A stretch of 47,137 nt of DNA, taken from assembly GCF_000384655.1 (NCBI RefSeq), contig NZ_ARQI01000108.1, positions 1 to 47,137 on the forward strand, written 5' to 3'. The notes under the pieces are model-generated. The model was not told where the DNA came from, did not search any database, and was given only the letters and a program-made list of their open reading frames with translations. The translations under genes were made by a program, and so were the position numbers. The DNA is from Brachyspira innocens ATCC 29796. Lineage in GTDB: Bacteria; Spirochaetota; Brachyspiria; Brachyspirales; Brachyspiraceae. Every line of letters starts with the position of its first letter. Within the stretch, counting starts at the first letter, position 1. Shown one piece after another: positions 1 to 47,137 of this stretch.

Positions 1-192
1 ATGCGTGATATAAGCGAAACAGCAATAGAGCAGCAGTCTGGAGTAGATCAGGTAAATATAGCAGTATCTCAAATGGATACAGTAACACAGCAGAATGCCG
101 CTTTAGTAGAAGAGTCATCTGCAGCAGCTGAATCATTATTAAATGAAGCTAGAGAGCTTGAAGATGCTATGAGTTTCTTTAAATTAAAATAA
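1..192 (+). CDS. Methyl-accepting chemotaxis protein, C-terminal fragment cut by the window edge
   Basis: The frame is open from the first base, so the ATG at position 1 is probably an internal methionine and the gene starts outside the window. The 63 visible residues match the end of the cytoplasmic signalling coiled coil of chemoreceptors and align closely with the C-terminus of the full receptor at 4420-6264, sharing GVDQVNIAVS, TQQNA and a terminal FFK motif. The part seen is the second methylation helix region. A strong hairpin terminator follows 30 bases downstream. Ligand specificity cannot be judged because the sensory domain is missing. Confidence 0.9.
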   Translation: MRDISETAIEQQSGVDQVNIAVSQMDTVTQQNAALVEESSAAAESLLNEARELEDAMSFFKLK

Positions 193-222
193 AAGATTTA
201 ATTAATATAATTACATAAAAAT

Positions 223-262
223 AAAACGTCTGATAATAAAAGTTACCAGACGTTTTATTTTT
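223..262. terminator. Rho-independent terminator between convergent genes
   Basis: A perfect 10-bp stem (223-232 with 247-256, AAAACGTCTG/CAGACGTTTT) is followed by a T-rich tract. It lies between the chemoreceptor end and the convergent aldo/keto reductase end, and the A/T flanks allow it to work in both directions. Confidence 0.85.
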
Positions 263-279
263 TTAAACACTAAAAAATA

Positions 280-1266
280 CTAAAGGGTAATATCATCAAT
301 AATTCTTATCTCTTCATCAGTCAAATTCATTTTATTAATTATTTTTAAATTTTCTATTATTTGGATAGGTTTTGATGCTCCTATCAGCACACTTGTAATT
401 TCTTCATCTTTCAAAACCCATCTTAAAGCCATTTGTGCTAATGATTCACCTCTTTTTAATGCCAAATCATTAAGAGATTTTATTTGTTCTAATTTTTTTC
501 TTGTTATAGCATCACGTTTTAAATATCTTCCGTCTGCTGCTATTCTGCTGTCATTAGGTATGCCGTTTAAATATTTATCGGTTAATAAACCTTGTGCCAA
601 TGGGCTGTATGCTATTATGCCTTTGCCTAATTTTTTGGATTTTAATTTAAGACCATTATTTTCTATAGTTCGGTCAAATATAGAGTATCTGTTTTGATTG
701 ATAATAAAAGGCACATTTGCTAAATATAATAATTTTGAAGCCTTTTCCAAATTAGCTCCGTCATAATTAGAAAGCCCAGCATACAATGCTTTTCCGCTTT
801 TTACTATTCTTGTTAATGCCTCTATAGTTTCTTCCAGAGGAGTTTCTGGGTCCATTCTATGATGATAAAATATATCAACATATTCTAAATTGAGCCTTTT
901 TAAACTTTGATTAATGCTTGCTATGAGATATTTTTTACTTCCCCAGTTGCCGTAAGGACCTTCCCACATGTCATATCCTGCTTTTGTGCTTATGATAAGT
1001 TCATCTCTGTATTTAGATAATCCGTCATTTAATATTTTACCCATACTAATTTCCGCAGAACCATAAGGAGGTCCGTAATTATTTGCCAAATCAAAATGAG
1101 TAATACCGTTATCAAATGCTGTTTTAATCATTTCTTTCATATTGCTGTAATCACATTCTGCACCGAAATTGTGCCAGAGACCTAATGATATTATAGGAAG
1201 TTTTAATCCGCTTTTTCCGCATCTGTTGTATATCATATTATCATATCTGCTTTCAGAAATTTGCAT
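280..1266 (-). CDS. Aldo/keto reductase (YghZ-like)
   Basis: A 328-residue NADPH-dependent oxidoreductase with the TIM-barrel fold of the aldo/keto reductase superfamily. The catalytic tetrad is readable: Asp59 in HFDLANNYG, Tyr64, Lys95 in ISTKAGYD and His136 in FYHHR. The N-terminal RCGKSGLKLPIISLGLW and the NWGSKKYL segment resemble YghZ/L-glyceraldehyde-3-phosphate reductase-type members, which reduce small aldehydes and methylglyoxal. The true substrate is unknown. The start is supported by AAGGA six bases upstream and a TTGAAT-16-TATACT promoter. It appears to be monocistronic. Confidence 0.92.
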   Translation of the reverse strand: MQISESRYDNMIYNRCGKSGLKLPIISLGLWHNFGAECDYSNMKEMIKTAFDNGITHFDLANNYGPPYGSAEISMGKILNDGLSKYRDELIISTKAGYDMWEGPYGNWGSKKYLIASINQSLKRLNLEYVDIFYHHRMDPETPLEETIEALTRIVKSGKALYAGLSNYDGANLEKASKLLYLANVPFIINQNRYSIFDRTIENNGLKLKSKKLGKGIIAYSPLAQGLLTDKYLNGIPNDSRIAADGRYLKRDAITRKKLEQIKSLNDLALKRGESLAQMALRWVLKDEEITSVLIGASKPIQIIENLKIINKMNLTDEEIRIIDDITL

Positions 1267-1325
1267 TTTGAATCCTTTATAAAAAACATTTTATGATTTT
1301 TAATAATATTTGTTTATACATATTA

Positions 1326-1353
1326 AGTATAGATTTATTATGATATTATTCAA
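1326..1353 (-). promoter_or_regulatory. Sigma-70-type promoter of the aldo/keto reductase
   Basis: On the minus strand TTGAAT (1353-1348) is separated by 16 bases from TATACT (1331-1326), about 60 bases upstream of the start codon. Confidence 0.55.
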
Positions 1354-1451
1354 GTATAAAATGTAAAAATTATTTTAATTTTAATAAAATAATTTCCGAT
1401 ACTTAATACGAGTTCATAATTTTATAATAAAAAGCAGTATGCGGAGGCGTC

Positions 1452-1979
1452 ATGTTTAAGAGAGTTTTAATTGCTATTGGTTTGATGATTATAATTATCG
1501 GATGTGAAACTATTAAGCCAAAAGATGATAATAATAATACAGTAAAGGAAGATGATAAAAAAGAAGAGCCAGTTACTAGAGAAGAAACTCCAAAAATGAA
1601 AGTTACAGTTTATGGAGCAGACAGAGAAATACAGGCTGTAGAGCTTAATGATAAAGTTTATTATGTTTTAGGCGGAAAAGATGTTGAAAACATGACAGAG
1701 CAGGAGATAAAAAGTTCATCTATATCGGCACCTTTAAAAGTAACAGAAGAAACTGTAAACGGTACTAAAGGTATAATTGTAACATATTATGACGTTAAAG
1801 TATTTTTAGGAAAAAGAACAGGAACAGGCACCACAGTAGGAATATTTGAGCCGCAAAAAAATGCTTGGACCACAGGTGATGATATAGACAGAAGTCAGGC
1901 TATACAGATAAAATTATCAAGAGGCATAGCAGGTCCTATAGATATAAAAAGAGGAAGCATATCTTTAGCATTTAATTAA
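1452..1979 (+). CDS. Putative lipoprotein of unknown function
   Basis: This 175-residue protein has a basic N-terminus, a hydrophobic stretch and a lipobox ending IIIIGC, so Cys18 is the expected lipidated residue. A charged, probably flexible linker rich in Asp, Lys and Glu follows (about residues 22-48), then a compact domain with a Gly/Thr-rich GKRTGTGTTVG segment near residue 120. I do not recognise the domain. The start is well supported by GGAGG seven bases upstream. The gene stands alone and is followed by a strong terminator. Envelope localisation is inferred from the lipobox. Confidence 0.8.
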   Translation: MFKRVLIAIGLMIIIIGCETIKPKDDNNNTVKEDDKKEEPVTREETPKMKVTVYGADREIQAVELNDKVYYVLGGKDVENMTEQEIKSSSISAPLKVTEETVNGTKGIIVTYYDVKVFLGKRTGTGTTVGIFEPQKNAWTTGDDIDRSQAIQIKLSRGIAGPIDIKRGSISLAFN

Positions 1980-2005
1980 TTTTTAAGAATAATATTTGAA
2001 ATTTC

Positions 2006-2046
2006 AACACTGCTTTTATTTTTTATAAAAAGCAGTGTTTTTTTAT
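2006..2046. terminator. Bidirectional hairpin terminator
   Basis: A perfect 12-bp stem (2006-2017 with 2028-2039, AACACTGCTTTT and its complement) is followed by a T run on the plus strand and by A/T-rich sequence on the other. It separates the plus-strand lipoprotein from the convergent small lipoprotein gene. Confidence 0.9.
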
Positions 2047-2065
2047 ATTATTTATAATAATAAAA

Positions 2066-2491
2066 TTATTTATTTGTGTATAATTCGTATAATTTGCTTG
2101 CTACTAAATCTATTTGGTATGGAGTACTGTTTATTTCAAATGCATATAAGTCCCATCTGTAAGGATCTATTATTTGAAATTGTATTATATACTCGTTTGT
2201 ATTGTATCTTCCTATAATATCTATATAACGCATATAATCATCTTCAGCTATGAAGTCATGCCATTCTACAGTATTAAACGGAGATATAAGTTCTTCTATT
2301 TTTATGTTAGGATATGATGTAAATGAGCTGGATTTTATTAAATCAATAGCATTAAATTCTCTGCTTTTAATATCTATTATATTATTTGCATCTTCTTTAA
2401 TATTTAATCTATACTGTCTGCTCTCTTTTTTTGTATTGCAGGAAAGAACAAATAATAAGGTTATTATTGATATAATATAAACTTTATTCAT
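2066..2491 (-). CDS. Small putative lipoprotein of unknown function
   Basis: The best start is the ATG at 2491, because it puts MNKVYIISIITLLFVLSC at the N-terminus, a short lipoprotein signal with Cys18 as the lipidation site. An upstream in-frame ATG at 2566 would bury this signal. The mature part is about 124 residues with several Tyr/Trp residues and no family I recognise. The frame reads well throughout. A 6-bp inverted repeat (2501-2506/2524-2529) lies just upstream and overlaps the GGA that would serve as ribosome binding site. Confidence 0.7.
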   Translation of the reverse strand: MNKVYIISIITLLFVLSCNTKKESRQYRLNIKEDANNIIDIKSREFNAIDLIKSSSFTSYPNIKIEELISPFNTVEWHDFIAEDDYMRYIDIIGRYNTNEYIIQFQIIDPYRWDLYAFEINSTPYQIDLVASKLYELYTNK

Positions 2492-2631
2492 TTTAAAAAT
2501 CCGATACTTATAATTGAATATATTATCGGACTTAATAATATTTTTTTTATACATTATAAAAGTCATTTAATTGTAAGCTATCATTATACTTTTGCAGATT
2601 TATAAAACTTTTTATACTATATATAATCAAT

Positions 2632-3036
2632 TTATTTAATATTTCCCTCAAAATCTATAGTGATTTTTTTTCTATTTTTAAATTGTATCTTATAGTCTTT
2701 GCTTCTTTTTTGAATTTGTATAACTTTTTCATTAGGGAATTGCTTTTTTACTGTATTTTTAACTTTATCTTCAACATATTCTATAGATATTTCATCGCCT
2801 CCCCCGCTTATAGTTTTCCATTCTCCGCTTCCATTAACATATATTTTTAAGCCGCCTTTAAATATAAGTGTATAGCTTCCTCCGGTTTCAGTAGCTCTAA
2901 ATAAGTAATAATCAGCAAAATAAGTATCAGCAAATGTTATAGCAGCTCTAGGAACTTCACTCATAGCAACTGATGCTACAAAAATATATGATGATATTAT
3001 AAGCAATATTAATACAGTATATACAGTTCTTTTCAT
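2632..3036 (-). CDS. Secreted PepSY-like small protein
   Basis: The start at 3036 is chosen because a strong AGGGGGAT lies just upstream and because it gives a typical signal peptide (MKRTVYTVLILLIISSYIFV, cleavage probably after a Ser/Ala-rich stretch). The mature protein of about 110 residues has the alternating pattern of PepSY-like/BLIP-like domains: a strand-rich segment with GGSYTLIFKGG, then EYVEDKVKNTVKKQFPNEKV, a helix-strand unit common to such repeats, and a final ITIDFEGNIK strand. Such domains are periplasmic and bind peptides or act as inhibitors. The family assignment is by pattern only. Confidence 0.65.
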   Translation of the reverse strand: MKRTVYTVLILLIISSYIFVASVAMSEVPRAAITFADTYFADYYLFRATETGGSYTLIFKGGLKIYVNGSGEWKTISGGGDEISIEYVEDKVKNTVKKQFPNEKVIQIQKRSKDYKIQFKNRKKITIDFEGNIK

Positions 3037-3108
3037 TTTTATATCCCCCTTAATATAAAAAATTATTTTCAGTATATTATACACTATAAAAAATATAGTT
3101 ACAAGTTT

Positions 3109-4221
3109 TTATAATTTTGCACTTCCTGCTATATAATATCTTCCGTCAGTAGAGCCTTGGAAACCAAGATTAAATTCAGCAGGACCTGCTTTGAACTTAC
3201 CGAATACAGCATATTCTAAATAAACCTTAGCTTCTCTGTCTTTTATATGCACCATTTCTCTCAAAGCAATGTTTAACATATACCATTCAAAACCCTGTTC
3301 CAAACGTATATAATGAGCATCATTTTCTCTCCAAGTGTATTCAGCAATAGCATTAAGCCAAATAGTTTCATTCATAAGCGGAAATCTGAATGTAGCAGAA
3401 GCCTGAACAAGAGAATCAAATAAAGATATATGATAATTTTCAGGTTCTCTTCTGTTTTCATGTTCATAAAGAAATCTGAACTCAATATTCGGTATATTAA
3501 ATCTAAATAAAAATGCTTTAGGAATACTATGTCTGAAATCTCCCTGAGAATATGCAAGTTCATAATGATTGCCGATAAATCCAACTCTTATACCGGGTCC
3601 GTTTAATACTTGAGGTATATAATAGTCTGGAGTATCAATATTAGCAGGATTTAAAGTGGGGTCATAATAGTGAGGCATTAACATAAAAGTAGTAGTATTT
3701 ATATCAAAAGCAGCTCTTCCTCTAGCAGAAACTAATATTCTATCAACAAATATAGCCTGTACTCCACCGTCATAAAGCCCTGCATTTCCTTTTATATATC
3801 CGTATTTTGTGTCTGGGTTATGAGTATCAAAATATCCGAATGCTGTTATAAAACCAGTAAATTGTATATAATCATTATGGAATGTTTGACCAATAGTAGC
3901 AAATGTATCTCTCATATTAAAAGTATTTGTAAGTATGGCATATGAAAAAGTTGTAGTTAAATGAAATTCTAATGGGTATTTTTGAAAGAAACTTAAATTA
4001 GTATCATTAGGATTTGGCAAAGTTCTTTTATAATCATCTCTAAAATAATCCGGCTTTATATATTGCGGAAGTTCATTGTTACCTTCTCTTCCTATAAACA
4101 TATCAAATGCATTTGGAAGCGGCGGCATTATAGCATTTGTATATTTTGATTGAGCATTTAAGATGTACGAAGATAATAAAAATATTATAGCTGCTGTTAT
4201 TATTTTGATATTGTTTTTCAT
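3109..4221 (-). CDS. Putative outer-membrane or periplasmic protein
   Basis: A 370-residue protein with an N-terminal signal peptide (MKNNIKIITAAIIFLLSSYI, cleavage likely near LNAQS). The mature part is rich in aromatic residues, with alternating hydrophobic/polar stretches such as IEFRFLYEHENR and KVYLEYAVFGKFKAGPAEF, and ends AGSAKL, all compatible with a beta-barrel or beta-rich envelope protein. I do not recognise a named family. It stands alone between two minus-strand genes and has its own upstream A/T-rich region. Confidence 0.65.
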   Translation of the reverse strand: MKNNIKIITAAIIFLLSSYILNAQSKYTNAIMPPLPNAFDMFIGREGNNELPQYIKPDYFRDDYKRTLPNPNDTNLSFFQKYPLEFHLTTTFSYAILTNTFNMRDTFATIGQTFHNDYIQFTGFITAFGYFDTHNPDTKYGYIKGNAGLYDGGVQAIFVDRILVSARGRAAFDINTTTFMLMPHYYDPTLNPANIDTPDYYIPQVLNGPGIRVGFIGNHYELAYSQGDFRHSIPKAFLFRFNIPNIEFRFLYEHENRREPENYHISLFDSLVQASATFRFPLMNETIWLNAIAEYTWRENDAHYIRLEQGFEWYMLNIALREMVHIKDREAKVYLEYAVFGKFKAGPAEFNLGFQGSTDGRYYIAGSAKL

Positions 4222-4348
4222 AAATAATCCTAAAAATAAAGATTTTTTGAAAGATAAATATAAAAATTATTAATATGTATAAAAAGTTGTTTTTTATATA
4301 ATATTTACAATTTTTATTAGCAATAATAATTTAAAACGTGCAAAAAGT

Positions 4349-4393
4349 AAAGATTTTATTAACTATAAAATGACTATAGTCAATAAAATCTTT
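4349..4393. terminator. Long hairpin downstream of the chemoreceptor gene
   Basis: AAAGATTTTATT (4349-4360) pairs with 4382-4393, and an inner ACTATA/TATAGT pair (4362-4367 with 4375-4380) extends the stem across one mismatch. On the minus strand it follows the chemoreceptor stop by about 25 bases and is trailed by a weak T tract. Confidence 0.6.
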
Positions 4394-4419
4394 TACATAA
4401 AATATTAAAAAATGATTAT

Positions 4420-6264
4420 TTAGTCCATTTTAAAGAAAGTCATAATCTGTTTTAGATTTTGAGCCTGTTCTAATAGTTCTTTAGCAGATGTACTTGTTTC
4501 ATCAACTAAAGAAGCATTCTGCTGAGTTATACCGTCTATCTTTGATACAGCTATATTTACCTGATCTACTCCAGTCTGCTGTTCTACTGCTGTAGTGCTT
4601 ATTTCCTGCATTATTTTTGCGGTGCTTTCTATTTTTGACTGTATATCATCAAATATTTTTTGTGATTCTCTGGCTGTTTCTGCAGATTTGTTAATCTTGT
4701 CATATATATTTTCTATAAGCAAAGTTATATCTTTAGCAGAAGCCTGAGAGTTTTGAGCCAAGTTTCTTACCTCAGAAGCTACTACAGCAAAACCTCTTCC
4801 CTGATCTCCAGCACGTGCTGCCTCTACTGAAGCATTAAGTGCAAGTATATTAGTCTGAAATGCAATGTCTTCTATAGTTTTTGTAATATTTTTTATTTTC
4901 TCGCTTGCTTCATAAACTTCTTCTATATTCTTTGTAGTTTCGGCAATTACATTAGCACCATTTTCAACTGCATCTCTAGAAGCCATCATCATATCATTTC
5001 CTTCAACAGAATGCGAAGCAGATGATTTTATAGTAGAAGCCATTTCTTCTATTGCAGATGAAGTTTCTTCAAGACTAGCAGCCTGAGCTTCTGTTCTTGC
5101 GGATAAGTCATCACTTCCATTAGTAAGATTTGAAGCTGCATTATTTATTTTTTCTGAAGTATCATTCACTTCATTAATTATTTTTGATAAAGCATCTCTC
5201 ATATGTTTGAATGAGTATGCTATATCACCTATTTCATTTCTCTTAAATTTAAATTTTCTAAGTATAAACTGACCTTTAGACATCTCTTCAGCTTCTTCAA
5301 CAAGTATCTTCAAAGGACTCATTAAGCTGCTTATATATAAGAATCCTATTATAGAGCTTAATATAAGTCCTATAACTCCTATTAAAATACCTACTTTTAA
5401 TATTCTTGAGCTTTCCTGTTCTATAAAGCTAAGAGGCATAGAGAAAGCTACATGCCAAGGCTGATTTTTAATACTTGTATATAAACAAACTTTAGTCATA
5501 CCGTCATTTTGGAATTCCAATTTTCCTTCTGTATTATTAACAATTGTTTTTACTTCAACAGGAGCAAGTTTTCCAACTTCGCTAGGTACATTATGCATTA
5601 CAAGCAAAGTATCTTTATTAAATACCCATAATCTTATCCAATGAGTAAGTACCTCACCAGCAGTTGAAGATACTTCATCTATAACCTTCTGCCAGTCTAA
5701 TACTACTAATAATGCCCCCAAATATGTATTATCATTTCTTGAATTTATTGGTGCAATAATAGCAGTAATCCATTTTCCATCTGGAGATTTGTATATAGAA
5801 TCAGATAGAGTAGGTTTTTTTACAGCATCATATTTTCTCCAAAGGTCTGGATATAGCTGGCCTGCATTTTTTCCAACATCGGTATTATCTCCGTTTGAAT
5901 TATTCAGTATAGTACCGTCTTTTTCTACCAATGCTAAACTTTTTACATACGGATTTTTAGCAGACATTAATCTTAATACAGTAAGCATATTAGCTTCGCC
6001 TTCGACATCTCTATTTTGCATATAGTTTATAACAAATGTAAAAGATGAATATGTGTCTGATAATATTAATTGATTTTCAACTAAGGAATCAAAAAATGTT
6101 GCATATCCCTTTATTGTAGTTGCAAATCCATTGTATGAAGCATCGTCTATTGCCTTGCTTGACATTTTTAATAATGTGAAAATGGATACAAAAAGAAGAA
6201 ATGCTATAAAAATATTAACTACAATAGGAATTTGTATAGATAAACTATTAAATTTCTTTTTCAT
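4420..6264 (-). CDS. Methyl-accepting chemotaxis protein with Cache-type sensor
   Basis: A 614-residue transmembrane chemoreceptor. TM1 is about residues 11-33. An extracytoplasmic region of about 255 residues has the features of a double-Cache sensor, including the strand LALVEKDGTILNNS. TM2 is about 289-312, followed by a HAMP linker to about 366 and the signalling coiled coil. The conserved hairpin tip DIAFQTNILALNASVEAARAG starts near 466 and binds CheA/CheW. The SLEETSSAIEEMA segment near 398-410 is a methylation-helix site. The ligand is unknown. The start has AAGGA upstream and a TTGACT-17-TATACT promoter. Confidence 0.95.
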   Translation of the reverse strand: MKKKFNSLSIQIPIVVNIFIAFLLFVSIFTLLKMSSKAIDDASYNGFATTIKGYATFFDSLVENQLILSDTYSSFTFVINYMQNRDVEGEANMLTVLRLMSAKNPYVKSLALVEKDGTILNNSNGDNTDVGKNAGQLYPDLWRKYDAVKKPTLSDSIYKSPDGKWITAIIAPINSRNDNTYLGALLVVLDWQKVIDEVSSTAGEVLTHWIRLWVFNKDTLLVMHNVPSEVGKLAPVEVKTIVNNTEGKLEFQNDGMTKVCLYTSIKNQPWHVAFSMPLSFIEQESSRILKVGILIGVIGLILSSIIGFLYISSLMSPLKILVEEAEEMSKGQFILRKFKFKRNEIGDIAYSFKHMRDALSKIINEVNDTSEKINNAASNLTNGSDDLSARTEAQAASLEETSSAIEEMASTIKSSASHSVEGNDMMMASRDAVENGANVIAETTKNIEEVYEASEKIKNITKTIEDIAFQTNILALNASVEAARAGDQGRGFAVVASEVRNLAQNSQASAKDITLLIENIYDKINKSAETARESQKIFDDIQSKIESTAKIMQEISTTAVEQQTGVDQVNIAVSKIDGITQQNASLVDETSTSAKELLEQAQNLKQIMTFFKMD

Positions 6265-6317
6265 AAGATAATCCTTATTTCATATACGGACTTGTTACTT
6301 TGAATAGTATACCTATT

Positions 6318-6346
6318 AGTATATTATTTTAAATATGTAAAGTCAA
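6318..6346 (-). promoter_or_regulatory. Sigma-70-type promoter of the chemoreceptor
   Basis: On the minus strand TTGACT (6346-6341), a 17-base spacer and TATACT (6323-6318) are present about 55 bases upstream of the start. Confidence 0.65.
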
Positions 6347-6446
6347 ATTATTTTCATATTTTTATACGTATATGTAGTATTTTTTGTTTTCAATAATATT
6401 TTTTTTGGAAAAATATACATTATATAGTAAAATAACTATAATGAAT

Positions 6447-6474
6447 TTGACTTTTATCTTTTTTATAGTACAAT
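6447..6474 (+). promoter_or_regulatory. Sigma-70-type promoter of the 2-oxoacid oxidoreductase operon
   Basis: TTGACT (6447-6452), a 16-base spacer and TACAAT (6469-6474). The expected transcription start near 6481 would place the inverted repeat at 6477-6529 at the very 5' end of the transcript. Confidence 0.55.
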
Positions 6475-6476
6475 AT

Positions 6477-6529
6477 ATAAACATTGACAGTATATTAATT
6501 TGAAAAATCAGTATACTCTTAATGTTTAT
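6477..6529 (+). promoter_or_regulatory. Leader inverted repeat (hairpin or operator)
   Basis: Two nested arms match: ATAAACATT (6477-6485) with AATGTTTAT (6521-6529), and AGTATA (6489-6494) with TATACT (6512-6517), separated by a symmetric 3x3 internal loop and a 17-base apical loop. There is no T run after it, so it is not a simple terminator. It could be a regulatory RNA hairpin or a dyad operator for the highly expressed oxidoreductase operon. Confidence 0.5.
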
Positions 6530-6570
6530 TCCCAAAATCTCATTTTAATTTAAATAAAGGAGAAAAAATC

Positions 6571-7605
6571 GTGAAACTCCCAAAAGTCAATGATTTAGGA
6601 TTTTTCGAGATACGTCTCGAAAGTATCGGTGGAATGGGTGCTAATAGTGCAGGTAAAATGCTTGCAGAAGTAGGCGTTTTATCACAAGGCTACTATGGTG
6701 CAGCATTCTCTAGTTATGGTTCAGAAAAAAAAGGTTCGCCTGTTAAATCTTTTGTAAGATTCTCAGAAGATGAAGTTAGAGTGAACTCTACTGTAGAAGA
6801 ACCGCATGTTGTGGCAGTATTCCACATGAATCTTCTTAAAAACCCTATGACATTAGCTGGTGTTAAAGAAGACGCTATTGTTATCTTCAATACTAATAAA
6901 ACTCCTGATGAGGCAAGAGACTTTGCTAAATTACATGGCGGTAAAGTAGTTTGTGTTGATGCTATCAAAATCGCTAATGATTTAAAACTTCCTTCTCAGG
7001 CAGCTAATACTATCATAATGGGTGCTATGGTTAATCAGCTTGATTTTATAGATTCTGCTAAATTTGAAGAACAAATCAGAAAACAATTCGGCGGAAGAAA
7101 AGCTGAATTAGTAGAGCCAAATATTGAAGCTTTCAGAAGAGGCGGAAGTGATTCTGTTGTGAAAGAATTCAAAGCTGACGGAAAATATCCTTATATACCT
7201 TATAAAAAACCAGAACCTGTTTATGGTAAAAACAACCAATTAACAGGCGGTTATATCAATGCTGCTGGTAACTCTACTCTAAAAGATTTACAAGTAACTC
7301 GTACAGGTCATATTCCAGTATTCAATCCTAAAAACTGTATTGACTGTGCTAACTGCGAAGTTGTTTGTCCAGATCTTTGTATAGTTTGGGAAAAAGGACC
7401 AGACAGAAAAGATGCTAGCAAAACAGCTATGAATATGATGGGTATTGATTATCAATATTGTAAAGGCTGTTTAAAATGTGTAAGAGCCTGCCCTAAAGGA
7501 CCTTATGCTGCTAAACAATATCCTAAAGAAGAACAAGCTTTAAGAATTGAAATAGAAGCAGAATGTAATGTTCCAGAACTTACATACAGTCGTTATAAAA
7601 AATAA
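6571..7605 (+). CDS. 2-oxoacid:ferredoxin oxidoreductase, fused gamma-delta subunit (probably pyruvate)
   Basis: A 344-residue polypeptide joining the gamma domain (about residues 10-195, with GGMGANSAGKMLAE) to a ferredoxin-like delta domain (about 245-315). Two [4Fe-4S] motifs are visible: Cys256, 259, 262 and 266, and Cys297, 300, 303 and 307. The enzyme oxidises a 2-oxoacid plus CoA to acyl-CoA and CO2, passing electrons to ferredoxin or flavodoxin; pyruvate is the likeliest substrate in an anaerobic fermenter but is not proven. Translation begins at GTG, with AAAGGAG nine bases upstream. The catalytic subunit follows 14 bases later. Confidence 0.88.
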   Translation: MKLPKVNDLGFFEIRLESIGGMGANSAGKMLAEVGVLSQGYYGAAFSSYGSEKKGSPVKSFVRFSEDEVRVNSTVEEPHVVAVFHMNLLKNPMTLAGVKEDAIVIFNTNKTPDEARDFAKLHGGKVVCVDAIKIANDLKLPSQAANTIIMGAMVNQLDFIDSAKFEEQIRKQFGGRKAELVEPNIEAFRRGGSDSVVKEFKADGKYPYIPYKKPEPVYGKNNQLTGGYINAAGNSTLKDLQVTRTGHIPVFNPKNCIDCANCEVVCPDLCIVWEKGPDRKDASKTAMNMMGIDYQYCKGCLKCVRACPKGPYAAKQYPKEEQALRIEIEAECNVPELTYSRYKK

Positions 7606-7619
7606 TAAGGAGCGAATAA

Positions 7620-9884
7620 ATGGCTAACAAATATAATCTTGCAGAACAAGAAAACATACTTGAAAGTGGTAATGAATTAGCAGCCATTGCAGCCGCTCAA
7701 ATCAATTATCACGTTATGGGTTACTACCCAATTACGCCTTCTACTCAGATTGCTGAGTACTTAGACGAAATGAAAGCTAATGGAAGACATACAGTATGCA
7801 TGATACCTGGTGACGGTGAACATGGTGCTGCTGGTATATGTTACGGTGCTACTACTGCAGGCGGCAGAGTATTTAATGCTACTTCTGCTAACGGTCTTCT
7901 TTTTGCTATGGAACAATTACCTGTTCAAGCTGGAACTAGATTCCCTATGGTATTAAATGTTGTAAACAGAACAGTTTCTGGTCCGCTAGACATTAAATGT
8001 GACCAATCTGACATAATGATGGCTCTTAACACTGGTTGGATTATCATTATGGCTCATACTACTCAAATGGTTTATGACTTCAATATCTTTGCTTTGAAAA
8101 TCGCTGAAAGAGCTAAATTACCTATTATAGTTTCTTCTGACGGTTTCTTTACTTCTCACCAAAAGAAAAAAATTCACCTATTCAAAAATGATAAAGATGT
8201 TCAGGATTTCTTAGGTAAATATACTCCAGAAGTTACTTCTGTTGAACCAGGAAAAAATCCTGTTACAATCGGACCTTACATGAATGAAGATGAATTAACT
8301 GGAAGTAAATTACAGCTTTCTCAAGCTTTAGAAGATGCACGTGCTATAATTTTAGATGTATTTGAAGAATTTGCTTCTCTTTCTGGAAGAAAATATCATC
8401 CTATAGAAACTTACAAAATGGAAGATGCTGAAGTAGCTTTAATGCTTTGCGGTTCTGCTTATGAAACTGGTACTTTGGCTGTTGATGAAATGAGAAAAGC
8501 TAATCCTAACCTTAAAATTGGTGCTTTCGCTATTACTCAAATTCGTCCTTTCCCAGAAAAAGAATTACAAAAATTACTTGCTAATGTTAAAGTAGTTGTT
8601 GTAGGTGACAGACAAGATTCATACTCTGGTATGGGCGGTAATATGTCTACTGAAATCAGAGCTGCTCTTAAAAATGATCCTACTAACAAATCTTCTATCG
8701 TTAGCAGAGTTTATGGTCTTGGCGGTACTGAGTTTACTTTGGAAAAAGCTAAAGAATTATTTGATTTAGGTTTAAAAGAATTAGCTAATCCTGGTTCTGT
8801 AGAAAAACATTCTTACTTAGAACAATATATGGGTGATCCTAATGTTAAAATGAAACCTATACATGAACCTCTTACTTTGGAAAGCCAAAAATCAGGTATT
8901 ACTGTTACTATGAATGAACAAACTCATAAACTTGAAGTTAAAACTCCTCCTCTTAGAGAATTAACTGGTAAAGCTTATCGTTATGCTCAAGGTCATGGTG
9001 CTTGTAATGGTTGTGGTATCTTCTCTGGTATCAATACTTTCATGAAAGGTATAGAAGGTGAAGTTGTTCTTTTAGTACATACTGGCTGTTCTATGGTTGT
9101 TACTACAGGTTATCCTTACAGCTCTTACAGAACTACTTATGTTCACAACTTGTTCCAAAATGGTGCTGCTACTCTTTCTGGTATAGTAGAAATGTATCAT
9201 GAAAGAAAAAGAAGAGGTGAAATCGAAGGACCAGAAGATCCTACTTTCATAATGGTTACTGGAGACGGCGGTCATGATATAGGTATGGGACCTTCTATTG
9301 GTGCTGCTATCAGAAATCACAAAATGATTATATTAGAATATGATAATGAAGGATACATGAACACTGGTAACCAATTATCATTCTCTACTCCATTAGGACA
9401 CAGAACTTCTACTTCTAACGTTGGTAAAGCTGAAGTTGGTAAACAATTCAACCACAAAGATGTAGCTCAAATATTTGCTGGATGTCATATCCCTTATGTT
9501 GCTACTGGCTGTGAAGCTTATCCATTAGATTTAGTTAAAAAAGCTGCTAAAGCTCAATGGTATGCTAATCATCATGGTACTGCTTTTGTTAAACTTCTTA
9601 TCGCTTGTCCTTTAAACTGGAAATCTCCAGATGACATGGGTAAAGATGTTATCAAAGCTGCTGTTGACTGCTGTTTCTTCCCATTGTATGAAATAGAACA
9701 TGGTATCACTACTATCACTAACATGGTAGCTGATGATAAAAAACAGCCTGTTACTGAATGGCTAAAAATGATGGGTAAAACTAAACACCTTCTTAAACAT
9801 CAGGATATACTTGATGCCTTCCAAAAAGAAGTTGATAGAAGATGGTATCGCTTAAAAGCTATGCATGAAAGTCCTCTTCTATAA
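7620..9884 (+). CDS. 2-oxoacid:ferredoxin oxidoreductase, fused alpha-beta subunit (probably pyruvate)
   Basis: A 754-residue catalytic polypeptide. Residues 1 to about 400 match the alpha domain (GYYPITPSTQIAEY, GAAGICYGATTAGG), and about 455-754 match the beta domain. The beta part has Cys462, Cys465 and Cys490 for the proximal [4Fe-4S] cluster and the thiamine-diphosphate/Mg motif GDGG at 548-551 with the downstream Asn in EYDNEGY. The polypeptide pairs with the gamma-delta protein just upstream. Codon choice (many GCT, GGT, ACT, CTT) differs from neighbouring genes and suggests high expression. AAGGAG precedes the start, and a hairpin terminator follows. Confidence 0.9.
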   Translation: MANKYNLAEQENILESGNELAAIAAAQINYHVMGYYPITPSTQIAEYLDEMKANGRHTVCMIPGDGEHGAAGICYGATTAGGRVFNATSANGLLFAMEQLPVQAGTRFPMVLNVVNRTVSGPLDIKCDQSDIMMALNTGWIIIMAHTTQMVYDFNIFALKIAERAKLPIIVSSDGFFTSHQKKKIHLFKNDKDVQDFLGKYTPEVTSVEPGKNPVTIGPYMNEDELTGSKLQLSQALEDARAIILDVFEEFASLSGRKYHPIETYKMEDAEVALMLCGSAYETGTLAVDEMRKANPNLKIGAFAITQIRPFPEKELQKLLANVKVVVVGDRQDSYSGMGGNMSTEIRAALKNDPTNKSSIVSRVYGLGGTEFTLEKAKELFDLGLKELANPGSVEKHSYLEQYMGDPNVKMKPIHEPLTLESQKSGITVTMNEQTHKLEVKTPPLRELTGKAYRYAQGHGACNGCGIFSGINTFMKGIEGEVVLLVHTGCSMVVTTGYPYSSYRTTYVHNLFQNGAATLSGIVEMYHERKRRGEIEGPEDPTFIMVTGDGGHDIGMGPSIGAAIRNHKMIILEYDNEGYMNTGNQLSFSTPLGHRTSTSNVGKAEVGKQFNHKDVAQIFAGCHIPYVATGCEAYPLDLVKKAAKAQWYANHHGTAFVKLLIACPLNWKSPDDMGKDVIKAAVDCCFFPLYEIEHGITTITNMVADDKKQPVTEWLKMMGKTKHLLKHQDILDAFQKEVDRRWYRLKAMHESPLL

Positions 9885-9913
9885 TTAGTTAAAGCTAATA
9901 ATTAGAATAAAAA

Positions 9914-9952
9914 GCGGCTGTTTACTTTTAGGGTAGGCAGCCGTTATTTTTT
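9914..9952 (+). terminator. Terminator of the 2-oxoacid oxidoreductase operon
   Basis: CGGCTG (9915-9920) pairs with CAGCCG (9938-9943), followed by TTATTTTTT. Confidence 0.85.
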
Positions 9953-9973
9953 ATAAACCATTTTGTTTAGACA

Positions 9974-10010
9974 AAAATAAGCGGAGACTTTTTAATAATC
10001 CCCGCTTAAA
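9974..10010 (-). terminator. Terminator of the aminotransferase gene
   Basis: On the minus strand AAGCGGGGA and TCTCCGCTT pair with one mismatch around an 11-base loop, followed by ATTTTTG. It lies about 30 bases beyond the aminotransferase stop codon. Confidence 0.8.
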
Positions 10011-10037
10011 TTAATAAAATAACAATGAAAAAATAAA

Positions 10038-11171
10038 TTATTTAGTTATGAACTCTTTTATTTTCTTAGCAGCTTCTTTTAATAAAGGTATATCCTGAGT
10101 TAAAGCTATTCTAAAATAATTTTCACTTCCAAAAGCAATACCAGGTACTACAGCAACTCCTGTATTATCCAATAATCTCATAGAAAAATCGAGTGAAGGC
10201 TCATTTGAAAATTTAGAATAACCTACAAATAAATAAAATGCTCCTCTTGGCTCTATTACATCAAATCCTAAATCGTTTAATTCCTTAGCCAAGAAGAATG
10301 CTCGTTCTTTATAAATATCTCTGAAACTATCTATTACTGGATAATTTTCTAAAGCATATTCGGCTATAGCACATGAAAGAGAAACCATACTTCCTACATT
10401 GTTAAAGCTTGCATTAACTAAATATTTTCTCACTTCTTCAGGTGCTATACTGTATCCTATTCTCCAGCCAGTCATAGAATGCGATTTTGAAAAACCGTTT
10501 AATACTATAACTTTGTCTTTTATGGAAGGATAAGAAGCAAATGATGTAAAAGGATAAAATGATATAGCAGAATATATTTCATCAGCTATAACAAAAATAT
10601 CTTTTTTCTCAAAGTATTTTACAAGCTCATCCATCTCTTCTTTTTTGAGCATATATCCAGAAGGATTGCCGGGATTGCTAAATAGTATAGCTTTAGTTTT
10701 ATTAGTAATAACTTTTTCTATATTTTCTGGTTTTAATACCAAATGATCATCTCTAGTATCCAAAAATACTGGCTTACCATAAGAAAGTTTTACAGCCTGC
10801 TCATAAGGTGAGAAAAACGGAGTAGGTATTATAACTTCATCATCTATATTAAGTATAGTTCTAAATACTGATGATATACCTTCCATAGATCCTATATGCA
10901 TAGTAACATTATTAGCATTAATATCAGAGCCGTAATATTTATTATAGTGTTTTGCTACTAAACTTCTTAAATGTTCGCTTCCGCCAGACTGAGTATAAGG
11001 CAAGGCATGAGTTTGAGCATACTGACAGCCGTAATCAATAAGTTCTTTAGGAGGCTGCAAGTCTGGTTCGCCTATTGTAAGCATTATAGCATTTTCTTTT
11101 TTCTGAGCTTTTTCTGTAAGTTCCCTTATAAGAGAGTAGGGTACTTGAAGTATATTTTTATTTAATTCCAT
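10038..11171 (-). CDS. Class I pyridoxal-phosphate aminotransferase, probable N-acetyl-L,L-DAP aminotransferase
   Basis: The start at 11171 is preferred over an upstream ATG at 11237, because GGAG sits seven bases before it and the first 22 residues of the longer form overlap a consensus promoter. The 377-residue product has fold-type I features: NPGNPSG at 166-172, ADEIY ending at 200 and the PLP lysine Lys229 in GFSKSHSMTGWR. Its position beside dapH, dapB, dapA and an M20 deacetylase suggests the aminotransferase step of the acetylase DAP pathway (PatA-type). An aspartate or aromatic aminotransferase cannot be excluded from sequence. Confidence 0.8.
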   Translation of the reverse strand: MELNKNILQVPYSLIRELTEKAQKKENAIMLTIGEPDLQPPKELIDYGCQYAQTHALPYTQSGGSEHLRSLVAKHYNKYYGSDINANNVTMHIGSMEGISSVFRTILNIDDEVIIPTPFFSPYEQAVKLSYGKPVFLDTRDDHLVLKPENIEKVITNKTKAILFSNPGNPSGYMLKKEEMDELVKYFEKKDIFVIADEIYSAISFYPFTSFASYPSIKDKVIVLNGFSKSHSMTGWRIGYSIAPEEVRKYLVNASFNNVGSMVSLSCAIAEYALENYPVIDSFRDIYKERAFFLAKELNDLGFDVIEPRGAFYLFVGYSKFSNEPSLDFSMRLLDNTGVAVVPGIAFGSENYFRIALTQDIPLLKEAAKKIKEFITK

Positions 11172-11194
11172 GATAATCTCCATTATTGTATAGG

Positions 11195-11228
11195 GTATTA
11201 TTATATATAATAATGTGTAATTTGTCAA
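11195..11228 (-). promoter_or_regulatory. Perfect consensus promoter with palindromic -10 region, aminotransferase gene
   Basis: On the minus strand TTGACA (11228-11223), a 17-base spacer and TATAAT (11205-11200) match the sigma-70 consensus exactly. The -10 box lies in the near-palindrome ATTATTATATATAATAATAC (11214-11195), which recurs in the promoters at 15274-15307 and 17085-17118. Confidence 0.75.
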
Positions 11229-11299
11229 TTTTATCAATTTATATTTTAAAAAGTTTTAAATAAATATTAATTTGAGAATTACTTAATTTGAATATATTG

Positions 11300-11330
11300 T
11301 AAAGCCTCTATATAAGAGATAGAGGCTTTA
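11300..11330. terminator. Hairpin between dapH and the aminotransferase gene
   Basis: A 12-bp stem (11300-11311 with 11319-11330, TAAAGCCTCTAT and its complement) lies 15 bases after the dapH stop. On the minus strand the following sequence is only weakly T-rich, so termination may be partial. Confidence 0.65.
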
Positions 11331-11344
11331 ATTATAAAAATAAA

Positions 11345-12058
11345 TTATTTTCTTAAATCATCTACCAATTTAGTTTTATCAGCAGTTTTTTCATCTTTAG
11401 TCTTTATAACTTTAGCAGGGTTTCCAGCAACCACCTGATTTTCTTCAACATCTTCTATAACAACAGCCCCAGCACCAATAACCGCATTTTTACCTACATG
11501 TACGCCTTCAATAATAACCGCATTAGCTCCTATTACAACATTATCTTCTATAATAACAGGTTTAGCAGAAGGAGGTTCAATAACACCTGCAAGTACAGCT
11601 CCTGCACCAACATGGCAGTTTTTACCTACAATAGCACGTCCGCCTAAAACAGCTCCCATATCTATCATAGTACCTTCGCCAATTTCAGCACCTATATTGA
11701 TAATAGCCCCCATCATTATAACAGCATTATCTCCGATTTTTACTTTATCTCTGATTACAGCACCGGGCTCAATTCTGGCATTAACAGTAGAATAATCTAA
11801 AGTAGGTACACCTGAATTTCTTCTGTCATTTTCCAAATAGCAGTCTTCTATAAATTTTTTATATTCTGTTAGTATATTCTGTATCTCTTCGTATTCTCCA
11901 ACCATAAAGTGGAAATTACCAGATGAAAAGATTTTTACGCTTGTATTTGTTACTATATTATTAGGTAAATTTCCTCTTATATACACTTTTACTGGTGTTT
12001 TTTTCTTAGAATTTTTAATATATGCAATAATATCTTCTGACTTTTCTAACATATCCAT
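11345..12058 (-). CDS. dapH: Tetrahydrodipicolinate N-acetyltransferase
   Basis: A 237-residue left-handed beta-helix acyltransferase. The N-terminal domain ([20 protein letters not shown]) matches DapH rather than the succinyltransferase DapD. Residues from about 85 to 215 are hexapeptide repeats, including [20 protein letters not shown] and a C-terminal [11 protein letters not shown]. It acetylates tetrahydrodipicolinate in the acetylase route to diaminopimelate and lysine. GAGGAG precedes the ATG. It is the last gene of the dap run before a hairpin, 65 bases after dapB. The assignment as acetyl- rather than succinyltransferase rests on the N-terminal domain and the operon. Confidence 0.92.
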
Positions 12059-12123
12059 TTCTCTATTCTCCTCAAATAAATTTTCTGCTTAGTAACGGTA
12101 TTATTGAATTATTATTAGTTATT

Positions 12124-12819
12124 TTATGATAAAACTTCTTTCATTCTATAAAGACCTGGTTTTTTACCTACAAGGAATTTAGCAGCTTTTACAGCACCAT
12201 TAGCAAATATTCTTCTTGAAGTAGAAGTATGTTTTATTTCTATAATTTCATCATCACCATAGAAAATAACCTTATGCTCTCCTACAACAGAGCCGCCTCT
12301 TACAGAATGTATTCCTATTTCTTTTTTATCTCTTACATGCAAACCATTTCTTCCAGTAACCAATGACATTTGATTATCCAAAGCATCATTAATAACATTA
12401 TAAAGACTTTTAGCAGTACCGCTTGGAGAATCTACTTTTCTATTATGGTGAGTTTCTATGATTTCAATGTCAAAATCAGTTAATAGAGGGGCAATTTTTG
12501 CAACAATCTCATTCATCAAATTCATACCTATACAAGTATTAGAAGATAATACTATAGGTACATGAGAAGAAGCTTCAACTATTTTAGCAAGTACAGTTTC
12601 ATCATAACCAGTAGTACAGATAACCATAGGTATATTATTTTTTACACCATAGTCTATCATAGCTGGAAGTCTTGAAAAATGAGAGAAGTCTATTATCATA
12701 TCGCCTTTTTCATTAGTAAAGTCATCAACAAAAGCAGATATTTCTAATTCGCCCTCTTTTTCAATAACTTCTTTTAACATAGAGCTCATAACTCCTGTTC
12801 CATGTATCATTATTTTCAT
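12124..12819 (-). CDS. dapB: 4-hydroxy-tetrahydrodipicolinate reductase
   Basis: A 231-residue protein with an N-terminal Rossmann fold (GTGVMSSML replaces the usual glycine-rich loop) and the DapB signature ETHHNRKVDSPSGTA near residues 140-155, which carries the catalytic His and Lys. It reduces the dihydrodipicolinate precursor with NAD(P)H. It is shorter than the roughly 270 residues of enterobacterial DapB, like other compact bacterial versions. CGGAGT lies nine bases upstream, and dapA ends 35 bases before. It acts in the cytoplasm in DAP/lysine synthesis. Confidence 0.95.
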   Translation of the reverse strand: MKIMIHGTGVMSSMLKEVIEKEGELEISAFVDDFTNEKGDMIIDFSHFSRLPAMIDYGVKNNIPMVICTTGYDETVLAKIVEASSHVPIVLSSNTCIGMNLMNEIVAKIAPLLTDFDIEIIETHHNRKVDSPSGTAKSLYNVINDALDNQMSLVTGRNGLHVRDKKEIGIHSVRGGSVVGEHKVIFYGDDEIIEIKHTSTSRRIFANGAVKAAKFLVGKKPGLYRMKEVLS

Positions 12820-12854
12820 AATTTTTTACTCCGTTTTTTATATTTTTTTATTAA

Positions 12855-13736
12855 TTATTTTATTAATCCGTATTTATTAAGTGTTTGTCTTACATGCTCT
12901 CTGTTTTTCTCACTTAAAGGACCCAATGGAGAGCGGCATTCTCCTACATCAAAACCCATCATATTCATAGCTTCTTTTATAGGTACTGGATTAACCTCTA
13001 TAAACATAGCTCTTATCAAATCTATATATTTAATCTGTGCTTCTACAGCTTCTTTAATATTTCCGTTAATATAATTCATAACCATATCATGATTTTCTTT
13101 AGGTATAATGTTGCTTGTTACAGATATTACACCTTTAGCACCTAAAGCCATCATAGGAGTTACCATATCATCATTTCCAGAGTAAATATCCAATTTAGGG
13201 GCAATATTAGCAATATCAGCCACATAACTAATATCTCCGCTAGCCTCTTTTATGCCTTGAATATTAGAAACTTCGGATAAAGTTTTAATAACATTGAGTG
13301 ATAATTTAACTCCAGTCCTTGAAGGCACATTATACATTATAACAGGGCATTTTACACTGTTTGCTATTTGTGTAAAATAATCAATAAGTCCGCTTTCATT
13401 ACCTTTATTATAGTACGGAGTTACTGCCATCACTATATCAGCACCATATTCATAAGATTGTTTGCTAAACTCTACTGCAACGGAAGTGCTATTAGTTCCA
13501 GTTCCTGCTATTACTAAAGTTCTTTTTTTAGTACGTTCTATGCAGAATTTGATAACGTCCATTCTCTCTTCAAAGTTTAAAGCGGCACTTTCTGCTGTGG
13601 TACCTGCTGCAACAATAGCATCTGTTTTATTTGCTATCTGAAACTCAATAAGCTCTTCTAATTTCTCATAATTAATTTTGTTATCTTTTGTAAATGGTGT
13701 TATTAAAGCTACACCTGCTCCTTCAAATAATGACAT
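12855..13736 (-). CDS. dapA: 4-hydroxy-tetrahydrodipicolinate synthase
   Basis: A 293-residue TIM-barrel class I aldolase. Visible active-site elements are GTTAES at 45-50, Tyr135 in MYNVPSRTG and the Schiff-base Lys163 in GIKEASGD. It condenses pyruvate with aspartate semialdehyde, the first committed step to diaminopimelate and lysine. AAAGGAG directly precedes the ATG. It lies between the M20 deacetylase (69 bases upstream) and dapB (35 bases downstream), all in one direction. Confidence 0.96.
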   Translation of the reverse strand: MSLFEGAGVALITPFTKDNKINYEKLEELIEFQIANKTDAIVAAGTTAESAALNFEERMDVIKFCIERTKKRTLVIAGTGTNSTSVAVEFSKQSYEYGADIVMAVTPYYNKGNESGLIDYFTQIANSVKCPVIMYNVPSRTGVKLSLNVIKTLSEVSNIQGIKEASGDISYVADIANIAPKLDIYSGNDDMVTPMMALGAKGVISVTSNIIPKENHDMVMNYINGNIKEAVEAQIKYIDLIRAMFIEVNPVPIKEAMNMMGFDVGECRSPLGPLSEKNREHVRQTLNKYGLIK

Positions 13737-13805
13737 ATTAATCTCCTTTAATTATATATTGCATTTTATTTTTTTACCATAGTAAAATATTAAAAAATAA
13801 TTATG

Positions 13806-14990
13806 TTAAGATATAAAAAAATTTTTATTTTTATATGTATTATAAACATTAAGTATTTGTATTTTTACCCCTATATTAATCGCATCTTCATCTATATCAA
13901 AAAGCCCGTTATGAATTGGAACATTTATTTTATCATTAGACACTCCCAAGCTAAAAAATGCTCCTTTTACTCTTTGAAGATAATAACTAAAATCTTCAGT
14001 TGTCATGTTGGCATTTTCTTCGAGGCAGTTTTCATTACCTAAAATACTTGAAGAAGATTCTCTAACAATATTAACCGCCTCATCATGATTAATCAAAGCT
14101 GGATAAGACGGTATATTAATAAACTCTCCCAAAGCCCCAAAACTTTCTGATGTATTTATAACAATATTTTCTATCATTTTCAATCTTTTATTTCTAGTTT
14201 CATCATCGCATAGCATTCTTATAATACCTTTCATTTTTACATTATCAGCTACTATATTGCCTGCAGTTCCTCCGTTTATGCTTCCTACATGAAGTCTTAT
14301 AGTATGATCTGTAAAAGCAGAAATAAAACTATGAAGCTGAGTTATAATATGAGAAGATACGATGATAGGATCAACACCATTATATGATTTAGCTCCATGT
14401 GCTGATTTACCTTTTATATTTATTTCAAACATATTAGAACTGGCATACATTGCTCCATATGTAGTGCTAACTTGTCCTACTCTTATCTCTGGGCGTACAT
14501 GAAGTCCGTAAATAGCATTAACATTTTCTAAAGCTCCTTCATTAATCATTGGTAAAGCTCCGCCTGTAGTCTCTTCTGCAGGCTGATATATTAATCTAAT
14601 ATTGCATGGAGGTTTTATTTCTGAAAAATATTTAGCCACCCCTGTTAATACTGTCATATGCACATCATGTCCGCAGGAATGACATACCCCTTTATTTTTT
14701 GAGGAGTAGGAACAGTTTTGTTTACTATCTTTCATAGGCAAAGCATCCATATCTGCTCTTAATGCTATAGTAAAGTTTTTATCCTCGCCTTCAATATCTG
14801 CTATTATACCTGTTTTTGCAGCTTTTGTTTTATGACTAATATTTAATGATTTTAATATAGAAGAGATTTTTTCTGATGTTCTAAACTCTTCAAAGCCTAG
14901 TTCAGGGTGAGAATGCAAATCTCTCCTTAAATCTATTAAAAAGTCTTTCATAGACAAAAGAATATTTTCTGATATTATAGGATTATTCAT
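13806..14990 (-). CDS. M20 amidohydrolase, probable N-acetyldiaminopimelate deacetylase
   Basis: A 394-residue metallohydrolase of the M20/amidohydrolase family. Metal-site residues are readable: Cys106 and His108 in CHSCGHDVHM, Glu139-Glu140 in YQPAEETTGGA and His164 in YGLHVRPE. The dimerisation domain follows at about 185-300. Related enzymes cleave N-acyl amino acids. The operon with dapA-dapB-dapH and the nearby aminotransferase points to the N-acetyl-L,L-DAP deacetylase step, but hippurate or acetyl-amino-acid hydrolase activity is possible from sequence alone. It is the first full-length gene of the operon, about 290 bases from the promoter, behind a 46-codon small ORF. Confidence 0.85.
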   Translation of the reverse strand: MNNPIISENILLSMKDFLIDLRRDLHSHPELGFEEFRTSEKISSILKSLNISHKTKAAKTGIIADIEGEDKNFTIALRADMDALPMKDSKQNCSYSSKNKGVCHSCGHDVHMTVLTGVAKYFSEIKPPCNIRLIYQPAEETTGGALPMINEGALENVNAIYGLHVRPEIRVGQVSTTYGAMYASSNMFEINIKGKSAHGAKSYNGVDPIIVSSHIITQLHSFISAFTDHTIRLHVGSINGGTAGNIVADNVKMKGIIRMLCDDETRNKRLKMIENIVINTSESFGALGEFINIPSYPALINHDEAVNIVRESSSSILGNENCLEENANMTTEDFSYYLQRVKGAFFSLGVSNDKINVPIHNGLFDIDEDAINIGVKIQILNVYNTYKNKNFFIS

Positions 14991-15102
14991 TATTATATAC
15001 GCCTTAATATTTTTTAAATAATTATATCATATTGATACAAAATATTACTTAAAAAATTAAAAAATATATTAAAATTAGTTGTTTAGAATTATTAAAAAAG
15101 AA

Positions 15103-15243
15103 TTACTTCTTAGATTTTGATAGATTACGTTTGAAAGATTTATAGAATTTAGAAAGCTGATAATAGATATTTGCATTATTAATGGTGTTTGAGGCGGTTA
15201 AAATACTGCACTGGGCTGTATTGGTTATGAACGAAGTATACAT
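15103..15243 (-). CDS. 46-residue small ORF in the dap operon leader, possible leader peptide
   Basis: The ATG at 15243 is preceded by AAGGAG at a normal distance and by a consensus promoter about 45 bases further upstream. The product begins MYTSFITNTAQCSIL and ends with a lysine-rich tail containing KFYKSFKRN and SKSKK, so 6 of the last 16 residues are Lys. It is not similar to anything I recognise. It lies 112 bases before the M20 deacetylase gene. A role as an attenuation leader peptide sensing lysine is speculative; lysine is common in AT-rich genomes and no clear terminator/antiterminator pair was found. Confidence 0.5.
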   Translation of the reverse strand: MYTSFITNTAQCSILTASNTINNANIYYQLSKFYKSFKRNLSKSKK

Positions 15244-15273
15244 TCCAAACTCCTTATAAGTTATTTATTGATA

Positions 15274-15307
15274 GTATTATTATATGTAATAATATCGTAA
15301 AAGTCAA
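15274..15307 (-). promoter_or_regulatory. Sigma-70-type promoter of the small ORF and dap operon
   Basis: On the minus strand TTGACT (15307-15302), a 17-base spacer and TATAAT (15284-15279). The -10 is embedded in the near-palindrome ATTATTACATATAATAATAC (15293-15274), shared with two other promoters in the window. Confidence 0.75.
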
Positions 15308-15463
15308 GAATAAGAATATTATTTTTTAAAAGAATTATTATTGAGTTTATAATGTTGTACAAAAAATAAATGATTAAAAAATAAGATGCTTATATATTTA
15401 TTTGTGATTATTATTAATTAAAATCATGTTATATATACAAATACTTAATAATATTAAATAACT

Positions 15464-16915
15464 TTACTCTATTTTATAAATATTTATATCTTTATTATTA
15501 TCAGTAAAAATATTCTCTCCCAAAGGATAAACAGTAAAAGAACATGATTTTTCGCCTTTATTAATAAATATTTCTAAAACAGATACATCAGCTATTATTC
15601 TAATATCAGATGATAAATCTATTTTTATTTCTATTTTTTGAGCTCCAGACATTCCATCAAATTTTACATCTTTTCTGTCTATGGTTAATATAGCATTATT
15701 CTTATCATAATTTAAATAAAGCCCTTTTTTACTTATGTCAGCAAATAATGTCATATTAAAATTATCTTTTATTTTAAACTCAATATCATAAAGATTTTTA
15801 GTATTTTTTAAATCTTTTAGTCTGCCTTTCCTTTTGTTATTAAATTCTTCTATAGGGTAAGTTTTAAATATTTCATTTTCTATAAGGCATTCTCTAGGTA
15901 TAGTCATCATTCCGCAGAAATTGTTATTACTATCAAAAGGCTTTGACATTCTTATCCAGCCTATCATAATTCTTCTCTCTCTTTGTTTTTTATCATCATA
16001 ATAATTAAAAGTCTGCGGAGCATACATTTCAAAAGATTCGTCTAGTAATCCTTTGCTTTCTATATTAAAGTTAAAATTAGTAAAATCCATTTTGCCTTTT
16101 AAATACATTGCAATATTAGGATATTCTTCACTTCCAGCACCCATAGGAGAGAATATTAAAACATCATCATTATTTAAGTCAAAAAAATCAGGACATTCCC
16201 AACCTAATCCGAATTTATCGCTAGTCCATTTACCTTCAAACTCCCATTTATTAAGATCATCGCTTTTATAAAATACAAGACTTCCTTTTTTATAATCTTC
16301 CGTATCGCCTAGTACAATTCTATAAAAACCTTCTTTAGTTTTGAATACTTTAGGATCTCTCATTAGAGTATTATCTGTAGGCATTATTGAAGGAGGAAGT
16401 ATTTTTTTTAATGAATATCCTCCGTCTTCTGAAACAGCATGTATCTGCGAAGGAGTAAATCCGTTAGGGTCTTCCTGAATAGGTATATTATATTCATTGT
16501 ATTTTATTTTATGGTATTTAACTCCTGTATAAAATATATGAAGTTTGCCGTCTTTCTCAATTGCACTTCCAGAAAAACATCCGTCCTTATCATATTCATT
16601 ATCATATTTTAAGGCTATATTCTCATACTTCCAATTTAGCATATCCTTGCTTGTTGCATGTCCCCAATGCATACAGCCCCAGCAAGGAGCAAAAGGATTA
16701 TACTGATAATATAAATGAAATGAGCTATCATAATAGCATAGTCCGTTAGGGTCATTAAGCCAGTTTGACTCTGGTGTGAAATGGTATTTTGGTCTTAAGC
16801 TTGCATCAAAATTTTTATTATTGAGTGTTTTATTATTATAAATTAAGATACCGATTACAGTTATTATAAAGACTATAAAGATAGCTGATATTATTTTTTT
16901 ATTAATTAATTTCAT
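15464..16915 (-). CDS. Secreted or membrane-anchored GH32 beta-fructosidase
   Basis: A 483-residue glycoside hydrolase family 32 enzyme that hydrolyses sucrose, inulin or levan-type fructosyl bonds. The three catalytic acids are visible: nucleophile Asp55 in WLNDPNG, transition-state stabiliser Asp187 in MRDPKVF and acid/base Glu240 in WECPDFF. A hydrophobic segment at residues 8-26 is a signal peptide or membrane anchor, so the enzyme acts outside the cytoplasm, unlike intracellular sucrose-6-phosphate hydrolases. The C-terminal beta-sandwich is present. AGGA precedes the ATG. The gene stands alone between two related leader sequences, and no sugar transporter is adjacent. The exact substrate is unknown. 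Confidence 0.92.
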   Translation of the reverse strand: MKLINKKIISAIFIVFIITVIGILIYNNKTLNNKNFDASLRPKYHFTPESNWLNDPNGLCYYDSSFHLYYQYNPFAPCWGCMHWGHATSKDMLNWKYENIALKYDNEYDKDGCFSGSAIEKDGKLHIFYTGVKYHKIKYNEYNIPIQEDPNGFTPSQIHAVSEDGGYSLKKILPPSIMPTDNTLMRDPKVFKTKEGFYRIVLGDTEDYKKGSLVFYKSDDLNKWEFEGKWTSDKFGLGWECPDFFDLNNDDVLIFSPMGAGSEEYPNIAMYLKGKMDFTNFNFNIESKGLLDESFEMYAPQTFNYYDDKKQRERRIMIGWIRMSKPFDSNNNFCGMMTIPRECLIENEIFKTYPIEEFNNKRKGRLKDLKNTKNLYDIEFKIKDNFNMTLFADISKKGLYLNYDKNNAILTIDRKDVKFDGMSGAQKIEIKIDLSSDIRIIADVSVLEIFINKGEKSCSFTVYPLGENIFTDNNKDINIYKIE

Positions 16916-16995
16916 GTTTTATCCTATTTATTTTTCAAGGCTTATTAATAATTTGTTATATATAAAATTAATTCTTAATATTATATTAAAAAGCA

Positions 16996-17198
16996 TTTAG
17001 GGAATTATTAAAAAGAATTATTTTTTATTTTGATAGGTTATATTTAAGCTGAATGTAATATAAACTCCTAGAGAATCTTTTATAGTATTATTGTATATAA
17101 TAATATAGTAAATGTCAAGAAGAAGTATTTTTTATTTAATAAAAAGAATGATATTTGAGTTTATAAGTTTTATAAAAAATATTTATACAAAAAATAAA
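16996..17198 (-). repeat. Leader/promoter repeat, copy 2 (upstream of GH32 gene)
   Basis: This copy is colinear with 15082-15371 but lacks about 85 internal bases. Promoter, GGAGTTT and 3' tail are conserved. Together the copies flank the GH32 gene as diverged direct repeats. Confidence 0.6.
17085..17118 (-). promoter_or_regulatory. Sigma-70-type promoter of the GH32 gene
   Basis: On the minus strand TTGACA (17118-17113), a 17-base spacer and TACAAT (17095-17090), within ATTATTATATACAATAATAC (17104-17085). Confidence 0.7.
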
Positions 17199-17223
17199 GG
17201 AGGCAGAATGATTATGCCTCCTA
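17190..17223 (-). terminator. Terminator of the outer-membrane protein gene
   Basis: AGGAGGCA (17198-17205) pairs with TGCCTCCT (17215-17222). On the minus strand it is followed by TTTATTTTTTG. Confidence 0.85.
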
Positions 17224-17238
17224 TTATATTATTATTAA

Positions 17239-17883
17239 TTAAAATCTTAACCCTACTTCAGCTCCTAAATCAAAAGAAGAGAATTTTGTATGGAATGAAG
17301 GATTTGTAGTTTCTGCCAAAGGTATATCATAAGAAGCATATACCCCAAGAACTATATTGAGAGGCAATAGAAAATCTACAGAAGCCTTAACATAAGGTAT
17401 ATATGGATTTTTAAAATTTTCTCTTATCTTTTTTAAATCATATCCCTGAGAAGTATATCCTCCGTCGCTTTCTCTAAAATAGCTGCTTCCTCCCAAAGGT
17501 ATTTTTATTCCAGCTCCTACTCCTATAGACACAAACCAAACATCTATTCTTGGAAGTATACCTATCATTAAGCTGTCAAAAACAAGACCTCCTCTTGAGT
17601 TTTCATCTATTGCTGATTTAAATGCAAATACATCTCTGTTATAGCCTAGATCCAAACCTAAACCGAATGATAAATATTCAAAACCAAAATAATAAGCAGG
17701 CTGAACATGAATATCAAATTCAAAACCAGCATCAGTTTTCAAACTCGATGAATCATTACCATTAAAACTGCTGAAACTTGCTCCAAGAGGAACAATCAAA
17801 CCCAAACTAAATCCTGTTTTAGCCATTAATCCACTGCTAATACTCATAATTAATATACTTGTTATTATTATTAATTTTTTCAT
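17239..17883 (-). CDS. Putative outer-membrane beta-barrel protein
   Basis: A 214-residue protein with a signal peptide (MKKLIIITSILIMSISSGLM, cleavage after AKT or nearby). The mature part has alternating hydrophobic/glycine stretches such as YYFGFEYLSFGLGLDLGYN and VWFVSIGVGAGIKIPLGG and ends in a terminal Phe (GAEVGLRF), the usual end of a barrel recognised for outer-membrane insertion. The size fits an eight-stranded barrel. No specific function can be assigned. AAGGA precedes the ATG, and a strong terminator follows. Confidence 0.75.
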   Translation of the reverse strand: MKKLIIITSILIMSISSGLMAKTGFSLGLIVPLGASFSSFNGNDSSSLKTDAGFEFDIHVQPAYYFGFEYLSFGLGLDLGYNRDVFAFKSAIDENSRGGLVFDSLMIGILPRIDVWFVSIGVGAGIKIPLGGSSYFRESDGGYTSQGYDLKKIRENFKNPYIPYVKASVDFLLPLNIVLGVYASYDIPLAETTNPSFHTKFSSFDLGAEVGLRF

Positions 17884-18100
17884 TTTTAATATCCTTTATT
17901 TATTATTCTATATACAAAAAAATGTAAGGTTATTCTAACTTTTTTGCAAGTAGTTTTTTGTATTTTTAAACTTTCGACTGAATTGTTAAAACATACAAAA
18001 GTTGTAAAATAAGATTGCAATAAATAATAAATAGTATATGTTTTATAAAGGCATTAAAATCTAATAGTTAGACAAAAAATCTAATAAGGACTTAAAAAAT

Positions 18101-19645
18101 ATGCAAGAAAAAATTAATGAACTTAGAAAAAGAAAAGAGAAAATAGAAAAGGCTGGCGGAGAAGACAAAATAGAAGAACGCCATAAAAAAGGAAAATTAA
18201 CTGCAAGAGAACGTATTTTACAGTTATTAGATGAAAATACTTTCTGTGAGATAGATGCTTTTATAGAGCATAGATGCAGTGATTTTGGTATGGAAAAAAA
18301 CAAAGTAGCTGGAGAAGGTGTAGTTACAGGATACGGTAAAATTAACGGAAGACAAGTATGTATATATGCTCAGGACTTTACTGTAATAGGCGGTTCATTA
18401 GGACAAATGCATGCTGCCAAAATTTGTAAAGTACAGGATATGGCAATAAAGTTGGGCTGTCCTTGCATAGGTATTAATGATTCTGGTGGGGCTAGAATAC
18501 AGGAAGGTATTGACTCATTAAGAGGATATGGTGATATTTTCTATAGAAATGTTCAGGCTTCTGGAGTTATACCGCAAATATGTGTTATAATGGGACCTTG
18601 TGCGGGGGGAGCTGTTTATTCACCTGCTTTGATGGATTTTATATTTATGACTGATAAAAGCTCAAACATGTTTATTACTGGTCCTCAAGTAGTAAAAGCT
18701 GTAACAGGAGAACAGGTTTCTGCTGAAGAGCTTGGAGGAGCTTATGTTCACAGTAAAACTTCAGGTGTAGCTTCTTTGATGTTCCCAGATGAAGTTTCTA
18801 CTTTGGAAGGAGTAAAAACATTACTTTCTTATATACCTCAAAATAACTTGGAAGATGTACCTTTAGAAAATACAGGTGATGACCCTAATAGAAACGACGA
18901 AGAATTATCTAATATACTTCCAGACAGTCCTAATAAACCATATGATATTAAAGAAGTTATAAAAAGAGTGGTTGATAATGGAGAGTTCTTTGAGCTTCAG
19001 CCTTTATTTGCCACTAATATAGTTATATGTTTTGCACGTCTTGACGGAAAATCAGTTGGTATAATAGCCAATCAGCCTAATTCTATGGCGGGCGTACTCG
19101 ATATTAATGCAGCGGACAAAGCAGCGAGATTTATACGTTTCTGCGATAGTTTTAATATTCCTTTAATCACATTAGTTGATACTGCAGGATATTTGCCAGG
19201 TGTAGGTCAGGAGCATAATGGAGTTATAAGACATGGTGCTAAACTTTTATATGCTTATTCAGAGGCTACTGCTCCTAAAATTACTCTCATTATAAGAAAA
19301 TCATACGGCGGAGCTTATATAGCTATGTGTTCTAAACATTTAGGGGCTGATATGGTTTATGCTTGGCCTTCTGCTGAGATTGCTGTTATGGGACCAGATG
19401 GAGCTGCCAATATAATATTTAAAAAAGAAATAGATAAAGCTGATGACCCTAAAAAAGTAAGAGCTGAAAAAATAGAAGAGTATAAAAAAGAGTTTGCTAA
19501 TCCTTACAGAGCTGCTGTAAGAGGCTATGTTGATGATGTAATTGAGCCTGAATATACTAGAAGCTATCTTATTAATGCTTTGCAGCTTTTAAAAAGCAAA
19601 AGAGAAACAAGACTTCCTAGAAAACATGGTAATATACCTCTATAA
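18101..19645 (+). CDS. mmdA: Sodium-pumping acyl-CoA decarboxylase, carboxyltransferase alpha subunit (MmdA-like)
   Basis: A 514-residue crotonase-fold carboxyltransferase with two halves: an N-terminal acyl-CoA domain (GINDSGGARIQEG near 125-137 and MGPCAGGAVYSPA) and a C-terminal biotin domain (DTAGYLPGVGQEHNGVIRHGAK near 355-376). This is the architecture of methylmalonyl-CoA decarboxylase alpha and propionyl-CoA carboxylase beta. With the downstream gamma, biotin-carrier and membrane-pump genes it most likely decarboxylates methylmalonyl-CoA while pumping sodium ions. Other acyl-CoA substrates cannot be excluded. AAGGA lies 11 bases upstream of the ATG, and the next gene begins 32 bases after the stop. 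Confidence 0.88.
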   Translation: MQEKINELRKRKEKIEKAGGEDKIEERHKKGKLTARERILQLLDENTFCEIDAFIEHRCSDFGMEKNKVAGEGVVTGYGKINGRQVCIYAQDFTVIGGSLGQMHAAKICKVQDMAIKLGCPCIGINDSGGARIQEGIDSLRGYGDIFYRNVQASGVIPQICVIMGPCAGGAVYSPALMDFIFMTDKSSNMFITGPQVVKAVTGEQVSAEELGGAYVHSKTSGVASLMFPDEVSTLEGVKTLLSYIPQNNLEDVPLENTGDDPNRNDEELSNILPDSPNKPYDIKEVIKRVVDNGEFFELQPLFATNIVICFARLDGKSVGIIANQPNSMAGVLDINAADKAARFIRFCDSFNIPLITLVDTAGYLPGVGQEHNGVIRHGAKLLYAYSEATAPKITLIIRKSYGGAYIAMCSKHLGADMVYAWPSAEIAVMGPDGAANIIFKKEIDKADDPKKVRAEKIEEYKKEFANPYRAAVRGYVDDVIEPEYTRSYLINALQLLKSKRETRLPRKHGNIPL

Positions 19646-19677
19646 TATAAATTATATATCATTTTAAGGAGTGTTAA

Positions 19678-19995
19678 ATGGATCATAATTTAGCTATTAC
19701 AATATTTGGTATACTATCTGTTTTTATAGTCGCTTTAGTTTTTTATATATTATCTGTGGTTTTGGGTATTATATTCAAAAGCAGAAATATTAAAAAAGAA
19801 GAAGAAATTATCAAAGTTGTAGAAGAGAGTAAAACCAAAGAAGAAGACTTGCTTGATGATACTGAGCTTGTCGCTGTTATTACTGCGGCAATTTCAGCTT
19901 ATACAGGTATGTCTAATAATAAATTTATAATTACTTCTATAGAGGAATCTAAAACTCCTATATGGGGTATGGCTGACAGAGTAAATATAAAATAA
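19678..19995 (+). CDS. OadG-like small subunit of the sodium-pumping decarboxylase
   Basis: A 105-residue protein with a single N-terminal transmembrane helix (about residues 7-33), a charged Glu/Lys-rich linker (about 38-60) and a short C-terminal segment (ELVAVITAAISAYTGM...IWGMADRVN) typical of the gamma/delta subunits that hold the decarboxylase complex together at the membrane. AAGGAG precedes the start. It lies between the carboxyltransferase and the biotin carrier. Confidence 0.85.
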   Translation: MDHNLAITIFGILSVFIVALVFYILSVVLGIIFKSRNIKKEEEIIKVVEESKTKEEDLLDDTELVAVITAAISAYTGMSNNKFIITSIEESKTPIWGMADRVNIK

Positions 19996-20101
19996 ATAGT
20001 AAATAGAAAATAATTATTTTTAATAAGGTTTTAAACAATTATAAATAAATTAAGTTTTTATAAAAATAAATGTTAATAAATATTTTGGAGAAGATATCAT
20101 T

Positions 20102-20503
20102 ATGACTAAACAATACAAAATCACTGTTAATGGAAAAACTTATGATGTATCAGTAGAAGAAGTTAAACAAGAGAAAGTAAGAGTTTCTGCACCTGTTGTT
20201 CAGCAGGCACAGACTCAAGCACCTAAACCAGTACAGCAAGCAAAACCAGCGGTTCAGGCAGCTTCTCCTTCTGCTGCTATAGATGAAAATGCTGTATCAG
20301 TAAAAGCAACTATGCCTGGTACTATAGTATCATTTAGTGTTGCTGTTGGAGATAAAGTTACCGAAGGTCAGGTTGTAGCTATATTAGAGGCTATGAAAAT
20401 GGAAAATGAACTTACTGCTCCTGCTTCTGGTGAGGTAAAATCTATACATGTTGAAAAAGGTTCATCTGTAGTTGAAGGTCAAGTTATATTGCAGATTAAG
20501 TAA
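20102..20503 (+). CDS. Biotin carboxyl carrier subunit of the decarboxylase
   Basis: A 133-residue biotin carrier. The N-terminal strand segment (KITVNGKTYDVSVEEV) leads into a flexible Ala/Pro/Gln-rich linker at about 36-63. The C-terminal biotinyl domain carries EAMKMENE, with the biotinylated lysine between the two Met residues near residue 99. It shuttles the carboxyl group from the alpha subunit to the membrane pump. GGAG lies upstream of the ATG. The 106-base gap before it holds no other gene. Confidence 0.93.
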   Translation: MTKQYKITVNGKTYDVSVEEVKQEKVRVSAPVVQQAQTQAPKPVQQAKPAVQAASPSAAIDENAVSVKATMPGTIVSFSVAVGDKVTEGQVVAILEAMKMENELTAPASGEVKSIHVEKGSSVVEGQVILQIK

Positions 20504-20519
20504 TATTTAAGGGGTAGAT

Positions 20520-21647
20520 ATGAATAATGCTTTAGGTTTGGATTTTAACAATTTACTTACTGGTTTTTATCCGCCGACTGTTGCCCAAATTATAATGATA
20601 CTTTTAGGAGCTTATCTTATATATATGTCTATATATTATAAGAGGAAACCTTTGCTTCTCCTTCCTATGGGGGTTGCAATACTAGCTTCTAATATGCCTC
20701 TTCCTAAACTTACAGAAGATGTTGTAAGCCGATTTTTAGGTCTTCTTCATCAGGGAGCTGACAGCGGTATTTATCCAGTATTGGTATTTTTTGCAGTAGG
20801 TACTATGATAGATTTAGGGCTTGTACTTGCTGACCCTAAAAACTTTTTTATAGGTGCTAGTTCGCAGATAGGTATACTTGTAGTATTTTATATTATGAGT
20901 TCTCTAAATATATCAGAAGGCTTATCGGCTGCTACCGCTATTATTGGTGCTGCTGACGGAGCTTTGGCTATGTATATGTCTTCGCTTATTACAGAGCCTA
21001 GATATTTTGCTGCTATTGTTATGGCTGCTTATCTTTATATGGAGCTTCTTCCAGTATTACAGTCTGGGCTTACAAAAGTTTTAACTACTTCTAAAGAAAG
21101 AAAAATTCCTATGAATTATTTAAGACAGGTTTCAAGAGGGGAGAAAATTATATTTGCTGTTATTGCTATGGGGCTTTGCGGTATATTTTTAGCTAATTCT
21201 TTTCCTCTTATAGCGGCTCTTTTATTTGGAAGCATTTTAAGAGAATCTGACATTATTAAAAATTTCTCTGTTACTTTACAGAAATCCTTAACTGGTATAC
21301 TTACTATGCTTATAGGAATGGCAATAGGCTCTTCTGCAACAGCTGATTATTTTATGACATTAGATACTGTTTTAATATTTGTATTTGGAATAGTGTCTTT
21401 AGTATTAAGTACAGCAATCGGTATACTTGCAGCAAAACTTATTAATGTATTATCAGGCGGAAAAGTTAATCCTATAATAGGTTCAGCAGGTTTAAGTGCT
21501 TTTCCAGTTCCTGCTTGGGGAGCACATGTTTATGGTCAGGAGAATAGTTCATCAAACTGTTTGCTTCTTCATGCTATGGCTGTTAATATATCTGGTATTA
21601 TATCAGGTGCTGTTGTTATGGGTATACTTCTTACATTTTTTCATTGA
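20520..21647 (+). CDS. Sodium-translocating decarboxylase, membrane beta subunit
   Basis: A 375-residue polytopic membrane protein with about ten hydrophobic segments. It matches OadB/MmdB/GcdB, which decarboxylates carboxybiotin and exports sodium ions. Known functional positions are partly recognisable: Asp146 in GAADGA (equivalent of OadB Asp203), Asn317 and Gly321 in NPIIGSAGLSA, and Ser326. Two normally strongly conserved stretches differ: DGP reads DGA, and the VPMAAR-type motif reads FPVPAW, with Trp333 where OadB has Arg389. GGGG lies upstream of the ATG. It is the last gene before a strong terminator. Confidence 0.9.
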   Translation: MNNALGLDFNNLLTGFYPPTVAQIIMILLGAYLIYMSIYYKRKPLLLLPMGVAILASNMPLPKLTEDVVSRFLGLLHQGADSGIYPVLVFFAVGTMIDLGLVLADPKNFFIGASSQIGILVVFYIMSSLNISEGLSAATAIIGAADGALAMYMSSLITEPRYFAAIVMAAYLYMELLPVLQSGLTKVLTTSKERKIPMNYLRQVSRGEKIIFAVIAMGLCGIFLANSFPLIAALLFGSILRESDIIKNFSVTLQKSLTGILTMLIGMAIGSSATADYFMTLDTVLIFVFGIVSLVLSTAIGILAAKLINVLSGGKVNPIIGSAGLSAFPVPAWGAHVYGQENSSSNCLLLHAMAVNISGIISGAVVMGILLTFFH

Positions 21648-21684
21648 TATATAATAATATTTTTGAATAAATTAATTGTTTTTT

Positions 21685-21722
21685 GCTCTGCTGTTTTTTA
21701 TAAAAATAGCAGAGTTTTTTAT
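21685..21722 (+). terminator. Terminator of the decarboxylase operon
   Basis: CTCTGCT (21686-21692) pairs with AGCAGAG (21708-21714), the loop can also pair as TTTTT/AAAAA, and a T6 run follows. Confidence 0.9.
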
Positions 21723-21886
21723 TTATTAGACTTGTTTCAAAACTATTTTTATTCAACTTTTGGCAAAGCCCGCTGCTCTGTGTACATCTGGTAATGTGCA
21801 GCCTAAATTCTAGATGAATAAAGCTTAAGTAATTGAGTTTTTAGAAAAGCGTATCCAAGTTTATTGAGAATATGAAAATTATTTTT

Positions 21887-22093
21887 TTATAATTCATCTT
21901 CAGATATTTCAGTTAATTTTAATAACTTTTTCAAAAGACCTATTTTTAAATCATCATTTTTATGTACTGGAATAGATATTCTTAAATCACTTCCAGATTT
22001 TATGTATATAAAATGACTCCCATTAATTCTAGCAAGTATCCAGCCATGCTCTTCTAGTAATTTGCAGAATTTTTTACCGCTTATTGTTTTCAT
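21887..22093 (-). CDS. hicA: HicA-family mRNA interferase toxin
   Basis: A 68-residue double-stranded-RNA-binding-fold toxin. The family pattern is clear: the early helix with GKKFCKLLEEHGW, then the GSHFIY strand with the catalytic His near residue 27, then IPVHKNDDLKIGLLKKLLK. It cleaves mRNA when not bound by HicB. Its ATG overlaps the hicB stop by four bases, so translation is coupled and the antitoxin is made first. It lies in a repeat-rich, gene-poor stretch typical of accessory genes. Confidence 0.9.
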   Translation of the reverse strand: MKTISGKKFCKLLEEHGWILARINGSHFIYIKSGSDLRISIPVHKNDDLKIGLLKKLLKLTEISEDEL

Positions 22094-22290
22094 AAAACTA
22101 CATCAATAGTTTTTATCATATTTTCTTTAGAGTATTCTTCAATATCAACAGAAAGACAGCCTTCAATAGCCTCTTTAATGTTTAATTCTAGTTCTTCCAT
22201 AGTATCAGCCTGAGTAAAGCAGCCTTTTATGGAAGGAACTTCAGCCCATAAACCGTCTTCATCTTCATGAACAATGACTTTAAAAACCAT
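22090..22290 (-). CDS. hicB: HicB-family antitoxin, short form
   Basis: A 66-residue partial RNase-H-fold antitoxin. The core reads FKVIVHEDEDGLWAEVPSIKGCFTQADTMEELELNIKEAI, typical of HicB. Full-length HicB proteins usually add a C-terminal helix-turn-helix or ribbon-helix-helix domain for autorepression; this one ends soon after the core, so DNA binding by itself looks unlikely. GAGGTG precedes the ATG. It is the first gene of the hicBA pair. Confidence 0.88.
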   Translation of the reverse strand: MVFKVIVHEDEDGLWAEVPSIKGCFTQADTMEELELNIKEAIEGCLSVDIEEYSKENMIKTIDVVL

Positions 22291-22610
22291 AAAAACACCT
22301 CAAAATTAATTATATTTTATATTAAATAAAAAACAATATATACATAAAAAAATATGGTTTGTCAAAAATATATTTTTAAATTTTAGTTATTTGTGGGGAC
22401 TAGCCTCACATGTCATACTTCTTTTGTGATACTGTCCGCCTTCGGTGTGACACATACGAAGTACGCCTCACTCTGTGTGCCGTAGGCAGGCGAGAACCAA
22501 AAAGACTGCATTTTTAGCCTAAATTTCTAATATTACCATACATTTAATACATATCTTTAAAATATAAAGTTTTAGTAATTGCGTTTTTCGCTCTGCGTGC
22601 CTTTGGCAAA

Positions 22611-22635
22611 AACTTTTTTGTGCGTCAAAAAAGTT
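22611..22635. repeat. Palindromic element with CAACTTTT/AAAAGTTG-type arms
   Basis: AACTTTTTTG and CAAAAAAGTT are perfect inverted repeats around TGCGT. Similar arms occur at 24018-24041 and 32450-32510. Confidence 0.7.
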
Positions 22636-22689
22636 GATAATTCTATATAAAGTGCATCCGTTGACAAAATAAAATCGTTCCAGTATAAA
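22629..22689 (+). repeat. Promoter-bearing intergenic repeat, copy A
   Basis: About 60 bases nearly identical to 32503-32563. It starts AAAAGTTGATAATTCTATAT and contains TTGACA (22661-22666), a 17-base spacer and TATAAA (22684-22689). No plus-strand gene follows this copy. Confidence 0.75.
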
Positions 22690-22707
22690 TTACCATCGAT
22701 GCTGTAT

Positions 22708-23688
22708 TTATCTCAATCCATATTGATTTTGAATATTTTTTATATTTTCTCTAGCTTCATCGTTGTTAGGGTCTAATTCCAAAGCCTTTTTATAGTCTTT
22801 TAAGGCATCTTTATACTGTCCTAAATCGCTTTTAGCATTTCCTCTGTTATTATAAGTTTCACCATAATATGGATAAAGATCTATAGCTATATCAAAATCT
22901 TTAATTGCTTCTTCATATAGTCCTAATTTCTTTTTAGCTAATGCTCTATTATTAAAGCTAGGCATATCATTAGGATTTAATTCTATAGCTTTATTATAAT
23001 CTTTTATAGCTTCCTCATACTCTCCTAAAGCACTTTTAGCATTTCCTCTGTTGTTATAAGCAGCTAGATAATTAGGATTTAACTCTATAGCTATATTATA
23101 ATCTTTTACTGCTTTTTCATACTGTTTTAAATTATATTTAGATACCCCTCTATTATTATAAATATAGTAGCTATTAGGATCTAGTTCTATAGCTATGCTA
23201 AAATCTTTTATTGCCTCCTCATATTGTTTTAAAATATTTTTAACATTGCCTCTATTATAGTAAGAATCAGGATCATCAGGATTTAACTCTATAGCCTTAT
23301 TAAAATCTTTAATTGCTTCTTCATATTTTCCTAAAACCTTTTTAGTATATCCTCTTTCTAAATAAACATTGCTTTCATTATTGTTTAACTCTATAGATAC
23401 ATCATAGTCTTTGATGGATTCTTCATATAATTCTAAATTGCCTTTAGCCAAACCTCTATTATAATAATAATCGCTATGATTAGGGTTTAGCTCTATAGCC
23501 TTGTCAAAATCTTTAACTGCTTCTTCATATATCTCTAAACTATTTTTTAATATACCTCTAGCATTGTAATATTTTGATTGGCTATTATCAAATTTTATTG
23601 CTTTATCAAAATATTCTAAAGCTTCTTCGTATTTTCCATCTTTATAATAATTAATACCTTCTTCATAATATTTTTCTGATGATAACAT
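22708..23688 (-). CDS. Tetratricopeptide-repeat protein
   Basis: About 326 residues made almost entirely of about nine 34-residue TPR units with the pattern YxNRGxxKxxLxxYEEAIKDFxKAIELNPN. There is no signal peptide or other domain, so it is probably a cytoplasmic protein-interaction scaffold; partners are unknown. The ATG at 23688 and an in-frame GTG at 23700 are both possible starts, and neither has a clear ribosome binding site. The near-identical repeats suggest recent internal duplication. It lies in the repeat-rich region with no operon partner. Confidence 0.85.
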   Translation of the reverse strand: MLSSEKYYEEGINYYKDGKYEEALEYFDKAIKFDNSQSKYYNARGILKNSLEIYEEAVKDFDKAIELNPNHSDYYYNRGLAKGNLELYEESIKDYDVSIELNNNESNVYLERGYTKKVLGKYEEAIKDFNKAIELNPDDPDSYYNRGNVKNILKQYEEAIKDFSIAIELDPNSYYIYNNRGVSKYNLKQYEKAVKDYNIAIELNPNYLAAYNNRGNAKSALGEYEEAIKDYNKAIELNPNDMPSFNNRALAKKKLGLYEEAIKDFDIAIDLYPYYGETYNNRGNAKSDLGQYKDALKDYKKALELDPNNDEARENIKNIQNQYGLR

Positions 23689-23828
23689 ATTAGCACTCAC
23701 AATATTTTTTATTATAAAAATAATATATTTTATTTTTTAGTATTTTCAAGTTGTTATTATTTTAAAATACACTTTTTATTTTAATTTGCAATTATAATTT
23801 TTTATTAAAAAATAATTTATAAAATCAT

Positions 23829-23910
23829 ACCCAAGTTTTATTTGAATTTTAGTGTATTTACCGCACGCAGAGTAAAGCTAAAATTATGAATTTATTTTTA
23901 ATTTATATTT
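23829..23910 (+). repeat. Diverged intergenic direct repeat, copy 1
   Basis: It shares with 24313-24400 an ordered series of words: ACCCAAG, GTATT, ACCGCACGCAGA, CTAAAA and TAATT. Confidence 0.6.
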
Positions 23911-24017
23911 TTGTTATATTAATTGGGCTATAAATATAATTAATACTAAAATTCAAAATAAAGCTGTGAATTTTAAAGGTCTAGTTTTTAAATTAAAGTT
24001 TAAAAGTTATTTTTTAT

Positions 24018-24041
24018 CAACTTTTCCCGCAGCAAAAGTTG
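24018..24041. repeat. Small palindromic element
   Basis: CAACTTTT and AAAAGTTG are perfect inverted repeats around the GC-rich core CCCGCAGC. Confidence 0.7.
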
Positions 24042-24312
24042 CAAAAGTGCTAATTTTTTATAATATGATTTTAGCAATCATTATTAAATAAATTCTTAAA
24101 TTTACTCAATACTTGTATAAATACTATAATTTCTAATTAAGTTATAAAGATAATGAATATAAAAAATAAAAATGAAGCAGTAAATTTTAAAGGGAGGGGT
24201 ATATAAATAAATTTTAAAACTTATTTTTCACTCCCCACCCTCTAGGATTATGACTTTAATTTGTAATTATTGTTTTTCATTTCTTTTTTATTTTACATGT
24301 TATTTTTGCTGC

Positions 24313-24400
24313 CCACCCAAGATTTTTTTAAATTTATAGCGTATTCTCACCGCACGCAGAATAAGACTAAAAATATAGATTTCTTTGTAATTCAAATTTT
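24313..24400 (+). repeat. Diverged intergenic direct repeat, copy 2
   Basis: Second copy of the sequence at 23829-23910, about 75% similar by eye. Confidence 0.6.
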
Positions 24401-24571
24401 ATTATATTATTAATTTGGTTTACCGTGCGTTAAATAATTTTTAAATCTAATCAACATTTTGGTGTATACTGAAATTTATAATTATGAGTTTTAAAGTGAT
24501 AAAAGCTGATAACTGATGAAGGAAGTTTAGAGTGATTTCTTAGCGAGTTTATCACTAGCAACAATAATAAA

Positions 24572-25240
24572 TTAAATATATTTGCTTGCTTCTTTTATGC
24601 TGAGATTAGCCATATTCTCTTTATGCCTTTCTATAAAATCTCTTACCCAATCAGGATTAGTTTTGCTGTAATCTCTTAATGCCCAGCCTATTGCTTTGTT
24701 TATAAAAAACTCTTTATTGTTTAAATTGTTTATTATAATTTTCTCTAATAATTCTGTATTTGTTTTATCTTTTCTTGAAAGCTGATGATCTATAGCTATT
24801 CTTCTAAGCCAAATATTATCAGATAAAGACCATTCTAAAAGTATGTCATTAACTGTTTCATCTTTTAAAGCAATATCTCCGATAATTCTATCCAAAAAAT
24901 CTATAGTATCCCACCATGATTTTGTGAGGGCATATGTTTTTAATTTTTCTATATGAGTTTTATTTAAATATTTATTTTTTAAAATAAGATAATCTATTGC
25001 GGCATACTGAAATTCTCTGTATTTGTTTTTATAGCATTTATCTGTAAAGTTAAAATCGATATATTCTTTTTCATCTTTTGGAATTGTCTTAAATACTTTT
25101 TTCTGAGCTTCTTTTCTCTCTTTTGAATGAATACCCAAAAACTCAAAATTATTTTTCATATATTTACCCATTGAAGCCGCTTCTTTATTGTTTTGTAATA
25201 TTTCAAATTCTTTTGAGAGATTATTATATAAATCATTCAT
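24572..25240 (-). CDS. AlkD-like DNA alkylation repair protein
   Basis: A 222-residue HEAT-like-repeat protein of the AlkC/AlkD DNA glycosylase family, which removes bulky or positively charged alkylated bases such as 7-methylguanine. Typical features are the N-terminal helices with FLGIHSKERKEAQKK, the KSWWDTIDFL segment near 107-116 carrying the conserved Trp and the Asp that stabilises the lesion, WLRRIAIDHQL, and the C-terminal KAIGWALRDYSKTNPDWVRDF. The start is 17 bases after the dehydrogenase stop with AAGG upstream, so the two are probably co-transcribed, though no functional link is evident. Confidence 0.9.
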   Translation of the reverse strand: MNDLYNNLSKEFEILQNNKEAASMGKYMKNNFEFLGIHSKERKEAQKKVFKTIPKDEKEYIDFNFTDKCYKNKYREFQYAAIDYLILKNKYLNKTHIEKLKTYALTKSWWDTIDFLDRIIGDIALKDETVNDILLEWSLSDNIWLRRIAIDHQLSRKDKTNTELLEKIIINNLNNKEFFINKAIGWALRDYSKTNPDWVRDFIERHKENMANLSIKEASKYI

Positions 25241-25257
25241 TTGATAAAGCCTTAAAA

Positions 25258-26262
25258 TTATTTGTCAAAAATATATTTATAAACATGCTCTGATAAAGGT
25301 ATTCCTTCTTTTAGATAATTCTTTGAACAAGCCTCTTTTCTTTCGCCCGGTATTGATATAGTTTCACCCTCTTTTAAGGCTGGCTCTTTTCTTATATCAT
25401 CGATGAATGACTGAACAGTGTTTAAATATGTGTCTAAATCATTATAAACAGCAGGATCAACGACAAGCATAAATGTAGAAAGATTTCTTTTTTTATCCAT
25501 GTCTCCGTACATTTTTACAAGGTTATTGCAGTATGCCTGACCTATTAAAAGTCCAGTAAAAGCTTCAACCATAGTCATTATTAAATACCCTTTAACTCCT
25601 CCAAAAGGTACAACATATTTTATTTCATTAGGGTTGGAACTAGGATTGCCATTTTCATCAACGCCCCAATGCATGGGTACTGTTTCATTATTTTCTCTTG
25701 CTGTAAATATGCGTCCGAGTGATACCTCGCTTGTTGCCATGTCTCCTAGTATAAAATCTTTTTTAGCTGGAAATCCATAGCTTATAGGATTAGTACCAAA
25801 GAAAGATCTTTTTCCTCCAAAAGGTATAACGCAAGGATCCGTATTAACCATTATTAGAGAGACTTTATTTTGATCTATTGCCATTTTATTATAATACCCT
25901 AAAGCTCCTGCATGACTATTATTTTTTATTCCTATTAAAGCTATTCCCTGTTTTTCAACAGTTTCCAAAGCCCATTCCATAGCATACTGACTTGCCACAT
26001 GTCCGAATCCTCCGTCAGCGTCCATCAATGCAAATGCTGGTTTTTTTAATTCTATATTAAATTTTGAATCTAAATTTATACCGCCTTGTTTTATTCTATT
26101 TATATAATGTTCTACTCTTAATACTCCATGAGAATGTATGCCTCTAATATCCGCATAAATAAGTACATCTGTTACAATGCCTGCCTGCTCATTTGATACT
26201 CCTGCAGATTTGAATTTATTATATACTGCATCCATTAATTCTTCTGCCTTGACTTTTATCAT
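25258..26262 (-). CDS. Ldh_2-family malate/lactate/ureidoglycolate-type dehydrogenase
   Basis: A 334-residue NAD(P)-dependent 2-hydroxyacid dehydrogenase of the Ldh_2 (YlbC/AllD/YiaK) family, unrelated in fold to classical LDH/MDH. Family features are the RGIHSHGVLRVEHY segment near residues 40-53 with the catalytic His, GIKNNSHAGALGYY near 106-119, and the FFGTNPISYGFPA substrate loop. Likely substrates are malate, sulfolactate, ureidoglycolate or diketogulonate; sequence does not decide. AAGG lies upstream. Followed by the AlkD-like gene. Confidence 0.88.
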   Translation of the reverse strand: MIKVKAEELMDAVYNKFKSAGVSNEQAGIVTDVLIYADIRGIHSHGVLRVEHYINRIKQGGINLDSKFNIELKKPAFALMDADGGFGHVASQYAMEWALETVEKQGIALIGIKNNSHAGALGYYNKMAIDQNKVSLIMVNTDPCVIPFGGKRSFFGTNPISYGFPAKKDFILGDMATSEVSLGRIFTARENNETVPMHWGVDENGNPSSNPNEIKYVVPFGGVKGYLIMTMVEAFTGLLIGQAYCNNLVKMYGDMDKKRNLSTFMLVVDPAVYNDLDTYLNTVQSFIDDIRKEPALKEGETISIPGERKEACSKNYLKEGIPLSEHVYKYIFDK

Positions 26263-26591
26263 AATTGCAAAACCTTTTATTTTATATTTTTAGTAAACAT
26301 AACAAAGTTTACATAATTATAAATATAATGTCAATAACTATTATTTTGTTTTTTATAATTATTATTAGTTTTTAGTGCATACTTAAACAATTATAATATA
26401 TCAAAAATAAAATCATATTTTGTTTTTAATATCTGGGGCTTTGCTGCGAAGCATACAGTCATGCCAAACCCCACTTCTTTTGACGAAGCCAGCCACTCTG
26501 CGTGCCGTAGACAAGTGAAGGGGGAAAAGAACAATAAAAAATTGACAAACTTAAAAATTTTTAGTATATCTTTATTTATTTTAATATTATA
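26263..26591. other. Intergenic region with GC-rich repeat core
   Basis: About 330 bases. Bases 26431-26525 form a GC-rich island in otherwise A/T-rich DNA, flanked by CCCCACTTC and GAAGGGGG and containing CTCTGCGTGCCGTAGACAAG (26496-26515), a member of the dispersed core family. No ORF. Confidence 0.6.
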
Positions 26592-28145
26592 TTAATTCTT
26601 GCTAGGTATACCGAAAGGCATTCTTAATTTTACTATGGTACCTGCACCTTCTGAACTGTCTATATTAATAGTACCCTGCATAGTATCAAGCAAATCTTTT
26701 ACAACGGAGAGTCCTATTCCCATTCCGCCGTATTCTCTTTCAAATCTTGAATCAGCCTGATAAAAAGGTATAAATATCTTTTTTAATTTACTAGGTTTAA
26801 TTCCCTTTCCAGTATCTTTAACAGTTATTTCTATTTCATTAGGTATAATATTTTTCATAGTGTGATAATTAAATAAGTCTGGAGAAAAATCAAGCTCTTT
26901 TTTTTCTATAGTGTCTAATGTTCTTATATTTATAGATATAGTTCCAGATTTTGTGAATTTGAAAGCATTTGATATAATTCCTTCCATAATAAGCCTGAAT
27001 CTTTCATGGTATCCTATTAATATACGGCAGTTTTTTTCTATATTCATCTCTATTTTTATATCTTTAGGATAAATAAATTTGTATCCGTCTATTATGATAT
27101 TAAGTTCTTCTTCTACATCAAACTCAGATACATATTTAGAAGCCTCATCATCTTTTAAAGCTATTTGTATAAGGTTATTATTAGTATCATAAAGTTTTTT
27201 AATGCTTCTTGAAACTATATTAAAAAACTCTTCTCTTTTTTCTTCAGGCATATTATTTTTTTTAAGTAAATTAATATATCCCATAATTTCAGTAAAAGGG
27301 TGTCTTAATTCATGCGAAACAGTAGCTTTAAACTCTCTTATGAGCCTGTTGTAGTGTTCAGCACTTTTTTTAAGCGAACTAATTTCATTTAGAAGTGTAT
27401 GAAGCCTTTTCTGAAGTATTAGATTATGATTTTTCTGATGTTCATACATTATTGAAAAATAAAGTCTGTGAAGTCCTATTTCAGTACCAGCATTTTTTAT
27501 AATACCTTCCTTACACCATCTCATAGCTTTATCAAAAGGAACAAAAAAAGTTTCTATACTCTCTTCCATAACAGAGCCGTCAGTTTTTATTTCTTTTTTG
27601 GGAGTAATTCCAGTAATATCGCAGGTAGCAATATTTATTCTTTCTGTGATAATACCAGATGAGCTGTAATATCTATGCCCTAATACATTTATACTTTTTA
27701 ACGGCACAGAATATCCAGTTTCTTCTTCAAGTTCTCTTTGTGCACATTTTTTTATTCCATTATTTGGATTTTTATCATTCATTTCATCTTCTTCAAGCAT
27801 TCCAGCAGGAAACTCCAAAAAGTTCATTATATGTTCATCTATATCTTCTGGGTTTTTACCAGTCATCACTTTTTCTCTATAGTAAACAACAGGTCTGAAA
27901 GTACTTATCATAAGTACCTGTACTTGATTATCTATATAGCAATATGGTACTATAATAACAGCATCTCTTCCTTTCCTATTTATTATATCGCAGTTATATT
28001 CTTTGGAAAAAGAACCGTCATCATATTCATTGACAGCAATGAATCTCTCTAAATTAACAAATCCAGTATCTAATTGAATTGGCGGAGATTTTTTAAAGAA
28101 TTTTGTATCTTTCACTTTTTTAACTTTTTTGTTATTATTATTCAT
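26592..28145 (-). CDS. Nudix hydrolase domain fused to a histidine kinase
   Basis: A 517-residue soluble protein with an unusual domain order. Residues about 60-230 are a Nudix domain resembling ADP-ribose pyrophosphatases: EFPAGMLEEDE at 111-121 and RELEEETGY at 137-145, with a longer-than-usual loop inside the Nudix box. A coiled helix at 236-270 leads to a HisKA domain with the H-box SHELRHPF and phospho-acceptor His278, and a HATPase domain with Asn393, DTGKG at 444-448 and GGMGIG at 473-478. There is no membrane segment or receiver domain. The Nudix part could sense or hydrolyse a nucleotide such as ADP-ribose. It lies 32 bases after an RsbW-like kinase gene. Confidence 0.9.
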   Translation of the reverse strand: MNNNNKKVKKVKDTKFFKKSPPIQLDTGFVNLERFIAVNEYDDGSFSKEYNCDIINRKGRDAVIIVPYCYIDNQVQVLMISTFRPVVYYREKVMTGKNPEDIDEHIMNFLEFPAGMLEEDEMNDKNPNNGIKKCAQRELEEETGYSVPLKSINVLGHRYYSSSGIITERINIATCDITGITPKKEIKTDGSVMEESIETFFVPFDKAMRWCKEGIIKNAGTEIGLHRLYFSIMYEHQKNHNLILQKRLHTLLNEISSLKKSAEHYNRLIREFKATVSHELRHPFTEIMGYINLLKKNNMPEEKREEFFNIVSRSIKKLYDTNNNLIQIALKDDEASKYVSEFDVEEELNIIIDGYKFIYPKDIKIEMNIEKNCRILIGYHERFRLIMEGIISNAFKFTKSGTISINIRTLDTIEKKELDFSPDLFNYHTMKNIIPNEIEITVKDTGKGIKPSKLKKIFIPFYQADSRFEREYGGMGIGLSVVKDLLDTMQGTINIDSSEGAGTIVKLRMPFGIPSKN

Positions 28146-28177
28146 AAGCAGAAACTCTTTTTTATTAAAATTATTTT

Positions 28178-28660
28178 TTATTGTTCTTTTTGAATAAATT
28201 TTATTAGAGTGATGGAATTGCCCTTTTTATTGAATTTTACTTCATCAAAATATGATTTAATCATCATCATTCCTCTTCCGCTTTCACGAGCAAATCCGTC
28301 ATTATTGATTTTTTTTGCTTCTTGTTTAGGCTTAAATCCAAGTCCCTGATCTTTTACATTGATATTAATATTATCATCTTCTATTTTTAATAGTATTTCA
28401 ACATGTGTATTTTTTGCTTTATCAGTTTTCAAAAGTTCTTTTAACTTTTTATTATAAATATTTTTTTTAAGCCATTCTTTTTTAGTTTCATAAAGTACAT
28501 TTAAATTCCCATGTTCTATAGCATTCATAATTACTTCATATAATGCTGAGGCAAAGAGATCTAATTCATTATTTCCTATATATTTTTTTACCTCTAAGCA
28601 TATTTCTTCTATTAACGGAGTAATATCTTCTAACTTGTTTTCGAGAATATACTTTTTCAT
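28178..28660 (-). CDS. RsbW-like anti-sigma factor serine/threonine kinase (HATPase_c_2)
   Basis: A 160-residue single-domain GHKL ATPase. The N-box YEVIMNAIEHGN (41-52), the G1 box KDQGLGF near 107-113 and the G2 box GRGMMMIKSYFDEV near 130-143 match the RsbW/SpoIIAB family, which binds sigma factors or phosphorylates STAS-domain antagonists. An insert of about 25 charged residues separates the N-box from the core strands. It is the first gene of a two-gene operon with the Nudix-kinase fusion. No STAS or sigma gene is adjacent. Confidence 0.9.
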   Translation of the reverse strand: MKKYILENKLEDITPLIEEICLEVKKYIGNNELDLFASALYEVIMNAIEHGNLNVLYETKKEWLKKNIYNKKLKELLKTDKAKNTHVEILLKIEDDNININVKDQGLGFKPKQEAKKINNDGFARESGRGMMMIKSYFDEVKFNKKGNSITLIKFIQKEQ

Positions 28661-28753
28661 TCTATTATTATATCACCATAACAATATTATATCAAATTTT
28701 AATTGCTATATAAAATTATGATTTTGTTATTTTTTTGATTATATATTATGTAC

Positions 28754-28782
28754 TTGACAAAATATTTTTTATATAGTAGAAT
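28754..28782 (+). promoter_or_regulatory. Sigma-70-type promoter of the rpmH cluster
   Basis: TTGACA (28754-28759), a 17-base spacer and TAGAAT (28777-28782), about 75 bases before rpmH. Confidence 0.75.
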
Positions 28783-28858
28783 ACTTCAGTACATTTGTAT
28801 AATTTTTTTTGATAAAAATCTAATTTAAGAAATATAATCTTTTTTAAGGAGAAAATAA

Positions 28859-29002
28859 ATGAAACGAACTTATCAGCCAAGTAAGCTGCGCCGTGCTAGA
28901 AAATTTGGCTTTTTTAAACGTATGGCAACAAAACATGGACGCGATGTTTTAAAACGCAGAAGAAGAAAAGGCAGATACCGCTTAACTGCAGCAGATGAAT
29001 AA
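28859..29002 (+). CDS. rpmH: 50S ribosomal protein L34
   Basis: A 47-residue highly basic protein beginning [18 protein letters not shown], with the invariant L34 core [19 protein letters not shown] and the end RLTAADE. It is a structural protein of the large ribosomal subunit. AAGGAG lies eight bases upstream of the ATG. It heads the conserved rpmH-rnpA-yidD-yidC-jag cluster and uses more GC-rich codons (CGC, CTG, GGC) than its neighbours, as expected for a highly expressed gene. Confidence 0.98.
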
Positions 29003-29060
29003 TGCTATTAAGCAATTATTAAAAACAGTACTTATGGAAAACTGTGATAGGGAATATTAG

Positions 29061-29408
29061 TTGAAATTATATAGTAAAGAGCGGTTAAAACTTAGAAATG
29101 ATATATCAGCTTTCTTTAATAAGAATAATAATATAAAAAGAATAAGCAATTCCAGTTATACTCTTCTTATTCTAAAGAATAATCGCTGGTATAGCAGGTT
29201 TGCTGTGGCTATCAAAAAAAATAAAACTAATTCTGTTGGCAGAAACAGGGTAAAAAGAATAGTAAGAGAAATATTTAGAAGCGAGAAAGCTAAAATCCCT
29301 AGAGGCTATGATTATTTTATTATTATTAATAAATTTGATAGTTATTATTCCCCTTCTTTTAATGATTGTAAAAGAGATTTGATAAAGTTATTTCAGAAGG
29401 TTCTATAA
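29061..29408 (+). CDS. rnpA: Ribonuclease P protein component
   Basis: A 115-residue basic protein that helps the RNase P RNA bind and mature pre-tRNAs. The conserved RNR motif lies at 61-66 (RNRVKR) and is followed by IVREIFR. The RFAVAIKKN strand and the YDYFIIIN segment also fit. Translation starts at TTG, with AGGGA nine bases upstream. It lies 58 bases after rpmH and three bases before yidD. Confidence 0.95.
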   Translation: MKLYSKERLKLRNDISAFFNKNNNIKRISNSSYTLLILKNNRWYSRFAVAIKKNKTNSVGRNRVKRIVREIFRSEKAKIPRGYDYFIIINKFDSYYSPSFNDCKRDLIKLFQKVL

Positions 29409-29411
29409 ATT

Positions 29412-29621
29412 ATGAAACATATTCTTTTACTTTTAATTTTTTTCTATCAAAAGGCTGTCTCCCCTTATCTGAGGCCTTCATGCAGATATATACCTTCATG
29501 CTCAGAGTATGCTAAACAAGCTGTTATTAAATATGGGGCTATAAAAGGCAGTTTCCTTGCAATTGCCAGAGTACTGAGATGTAATCCTCTAGCAAAAAAA
29601 ATATATGATCCTGTACCATAA
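29412..29621 (+). CDS. yidD: Membrane protein insertion efficiency factor YidD
   Basis: A 69-residue protein of the YidD/DUF37 family, thought to assist YidC-dependent insertion of membrane proteins. The hallmark FFYQKAVSPYLRPSCRYIPSCSEYAKQA and RVLRCNPLAK segments are intact, including the conserved cysteines. It follows rnpA by three bases and precedes yidC. Confidence 0.97.
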   Translation: MKHILLLLIFFYQKAVSPYLRPSCRYIPSCSEYAKQAVIKYGAIKGSFLAIARVLRCNPLAKKIYDPVP

Positions 29622-29708
29622 TCTTTTTTGCAAAGACCATCTTCCTTTTTAATTGCTTAAATAAATCTTGTTTGTTGTAATAATTGATTTAAGGAGCTTT
29701 GATATTTT

Positions 29709-31589
29709 ATGAGCAATAATAAAAGAATGGTTATAGCATTCGCCCTTACAGCTATAATATTATTCGTATATATGTTCTATCAGTCTAAAGTAATGAAGCC
29801 TGTATATAGTTCAAATACTAACACTAACTCAGCAGCGGCTTCAAATAATATAGAAAATAATAATAATAATACTGCAAATTATTTACTAGATACTGCTCAA
29901 ATGCAAAATTTTGCAAAAATAGAAGATACTAATGCATTACCTTTAAATAATGAAAAAATATTGGAAAATGAGTATGTTATAGCCTCTTTTAAAAATGGTT
30001 CTTTATTTTCTTATAAGCTGAAAAATTATTATCCTCAAGATTTGGGCAGAGATGCTACTAATGAAATTATTGATATGGTAGAGCAGGTTTATGAAGGCAT
30101 TTATCCTTTTACTGTGACTTTTCAGAATCTTTCTAACTCCATTGCAATGCCTGAAAATTTAAACTATCAGTTAATTTCAAATGAAAATAATGATTTGGTA
30201 AGCTATAGTGCATTAGCTCTTATAGATAATGTTCCAGTAAGAATTACAAAGACTTTCAGTTTCGGAGAAGATCCTTATCAGTTAAAAAACTCTGTAACTA
30301 TAGAAAATATAGGAGAAAAAGATTTGTCTCTATTCTATTCTTATTTCTTGGCTACTGGAATAGGGCCTTACAGGACAGATAAAAATTCTGTGAGAGAAGA
30401 TGCTACAAGAGCTCAGTACCTAATAAAGGGAAACGGTAAATCAAAAATATTATTAACAGGCGATATAGTAAAAGATAATATATTTTCAAGATTATTCGGT
30501 TCTTCTTCAAGAGGAATAAAAACTAATCAGATGAGATATAGTGTATATGAAGGTCAGGATAAATGGGCAGCTTTAAATAACAGATATTTTGCTATAATTT
30601 CTTCATCAGCTCAGCCTGATAATACGGTTTTTGAAACTATGACTTTCTCAAAACCTTCAACTAATGAATACAGAAATGATTTTCATTTAGCAAATTTGGT
30701 TTCTAAACACAGTATTAAAAGCGGTTCTTCTATAACTGATACTTATTCAGTATTTATGGGACCTAAAGTTAGAAGATTATTTTCTAAATATTATGTGGAA
30801 GAATCTTATGAATCAATATTTCAGGAATCTTTCTTGGGTATTAATTTAAGACCTTTGACATATATATTAGATATTATGCTTAACGGATTATATAATATAA
30901 CCAAAAACTATGCTTGGGCTATACTTTTATTTACATTGTTATTTAAAATAGTTACTTTCCCATTAAATAATGCTTCTTATAAATCTATGAAGAGGATGCA
31001 GTTAGTAAATCCTAAAATAGAACGTATAAGAGAGCAGTATAAAGATAACCCAGATAAATTAAATGCTGAAATAATGGCAATATACAAAAAAGAGAAGATT
31101 AATCCTTTAGGAGGCTGTTTTCCTATGCTTCTTCCATTCCCTCTTTTGATAGCATTCTTCTATCTTATGCAGTCTATGGTAGAGCTTAGAAATACACCTT
31201 TTTTATGGATAACAGACCTTTCATCGCCAGACAGATTATTTGTGTTTCCAGCAGGTTTGCCTATATTAGGAGGATTTAACTTTAATTTATTCCCTATACT
31301 AATGGCAATAACCAGTTATTTAAGTATGAAACTGCAGCCTTCTTCTTCAGCAGGCGGCTCTTCTTCTGCAGCAGCTCAAATGAAGATGATGACTACTATT
31401 TTCCCGCTTATGATGCTTCTTATGTTCTATAACTTTGCAAGCGGACTTGCTTTATATTGGACAGCACAAAACGTATTCGGTGTAGCTCAGCAGTTTATAA
31501 CTTCAAAATTAGATAAATCATCAAATAATATTATAGAAGAAGAGGAAACAAAAATAACTACAAAAAAGAAAAAAAGGAAAAAGAAGTAA
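29709..31589 (+). CDS. yidC: Membrane protein insertase YidC
   Basis: A 626-residue YidC/Oxa1/Alb3 insertase of the Gram-negative type. It has an N-terminal TM helix (about residues 7-25), an Asn-rich linker, a large periplasmic beta-sandwich domain (about 60-360) and a C-terminal insertase core of five TM helices beginning near 385. The core contains FKIVTFPLNNASYKSM and the helical hairpin NPKIERIREQYKDNPDKLNAE. The C-terminus is strongly basic (KKKKRKKK), which suits ribosome contact. AAGGAG precedes the ATG. Confidence 0.97.
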   Translation: MSNNKRMVIAFALTAIILFVYMFYQSKVMKPVYSSNTNTNSAAASNNIENNNNNTANYLLDTAQMQNFAKIEDTNALPLNNEKILENEYVIASFKNGSLFSYKLKNYYPQDLGRDATNEIIDMVEQVYEGIYPFTVTFQNLSNSIAMPENLNYQLISNENNDLVSYSALALIDNVPVRITKTFSFGEDPYQLKNSVTIENIGEKDLSLFYSYFLATGIGPYRTDKNSVREDATRAQYLIKGNGKSKILLTGDIVKDNIFSRLFGSSSRGIKTNQMRYSVYEGQDKWAALNNRYFAIISSSAQPDNTVFETMTFSKPSTNEYRNDFHLANLVSKHSIKSGSSITDTYSVFMGPKVRRLFSKYYVEESYESIFQESFLGINLRPLTYILDIMLNGLYNITKNYAWAILLFTLLFKIVTFPLNNASYKSMKRMQLVNPKIERIREQYKDNPDKLNAEIMAIYKKEKINPLGGCFPMLLPFPLLIAFFYLMQSMVELRNTPFLWITDLSSPDRLFVFPAGLPILGGFNFNLFPILMAITSYLSMKLQPSSSAGGSSSAAAQMKMMTTIFPLMMLLMFYNFASGLALYWTAQNVFGVAQQFITSKLDKSSNNIIEEEETKITTKKKKRKKK

Positions 31590-31654
31590 TAATTATTTAT
31601 CAAATTAGGAGTAATAACAAAATATTACTTATCATATAGAAAGGAGGAGATACT

Positions 31655-32362
31655 ATGTTAGTAAAAGAGTTTAGTGGTAAATCAGAAAAGGAAGCCGTTA
31701 GCAAGGCACTAGAAGAACTTAATCTTACAGAAGATCAGGTGAGAATAGAGGTAGTAGATAAAGGCAAACGTTCTTTATTAGGTTTTGGAGAGGAATCACC
31801 AACTATTATACGTGTTTATTATGAAGAAATTTCTACTAATTTAGGCGAGTTTCAATCTATAGTATCTAATATATTAAAGTATATGGGAGTTGAAGCTGAA
31901 GTTACCGCTAAAGAAGAAAGCGAAAAAAGAATTTATATTAACATTTCAACAGAGGATTCAGGAGTTTTAATAGGTAAAAAAGGTGCTACTTTAGAGGCTT
32001 TGCAGTTTGTTATTTCATTAATAGCTTCCAAAAAATTTAATGATGATACCGAAAGACATATTATATTAGATGTTGACGGCTATAGAGAAAGAAGAGAAGA
32101 AACACTAAAACATATAGCACGTCAGGCTGCTCAGCAGGCTAAAAAAACAAGAAGAGTAGTTGCTTTGGATCCTATGTCGCCTTATGAAAGAAGAATTATA
32201 CATTTGGAACTTCAGAATGATAATGATGTTGAAACAAAAAGTGACGGAGAGCCGCCATACAGAAGTGTAAAAGTTTATTCAAAAAGAAAAGGCGGATACA
32301 ACAATAATAAAAGATATAATGACAGAGGCGGATATAATAAATCATATTATAGAAACAGATAA
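31655..32362 (+). CDS. jag: RNA-binding protein Jag/KhpB
   Basis: A 235-residue protein with a Jag-N domain (residues 1-55, including KGKRSLLGFG), a type-II KH domain with IGKKGATLEALQ near 107-118, and an R3H domain (TRRVVALDPMSPYERRIIH near 165-183). The tail is rich in Arg, Gly, Asn and Tyr and probably disordered and RNA-binding. KhpB proteins bind RNA with KhpA and affect cell division and envelope growth in other bacteria. It ends the rpmH cluster. AAGGAGGAG directly precedes the start. Confidence 0.95.
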   Translation: MLVKEFSGKSEKEAVSKALEELNLTEDQVRIEVVDKGKRSLLGFGEESPTIIRVYYEEISTNLGEFQSIVSNILKYMGVEAEVTAKEESEKRIYINISTEDSGVLIGKKGATLEALQFVISLIASKKFNDDTERHIILDVDGYRERREETLKHIARQAAQQAKKTRRVVALDPMSPYERRIIHLELQNDNDVETKSDGEPPYRSVKVYSKRKGGYNNNKRYNDRGGYNKSYYRNR

Positions 32363-32385
32363 TAAAAAAGGTTTATTATAATTTT

Positions 32386-32414
32386 AAGGGAGGCTTTATA
32401 GCTTCCCTTTTTTG
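32386..32414 (+). terminator. Terminator of the rpmH-jag cluster
   Basis: AAGGGAGGC (32386-32394) pairs with GCTTCCCTT (32401-32409) with one G-T pair, followed by a T run. Confidence 0.88.
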
Positions 32415-32673
32415 TTATTTTATTAAAAGTATTTGTCAATTTTTTTATTCAACTTTAGGCCAATCCCCCCAGTCTGTGTGCCGTAGACAAGCGAGTGCGG
32501 AAAAAAGTTGATAATTCTATATAAAGTGTATTATTTGACAAAATAAAATTGTTACAGTATATAATAATATAACTATATACAAATTTTCAACATGTATAAT
32601 AAATAAAATCCTAATTGCATTTGGCTTTTTATCGATAATGAAAACGATACATATTATACTATGGAGTAATCAA
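32415..32673. other. Intergenic region with palindromic element and promoter repeat
   Basis: About 260 bases. It contains inverted arms CAACTTT (32450-32456) and AAAGTTG (32504-32510) around a GC-rich core with TCTGTGTGCCGTAGACAAGC, followed directly by promoter-bearing repeat copy B. Confidence 0.7.
32503..32563 (+). repeat. Promoter-bearing intergenic repeat, copy B, upstream of the GerMN gene
   Basis: It matches 22629-22689 over about 60 bases. TTGACA (32535-32540), a 17-base spacer and TATATA (32558-32563) form a likely promoter 110 bases before the GerMN gene; TATAAT at 32560-32565 is an alternative -10. Confidence 0.75.
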
Positions 32674-34557
32674 GTGCCAAGATACGAGCAGCTTAAAGCT
32701 AAATCTAAAGGTATATCATATACAAGACAAATACGTAATGAAAGCAAAGAGATAAATTTAAAAAAGCCTTTGATTATATCAGTTCTTTTTATTGTTATTG
32801 CTGCTGTCATTTTTACCACTTTCAAAAAATATTCTCCTATGGTAGATATAGCAATAAAAGATTTTTTTTCTATCAATCATAGAGAGGCTTTGGCTTTAGA
32901 AAGTGATGGTGTGTCAGAAGATACTGATAAAATGAGCTTTTTAAACAATATACCCTTATTTAATTTCTTCATTAAGGCAAATACTAATGAAACTCTATCT
33001 GTAATGACCTATGAAACTAATTCAAAAATAGAGGCTGCTTTAGATACATTAACAAATGATCATAATTTTACAAACTCCAATATAATAACTAGAGAATCTC
33101 TTCTTCCTTTCTTTAATAACAGCGGAGCAAGTAATTCTATTATTTATGACAGCGGATATGTGGACTATGGTAATAATCATGCTTCCGTACTGTTTAGAGA
33201 TGAAAATAATAATTCAAATAATAATATAATAGATGACAATACAGAAGAATATATCAATAGCGAAAATAATACAGGAACTGATAATAATAACTATAATTAT
33301 TTAGAGCAGATGATTTTAGAAAATAGAAATAATAATAATTCATCATCAAAAAGAAATAATATCATAAGTAATAATAATATAAATAATAATTCAGCAAATG
33401 AAAATAGGGCTGTAAAAAATAATTCTTCTTTAAACAATTATTCTAGAGAAAACAAAAAAAATGAAACAAATACTAATACACCTAAAAGTATATTTGATGA
33501 TATTCTAAAGCCTAAAGAAAATACAAAAAGAGAAACTACAACTATGAAGCCTGCATCTTCTACTACATTTTCAAGCAGACCGCCTCGCAGTTATAATAAT
33601 ACTCATCAATATAAAAATACAGATGAACACTTGAAAAATAATAATATTGTAGATAATGCAAATAAATCTATAGAACAAAATAATGAAACAGTTAATAATA
33701 CAACATCATCAGGGAGAACAGTAAAAAGAGAAGAAAACAGAATAATAAAAGAAAATATTAAAGAAGAAAATAATTCTTCTTCTATGCCAGCACAGGATAG
33801 AGATGATAGAAAGGATATTATTCGTTCTTCTATTTATACAATGACTAATTCTTTGGATAAGGCTAATATTGATTATAACAGAGTGATAAATGATATGGTT
33901 AATCCGAATAATAATGTTATTAAAAGAGAAGATAATACTAAAAAAGAAGAGAATATAAAAAAAGAAAATATTATTAAAGATGAAAATATTATAAAAGATA
34001 GCATTAATAAAGAAAATAATAGTGTAAGCAGTATTAAAGAAAATATAATGAAAAAAGCTCAAAATGATATTAATAATTATAATATTAGAAAGGCAAATAA
34101 TACTGTAGAGAGGGCTTCTTTAGAGAGAGCTTTAAAAGATAGTAATGATGAAGGTATATATTTGGTAGAATACAGCGAAAGTACTGGAGCTATAACATTA
34201 ATATTTAGAAGCAGAAAATTTAATAATAATTCTTCTATAAAAGAGGCAATAGATGAACTTCTTATTGGTGCTACAGATGAAGAAAACAACAGAAACATTA
34301 TAAGCTGTATACCTAAAGGCACAGAATTACTTGATATATTTGTAGAGGGAGATACTGTTTATTTAAACTTTAATGAAAACTTTGAGTTTAATCCTTTGGG
34401 CAGTGAAGGAACTATGGTACAGATTTATCAGTTTGTATATACAGCTACTCAGTTTGAAGGTATAGATAATGTTATATTCCTTATAAACGGAGAGCTTCAT
34501 GAAACTATAGGTTCTGAGGGTGCTATAGAGAATATGCCTTTTAAAAGATTTGAATAA
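32674..34557 (+). CDS. Membrane-anchored Asn-rich protein with C-terminal GerMN domain
   Basis: The start is placed at GTG 32674, because GGAG lies seven bases upstream; an in-frame ATG at 32638 lacks a binding site. The 627-residue product has a short cytoplasmic N-terminus, one TM helix (about residues 32-50), then about 430 residues of low-complexity sequence rich in Asn, Lys, Glu and Ser that is probably disordered, and a C-terminal GerMN domain (about 500-627) with GDTVYLNFNENFEFNPLGSEGT. GerMN domains occur in spore-germination and envelope proteins; in a spirochaete a cell-wall or periplasmic role is more likely. The function is not known. Confidence 0.8.
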   Translation: MPRYEQLKAKSKGISYTRQIRNESKEINLKKPLIISVLFIVIAAVIFTTFKKYSPMVDIAIKDFFSINHREALALESDGVSEDTDKMSFLNNIPLFNFFIKANTNETLSVMTYETNSKIEAALDTLTNDHNFTNSNIITRESLLPFFNNSGASNSIIYDSGYVDYGNNHASVLFRDENNNSNNNIIDDNTEEYINSENNTGTDNNNYNYLEQMILENRNNNNSSSKRNNIISNNNINNNSANENRAVKNNSSLNNYSRENKKNETNTNTPKSIFDDILKPKENTKRETTTMKPASSTTFSSRPPRSYNNTHQYKNTDEHLKNNNIVDNANKSIEQNNETVNNTTSSGRTVKREENRIIKENIKEENNSSSMPAQDRDDRKDIIRSSIYTMTNSLDKANIDYNRVINDMVNPNNNVIKREDNTKKEENIKKENIIKDENIIKDSINKENNSVSSIKENIMKKAQNDINNYNIRKANNTVERASLERALKDSNDEGIYLVEYSESTGAITLIFRSRKFNNNSSIKEAIDELLIGATDEENNRNIISCIPKGTELLDIFVEGDTVYLNFNENFEFNPLGSEGTMVQIYQFVYTATQFEGIDNVIFLINGELHETIGSEGAIENMPFKRFE

Positions 34558-34568
34558 AAAATATATAA

Positions 34569-35390
34569 TTAATATTTATTATACACTATAAAGCTAAATT
34601 CTTTTCTTATAGGAAGTATTAATTTGGAATGTGTTTTATTATTTTCATCGTATATTTGTAAATGATTATGCGGTTCTAAGTTTTGATTAAAAAGTCTTAA
34701 ATCGCATAAAGCAAGACCAAATCCTGCACTTTCGCTATTGTCTAACTGCTCAGTAAAAAATTTTTCTATTAGATTTTTATTGTAGTATTCTTTGAAAGTT
34801 AATCTTTTAGAGTCTATTCTTGTTCTGCTTATCATAGTAAGCGGTGCATCATTTACTATTTCAAAATATATATCATTTTTATTTATTCTTGAAAGCAGTT
34901 TAATAGTCAGTTTATTTTTTATATCCTGATTGCATAAAATTAATTTTGAGTATTTCACTTCATCTATTGGTATATTATTATCAATATCTTTTATAAGTTT
35001 ATTTTCTAATCTTATATATTCTTTAAATTCATTTTTAGTATCATCATCTTTTAATATATTAGAATATTCACTCATTATATCATAATCATCAAAATACTCT
35101 CTGCTTTCTATTTTTTTTGTAAATTGAGGAAATTTTTCTTCCAGTATCTTTATTGTTATGATATGGAGATATCTTGCTTTGATGGCATTAGATATAAGCT
35201 CCATTATAATATACACTGCATCATTAGCATATTTTTCTATTTTATATTTTCTTAATATTTCTTCTATTATAAATATTATTTTTTGTTTGGTGATATTATC
35301 AAGCCAAGTAATATAAAATTTAATAGGTTCTTTTTTATGATTTTTTATATATTCTTGTATTTCTTCTATACTAGTTGAAGCGTCTATCAT
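34569..35390 (-). CDS. Divergent GHKL-ATPase-like protein, unknown function
   Basis: A 273-residue protein with recognisable but degenerate histidine-kinase-type ATPase boxes: an N-box-like YIIMELISNAIKA with Asn68, a G1-like FEIVNDAPL (about 176-184) lacking the usual DxGxG, and a G2-like AGFGLALCDLRLF (222-234). A charged segment of about 85 residues is inserted between the first two boxes. ATP binding is plausible but uncertain. Its ATG overlaps the lpxB stop by four bases, so it is translationally coupled to lipid A genes. The role is not known. Confidence 0.65.
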   Translation of the reverse strand: MIDASTSIEEIQEYIKNHKKEPIKFYITWLDNITKQKIIFIIEEILRKYKIEKYANDAVYIIMELISNAIKARYLHIITIKILEEKFPQFTKKIESREYFDDYDIMSEYSNILKDDDTKNEFKEYIRLENKLIKDIDNNIPIDEVKYSKLILCNQDIKNKLTIKLLSRINKNDIYFEIVNDAPLTMISRTRIDSKRLTFKEYYNKNLIEKFFTEQLDNSESAGFGLALCDLRLFNQNLEPHNHLQIYDENNKTHSKLILPIRKEFSFIVYNKY

Positions 35391-36517
35391 GATTTTATAA
35401 TCTCTTTTGCTATGCGTTCTAGCACATTTTTTTCGCCTAAAGTTTCTCTAACTCTAAGCAGATTGCTGCTTACTTTTTTATAGTATTCTTTATCAGTTAG
35501 ATATTTTATAATATGACTTGTAATGGCATTAGGATTACAGTCGTTTTGAAGCAATTCTGGAGCAGCCTCTTCATTAAGCAGAACATTAGGCATTCCTACA
35601 TACTTTATATTTGTAAGTAATTTTCCGAGAAAGAAAGTAATATATGATATTTTATAGCATATTACCATAGGCTTACCATAACATGCAGCCAAAAGACTTG
35701 CAGTACCGCTTGACATTATTAATGCATCCGAATATGAATACACATAATCTTTATCTTCGCCTGATAATAGTGAGTAGCTTACACCTTTTAATAAATCTTT
35801 ATAATTATCAATAATCTTTTTTATAGGTTCTGTGTATTCTGGATATGCTATAGGTATTATAAATCTTATATTAGACGAAAGCATATCATTAAGCATTTTC
35901 ATAGATTTAATAAATACTGGAGCAAGCTGTTTTATTTCCTGATGTCTGCTTCCAAAAAGCACACCCACTGTATATTCTTTTTTAGGCATATTGAGTTCTG
36001 GTATTTTTTTATCATAATCCAAATCAGCAAACGGATGTCCGCTGTACATTACATTACAGCCGTATTTTTTATATACTTCATAATCAAATAAAAAAGGTGT
36101 TATTATTTTTTTAGCAGAAAGAAGTTTCTTTGCATTCCAAGCACCCCATATACCTACATGAGGCGGAAAATAATATATATAGTCTATATTATTTGCCTTG
36201 CAGTATTTAGCTAAAAGTAAATTAACTCCCTGATTATCAACTAAAAGCATAATATCTACTTTATTTTTTTTAAGATAGTCCTGAAGTATATTGAAAGCCC
36301 CAAGTTTTTTAAAAGCATATACTGGATTAGCACCCTCAAATATTCCCATAGTGGATAAAGTAGACATATCGGATAATATATTAACATTTGCTTTTTGCAT
36401 TTCAACACCGCCGAATCCGTCTAAAATTATACTAGGGTCTAATTCCTTTATCTTTTTTGCTAATAAAGCTCCCTGAATGTCGCCAGATACTTCTCCTGTA
36501 GCTATAAATATTCTCAT
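35387..36517 (-). CDS. lpxB: Lipid-A-disaccharide synthase
   Basis: A 376-residue GT-B glycosyltransferase of family GT19, which joins UDP-2,3-diacylglucosamine and lipid X. Typical LpxB segments are the N-terminal IFIATGEVSGDIQGA, the FPPHVGIWGAWNAKK stretch near 117-131, LFGSRHQEI near 189-197 and the donor-site SSGTASLLAACYGKPMV. It acts at the inner face of the cytoplasmic membrane. It is preceded by lpxA (27-base gap) and overlaps the following gene by four bases. Confidence 0.96.
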   Translation of the reverse strand: MRIFIATGEVSGDIQGALLAKKIKELDPSIILDGFGGVEMQKANVNILSDMSTLSTMGIFEGANPVYAFKKLGAFNILQDYLKKNKVDIMLLVDNQGVNLLLAKYCKANNIDYIYYFPPHVGIWGAWNAKKLLSAKKIITPFLFDYEVYKKYGCNVMYSGHPFADLDYDKKIPELNMPKKEYTVGVLFGSRHQEIKQLAPVFIKSMKMLNDMLSSNIRFIIPIAYPEYTEPIKKIIDNYKDLLKGVSYSLLSGEDKDYVYSYSDALIMSSGTASLLAACYGKPMVICYKISYITFFLGKLLTNIKYVGMPNVLLNEEAAPELLQNDCNPNAITSHIIKYLTDKEYYKKVSSNLLRVRETLGEKNVLERIAKEIIKS

Positions 36518-36544
36518 ATTGTTTGTAGTTTTATTTTGAACAAA

Positions 36545-37339
36545 TTATACAGTTTTTTTAGGAGTAATTCCTCTTCTTGCTTTAGAAATAAACTCTACAA
36601 TACTTCTAGCTATATCATTTAATGAATTGTCATTTAAATATGTATCTAAAAACTCTTGTTTTGTTTTATTCCAATTATACCACATATCATAAGCCGCTTC
36701 AGCCTGAGATATCTGCTCAGATGTAAAACCAGCTCTTCTCATACCAACCAAATTTAATTTATAAACAATAGCCTCTCCTGCATGAGCTGTCAAAGCAAAA
36801 GGAAGTATATCTCTTCCAACTGCAGACATACCGCTAATCATAGCATACTGACCTATAGCACAGAATTGATGTATTACACAGTTTCCAGATATGAAAGCAC
36901 CTTTCTCTACTCTTACATGTCCAGCCACTAATGCTCCATTACATATGATAACATTATCCTGTACTTCGCAGTCATGAGCAACATGACCTGTAGCCATTAT
37001 GTAACAGTTATTCCCTATTGTTGTTTTAGCATTTTCTTTAGAAGCTCTGTGTAAATTAGCAAACTCTCTAATTTCGTTTCCATCTCCTATTTCTAGGAAA
37101 GTTACTGTTTTTCTGTCGAAGTGTATATCCTGAGGTAAATTTCCTAAAACGGTATGATCATGAATTATATTATTTTTTCCTATAGTGGTGTATTCTTTTA
37201 TAACTGAATGAGCACCAATAACAGTATTTTCACCAATATTTACTTCGCCTTCTATAATAGCATAAGGACCAATTACGGCACTATCAGCTATTTTGGCAGA
37301 TTCTGATATAATTGCAGTTTTATGTATATTATTTGACAT
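36545..37339 (-). CDS. lpxA: Acyl-[ACP]-UDP-N-acetylglucosamine O-acyltransferase
   Basis: A 264-residue left-handed beta-helix acyltransferase, the first enzyme of lipid A synthesis. Hexapeptide repeats run to about residue 190, the catalytic His122 lies in TGHVAHDC, and the helical C-terminus (LVGMRRAGFTSEQISQ) is typical. The length equals that of well-studied LpxA proteins. It starts 13 bases after the fabZ stop. Confidence 0.97.
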   Translation of the reverse strand: MSNNIHKTAIISESAKIADSAVIGPYAIIEGEVNIGENTVIGAHSVIKEYTTIGKNNIIHDHTVLGNLPQDIHFDRKTVTFLEIGDGNEIREFANLHRASKENAKTTIGNNCYIMATGHVAHDCEVQDNVIICNGALVAGHVRVEKGAFISGNCVIHQFCAIGQYAMISGMSAVGRDILPFALTAHAGEAIVYKLNLVGMRRAGFTSEQISQAEAAYDMWYNWNKTKQEFLDTYLNDNSLNDIARSIVEFISKARRGITPKKTV

Positions 37340-37352
37340 TTTTAATTTCCTA

Positions 37353-37817
37353 TTATTTTTCTATTTTCATAGCCTCTTTATCTACTAAAAATAAGCCCAA
37401 ATCTCCAGAGCATGCAAGTTTATCATTTACTTTAACTTCGCCATGAGTTTTGAGCAGATTGTTGCTGAATGCTTCAACGGTAACAAACATGTCCATAACA
37501 TCGCCTGGTATTACAGGGTTTTTAAACTTTACATTATCTATTTTAGCAAAGAACATAAACTTTTTGCCGTATTCTTCAGGCTTTAAAATCTTTGTGTAGC
37601 AGTATATTCCAGAAGTCTGTGCCAATGCTTCGACCATTAAAACCCCCGGCATAATAGGGCTTTCAGGAAAATGTCCTGTGAACTGAGGTTCATTAAAAGT
37701 AACATTTTTTACTGCATGTATTTTTCCTTCTTCAATACTTTCTACTTTATCTACAAGCAGAAAAGGGTATCTATGAGGTAATAATTCCATTATTTTGTTT
37801 ATATTAATTTTTTCCAT
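37353..37817 (-). CDS. fabZ: 3-hydroxyacyl-[ACP] dehydratase
   Basis: A 154-residue hot-dog-fold dehydratase of fatty acid synthesis. His49 in TGHFPESPIMPGVLMVEALAQ and Glu63 in the same segment are the catalytic pair; LLPHRYPFLLVDKV near 12-25 is also a family hallmark. It supplies acyl chains used by LpxA and heads the fabZ-lpxA-lpxB operon. AAAGGA is upstream, behind a TTGTAA-17-TATAAT promoter. Confidence 0.97.
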   Translation of the reverse strand: MEKININKIMELLPHRYPFLLVDKVESIEEGKIHAVKNVTFNEPQFTGHFPESPIMPGVLMVEALAQTSGIYCYTKILKPEEYGKKFMFFAKIDNVKFKNPVIPGDVMDMFVTVEAFSNNLLKTHGEVKVNDKLACSGDLGLFLVDKEAMKIEK

Positions 37818-37874
37818 TTGTCATATTTCCTTTAAAACAAATAAATATAAAAAAATTATAATAATATAAGTAAA

Positions 37875-37903
37875 ATTATATCATATAACGCTAAACCTTA
37901 CAA
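37875..37903 (-). promoter_or_regulatory. Sigma-70-type promoter of the fabZ-lpxA-lpxB operon
   Basis: On the minus strand TTGTAA (37903-37898), a 17-base spacer and TATAAT (37880-37875), about 60 bases before fabZ. Confidence 0.65.
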
Positions 37904-38105
37904 GTAAAAAATATATATGATTTGAAGATAGCTTCACATATTGCATTTAAATATACATTTTGTTTTTAATCTTACAAATAATTTCAGCTATTTTTTTCTG
38001 ATTTGCATTATATTTTTGCTTAGACATTAATTTTTGTTTATTGTAATAAATTTAAAAAAATATGCAATACCTATGGATATTAAACAATTTTTTGTTTATA
38101 TATTA

Positions 38106-38133
38106 TTGACTTTTCAATTTTAGATTCTATACT
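38106..38133 (+). promoter_or_regulatory. Sigma-70-type promoter of the type III-A cas operon
   Basis: TTGACT (38106-38111), a 16-base spacer and TATACT (38128-38133). Only seven bases separate the -10 from the ATG at 38141, so a transcript from here would be leaderless for that ORF. Confidence 0.65.
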
Positions 38134-38140
38134 ATTTAGT

Positions 38141-38344
38141 ATGAATATTGATAAATTAGAATATAAAGAGTTTTTATTAAAGTCTATTTTTTATGATATA
38201 GACAGCATTATTTCATTTTTGAGTGAAAATAGTGAAATTTGTCAGAAGTTTTTTTGTCATTTAAAAAATAAATTTGATAAATTAAGTGTTGATTATGATG
38301 AAGTATTAAACACTGTTTCTAAAGAACTGGAATCTATTATTTAA
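38141..38344 (+). pseudogene. Degenerate N-terminal (HD-region) fragment of cas10
   Basis: A 67-codon ORF in exactly the same frame as the main cas10 ORF, ended by TAA at 38342-38344. The following 32 codons stay open and encode KALKSIFTVFKEINNKNLYY, which resembles the Csm1 segment directly after the HD domain, so this fragment is the remaining N-terminus of Cas10. The usual HD domain is about 100-150 residues with His-Asp and further His residues; here FYD may stand where LHD or LHN is expected, and no other HD motif residues are seen. There is no ribosome binding site before the ATG. It could be real and leaderless, or dead. Confidence 0.6.
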
Positions 38345-38440
38345 AAAAATGATAATATATCTGATAATAATAAAGCATTAAAATCTATATTTACTGTTTT
38401 TAAAGAAATTAACAATAAAAATTTATATTATCCGCTAAAT

Positions 38441-40423
38441 ATGATAGGAGATAATATAGTATATCCTGATGATTTTAATAAAATAAATAATTCCTATTTT
38501 TTAAATGATGAAAATAGAAAGTATATTGAAAGCTTAAATTTTGAAAAAATATTAAATGATGCTAATATTATATTAAATGTTCTTTCAAATATTCTTTCTT
38601 ATGTACCTTATTATAAAAGCGAAAAAGAATATGGCATAGGCGATATATCTTTTTATGATAAATTAAAAATTAACACGGCATTATCTTCTTGTTTATATCT
38701 ATTAAAAAATAATTCAGAAGAAAAAGAAAAACCTTTTGCTTTACTTGCAGCAGATATTTCAGGTATACAAAGCTTTATATATACTATTTCTTCTAAAGGG
38801 GCATTAAAATCATTAAGGGCAAGATCTTTTTATCTTGAAATAATGCTTGAGCATATCGCTGATGAAATATTGGAATATTTTAATCTAAAAAGATGCAATT
38901 TGCTTTACACAGGCGGCGGTCATTTTTATATTTTAATTCCTAATTTTAAAGATTTAAAAGAGAACATACTTTCTATTAAAAATAAAATAAATGATTGGTT
39001 TATAAAAGAGTTTTCTGTAGATTTGTATATAGCGATGGATTATGAAGAGTTTTCTTTTAATGACTTGAAAAATACAAAAAATATATTTAGAGGTCTTTCA
39101 AAAAAACTGTCTGTTAATAAGCAAAATAGATACAATAAAGAACAGTTAAATATCTTATTGTTTCCTAGAGAAAATGAAGCTGATTTTGAATGCAGTATAT
39201 GTAATACTTCTTCTAAAAGCACAAAAGAAAGAAATGAAAATTTAGGTTATGTATGTGATACCTGCTATAATCTATATAAAGCAGGCAAATATATAATAAA
39301 TGAAAATAATAGTATCACTATTACAAATACAAAAAATAATTTAGATAAAGAAAAAATTATTAATCTTCCTTCTATTTCTGAAAATAGATATTTATATTTT
39401 GGAAGTATAAATTCTGAAGATAGTTCTGTGATAAGAATATATTCTAAAAATAACAGTAATGATAAACATATTAATTTGTATTTAGGTGATTATAATTATA
39501 AAAAAGATGATAATGTAGATTTAAGCAGTTTTGAAGATCTTTTAGAAGGAACTTATGGTATAAGGAGAATAGGTGTATTAAGATGCGATGTAGATAATTT
39601 GGGTCAGGCTTTTATTAATGGATTTAAAGACCATTCTGATATTTTTAGAACTTCTGTTTTATCAAGACATTTAAGCTTATTTTTTAAGTATTATATCAAT
39701 TCAATATGTAAGGGTGATGTTCAGTTTCCTAATAATAAATTGTTTGGTGATAAATATTATCATAAAGAAAAACATGTTGTTATAGTTTATTCAGGCGGAG
39801 ATGATGTATTTTTGGTTGGGTATTGGCTTGATGTTATAGATTTTGCTTTTGATTTGAGAAAGGCTTTTAAAAGATATACTAATGATAAATTGACTTTCTC
39901 AGCAGGTATAGGCTTTTTTCATTCATCATATCCTATATCTAAAATGGCTTCTCAAACTGGAGAGCTTGAAGAGCTTGCTAAAAATCATATTTATAATAAC
40001 AAAGAAAAAGATTCTATAGCTTTATTTGGAATACCTTTTAATAAAAAAGAATCTAATTTTGAATATTGTTTTAATTGGCAGGAGTTTGATAAAGTTCGTG
40101 AAAAAATAAACATTATATTTTCTACTTGCTATCTTGATGAGAAATATTTTTGTGAAGATAAAGTATTTTTCTCTGCTTCATCTATTTATAGATTAAAGCA
40201 ATTAATAGAACTTGAAAGTTTGAAAGGGGATAAAATTAATATTGCAAGGCTTGCTTATTCTCTTGCAAGAATAAAATCTGCTGGAAGCGATGATTATATT
40301 AAGAATTATGAAAGTTTTAAAAATAATATTTATAATTGGTTTTTGGATAACGCAGATAGAAGATATTTAAATACTGCTTTAGATTTAATATTATATTTGA
40401 AAAGAGACGATTCTAATAAATAA
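38441..40423 (+). CDS. cas10: Type III-A CRISPR effector large subunit Cas10/Csm1, N-terminally reduced
   Basis: A 660-residue protein with two Palm/cyclase domains. The first contains ALLAADISGIQSFIY and ALKSLRARSFYLEIMLEHI; a zinc-ribbon has Cys251, 254, 272 and 275. The second Palm has RCDVDNLGQAF and the catalytic GGDD at 452-455, so cyclic oligoadenylate synthesis from ATP should be possible once target RNA is bound. The HD nuclease domain is missing from this ORF. Homology begins at about 38375, upstream of this ATG, which itself lacks a ribosome binding site; the true start is unclear because an in-frame TAA lies at 38342. Confidence 0.92.
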   Translation: MIGDNIVYPDDFNKINNSYFLNDENRKYIESLNFEKILNDANIILNVLSNILSYVPYYKSEKEYGIGDISFYDKLKINTALSSCLYLLKNNSEEKEKPFALLAADISGIQSFIYTISSKGALKSLRARSFYLEIMLEHIADEILEYFNLKRCNLLYTGGGHFYILIPNFKDLKENILSIKNKINDWFIKEFSVDLYIAMDYEEFSFNDLKNTKNIFRGLSKKLSVNKQNRYNKEQLNILLFPRENEADFECSICNTSSKSTKERNENLGYVCDTCYNLYKAGKYIINENNSITITNTKNNLDKEKIINLPSISENRYLYFGSINSEDSSVIRIYSKNNSNDKHINLYLGDYNYKKDDNVDLSSFEDLLEGTYGIRRIGVLRCDVDNLGQAFINGFKDHSDIFRTSVLSRHLSLFFKYYINSICKGDVQFPNNKLFGDKYYHKEKHVVIVYSGGDDVFLVGYWLDVIDFAFDLRKAFKRYTNDKLTFSAGIGFFHSSYPISKMASQTGELEELAKNHIYNNKEKDSIALFGIPFNKKESNFEYCFNWQEFDKVREKINIIFSTCYLDEKYFCEDKVFFSASSIYRLKQLIELESLKGDKINIARLAYSLARIKSAGSDDYIKNYESFKNNIYNWFLDNADRRYLNTALDLILYLKRDDSNK

Positions 40424-40448
40424 AAATTAGTAATTTTTAGGAGGTATT

Positions 40449-40814
40449 ATGCTTAATATCAGTGATGCAGAAAAATTTGTAAAAGATGAAAAGATTAATT
40501 ATATTACAACATCTCAAATAAGAAAATTTCTTGCTGCTGTAAATAAAATTTCAAATATGGTAAAGTTATCTGATATATCTGAAGATAAATTAGATAATAA
40601 TATTATTGAAGAAATAAAATATATGCAAATTCAGTTCGCTTATTTAGTTGGTAAAAGCAAAGGTACAAAAACAGAAAGGCAAATGAAAAGTTTATATGAT
40701 TTACTTAAAGATGAAATGTCTAATTTGCATACAAAAAAAGATTTTATTAATTTTGCTAGATATATAGAGGCTATAGTAGCTTACCATAAATTTCATGGAG
40801 GAAGAGAACAATGA
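40449..40814 (+). CDS. csm2: Type III-A effector small subunit Csm2
   Basis: A 121-residue all-helical protein. The ITTSQIRKFLAAVNKI segment near residues 19-34 and YLVGKSKG...LYDLLKDEM are characteristic of Csm2, which lines the groove of the Csm complex along the crRNA-target duplex. It has a perfect AGGAGG before the ATG, and its stop overlaps the csm3 start. Confidence 0.95.
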   Translation: MLNISDAEKFVKDEKINYITTSQIRKFLAAVNKISNMVKLSDISEDKLDNNIIEEIKYMQIQFAYLVGKSKGTKTERQMKSLYDLLKDEMSNLHTKKDFINFARYIEAIVAYHKFHGGREQ

Positions 40815-41542
40815 GCAGCAAAAATGTTTTTTATACAATTAAAGATAAATTAATAATAAGATCTAATATAAAACTATTAACTGGTATGCATATAGGAGCT
40901 TCTAATGACTTTTCTCCTATAGGTGCTGTTGATAGTATTGTCGTTAAAGATCCATTGACCAACAGACCTATTATACCTGGTTCTTCTATTAAAGGTAAAT
41001 TAAGAACTATGATGGCTAAACTTATGTCTGATAATATGTTTTTGCCTAGTCATGAAAATGATAAAGAAGAGGTAAAAAGATTATTCGGTTCTTCTGTGAA
41101 AGATAATATAGTAGAAGCAAGACTTCAGTTTTATGATTTGTTTTTAAAGAATGCTGAAGAATTAGAAAAAAAGAATTTAGATTTAGGATATACAGAAATA
41201 AAGTTTGAAAATAGAATAGATAGAATAATAGCAAAAGCTACACCTAGACAATTAGAAAGGGTACCTGCAGGAGCCATATTTGGATTCAAACTTATATATA
41301 ATGCTGATAATAGCGGAAATGAAAATATTATTAAAGATTTTAAGTTAATATCTAATGCAATAAAGGCTTTGCAGTTGGATTATATAGGAGGAAGCGGAAC
41401 TAGAGGTTATGGTAAAATTAGCTTTGAAAATTTTACTATAGAAAAGGCTAATCTTAAATCTAATGATATAGATTTAGCTTCTTTGTTAAAATATTTACAA
41501 GAAAGTGAAGATTTTGTTAATAAATTAATAAAAAATAAATAG
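40811..41542 (+). CDS. csm3: Type III-A backbone subunit and target-RNA nuclease Csm3
   Basis: A 243-residue RAMP protein (Cas7 group). The N-terminal strand ends LLTGMHIGAS, followed by SPIGAVDSIVVKDP with Asp41 in the position of the catalytic Asp (Asp33 of studied Csm3), and by the RPIIPGSSIKGKLR loop typical of the family. The C-terminal GGSGTRGYGKISF glycine-rich loop is also present. Csm3 subunits cut target RNA at six-base intervals. Its ATG overlaps the csm2 stop by four bases. Confidence 0.96.
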   Translation: MSSKNVFYTIKDKLIIRSNIKLLTGMHIGASNDFSPIGAVDSIVVKDPLTNRPIIPGSSIKGKLRTMMAKLMSDNMFLPSHENDKEEVKRLFGSSVKDNIVEARLQFYDLFLKNAEELEKKNLDLGYTEIKFENRIDRIIAKATPRQLERVPAGAIFGFKLIYNADNSGNENIIKDFKLISNAIKALQLDYIGGSGTRGYGKISFENFTIEKANLKSNDIDLASLLKYLQESEDFVNKLIKNK

Positions 41543-41550
41543 TTGTTATT

Positions 41551-42525
41551 ATGGAATATAAATTATATAAATTAAAGTTTGATACTCCTGTCCATTTTGG
41601 AAGTGATAAATTGGCTGTGAGTTTGGAAGAGTCAGATTTTATATGTCATAGTGATACATTATTTTCTGCTTTATGTTTGGAATATATTAAATTAAATAGT
41701 GCTGAAAACTTATCTAAATTTGTGGAGCTGTTTAATAATGGAGAACTTTTAATATCTTCTTTGCTTCCATATAAAGATGAAGATTTGTACATTCCAAAAC
41801 CTTCTATAGTAGTAGAAAGAGATAATAAAAAAGATGATAAAACAGATTCTTCTTCAGATAGAAAAAAAATGAAGAAACTTGGATTTATTAAAGTTTCAGA
41901 CTTGGATAATTATTTAAAAAGTATTAAAGGCGAGCATGACTTTAATTTTAACAGTATGGAATACAACAAATTTTCTAATGAATATTTATTTCAAAAAGTA
42001 TCTTTGTCAAGAACAGAAGAAAATAATTTGTATAGTATGGGTGTACATTATTTTTATGATAAATGCGGACTATATTTTATATTAGCTTATAATAATAAAA
42101 CCAATTTAGATATATTTGAACAAATTTTCAAAAGTTTGTCATACTCTGGAATAGGCGGCAAAAGAACTTTAGGTTACGGCAGTTTTACATTAATAAATGA
42201 TAGCAGCAGTATTTCTGATATTAATAAGTATTTATTTAAAGATTCTAAATATAAAATGATTTTATCTTTGTATTCTCCTTGTGAAAATGAGATTGAAAAT
42301 ATTGATTTTAACTCCTCATACTATTCTATTATAAAGAGAAACGGTTTTATATATTCTCAAACATACAGTAGTACTCTTTTAAAAAGAAAATCTTTGTGTA
42401 TGTTTAAAGAAGGTTCATGCTTTATTGGTGATATTAAGGGTGATATAAAAGATGTATCTCATGCTTCAGGAAGTCATGAAGTTTATAGATATGGCAAGGC
42501 TTTATATATTGGTATTAATATTTGA
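41551..42525 (+). CDS. csm4: Type III-A effector subunit Csm4
   Basis: A 324-residue RAMP protein (Cas5 group) that caps the crRNA 5' handle and contacts Cas10. The start LYKLKFDTPVHFG and SDTLFSALCLEYIKL are typical. The glycine-rich loop GIGGKRTLGYGSFTL lies near 203-217 and a C-terminal VYRYGKALYIGI follows. It starts eight bases after csm3 with only a weak ribosome binding site, suggesting coupling. Confidence 0.93.
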   Translation: MEYKLYKLKFDTPVHFGSDKLAVSLEESDFICHSDTLFSALCLEYIKLNSAENLSKFVELFNNGELLISSLLPYKDEDLYIPKPSIVVERDNKKDDKTDSSSDRKKMKKLGFIKVSDLDNYLKSIKGEHDFNFNSMEYNKFSNEYLFQKVSLSRTEENNLYSMGVHYFYDKCGLYFILAYNNKTNLDIFEQIFKSLSYSGIGGKRTLGYGSFTLINDSSSISDINKYLFKDSKYKMILSLYSPCENEIENIDFNSSYYSIIKRNGFIYSQTYSSTLLKRKSLCMFKEGSCFIGDIKGDIKDVSHASGSHEVYRYGKALYIGINI

Positions 42526-42535
42526 TGGTGATAAT

Positions 42536-43720
42536 ATGAATAATAATTTTAAAATAAATAATAGAAAAGTTTATAGAATGAGTCTCACTACATTATCTCC
42601 AATATTTATAAATAGCGGAGATATTTTTAGAAAAACGGATTATATATATAAAAATAGAATAGTTAGCGTTATAAATAAAAAAAAATTAATATCTGTTTTA
42701 GAAGAAAATAATAAATTAGATACATTTTTGGGAGAATGTGTTTCAGGAAATTTTAAACTTACTGCTTTTTTAGAAAAAAATATAAATAATTATTCATCTT
42801 TAGATATTTTTGACTATAGTATTAAAACATATAGTGATATGCAGGCAGAGAGTGCAGAAAATATAGAAATAGAATCTGATAACAAAGAATTAAATGATAT
42901 ACAGCCTTTTATAAAATCTTCAAATAGGTTGCCATATATTCCCGGTTCTAGTATTAAAGGAGCTATTAGAACAGCAATTATTTATGGTGAAGTAATGAAT
43001 AATAAAGAGAAATATGTTTATTTATTTAGAGATATTCTTAAAACTGAAAAAAAATATAATTTTAGAGATATAGAAAGTGATATATTAAAAAAGAAACTTA
43101 ACCTATTCAAGAATATGTCTATATCAGATACAAATGAGGCTGAACTTGATAATTTATATATTTCTCAAAGATATGATGTAGTAACATCTGAAAATACATA
43201 TCATCCCTTGCCAATATTTCTGGAAGTATTAAAGCCTGGTGTCAAATTATACTTTACCCTTAGTATAGATAAACCATATAGTATATATTCTTTATTAAAG
43301 TATTTTAGCGGTATTTATAATAATAAAGAAGATAATACATTTTATAGTGATTATTTAACTTTGTCTGCTCTTATTCAGGAAAATATTCTAGATAAATATC
43401 CTTTATTTGATGATTCATTAAATATGACTCCTAATATTTTTATAGGAGGAGTAAATGGGTTTTTAACTAAAAGTATAATATATTCTATTAGAAAAACATC
43501 AAATTATTCTTCTCCGATAAAAATTAAAGAATTAGTAAATTATATAAAGAAATACCTCGATTATCAATTTTATGATAAAGAAAATAAGATGCCTAAAGGC
43601 AGGCATGTAATATTAGATGATAAAATATCGCCTAGAAGTTTGAGACTTGTAAAAAAAGATGAAGATAATCTTATTGCACTTGGAATGTGCAATATTAAAG
43701 TTGAAGAGGAATTATGCTAG
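42536..43720 (+). CDS. csm5: Type III-A effector subunit Csm5
   Basis: The start at 42536 is preferred because the protein then begins with the RAMP strand YRMSLTTLSPIFINSG and GGTG lies just upstream; a longer frame would overlap csm4. The 394-residue product has the SNRLPYIPGSSIKGAIRTAI loop near 130-149 and a charged C-terminal half. Csm5 caps the 3' end of the crRNP and recruits crRNA-trimming nucleases. Its end overlaps the start of cas6 by seven bases. Confidence 0.93.
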   Translation: MNNNFKINNRKVYRMSLTTLSPIFINSGDIFRKTDYIYKNRIVSVINKKKLISVLEENNKLDTFLGECVSGNFKLTAFLEKNINNYSSLDIFDYSIKTYSDMQAESAENIEIESDNKELNDIQPFIKSSNRLPYIPGSSIKGAIRTAIIYGEVMNNKEKYVYLFRDILKTEKKYNFRDIESDILKKKLNLFKNMSISDTNEAELDNLYISQRYDVVTSENTYHPLPIFLEVLKPGVKLYFTLSIDKPYSIYSLLKYFSGIYNNKEDNTFYSDYLTLSALIQENILDKYPLFDDSLNMTPNIFIGGVNGFLTKSIIYSIRKTSNYSSPIKIKELVNYIKKYLDYQFYDKENKMPKGRHVILDDKISPRSLRLVKKDEDNLIALGMCNIKVEEELC

Positions 43721-44499
43721 CAACTTTAATCATTAAGATGAAACCTAGAGATAATTTGGTAATAAAAAAAGATTACGGCAGTTTGTTTCATGGTTATTTG
43801 ATGTCAAAATTAGATGCTGATTATGCTGAAACCCTTCATAATCTGTCACTTAATCCTTATAGTCAGTATTCTTATTTTGACAGTAAAAATAATATCTATA
43901 TATGGAAAATATCAACATTAAGTAAAGAAGCTAAAGAAAAAATAATAGATAAGTTATTTGATGAGAATATAAGTTCTTTTAGTTTAACATACAATGATTT
44001 GAAAGTTGATATTATCTCTAAAGAAATAGTTAATGTGCAAAGTTATAAAGATATTGCAGATAAATATTTTTTATCTAATGATATTATACGAAGTGTTAAT
44101 ATAAAGTTTTTAACTCCTACCACTTATAAAATACATAGACGTTATACTATATTTCCTTATTTGGATAATATGTTTATAAGTCTTTATGATAAATGGAATT
44201 ATTACAGTGAAAATATTTCTTTAGAAGATAGTAAATTGATTTCTGATATGGAAAAATATGTGAAAATAGTAAAATATAATTTGAGAAGCACAAAGTTTAG
44301 TATGGAAGGCGTTGGTATTGATTCTTTTATAGGAGAAATAAAACTTTACTGCCATGGTCCTAGTATGTTTGTAAATATTTATAATATGCTTTTGGATTTT
44401 GCATCTTATTCTGGTATAGGGGCAAAAACTTCTCTTTCTATGGGAGGAGTTTTGATATCAAGACCTTATATTGAAAAGATGAAAAACAATATTTATTAA
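43714..44499 (+). CDS. cas6: CRISPR repeat endoribonuclease Cas6
   Basis: A 261-residue double-ferredoxin-fold protein. SLFHGYLM near 23-30 supplies a candidate catalytic His26, and the C-terminal glycine-rich loop FASYSGIGAKTSLSMGG is the Cas6 hallmark. It processes the array transcript within repeats. Its ATG overlaps the csm5 stop, with GAGGA upstream. How it copes with the enlarged repeat loops in this array is an open question. Confidence 0.9.
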   Translation: MLATLIIKMKPRDNLVIKKDYGSLFHGYLMSKLDADYAETLHNLSLNPYSQYSYFDSKNNIYIWKISTLSKEAKEKIIDKLFDENISSFSLTYNDLKVDIISKEIVNVQSYKDIADKYFLSNDIIRSVNIKFLTPTTYKIHRRYTIFPYLDNMFISLYDKWNYYSENISLEDSKLISDMEKYVKIVKYNLRSTKFSMEGVGIDSFIGEIKLYCHGPSMFVNIYNMLLDFASYSGIGAKTSLSMGGVLISRPYIEKMKNNIY

Positions 44500-44523
44500 A
44501 TAAAAATATTTTGGAGTTTATTT

Positions 44524-45855
44524 ATGAATGATAATCAGAAAAAAAAATATATATTATTTTCGCCAGTTGGTACTCATGACCCTATAGGTATTTCAAAAGA
44601 TAAAACAAAAGTATCAGAAGGTTCTATGCTTCATATAATTAGGCATTATAAACCTGAAATAGTTTATTTATATGTTACCAAAGAATTAAATAAAAATGAT
44701 AATAGATATAAAATAGCTATAGAAAAATTTCATCCTGAATGCAAAAAAGTAGAAGAGATATACGGTAAAGTTGATGATGTTAATAGCTATGATGCTTTTA
44801 TAGATGAGTTCAAAAATTGCATAAAAAATATTAATGATACTGATAATAAAAACGGAGAGTATGAGATTCTTTTAAATATATCTTCAGGAACTCCTCAGAT
44901 GAAATCAGATTTGGTTCTTGAGGTTATAACAAATAATATTTATTTAACTCCGATACAAGTATCCACTCCAGAAAAATCATCAAATTTTCCAGATAATTTT
45001 AGTTTTGATTTATTAGATAAAATAGATATAAATAAAGAGGAAAATGATATAAGATGTACTGTTCCAGAAGTTTTAAGTTTTAGAAGGGTGAAAATTCAAT
45101 CACAGATAGAATCTTTGGCAGAAAGGTATGAGTATTCATCAGCTTTAACTTTGATTAATAATGATGAAAGGTCAAAAAAATTATTTAGTGATGATTTAAT
45201 TAAATATTTAGAGCATGGGGCTTTAAGAATGAATTTGCAGTATGATAAGGCAAATGAAATAATAAAGCTGGATGAAAAAAATTATAATAATGAATGCATT
45301 GAGTTTATTGAATATTATTATGTTATGAAGATTAAACAAAGTAAATCAGAACTTTCGGATTTTATTTTGAGAATGAGTCCTTTCCTTACTTTTATATTAT
45401 TCTATTTTTTAAGAAAAAATGTAGCTGCTTTAAATAGAGTTTTGGAAAATATAAACGGAGATAAAAAAATTAGAGTAAATGCAAGTCCAGACCAGAACTT
45501 TATTGATTATATGAATAAAAGAGTTAAAAATCTTCAGGATGGGGATTTTATTACTTTTTATATTTTAATTTCTATGTATGATTTTTATGTTAAAAAGAAT
45601 CAGAAACTTAATACTATTATAGGTAAAAAATTACTTGATGAGCTTAGAGCTATAGAAAGAGAAATAAGAAATGATGTTGCTCATAAAATGATTAACATTG
45701 ATGAGGATTTTATTAAATATAAGGTAAAAATGTCTTCCAAAGATATATTATTAAAATGCGAAAAAATATTAAAATCAGTTTTTCCTGAATTTGATACTAA
45801 TTATTTCGTTTATGATGATATTAATAAGAGTATAAGAGAGGTATTACAGAAATAA
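44524..45855 (+). CDS. csm6: Cyclic-oligoadenylate-activated ribonuclease Csm6 (CARF-HEPN)
   Basis: A 443-residue protein. The N-terminal CARF domain starts ILFSPVGTHDPIG and contains SSGTPQM at 120-126, the usual cOA-pocket loop. The C-terminal HEPN domain carries the RxxxxH ribonuclease motif RNDVAH at 382-387. It is expected to degrade RNA non-specifically when cyclic oligoadenylate made by Cas10 binds. GGAG lies upstream of the ATG. The intact GGDD of Cas10 and the intact HEPN motif here indicate a working signalling branch. Confidence 0.93.
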   Translation: MNDNQKKKYILFSPVGTHDPIGISKDKTKVSEGSMLHIIRHYKPEIVYLYVTKELNKNDNRYKIAIEKFHPECKKVEEIYGKVDDVNSYDAFIDEFKNCIKNINDTDNKNGEYEILLNISSGTPQMKSDLVLEVITNNIYLTPIQVSTPEKSSNFPDNFSFDLLDKIDINKEENDIRCTVPEVLSFRRVKIQSQIESLAERYEYSSALTLINNDERSKKLFSDDLIKYLEHGALRMNLQYDKANEIIKLDEKNYNNECIEFIEYYYVMKIKQSKSELSDFILRMSPFLTFILFYFLRKNVAALNRVLENINGDKKIRVNASPDQNFIDYMNKRVKNLQDGDFITFYILISMYDFYVKKNQKLNTIIGKKLLDELRAIEREIRNDVAHKMINIDEDFIKYKVKMSSKDILLKCEKILKSVFPEFDTNYFVYDDINKSIREVLQK

Positions 45856-45860
45856 ATATT

Positions 45861-46337
45861 ATGAGAAGGAATTTATTAACTTTTATAGGTTTGACAGATA
45901 TAAAAACACATGAAAATAAAGAGTATAACGGAGCAGTAGAGCAGATACTGAGTAAATATGATTTTGAAAATGTTTATGTTTTTATAACATTAGGTTTGGA
46001 AAATAAAATTAATGAACTTAATATGATTGAAAGATATAAAGAAAGTTCTAAAAGTAATGTTATATCTGTTTATACAAAAATAGATGATCCTACTAATCCG
46101 AGATTAATTTATAATAAACTTAAAGAACATATTGAAGAGATTAATATTAGCACCAAAAATATAGAAGGCGAACTTTATGTAAATATGGTATCATCAACAC
46201 CGCAGATAATATCGATTTTGTCGCTTTTTGTAGGTGGTAAGGCATTGTATAATTCTATAGGTGTTTATCCAAGTAATCCTTTATATGGCGAGAGAATAAG
46301 ACTTGATGATTTGGATTTTTTTAGAGAGATAATTTAA
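45861..46337 (+). CDS. CARF-like protein without effector domain
   Basis: A 158-residue protein just six bases after csm6, in the same operon, with no separate ribosome binding site. It resembles a lone CARF domain: an initial hydrophobic strand LLTFIGLTD, a YVFITLGL strand, and VNMVSSTPQIISIL at about 107-120, which mirrors the NISSGTPQM loop of Csm6. There is no HEPN, nuclease or DNA-binding domain. It might bind or degrade cyclic oligoadenylate (ring-nuclease role), regulate Csm6, or be a truncated Csm6 duplicate. The assignment rests on pattern and position only. Confidence 0.65.
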   Translation: MRRNLLTFIGLTDIKTHENKEYNGAVEQILSKYDFENVYVFITLGLENKINELNMIERYKESSKSNVISVYTKIDDPTNPRLIYNKLKEHIEEINISTKNIEGELYVNMVSSTPQIISILSLFVGGKALYNSIGVYPSNPLYGERIRLDDLDFFREII

Positions 46338-46360
46338 TATTTTTTAATTTATAGAAATGA

Positions 46361-46390
46361 AAAGAGGCTTATAAGGCCTCTTTTTTTGTT
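46361..46390 (+). terminator. Terminator of the cas operon
   Basis: AAAGAGGC (46361-46368) pairs with GCCTCTTT (46376-46383), followed by a T run, 24 bases after the last cas-associated gene. It separates cas transcription from the array. Confidence 0.9.
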
Positions 46391-46438
46391 TAAATAAAAT
46401 TTAATCAATGAAAACTCTTGATTATTAATCTGTCCCCC

Positions 46439-46463
46439 ACGTAGTGCCTATGGCACGAAGTGT
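46439..46463. repeat. GC-rich insertion in CRISPR repeat 1
   Basis: About 25 bases between CCCCC and GGGAATTG, containing the short palindrome GTGCCTATGGCAC and ending AGTGT. The 5' part of this repeat is also degenerate, as expected for a terminal repeat. Confidence 0.75.
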
Positions 46464-46530
46464 GGGAATTGATTTTAAAAACGGATTCAAACAATATTAA
46501 TAACACTACAGTAGAAAAGTTTTCGTCCCC

Positions 46531-46566
46531 CTACGAGCCGTTAGGCGAAGTGCCTACTTGGGGTGT
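46531..46566. repeat. GC-rich insertion in CRISPR repeat 2
   Basis: 36 bases replace the GGTG loop; the repeat is 67 instead of 36 bases. The insert starts CTACGAGCC, contains GCGAAGTGCCTACTTGG and ends GTGT. It shares order and wording with the insert at 46706-46752. Confidence 0.85.
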
Positions 46567-46705
46567 GGGAATTAATTTTAAAAACTAGGAAGTGCATGTT
46601 TTGATGTAGATTATCTAATAAGTTTTCGTCCCCGGTGGGGGAATTGATTTTAAAAACTGATATATTCAGTGGAAAAGAAAATAAAAAACTATTGTTTTCG
46701 TCCCC

Positions 46706-46752
46706 TACGAGCGTAGCGAAGTACCTACTTGGTTACGAGCGTAGCGCAGTGT
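46706..46752. repeat. GC-rich double insertion in CRISPR repeat 4
   Basis: 47 bases replace the GGTG loop; the repeat is 79 bases. Two tandem units, TACGAGCGTAGCGAAGT (46706-46722) and TACGAGCGTAGCGCAGT (46734-46750), lie 28 bases apart. The flanking CCCC and GGGG arms remain intact. Confidence 0.85.
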
Positions 46753-47137
46753 GGGGAATTGATTTTAAAAACTCGCTTATATCGTCTAACTAAATTTTCA
46801 TTAAAAATGTTTTCGTCCCCGGTGGGGGAATTGATTTTAAAAACTTGTTCTATTCGCTTGTATGGGCTTACAGTTTTAGCGTTTTCGTCCCCGGTGGGGG
46901 AATTGATTTTAAAAACAAGGGGGTAGTCCATGAAAAACAACAACACTATAGAGTTTTCGTCCCCGGTGGGGGAATTGATTTTAAAAACTTATATCACTCG
47001 CTTTAGTTTTTCTAAAGTAAGATGTTTTCGTCCCCGGTGGGGGAATTGATTTTAAAAACTTTGATGGCACAGATAAAGAATCGGTTTTATTTAAGTTTTC
47101 GTCCCCGGTGGGGGAATTGATTTTAAAAACCTTATGG

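Follow-up and report, generated by a model that had tools for sequence, protein, structure and literature searches.

A premature stop codon in a Brachyspira type III-A cas10 gene that had probably lost its HD nuclease region earlier

The window, meaning the whole stretch of 47,137 nucleotides that was analysed, is contig C108 of a 3.28-Mb Brachyspira draft genome in 130 contigs. It carries cas10, csm2, csm3, csm4, csm5, cas6, csm6, a gene for a stand-alone CARF protein and a CRISPR array, all in one direction and reaching up to the contig end. With csm2-csm5, cas6, csm6 and an array adjoining cas10, the locus is a type III-A CRISPR-Cas system. The main cas10 (csm1) ORF (38441..40423, on the + strand like every window feature given below) encodes 660 aa with Palm1, zinc-finger, Palm2/GGDD and C-terminal helical domains. 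It matched the Pfam families Csm1_B and Cas10-Cmr2_palm2 and alone scored 547 bits against TIGR02578 (cut-off 170). Its GGDD cyclase motif (39794..39805) is invariant in an alignment of 26 Cas10 sequences, as are Cys351, 354, 372 and 375 of the zinc-binding region between the palms. The following genes are csm2 (40449..40814; PF03750, TIGR01870), csm3 (40811..41542; TIGR02582), csm4 (41551..42525; TIGR01903, PF17953), csm5 (42536..43720, with an alternative start at 42452; TIGR01899), cas6 (43714..44499; PF10040, PADLOC Cas6_IIIa) and csm6 (44524..45855; CARF and HEPN domains, TIGR02672 with 315 bits at a cut-off of 150). The catalytic Asp41 of Csm3, read from the translation, and the RNDVAH motif of the Csm6 HEPN domain are present together with GGDD, in agreement with the original prediction that all three sites are intact.

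The stand-alone CARF protein (45861..46337, 158 aa, PADLOC model CARF1--CARF) has no HEPN domain. Few proteins of the locus are more conserved: three relatives have homologues of the same length that are 77-80% identical to it (L038 866-1342, L040 18399-18875 and L106 3286-3762), and its dN/dS is 0.17. A sequence search of its alignment against the PDB gave no match. The protein is a candidate cyclic oligoadenylate (cOA)-binding regulator or ring nuclease. No cas1 or cas2 was found in the III-A locus up to the contig end, and the sole cas1 found in this genome lies on another contig, C122 (L108). There, a second cas operon, type I-B-like by gene order, ends in cas1 at the end of the contig. 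In the relative G022, a III-A-type cas1 adjoins the cas10 locus.

The array (46430..47137) has a 36-bp repeat, GTTTTCGTCCCCGGTGGGGGAATTGATTTTAAAAAC, and is cut off by the contig end. In some repeats between 46430 and 46777 the loop is enlarged: the GGT of GTTTTCGTCCCC-GGT-GGGGGAATTGATTTTAAAAAC gives way to approx. 20-45 nt of sequence resembling small hairpins (CTACGAGCGTAGCGAAGTGCCTACTTGG...). Such repeats also occur at L139 1-330 (C86), L140 1-100 (C41) and L178 (C54); those on C86 adjoin a flank common to G025, possibly the leader. The 21-mer CGTAGCGAAGTGCCTACTTGG, searched with up to three mismatches, gave eight matches in four of 26 Brachyspira genomes, and all seven that were read in context lay inside CRISPR repeats, so that the 21-mer does not look like a dispersed element. 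Self-targeting was considered as a reason to lose Cas10 and rejected, as no self-targeting spacer was found: outside the arrays the spacers gave only weak partial matches in their own genome, and they had no match in phage records.

The cas10 reading frame begins upstream of the main ORF. One and the same frame holds an ORF of 67 aa (38141..38344) and the 660-aa ORF, and the sole stop within 38141-40421 is the TAA at 38342..38344, after which 692 codons are open. This reading of the ORFs confirmed the arrangement that had been described from the sequence, with a single TAA between two parts of one gene. In base-shuffled copies, the 32 codons after the stop (38345..38440) were open by chance in 2.2% and the 67 codons before it in 0.025% of cases. 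Since shuffled copies are rarely open, the frame on either side of the stop is not a chance frame. When the TAA was read as a residue, the TIGR02578 score rose by 15 bits to 562 and the match reached residue 48, which bears out the claim that the 32 codons are already Csm1-like. They comprise a disordered linker (residues 71-77) and a conserved ALKSIFTxFK...YYPL stretch. Both sides of the stop align to uninterrupted Cas10s in four other Brachyspira genomes, where the same column holds a sense codon for Ser or Leu. The gene thus carries a disabling mutation in a frame that its relatives keep intact, which is one criterion of a pseudogene. In the Cas10 body, no further disabling change and no relaxed constraint were found; a weak hint of the latter is confined to the 67-codon piece. 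Another spirochaete cas10 (L025, G057, C44, 66496-68939) has three in-frame stops over its length and is a more advanced pseudogene.

Among the 26 Brachyspira genomes compared, one per species, this cas10 is present in five, each time beside fabZ. The four relatives with a syntenic gene are B. alvinipulli ATCC 51933 (G002, NZ_KI912407.1), G020, G022 and G023, and they include uncultured Brachyspira MAGs. The cas10 of G023 lies in two parts: contig C124 holds the N-terminus and C128 the body, and the two overlap with minor differences. The window protein was aligned with these copies and with 21 Cas10s from outside the genus, mostly from Firmicutes and 27-40% identical to it. At the position of the His-Asp pair of active HD domains it has Tyr18-Asp19 (38192..38197), meaning that of the pair only the Asp is retained, and the other HD ligands are absent. 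All five Brachyspira copies share a shortened N-terminus that reads FLLxSxFYD where active Cas10s read LLHDIGK, and in all five the HS, HH and AD..R ligand positions are missing. The HD motif is kept in 20 of the 21 outside Cas10s, the exception being Desulfonema magnum (L069), and among the closest outside relatives nearly all have LLHDIGK plus the remaining ligands.

Judged from these alignments, the Cas10 HD nuclease is reduced and almost certainly inactive. The short N-terminus with Tyr-Asp in all five copies and the LLHDIGK of the outside relatives place the loss before the stop and independent of it, and its simplest history would be a single loss on the Brachyspira branch. The original prediction had tied the stop to the HD loss, a link that is not supported, given the four other copies with a reduced domain and no stop. 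It had also described the 67 codons before the stop as lacking HD residues; while the His and other ligands are indeed absent, Asp19 is kept and the shortness is common to all five copies, so the stop did not shorten the remnant. Sister genomes had been proposed as a check, and they showed an intact frame in all four relatives but a full HD domain in none. The suggestion of RNA cutting and signalling without Cas10 DNase agrees with the missing ligands and the otherwise intact motifs, and would describe the ancestral state of the Brachyspira lineage. HD loss in this III-A lineage is thereby dated to a time before at least five Brachyspira genomes diverged. A signalling-type Cas10 would be the lineage's normal state and the stop a strain-level event, which changes how the locus is read. 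HD-less, cyclase-positive Cas10 as such is already well known. As a side observation, csm6 is multiplied in relatives: G023 has two tandem full-length copies (L038 1356-4063), and G022 has several csm6-like ORFs (L040 12600-18380), the first of which looks broken into pieces of 116, 114 and 310 aa. This multiplication fits a lineage relying on cOA signalling.

The predicted cas10 promoter, TTGACT - 16 nt - TATACT (38106..38133), agrees with the consensus at ten of twelve positions and lies 7 nt before the ATG at 38141. The arrangement TTGAC[A/T] - 16 nt - TATA[C/A]T, 7-8 nt before the ATG, is common to all five Brachyspira copies, and its conservation in five species supports the start at 38141. 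No Shine-Dalgarno sequence was found at this native start in any of the five. The cas10 mRNA would start at or beside the ATG and thus be leaderless. After the stop, the first in-frame ATG, GTG or TTG is the ATG at 38441 (codon 101), which is Met in the window genome only within the Brachyspira alignments; the next start codon, at 235, falls inside the catalytic core. No Shine-Dalgarno sequence was detected at 38441 (+1.9 kcal/mol compared to -11.1 for csm2 and -9.3 for csm3), which is weaker evidence than usual because the native start is also without one. No internal sigma-70-like promoter of at least 9/12 with suitable spacing was found at leaderless distance from 38441. The ATA at 38456 was rejected as a start: it has a good AGGAG upstream, but translation starts very weakly at ATA, and this AGGAG is itself coding sequence. 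Since neither restart nor readthrough has positive support, the gene most likely yields a short peptide and no Cas10.

Selection on the locus was examined against G023, the closest relative. The dN/dS was 0.17-0.48 for csm2-csm6, cas6 and the CARF gene; with these genes constrained, there is no general decay of the locus. Within cas10, the body had 0.20, compared to 0.31 for the part preceding the stop and 0.32 for the 32 codons that follow it. Amino-acid changes were also counted per branch with the other Brachyspira as outgroup, and the ratios of this branch to the sister branch were 6:1 for the 67-codon piece, 1:3 for the 32 codons that follow the stop and 30:40 for the body. The difference between the 67-codon piece and the body (Fisher p = 0.046, one of several comparisons and with fewer than ten resolved changes in the piece) is a hint that the remnant is changing faster on this branch. 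With no acceleration in the Cas10 body, the stop should be recent, false or tolerated.

The first of these readings, to which we give about an even chance, is a recent real nonsense mutation that disables Cas10; it takes the base as real and infers the loss of Cas10 and the inactivity of the system. In this account, the Cas10 HD nuclease disappeared early in the Brachyspira lineage, when the His-Asp pair lost its His and the segment that carried the remaining ligands was deleted. In the original functional state, still found in the four relatives, Csm3 would cut target RNA while Cas10 lacks DNase activity, and the GGDD site would make cyclic oligoadenylate that switches on Csm6. Recently, and in the window genome alone, a nonsense codon would then have arisen where the HD remnant ends. 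The mRNA is probably leaderless, and its translation would stop after 67 residues with no efficient restart visible, so that little or no Cas10 would be made and the system would most likely be off in this strain. This would be ordinary CRISPR loss, which is plausible as type III-A activity can cost its host (PMC5754349).

The surroundings of the locus were compared in the fabZ-side stretches L103, L104, L107 and L105. The stretch is empty in G009 and G015, and in the two genomes with the most similar flank (93% identity) fabZ directly adjoins an alcohol dehydrogenase gene. G022 carries III-A and cas1 between fabZ and an alcohol dehydrogenase gene, and near fabZ G004 has cas1/cas2-like genes and two large ORFs of 1004 and 889 aa. 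This site is thus a hotspot at which CRISPR loci come and go, as would suit a dispensable system.

Against a loss of Cas10, it is noteworthy that the stop falls where damage would matter least. An AlphaFold2 model of the read-through Cas10 was built from a 26-sequence alignment (mean pLDDT 83, pTM 0.88) and aligned to solved Csm1 chains over nearly its full length with Z 28-43. In the model, the HD-domain remnant forms four helices (residues 5-16, 20-28, 32-46 and 53-68), the last of which ends at residue 68, the position of the stop, and residues 71-77 are the sole internal stretch with a pLDDT below 50. The stop is therefore predicted to sit at the end of the helical HD remnant, just before a disordered stretch. 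Of the single changes in cas10 that can produce a nonsense codon, 13% lie within codons 1-100. This placement favours a tolerated change, although the argument is made after the fact. The faster change of the remnant beside an unaccelerated body is also as expected if the remnant alone is dispensable, at very small numbers.

Cas10 without the HD remnant might accordingly be made from the ATG at 38441 or by a restart after the 67-codon ORF, in which case RNA cutting and cOA signalling would persist and the stop would complete an old HD loss. Such a tolerated truncation is rather unlikely, but several findings are in its favour: the predicted domain boundary at the stop, a remnant already without ligands and perhaps relaxed, a constrained body, the Met at codon 101 that is private to this genome, and the III-A immunity of M. 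tuberculosis via cA6 and Csm6 without HD activity (PMC6755085). It is opposed by the lack of a Shine-Dalgarno sequence or an internal promoter at 38441. A start there would also drop the genus-conserved ALKSIFTxFK...YYPL stretch, which is not relaxed here (one change versus three). Translational restart 97 nt downstream is, moreover, normally inefficient. More specifically, a stepwise removal of the HD domain, in which a nonsense codon at the boundary followed the loss of the ligands and left a working HD-free Cas10 from codon 101, possibly with a free 67-residue peptide, is regarded as doubtful. If a product is still made after the stop, the strain would be a natural test of whether cOA synthesis needs the N-terminal domain of Cas10.

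A sequencing or assembly artefact, in which the codon is in truth a sense codon and Cas10 runs through as it does in the relatives, is unlikely as well. The genome is a draft in 130 contigs, the four relatives are intact and the remainder of the locus is open and constrained, all of which would suit an error. The commonest errors in draft genomes are homopolymer indels, while substitution errors in a consensus are rare. The TAA results from a substitution and leaves both flanking parts in one frame; a homopolymer indel would shift the frame, though an A7 run touches the site. In an error check of the whole window against G009, ORFs were collinear only in 34569-37817, and there all were intact and of equal length.

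Readthrough or recoding, with enough ribosomes continuing past the TAA to yield full-length Cas10, is very improbable: the Csm1-like frame does resume directly after the stop without relaxed change, but TAA followed by A is an efficient bacterial stop, 29 of the 35 longer ORFs in the window end in TAA, which makes it the most frequent stop there, and the relatives have no stop in that column to recode. Codon reassignment and a suppressor tRNA were rejected since none of the 34 tRNA genes found has an anticodon that reads UAA. The same applies to programmed frameshifting or slippage on the A7 run, because the stop is read in frame first and both sides share one frame; as the run follows the T of the TAA, slippage in it leaves the stop in place. 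Among the options listed initially, readthrough is thus unlikely and an internal start is possible, albeit without a ribosome site or promoter, and the recent nonsense mutation and a sequencing or assembly error are the main ones that remain.

The closest counterparts are the Cas10s of B. alvinipulli ATCC 51933 and the Brachyspira MAGs, which share the fabZ-side locus, the reduced N-terminus and the promoter. They differ from the window protein in having no stop, and their body is 60-79% identical to it. The model aligns from residue 6 with the Csm1 proteins of Lactococcus lactis and Enterococcus italicus (9ash, 9g9k) to residue 756/758, with Z 42-43 and 34% identity; unlike in these, the HD ligand His residues are absent from the Brachyspira sequence. 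In staphylococci with prophages, the fitness cost of III-A vanishes with a cas10 Palm mutation (PMC5754349). The reconstituted III-A system of M. tuberculosis (Csm1-6) confers immunity via the cyclase (cA6) and Csm6, and mutation of its HD site had no effect (PMC6755085). However, M. tuberculosis Cas10 keeps its HD domain, whereas the Brachyspira copies have lost its ligands. A recognisable HD domain is present in 65% of surveyed III-A loci and about a third are without one (PMC11229360). Such HD-less Csm systems have the same III-A gene set with intact GGDD, Csm3 and Csm6 as found here, but all Brachyspira copies keep a degenerate Tyr-Asp remnant, which the stop cuts off in one genome.

Follow-up and report, generated by a model that had tools for sequence, protein, structure and literature searches.

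Type III-A CRISPR arrays of Brachyspira carry GC-rich inserts at the hairpin tip of their repeats, by which old repeats are stretched to 2-4 times the normal length. The enlarged repeats are real and occur in every III-A genome of the genus that was examined. The repeats of a CRISPR array are commonly regarded as invariant; repeat length spans 35 to 154 nt inside a single Brachyspira array (contig C96 of genome G020). The window, a stretch of 47,137 nt with such an array at its right-hand end, is the entire contig C108 (NZ_ARQI01000108.1) of the 3.28-Mb genome of Brachyspira innocens (G000). Its features are listed in Table 1, in which the minus strand of the array features is the inferred direction of crRNA transcription.

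Table 1. The type III-A operon and the CRISPR array of the window.
Feature	Coordinates	Strand	Remarks
csm1/cas10 (type III-A)	38441-40423	+	open frame starting at profile position 147
csm2, csm3, csm4, csm5	40449-43720	+	
cas6	43714-44499	+	Pfam PF10040 over cut-off; NCBIfam TIGR01877 at 54.2 bits, just below cut-off of 58.65
csm6 (CARF-HEPN)	44524-45855	+	
csm6-like CARF fragment	45861-46337	+	36.7 of 150 bits, below family cut-off
repeat 1	46430-46482	-	trailer-most; left part decayed; hairpin-enlarged; 53 nt by our count
repeat 2	46519-46585	-	67 nt; 31-nt insert (46531-46561) between CCCC and kept loop GGTG (46562-46565)
repeat 3	46622-46657	-	standard, 36 nt; flanked on both sides by enlarged repeats
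repeat 4	46694-46772	-	79 nt; composite stretch 46706-46753
five more standard repeats with spacers	46809-47130	-	starts at 46809, 46881, 46953, 47024 and 47095; reach contig end

The standard repeat of the window array (36 nt; repeat 3 and five others) reads on the plus strand GTTTTCGTCCCC, the loop GGTG and GGGGAATTGATTTTAAAAAC. The preliminary description had reported that repeats 1, 2 and 4 are enlarged, each at the same point, and both statements are confirmed: the lengths are those of Table 1, and the inserts start directly after CCCC, at the hairpin loop. The outer halves of the repeat, thought to be preserved throughout, are kept in repeats 2 and 4, but the left part of repeat 1 is not. 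In repeat 4, the composite stretch consists of one module (46706-46732) and a partial second copy (46733-46753), and the loop GGTG is no longer recognisable. The eight spacers of the array are intact, as had been noted (36, 36, 36, 36, 36, 36, 35 and 35 nt). The words shared between the enlarged repeats are real (17 nt at 94%), which agrees with the earlier view that the inserts are related and did not arise from random damage.

The array begins about 90 bases beyond a III-A operon in the order csm1-csm2-csm3-csm4-csm5-cas6-csm6, followed by the csm6-like fragment (38441-46337 in all). The type III-A assignment is based on the Cas10-containing csm1-csm5 operon adjoining the array, on the hairpin directly before an 8-nt tag, ACGAAAAC, which is read as such from the tag pattern of other III-A systems, and on the regular spacers. 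The reverse complement of the standard repeat ends in GGGGACGAAAAC, presumably resembling the III-A repeats of Staphylococcus and M. tuberculosis, and from this resemblance the window array is most likely transcribed leftward with its leader at the right, on the side that falls outside the window. A right-hand leader agrees with an AT-rich flank common to contig C86 of the same genome and to G025, as well as with the position of cas1-cas2 on that side of the G020 array. The III-A system of the window genome may be in decay, since the N-terminal part of csm1 is broken (the whole-genome match begins at 38297 and contains one TAA) and the only cas1 found in the genome is of type I-B. Csm1 is free of stops in G002, G020 and G022. 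A comparison of positions 45800-47137 with Rfam gave no match at gathering score and 14 weak ones, 12 of which were to CRISPR-DR families. When the window array and a portion of the G020 array were compared with phage records, the protospacer matches listed had E values of 0.05 or worse, with another 73 of the 88 records, some at 95-99% identity, beyond those listed. Elsewhere in the window, a gene at 22708-23700 contains at least seven tandem units of 102 nt (34 aa) and probably encodes a helical repeat protein.

An exact-pattern search of 26 Brachyspira genomes found 21 enlarged repeats in six genomes and 34 standard repeats in four, while the reversed control pattern had no match in the same genomes. 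In a tolerant parse of 12 arrays, 28 of the 67 intact repeats were enlarged; this count leaves out the five decayed repeats of G023, which all carry AT-rich palindromes, a single isolated repeat of standard length in G025, and about 18 half repeats, located almost without exception at the ends of contigs or at the trailer end. Csm1 scored over the cut-off in five of the 26 genomes, and an enlarged repeat was present in all five, B. alvinipulli ATCC 51933 being one of them. G025, with no Csm1 over the cut-off, has a two-repeat relict array in which both repeats are enlarged, and G018 has a further III-A relict carrying inserts. Named records with the same enlarged repeats belong to B. alvinipulli ATCC 51933 or uncultured Brachyspira, and because B. 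alvinipulli is a cultured strain, the enlargement is not a metagenome artefact. The assembly of the window genome comprises 130 contigs, with the arrays reaching contig ends, which might point to assembly error or slippage; this explanation is highly improbable, however, as related inserts occur in independent assemblies, including that of B. alvinipulli ATCC 51933, and the inserts are no tandem duplications of the repeat.

Beyond Brachyspira, the pattern was a weak probe because it was tuned to the Brachyspira repeat: seven of 11 matching stretches in genome contigs were from Brachyspira after all, and the other four, one of them inside an ordinary CRISPR array, appeared chance-like by eye. 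No stretch matching the enlarged-repeat pattern was found in viral contigs. The preliminary description knew of no described case, and a literature search covering titles and abstract openings, mostly outside subscription journals, likewise found no report of inserts in CRISPR repeat loops and, within the same titles and abstract openings, nothing on palindromic repeats of Brachyspira. Two Brachyspira genome papers, as far as their accessible text goes, mention CRISPR once each, without repeat detail.

The site of insertion is exact. In the 28 enlarged repeats among the 67 intact ones, the insert lies between CCC(C) and GGG, a result that is partly by construction because the parse demanded both repeat halves; no spacer between intact repeats was lengthened by 20-60 nt. 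Insert families found at this one point are unlike each other (M1, module A and AT-rich palindromes), with modules of roughly 22-46 nt, mostly GC-rich, and composites of up to 124 nt. The loops differ by array (GGTG, TTAC, TCAC, TTTC, CTTC and TCGC), and the loop word of the own array (GGTG, TTAC, TCAC, TTTC or TCGC) stands at the insert edge in about half of the cases: 10 of the 21 enlarged repeats of arrays also holding standard ones (2 of the 21 pairs are orthologous copies), against a mean of 0.45 and a maximum of 4 in 5,000 shufflings, and nine of 16 in a smaller run. The remaining 11 of the 21 have no such word beside the insert. Six of the 10 kept loops are 3' of the insert on the plus strand (M1-type inserts) and four are 5' of it (module A, AGCTCCGTACCGGAGTGCTTCGCA). 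Since the latter position is the 3' side on the other strand, both orientations may follow a single rule, insertion 5' of the loop in either hairpin. The boundary beside the loop is mostly CCTACTYGG and the other boundary is variable, with no clear target duplication by eye.

The earlier impression that inserts crowd the trailer, or old, end of the array was borne out across arrays: within-array permutation reached the observed rank sum in none of 200,000 trials, with the right side taken as the leader in all arrays and with the proviso that neighbouring repeats may not be independent or may share ancestry. A cas1 of non-I-B type adjoins arrays in G002, G020 and G022, and the leader-proximal repeats there are all standard. 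Arrays still acquiring spacers would thus keep their leader-proximal repeats short, which suggests that new units are short and that inserts accumulate as repeats age. The window genome has a second array, divided between contigs C41 and C86 with a 37-nt overlap of their ends, and all four of its intact repeats have inserts, the leader-adjacent one included; the intact repeats of G025 are likewise all enlarged up to the leader. These arrays also fit the copying of an enlarged repeat at spacer uptake. Separately, eight array regions of G002, G020 and G022 contain an inverted half repeat, ATAATGAGTTTAAAAAC, close to the leader side.

The same trailer gradient would result from loss rather than gain, if III-A repeats were ancestrally long and the 36-nt form arose by deletion at the leader end, and the presence of enlarged repeats in all five genomes with Csm1 over the cut-off would agree with this. 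We consider loss unlikely. Unlike families occupy the same point, the window, G020 and G002 C9 have standard repeats flanked by enlarged ones, and the same insert stands beside different kept loops in different arrays. A search for sister arrays with an empty site at the same spacers, in line with the alignment of sister strains proposed in the preliminary description, found none among the 26 genomes.

The inserts are mostly bound to arrays. The preliminary description had taken them for a generally dispersed repeat, with relatives at three intergenic sites of the window (22471-22494, 26496-26520 and 32472-32495), a view that the wider search does not uphold. Those sites form a family of their own, and the inserts of repeats 2 and 4, C86 and C41 have no 11-mer in common with 203 kb of their own genome in which those sites are included. 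The inserts of other species have a few 11-mers in common with the same 203 kb, at or somewhat above the shuffled level. An insert word matched eight times in the window genome, always in arrays (seven intact repeats and one decayed trailer repeat of C41), and 18 times in the 26 genomes (16 in arrays and two outside), while all seven matches of module A in the 26 genomes were in CRISPR repeats. The M1 core model, built from 12 array inserts that match by construction, gave 17 matches in the 26 genomes at E ≤ 0.03 (16 in arrays and one outside) and 20 at E ≤ 0.25 (17 in arrays and three outside); 150 candidates were scored per genome, and the many matches at E 0.33-0.88 were taken as chance. 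The word CCTACTTGG gave no support to a dispersed-repeat origin in the window genome either: about 603 kb sampled from G000 and G002 contained two matches, compared to a mean of 1.0 and a maximum of 9 for 60 permuted words.

A few dispersed kin of the inserts were found in other species (G009 and contigs C3, C15 and C37 of G022). A small number of GC-rich mosaics bearing the motif CACCTACTTGGTG lie between genes in G009 and G022, and on account of this motif the modules may have entered arrays from GC-rich intergenic elements. In the window, intergenic GC-rich mosaics of the CTCTGYGTGCCGTAGRC family are located at 22466-22503, 26491-26528 and 32467-32504, two of which lie close to conserved AT-rich sequence (22627-22692 and 32501-32566), and similar mosaics occur in G022 and G009.

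One core (CC-AGTAGG, invariant in 12 chosen sequences) recurs in G000, G025, G002 and G022, where it occurs in different arrays, with different loops and in repeats of two types, and this core, together with the mostly constant loop-side boundary, would suit a CRISPR-loop-specific miniature mobile element that takes the hairpin as its target and is moved in trans by some transposase or nuclease. Such an element nevertheless appears rather unlikely, with no Y1 transposase match in the genus, a variable far boundary, few copies outside arrays and no clear target duplication. Transposition of the Y1/RAYT kind was rejected because none of the 26 genomes gave a PF01797 match, whereas five of 14 control genomes were positive. 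RNA-templated insertion by a reverse transcriptase beside the cas1 of G020 was also rejected, the neighbour being an iron alcohol dehydrogenase, followed by cas1 and cas2.

Composites point to exchange of modules between repeats. The arrays of B. alvinipulli C7 (G002) and G020 C96 have in common two spacers, a stretch of 292 nt that bears a gene, and a 107-nt insert, and one repeat common to both holds 124 nt in one of the arrays but 76 nt in its counterpart. By eye, the additional ends of the 124-nt version look like the ends of neighbouring repeats, and units therefore seem to recombine among repeats. The 292-nt stretch lies between two enlarged repeats (G020 C96, L109 3247-3538; G002 C7, L107), and its small ORF has an apparent ribosome-binding site of its own; it looks like a gene carried in spacer position. 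An 89%-identical relic is present in G018 C26 (L210 ~656-955), and other long, apparently gene-bearing stretches occur between III-A-like repeats in G022 C7 (L111/L212, 857 nt) and G025 (L024, 1520 nt).

Of 30 enlarged repeats folded, 29 are predicted to keep the CCCC/GGGG base stem; the one with the 107-nt insert does not. When the inserts were folded by themselves, 25 of 30 had z values between -2.0 and +0.7 relative to shuffled sequences, mostly no better than these. As insert z values are mostly unremarkable, what justifies the label hairpin module is the AT-rich inserts at the trailer and the inverted repeat seen in module A. Cleavage by the Cas6 enzymes of hairpin repeats takes place at the base of the stem, and the 3' repeat portion of type III crRNAs is trimmed away; given the predicted base stem, enlarged repeats probably still yield crRNAs.

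Type I-B arrays of the genus provide a comparison. None of 253 I-B intervals was enlarged, all being 65-69 nt; 239 of them are from genomes without a III-A array found, so that the control within a III-A genome is small (14 intervals, G018). The I-B arrays of G009, G014, G015 and G001, in which no Csm1 scored over the cut-off, contain 242 repeats, with 238 of 238 intervals at 65-68 nt. The array of G018, which has a III-A relict with inserts, contains 15 repeats and 14 intervals of 67-69 nt, and G017 contributes one interval. I-B typing is based on an adjacent cas1 over the I-B cut-off for three arrays, and on a partial cas1 below the cut-off for the fourth (G001). Predicted folding energies were -0.6 to -2.2 kcal/mol for I-B repeats versus -8.0 and -9.2 kcal/mol for III-A repeats. 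The lack of enlarged intervals in these weakly folding arrays suggests that a strong hairpin is needed, and the inserts, which are site-specific, are probably tied to strong repeat hairpins.

AT-rich palindromes are found in trailer-most repeats of G000 C54 (L023 ~1555-1615), G002, G020, G022 and G023, some of them common to several species (CTCAAACTG...CAGTAAG and TAAGTCAATTT...TTGACA). In several half repeats of G022 the left half is absent or replaced, and an element of about 120 nt (CCGCACC...TATAGGTGCGG), recurrent at the trailer repeats of this genome (L113 ~1460-1990 in C22; L212 1-130), seems to have replaced left halves. The sharing of the same palindromes by trailer-most repeats of several species, along with the conservation of the M1 core across species, would be in line with a selected function, in which enlarged repeats serve as terminators, processing signals or regulatory RNAs at the array end. 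This is quite unlikely, however, because enlarged repeats also occur in mid-array and leader-adjacent positions and the inserts mostly fold no better than shuffled sequences.

The best explanation, to which we give about an even chance of being correct, is hairpin-triggered insertion with shuffling of modules among repeats, tolerated by a permissive loop. The CCCC/GGGG hairpin tip of Brachyspira III-A repeats would be a permissive landing site, beside whose tetraloop short modules (roughly 22-46 nt) may have been inserted many times and then merged and shuffled among repeats into the longer composites. As the favoured route of arrival, repair or template switching triggered by the hairpin, host repair or replication would act at the extruded hairpin without a dedicated transposase: a stalled polymerase, or a cut 5' of the loop, could be followed by template switching that copies another hairpin. 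Tolerance would follow if Cas6 reads the stem base and the tag ACGAAAAC rather than the loop, in which case enlarged repeats should give usable crRNAs. The loop would thus be the target because it can be cut as DNA and is dispensable as RNA. As a bolder reading, which we put forward only tentatively, a tiny selfish hairpin family may live almost only in CRISPR repeat loops, parasitising immune memory and passing between arrays and species; its members would insert beside the loop of a strong hairpin and go unnoticed since Cas6 and crRNA function ignore the loop.

Very small elements that insert into the loops of structured RNA genes are known among the small dispersed repeats of cyanobacteria. 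The CRISPR locus of M. tuberculosis is one that we take to be type III-A with a CCCC-loop-GGGG repeat, the same general type as in Brachyspira. Closest in behaviour to the Brachyspira inserts are the GC clusters of yeast mitochondria (PMC4478555) and IS6110 in the repeats of M. tuberculosis (PMC7708916). Yeast GC clusters are short GC-rich palindromes in an AT-rich genome that undergo fast substitution, merging and shuffling, and their mechanism of spread is given as unresolved (PMC4478555). The Brachyspira inserts also merge and shuffle, as seen by eye in the composites and the C7/C96 comparison. GC clusters are described there as mostly intergenic with a putative target duplication, AG (PMC4478555), whereas most Brachyspira copies were found in CRISPR repeat loops, with no clear duplication, and lack the dispersed intergenic location of such elements. 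IS6110 interrupts the direct repeats of M. tuberculosis, which it leaves split; unlike the Brachyspira inserts, which enlarge the repeat hairpin, it is a 1,355-bp insertion sequence with a 3-bp duplication and is also found in spacers and csm6 (PMC7708916). Hairpin elements of sponge mitochondria independently invade non-coding DNA of related species as free single or multiple hairpins, intergenic with a few in rRNA genes (PMC2800124), while the Brachyspira inserts are nested in the loop of a CRISPR hairpin. REP elements are palindromes of 20-40 nt, in some species inside larger palindromes, and differ in being high-copy and often near tyrosine transposase (RAYT) genes (PMC3733652). The 26 Brachyspira genomes have no PF01797 match for a Y1 (HUH) transposase, and many dispersed intergenic copies were not found in the window genome (insert-word matches in arrays only; 203-kb sample).

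Standard CRISPR callers would probably miss or split such repeats. If the interpretation is true, the enlarged repeats would serve as a natural experiment on the parts of a type III repeat that Cas6 cleavage and spacer uptake depend on. The arrays would also hold a roughly dated record of insertions, with array order as the clock, and the repeat loop would provide a rare clean target for studying the entry of short palindromes into DNA hairpins.
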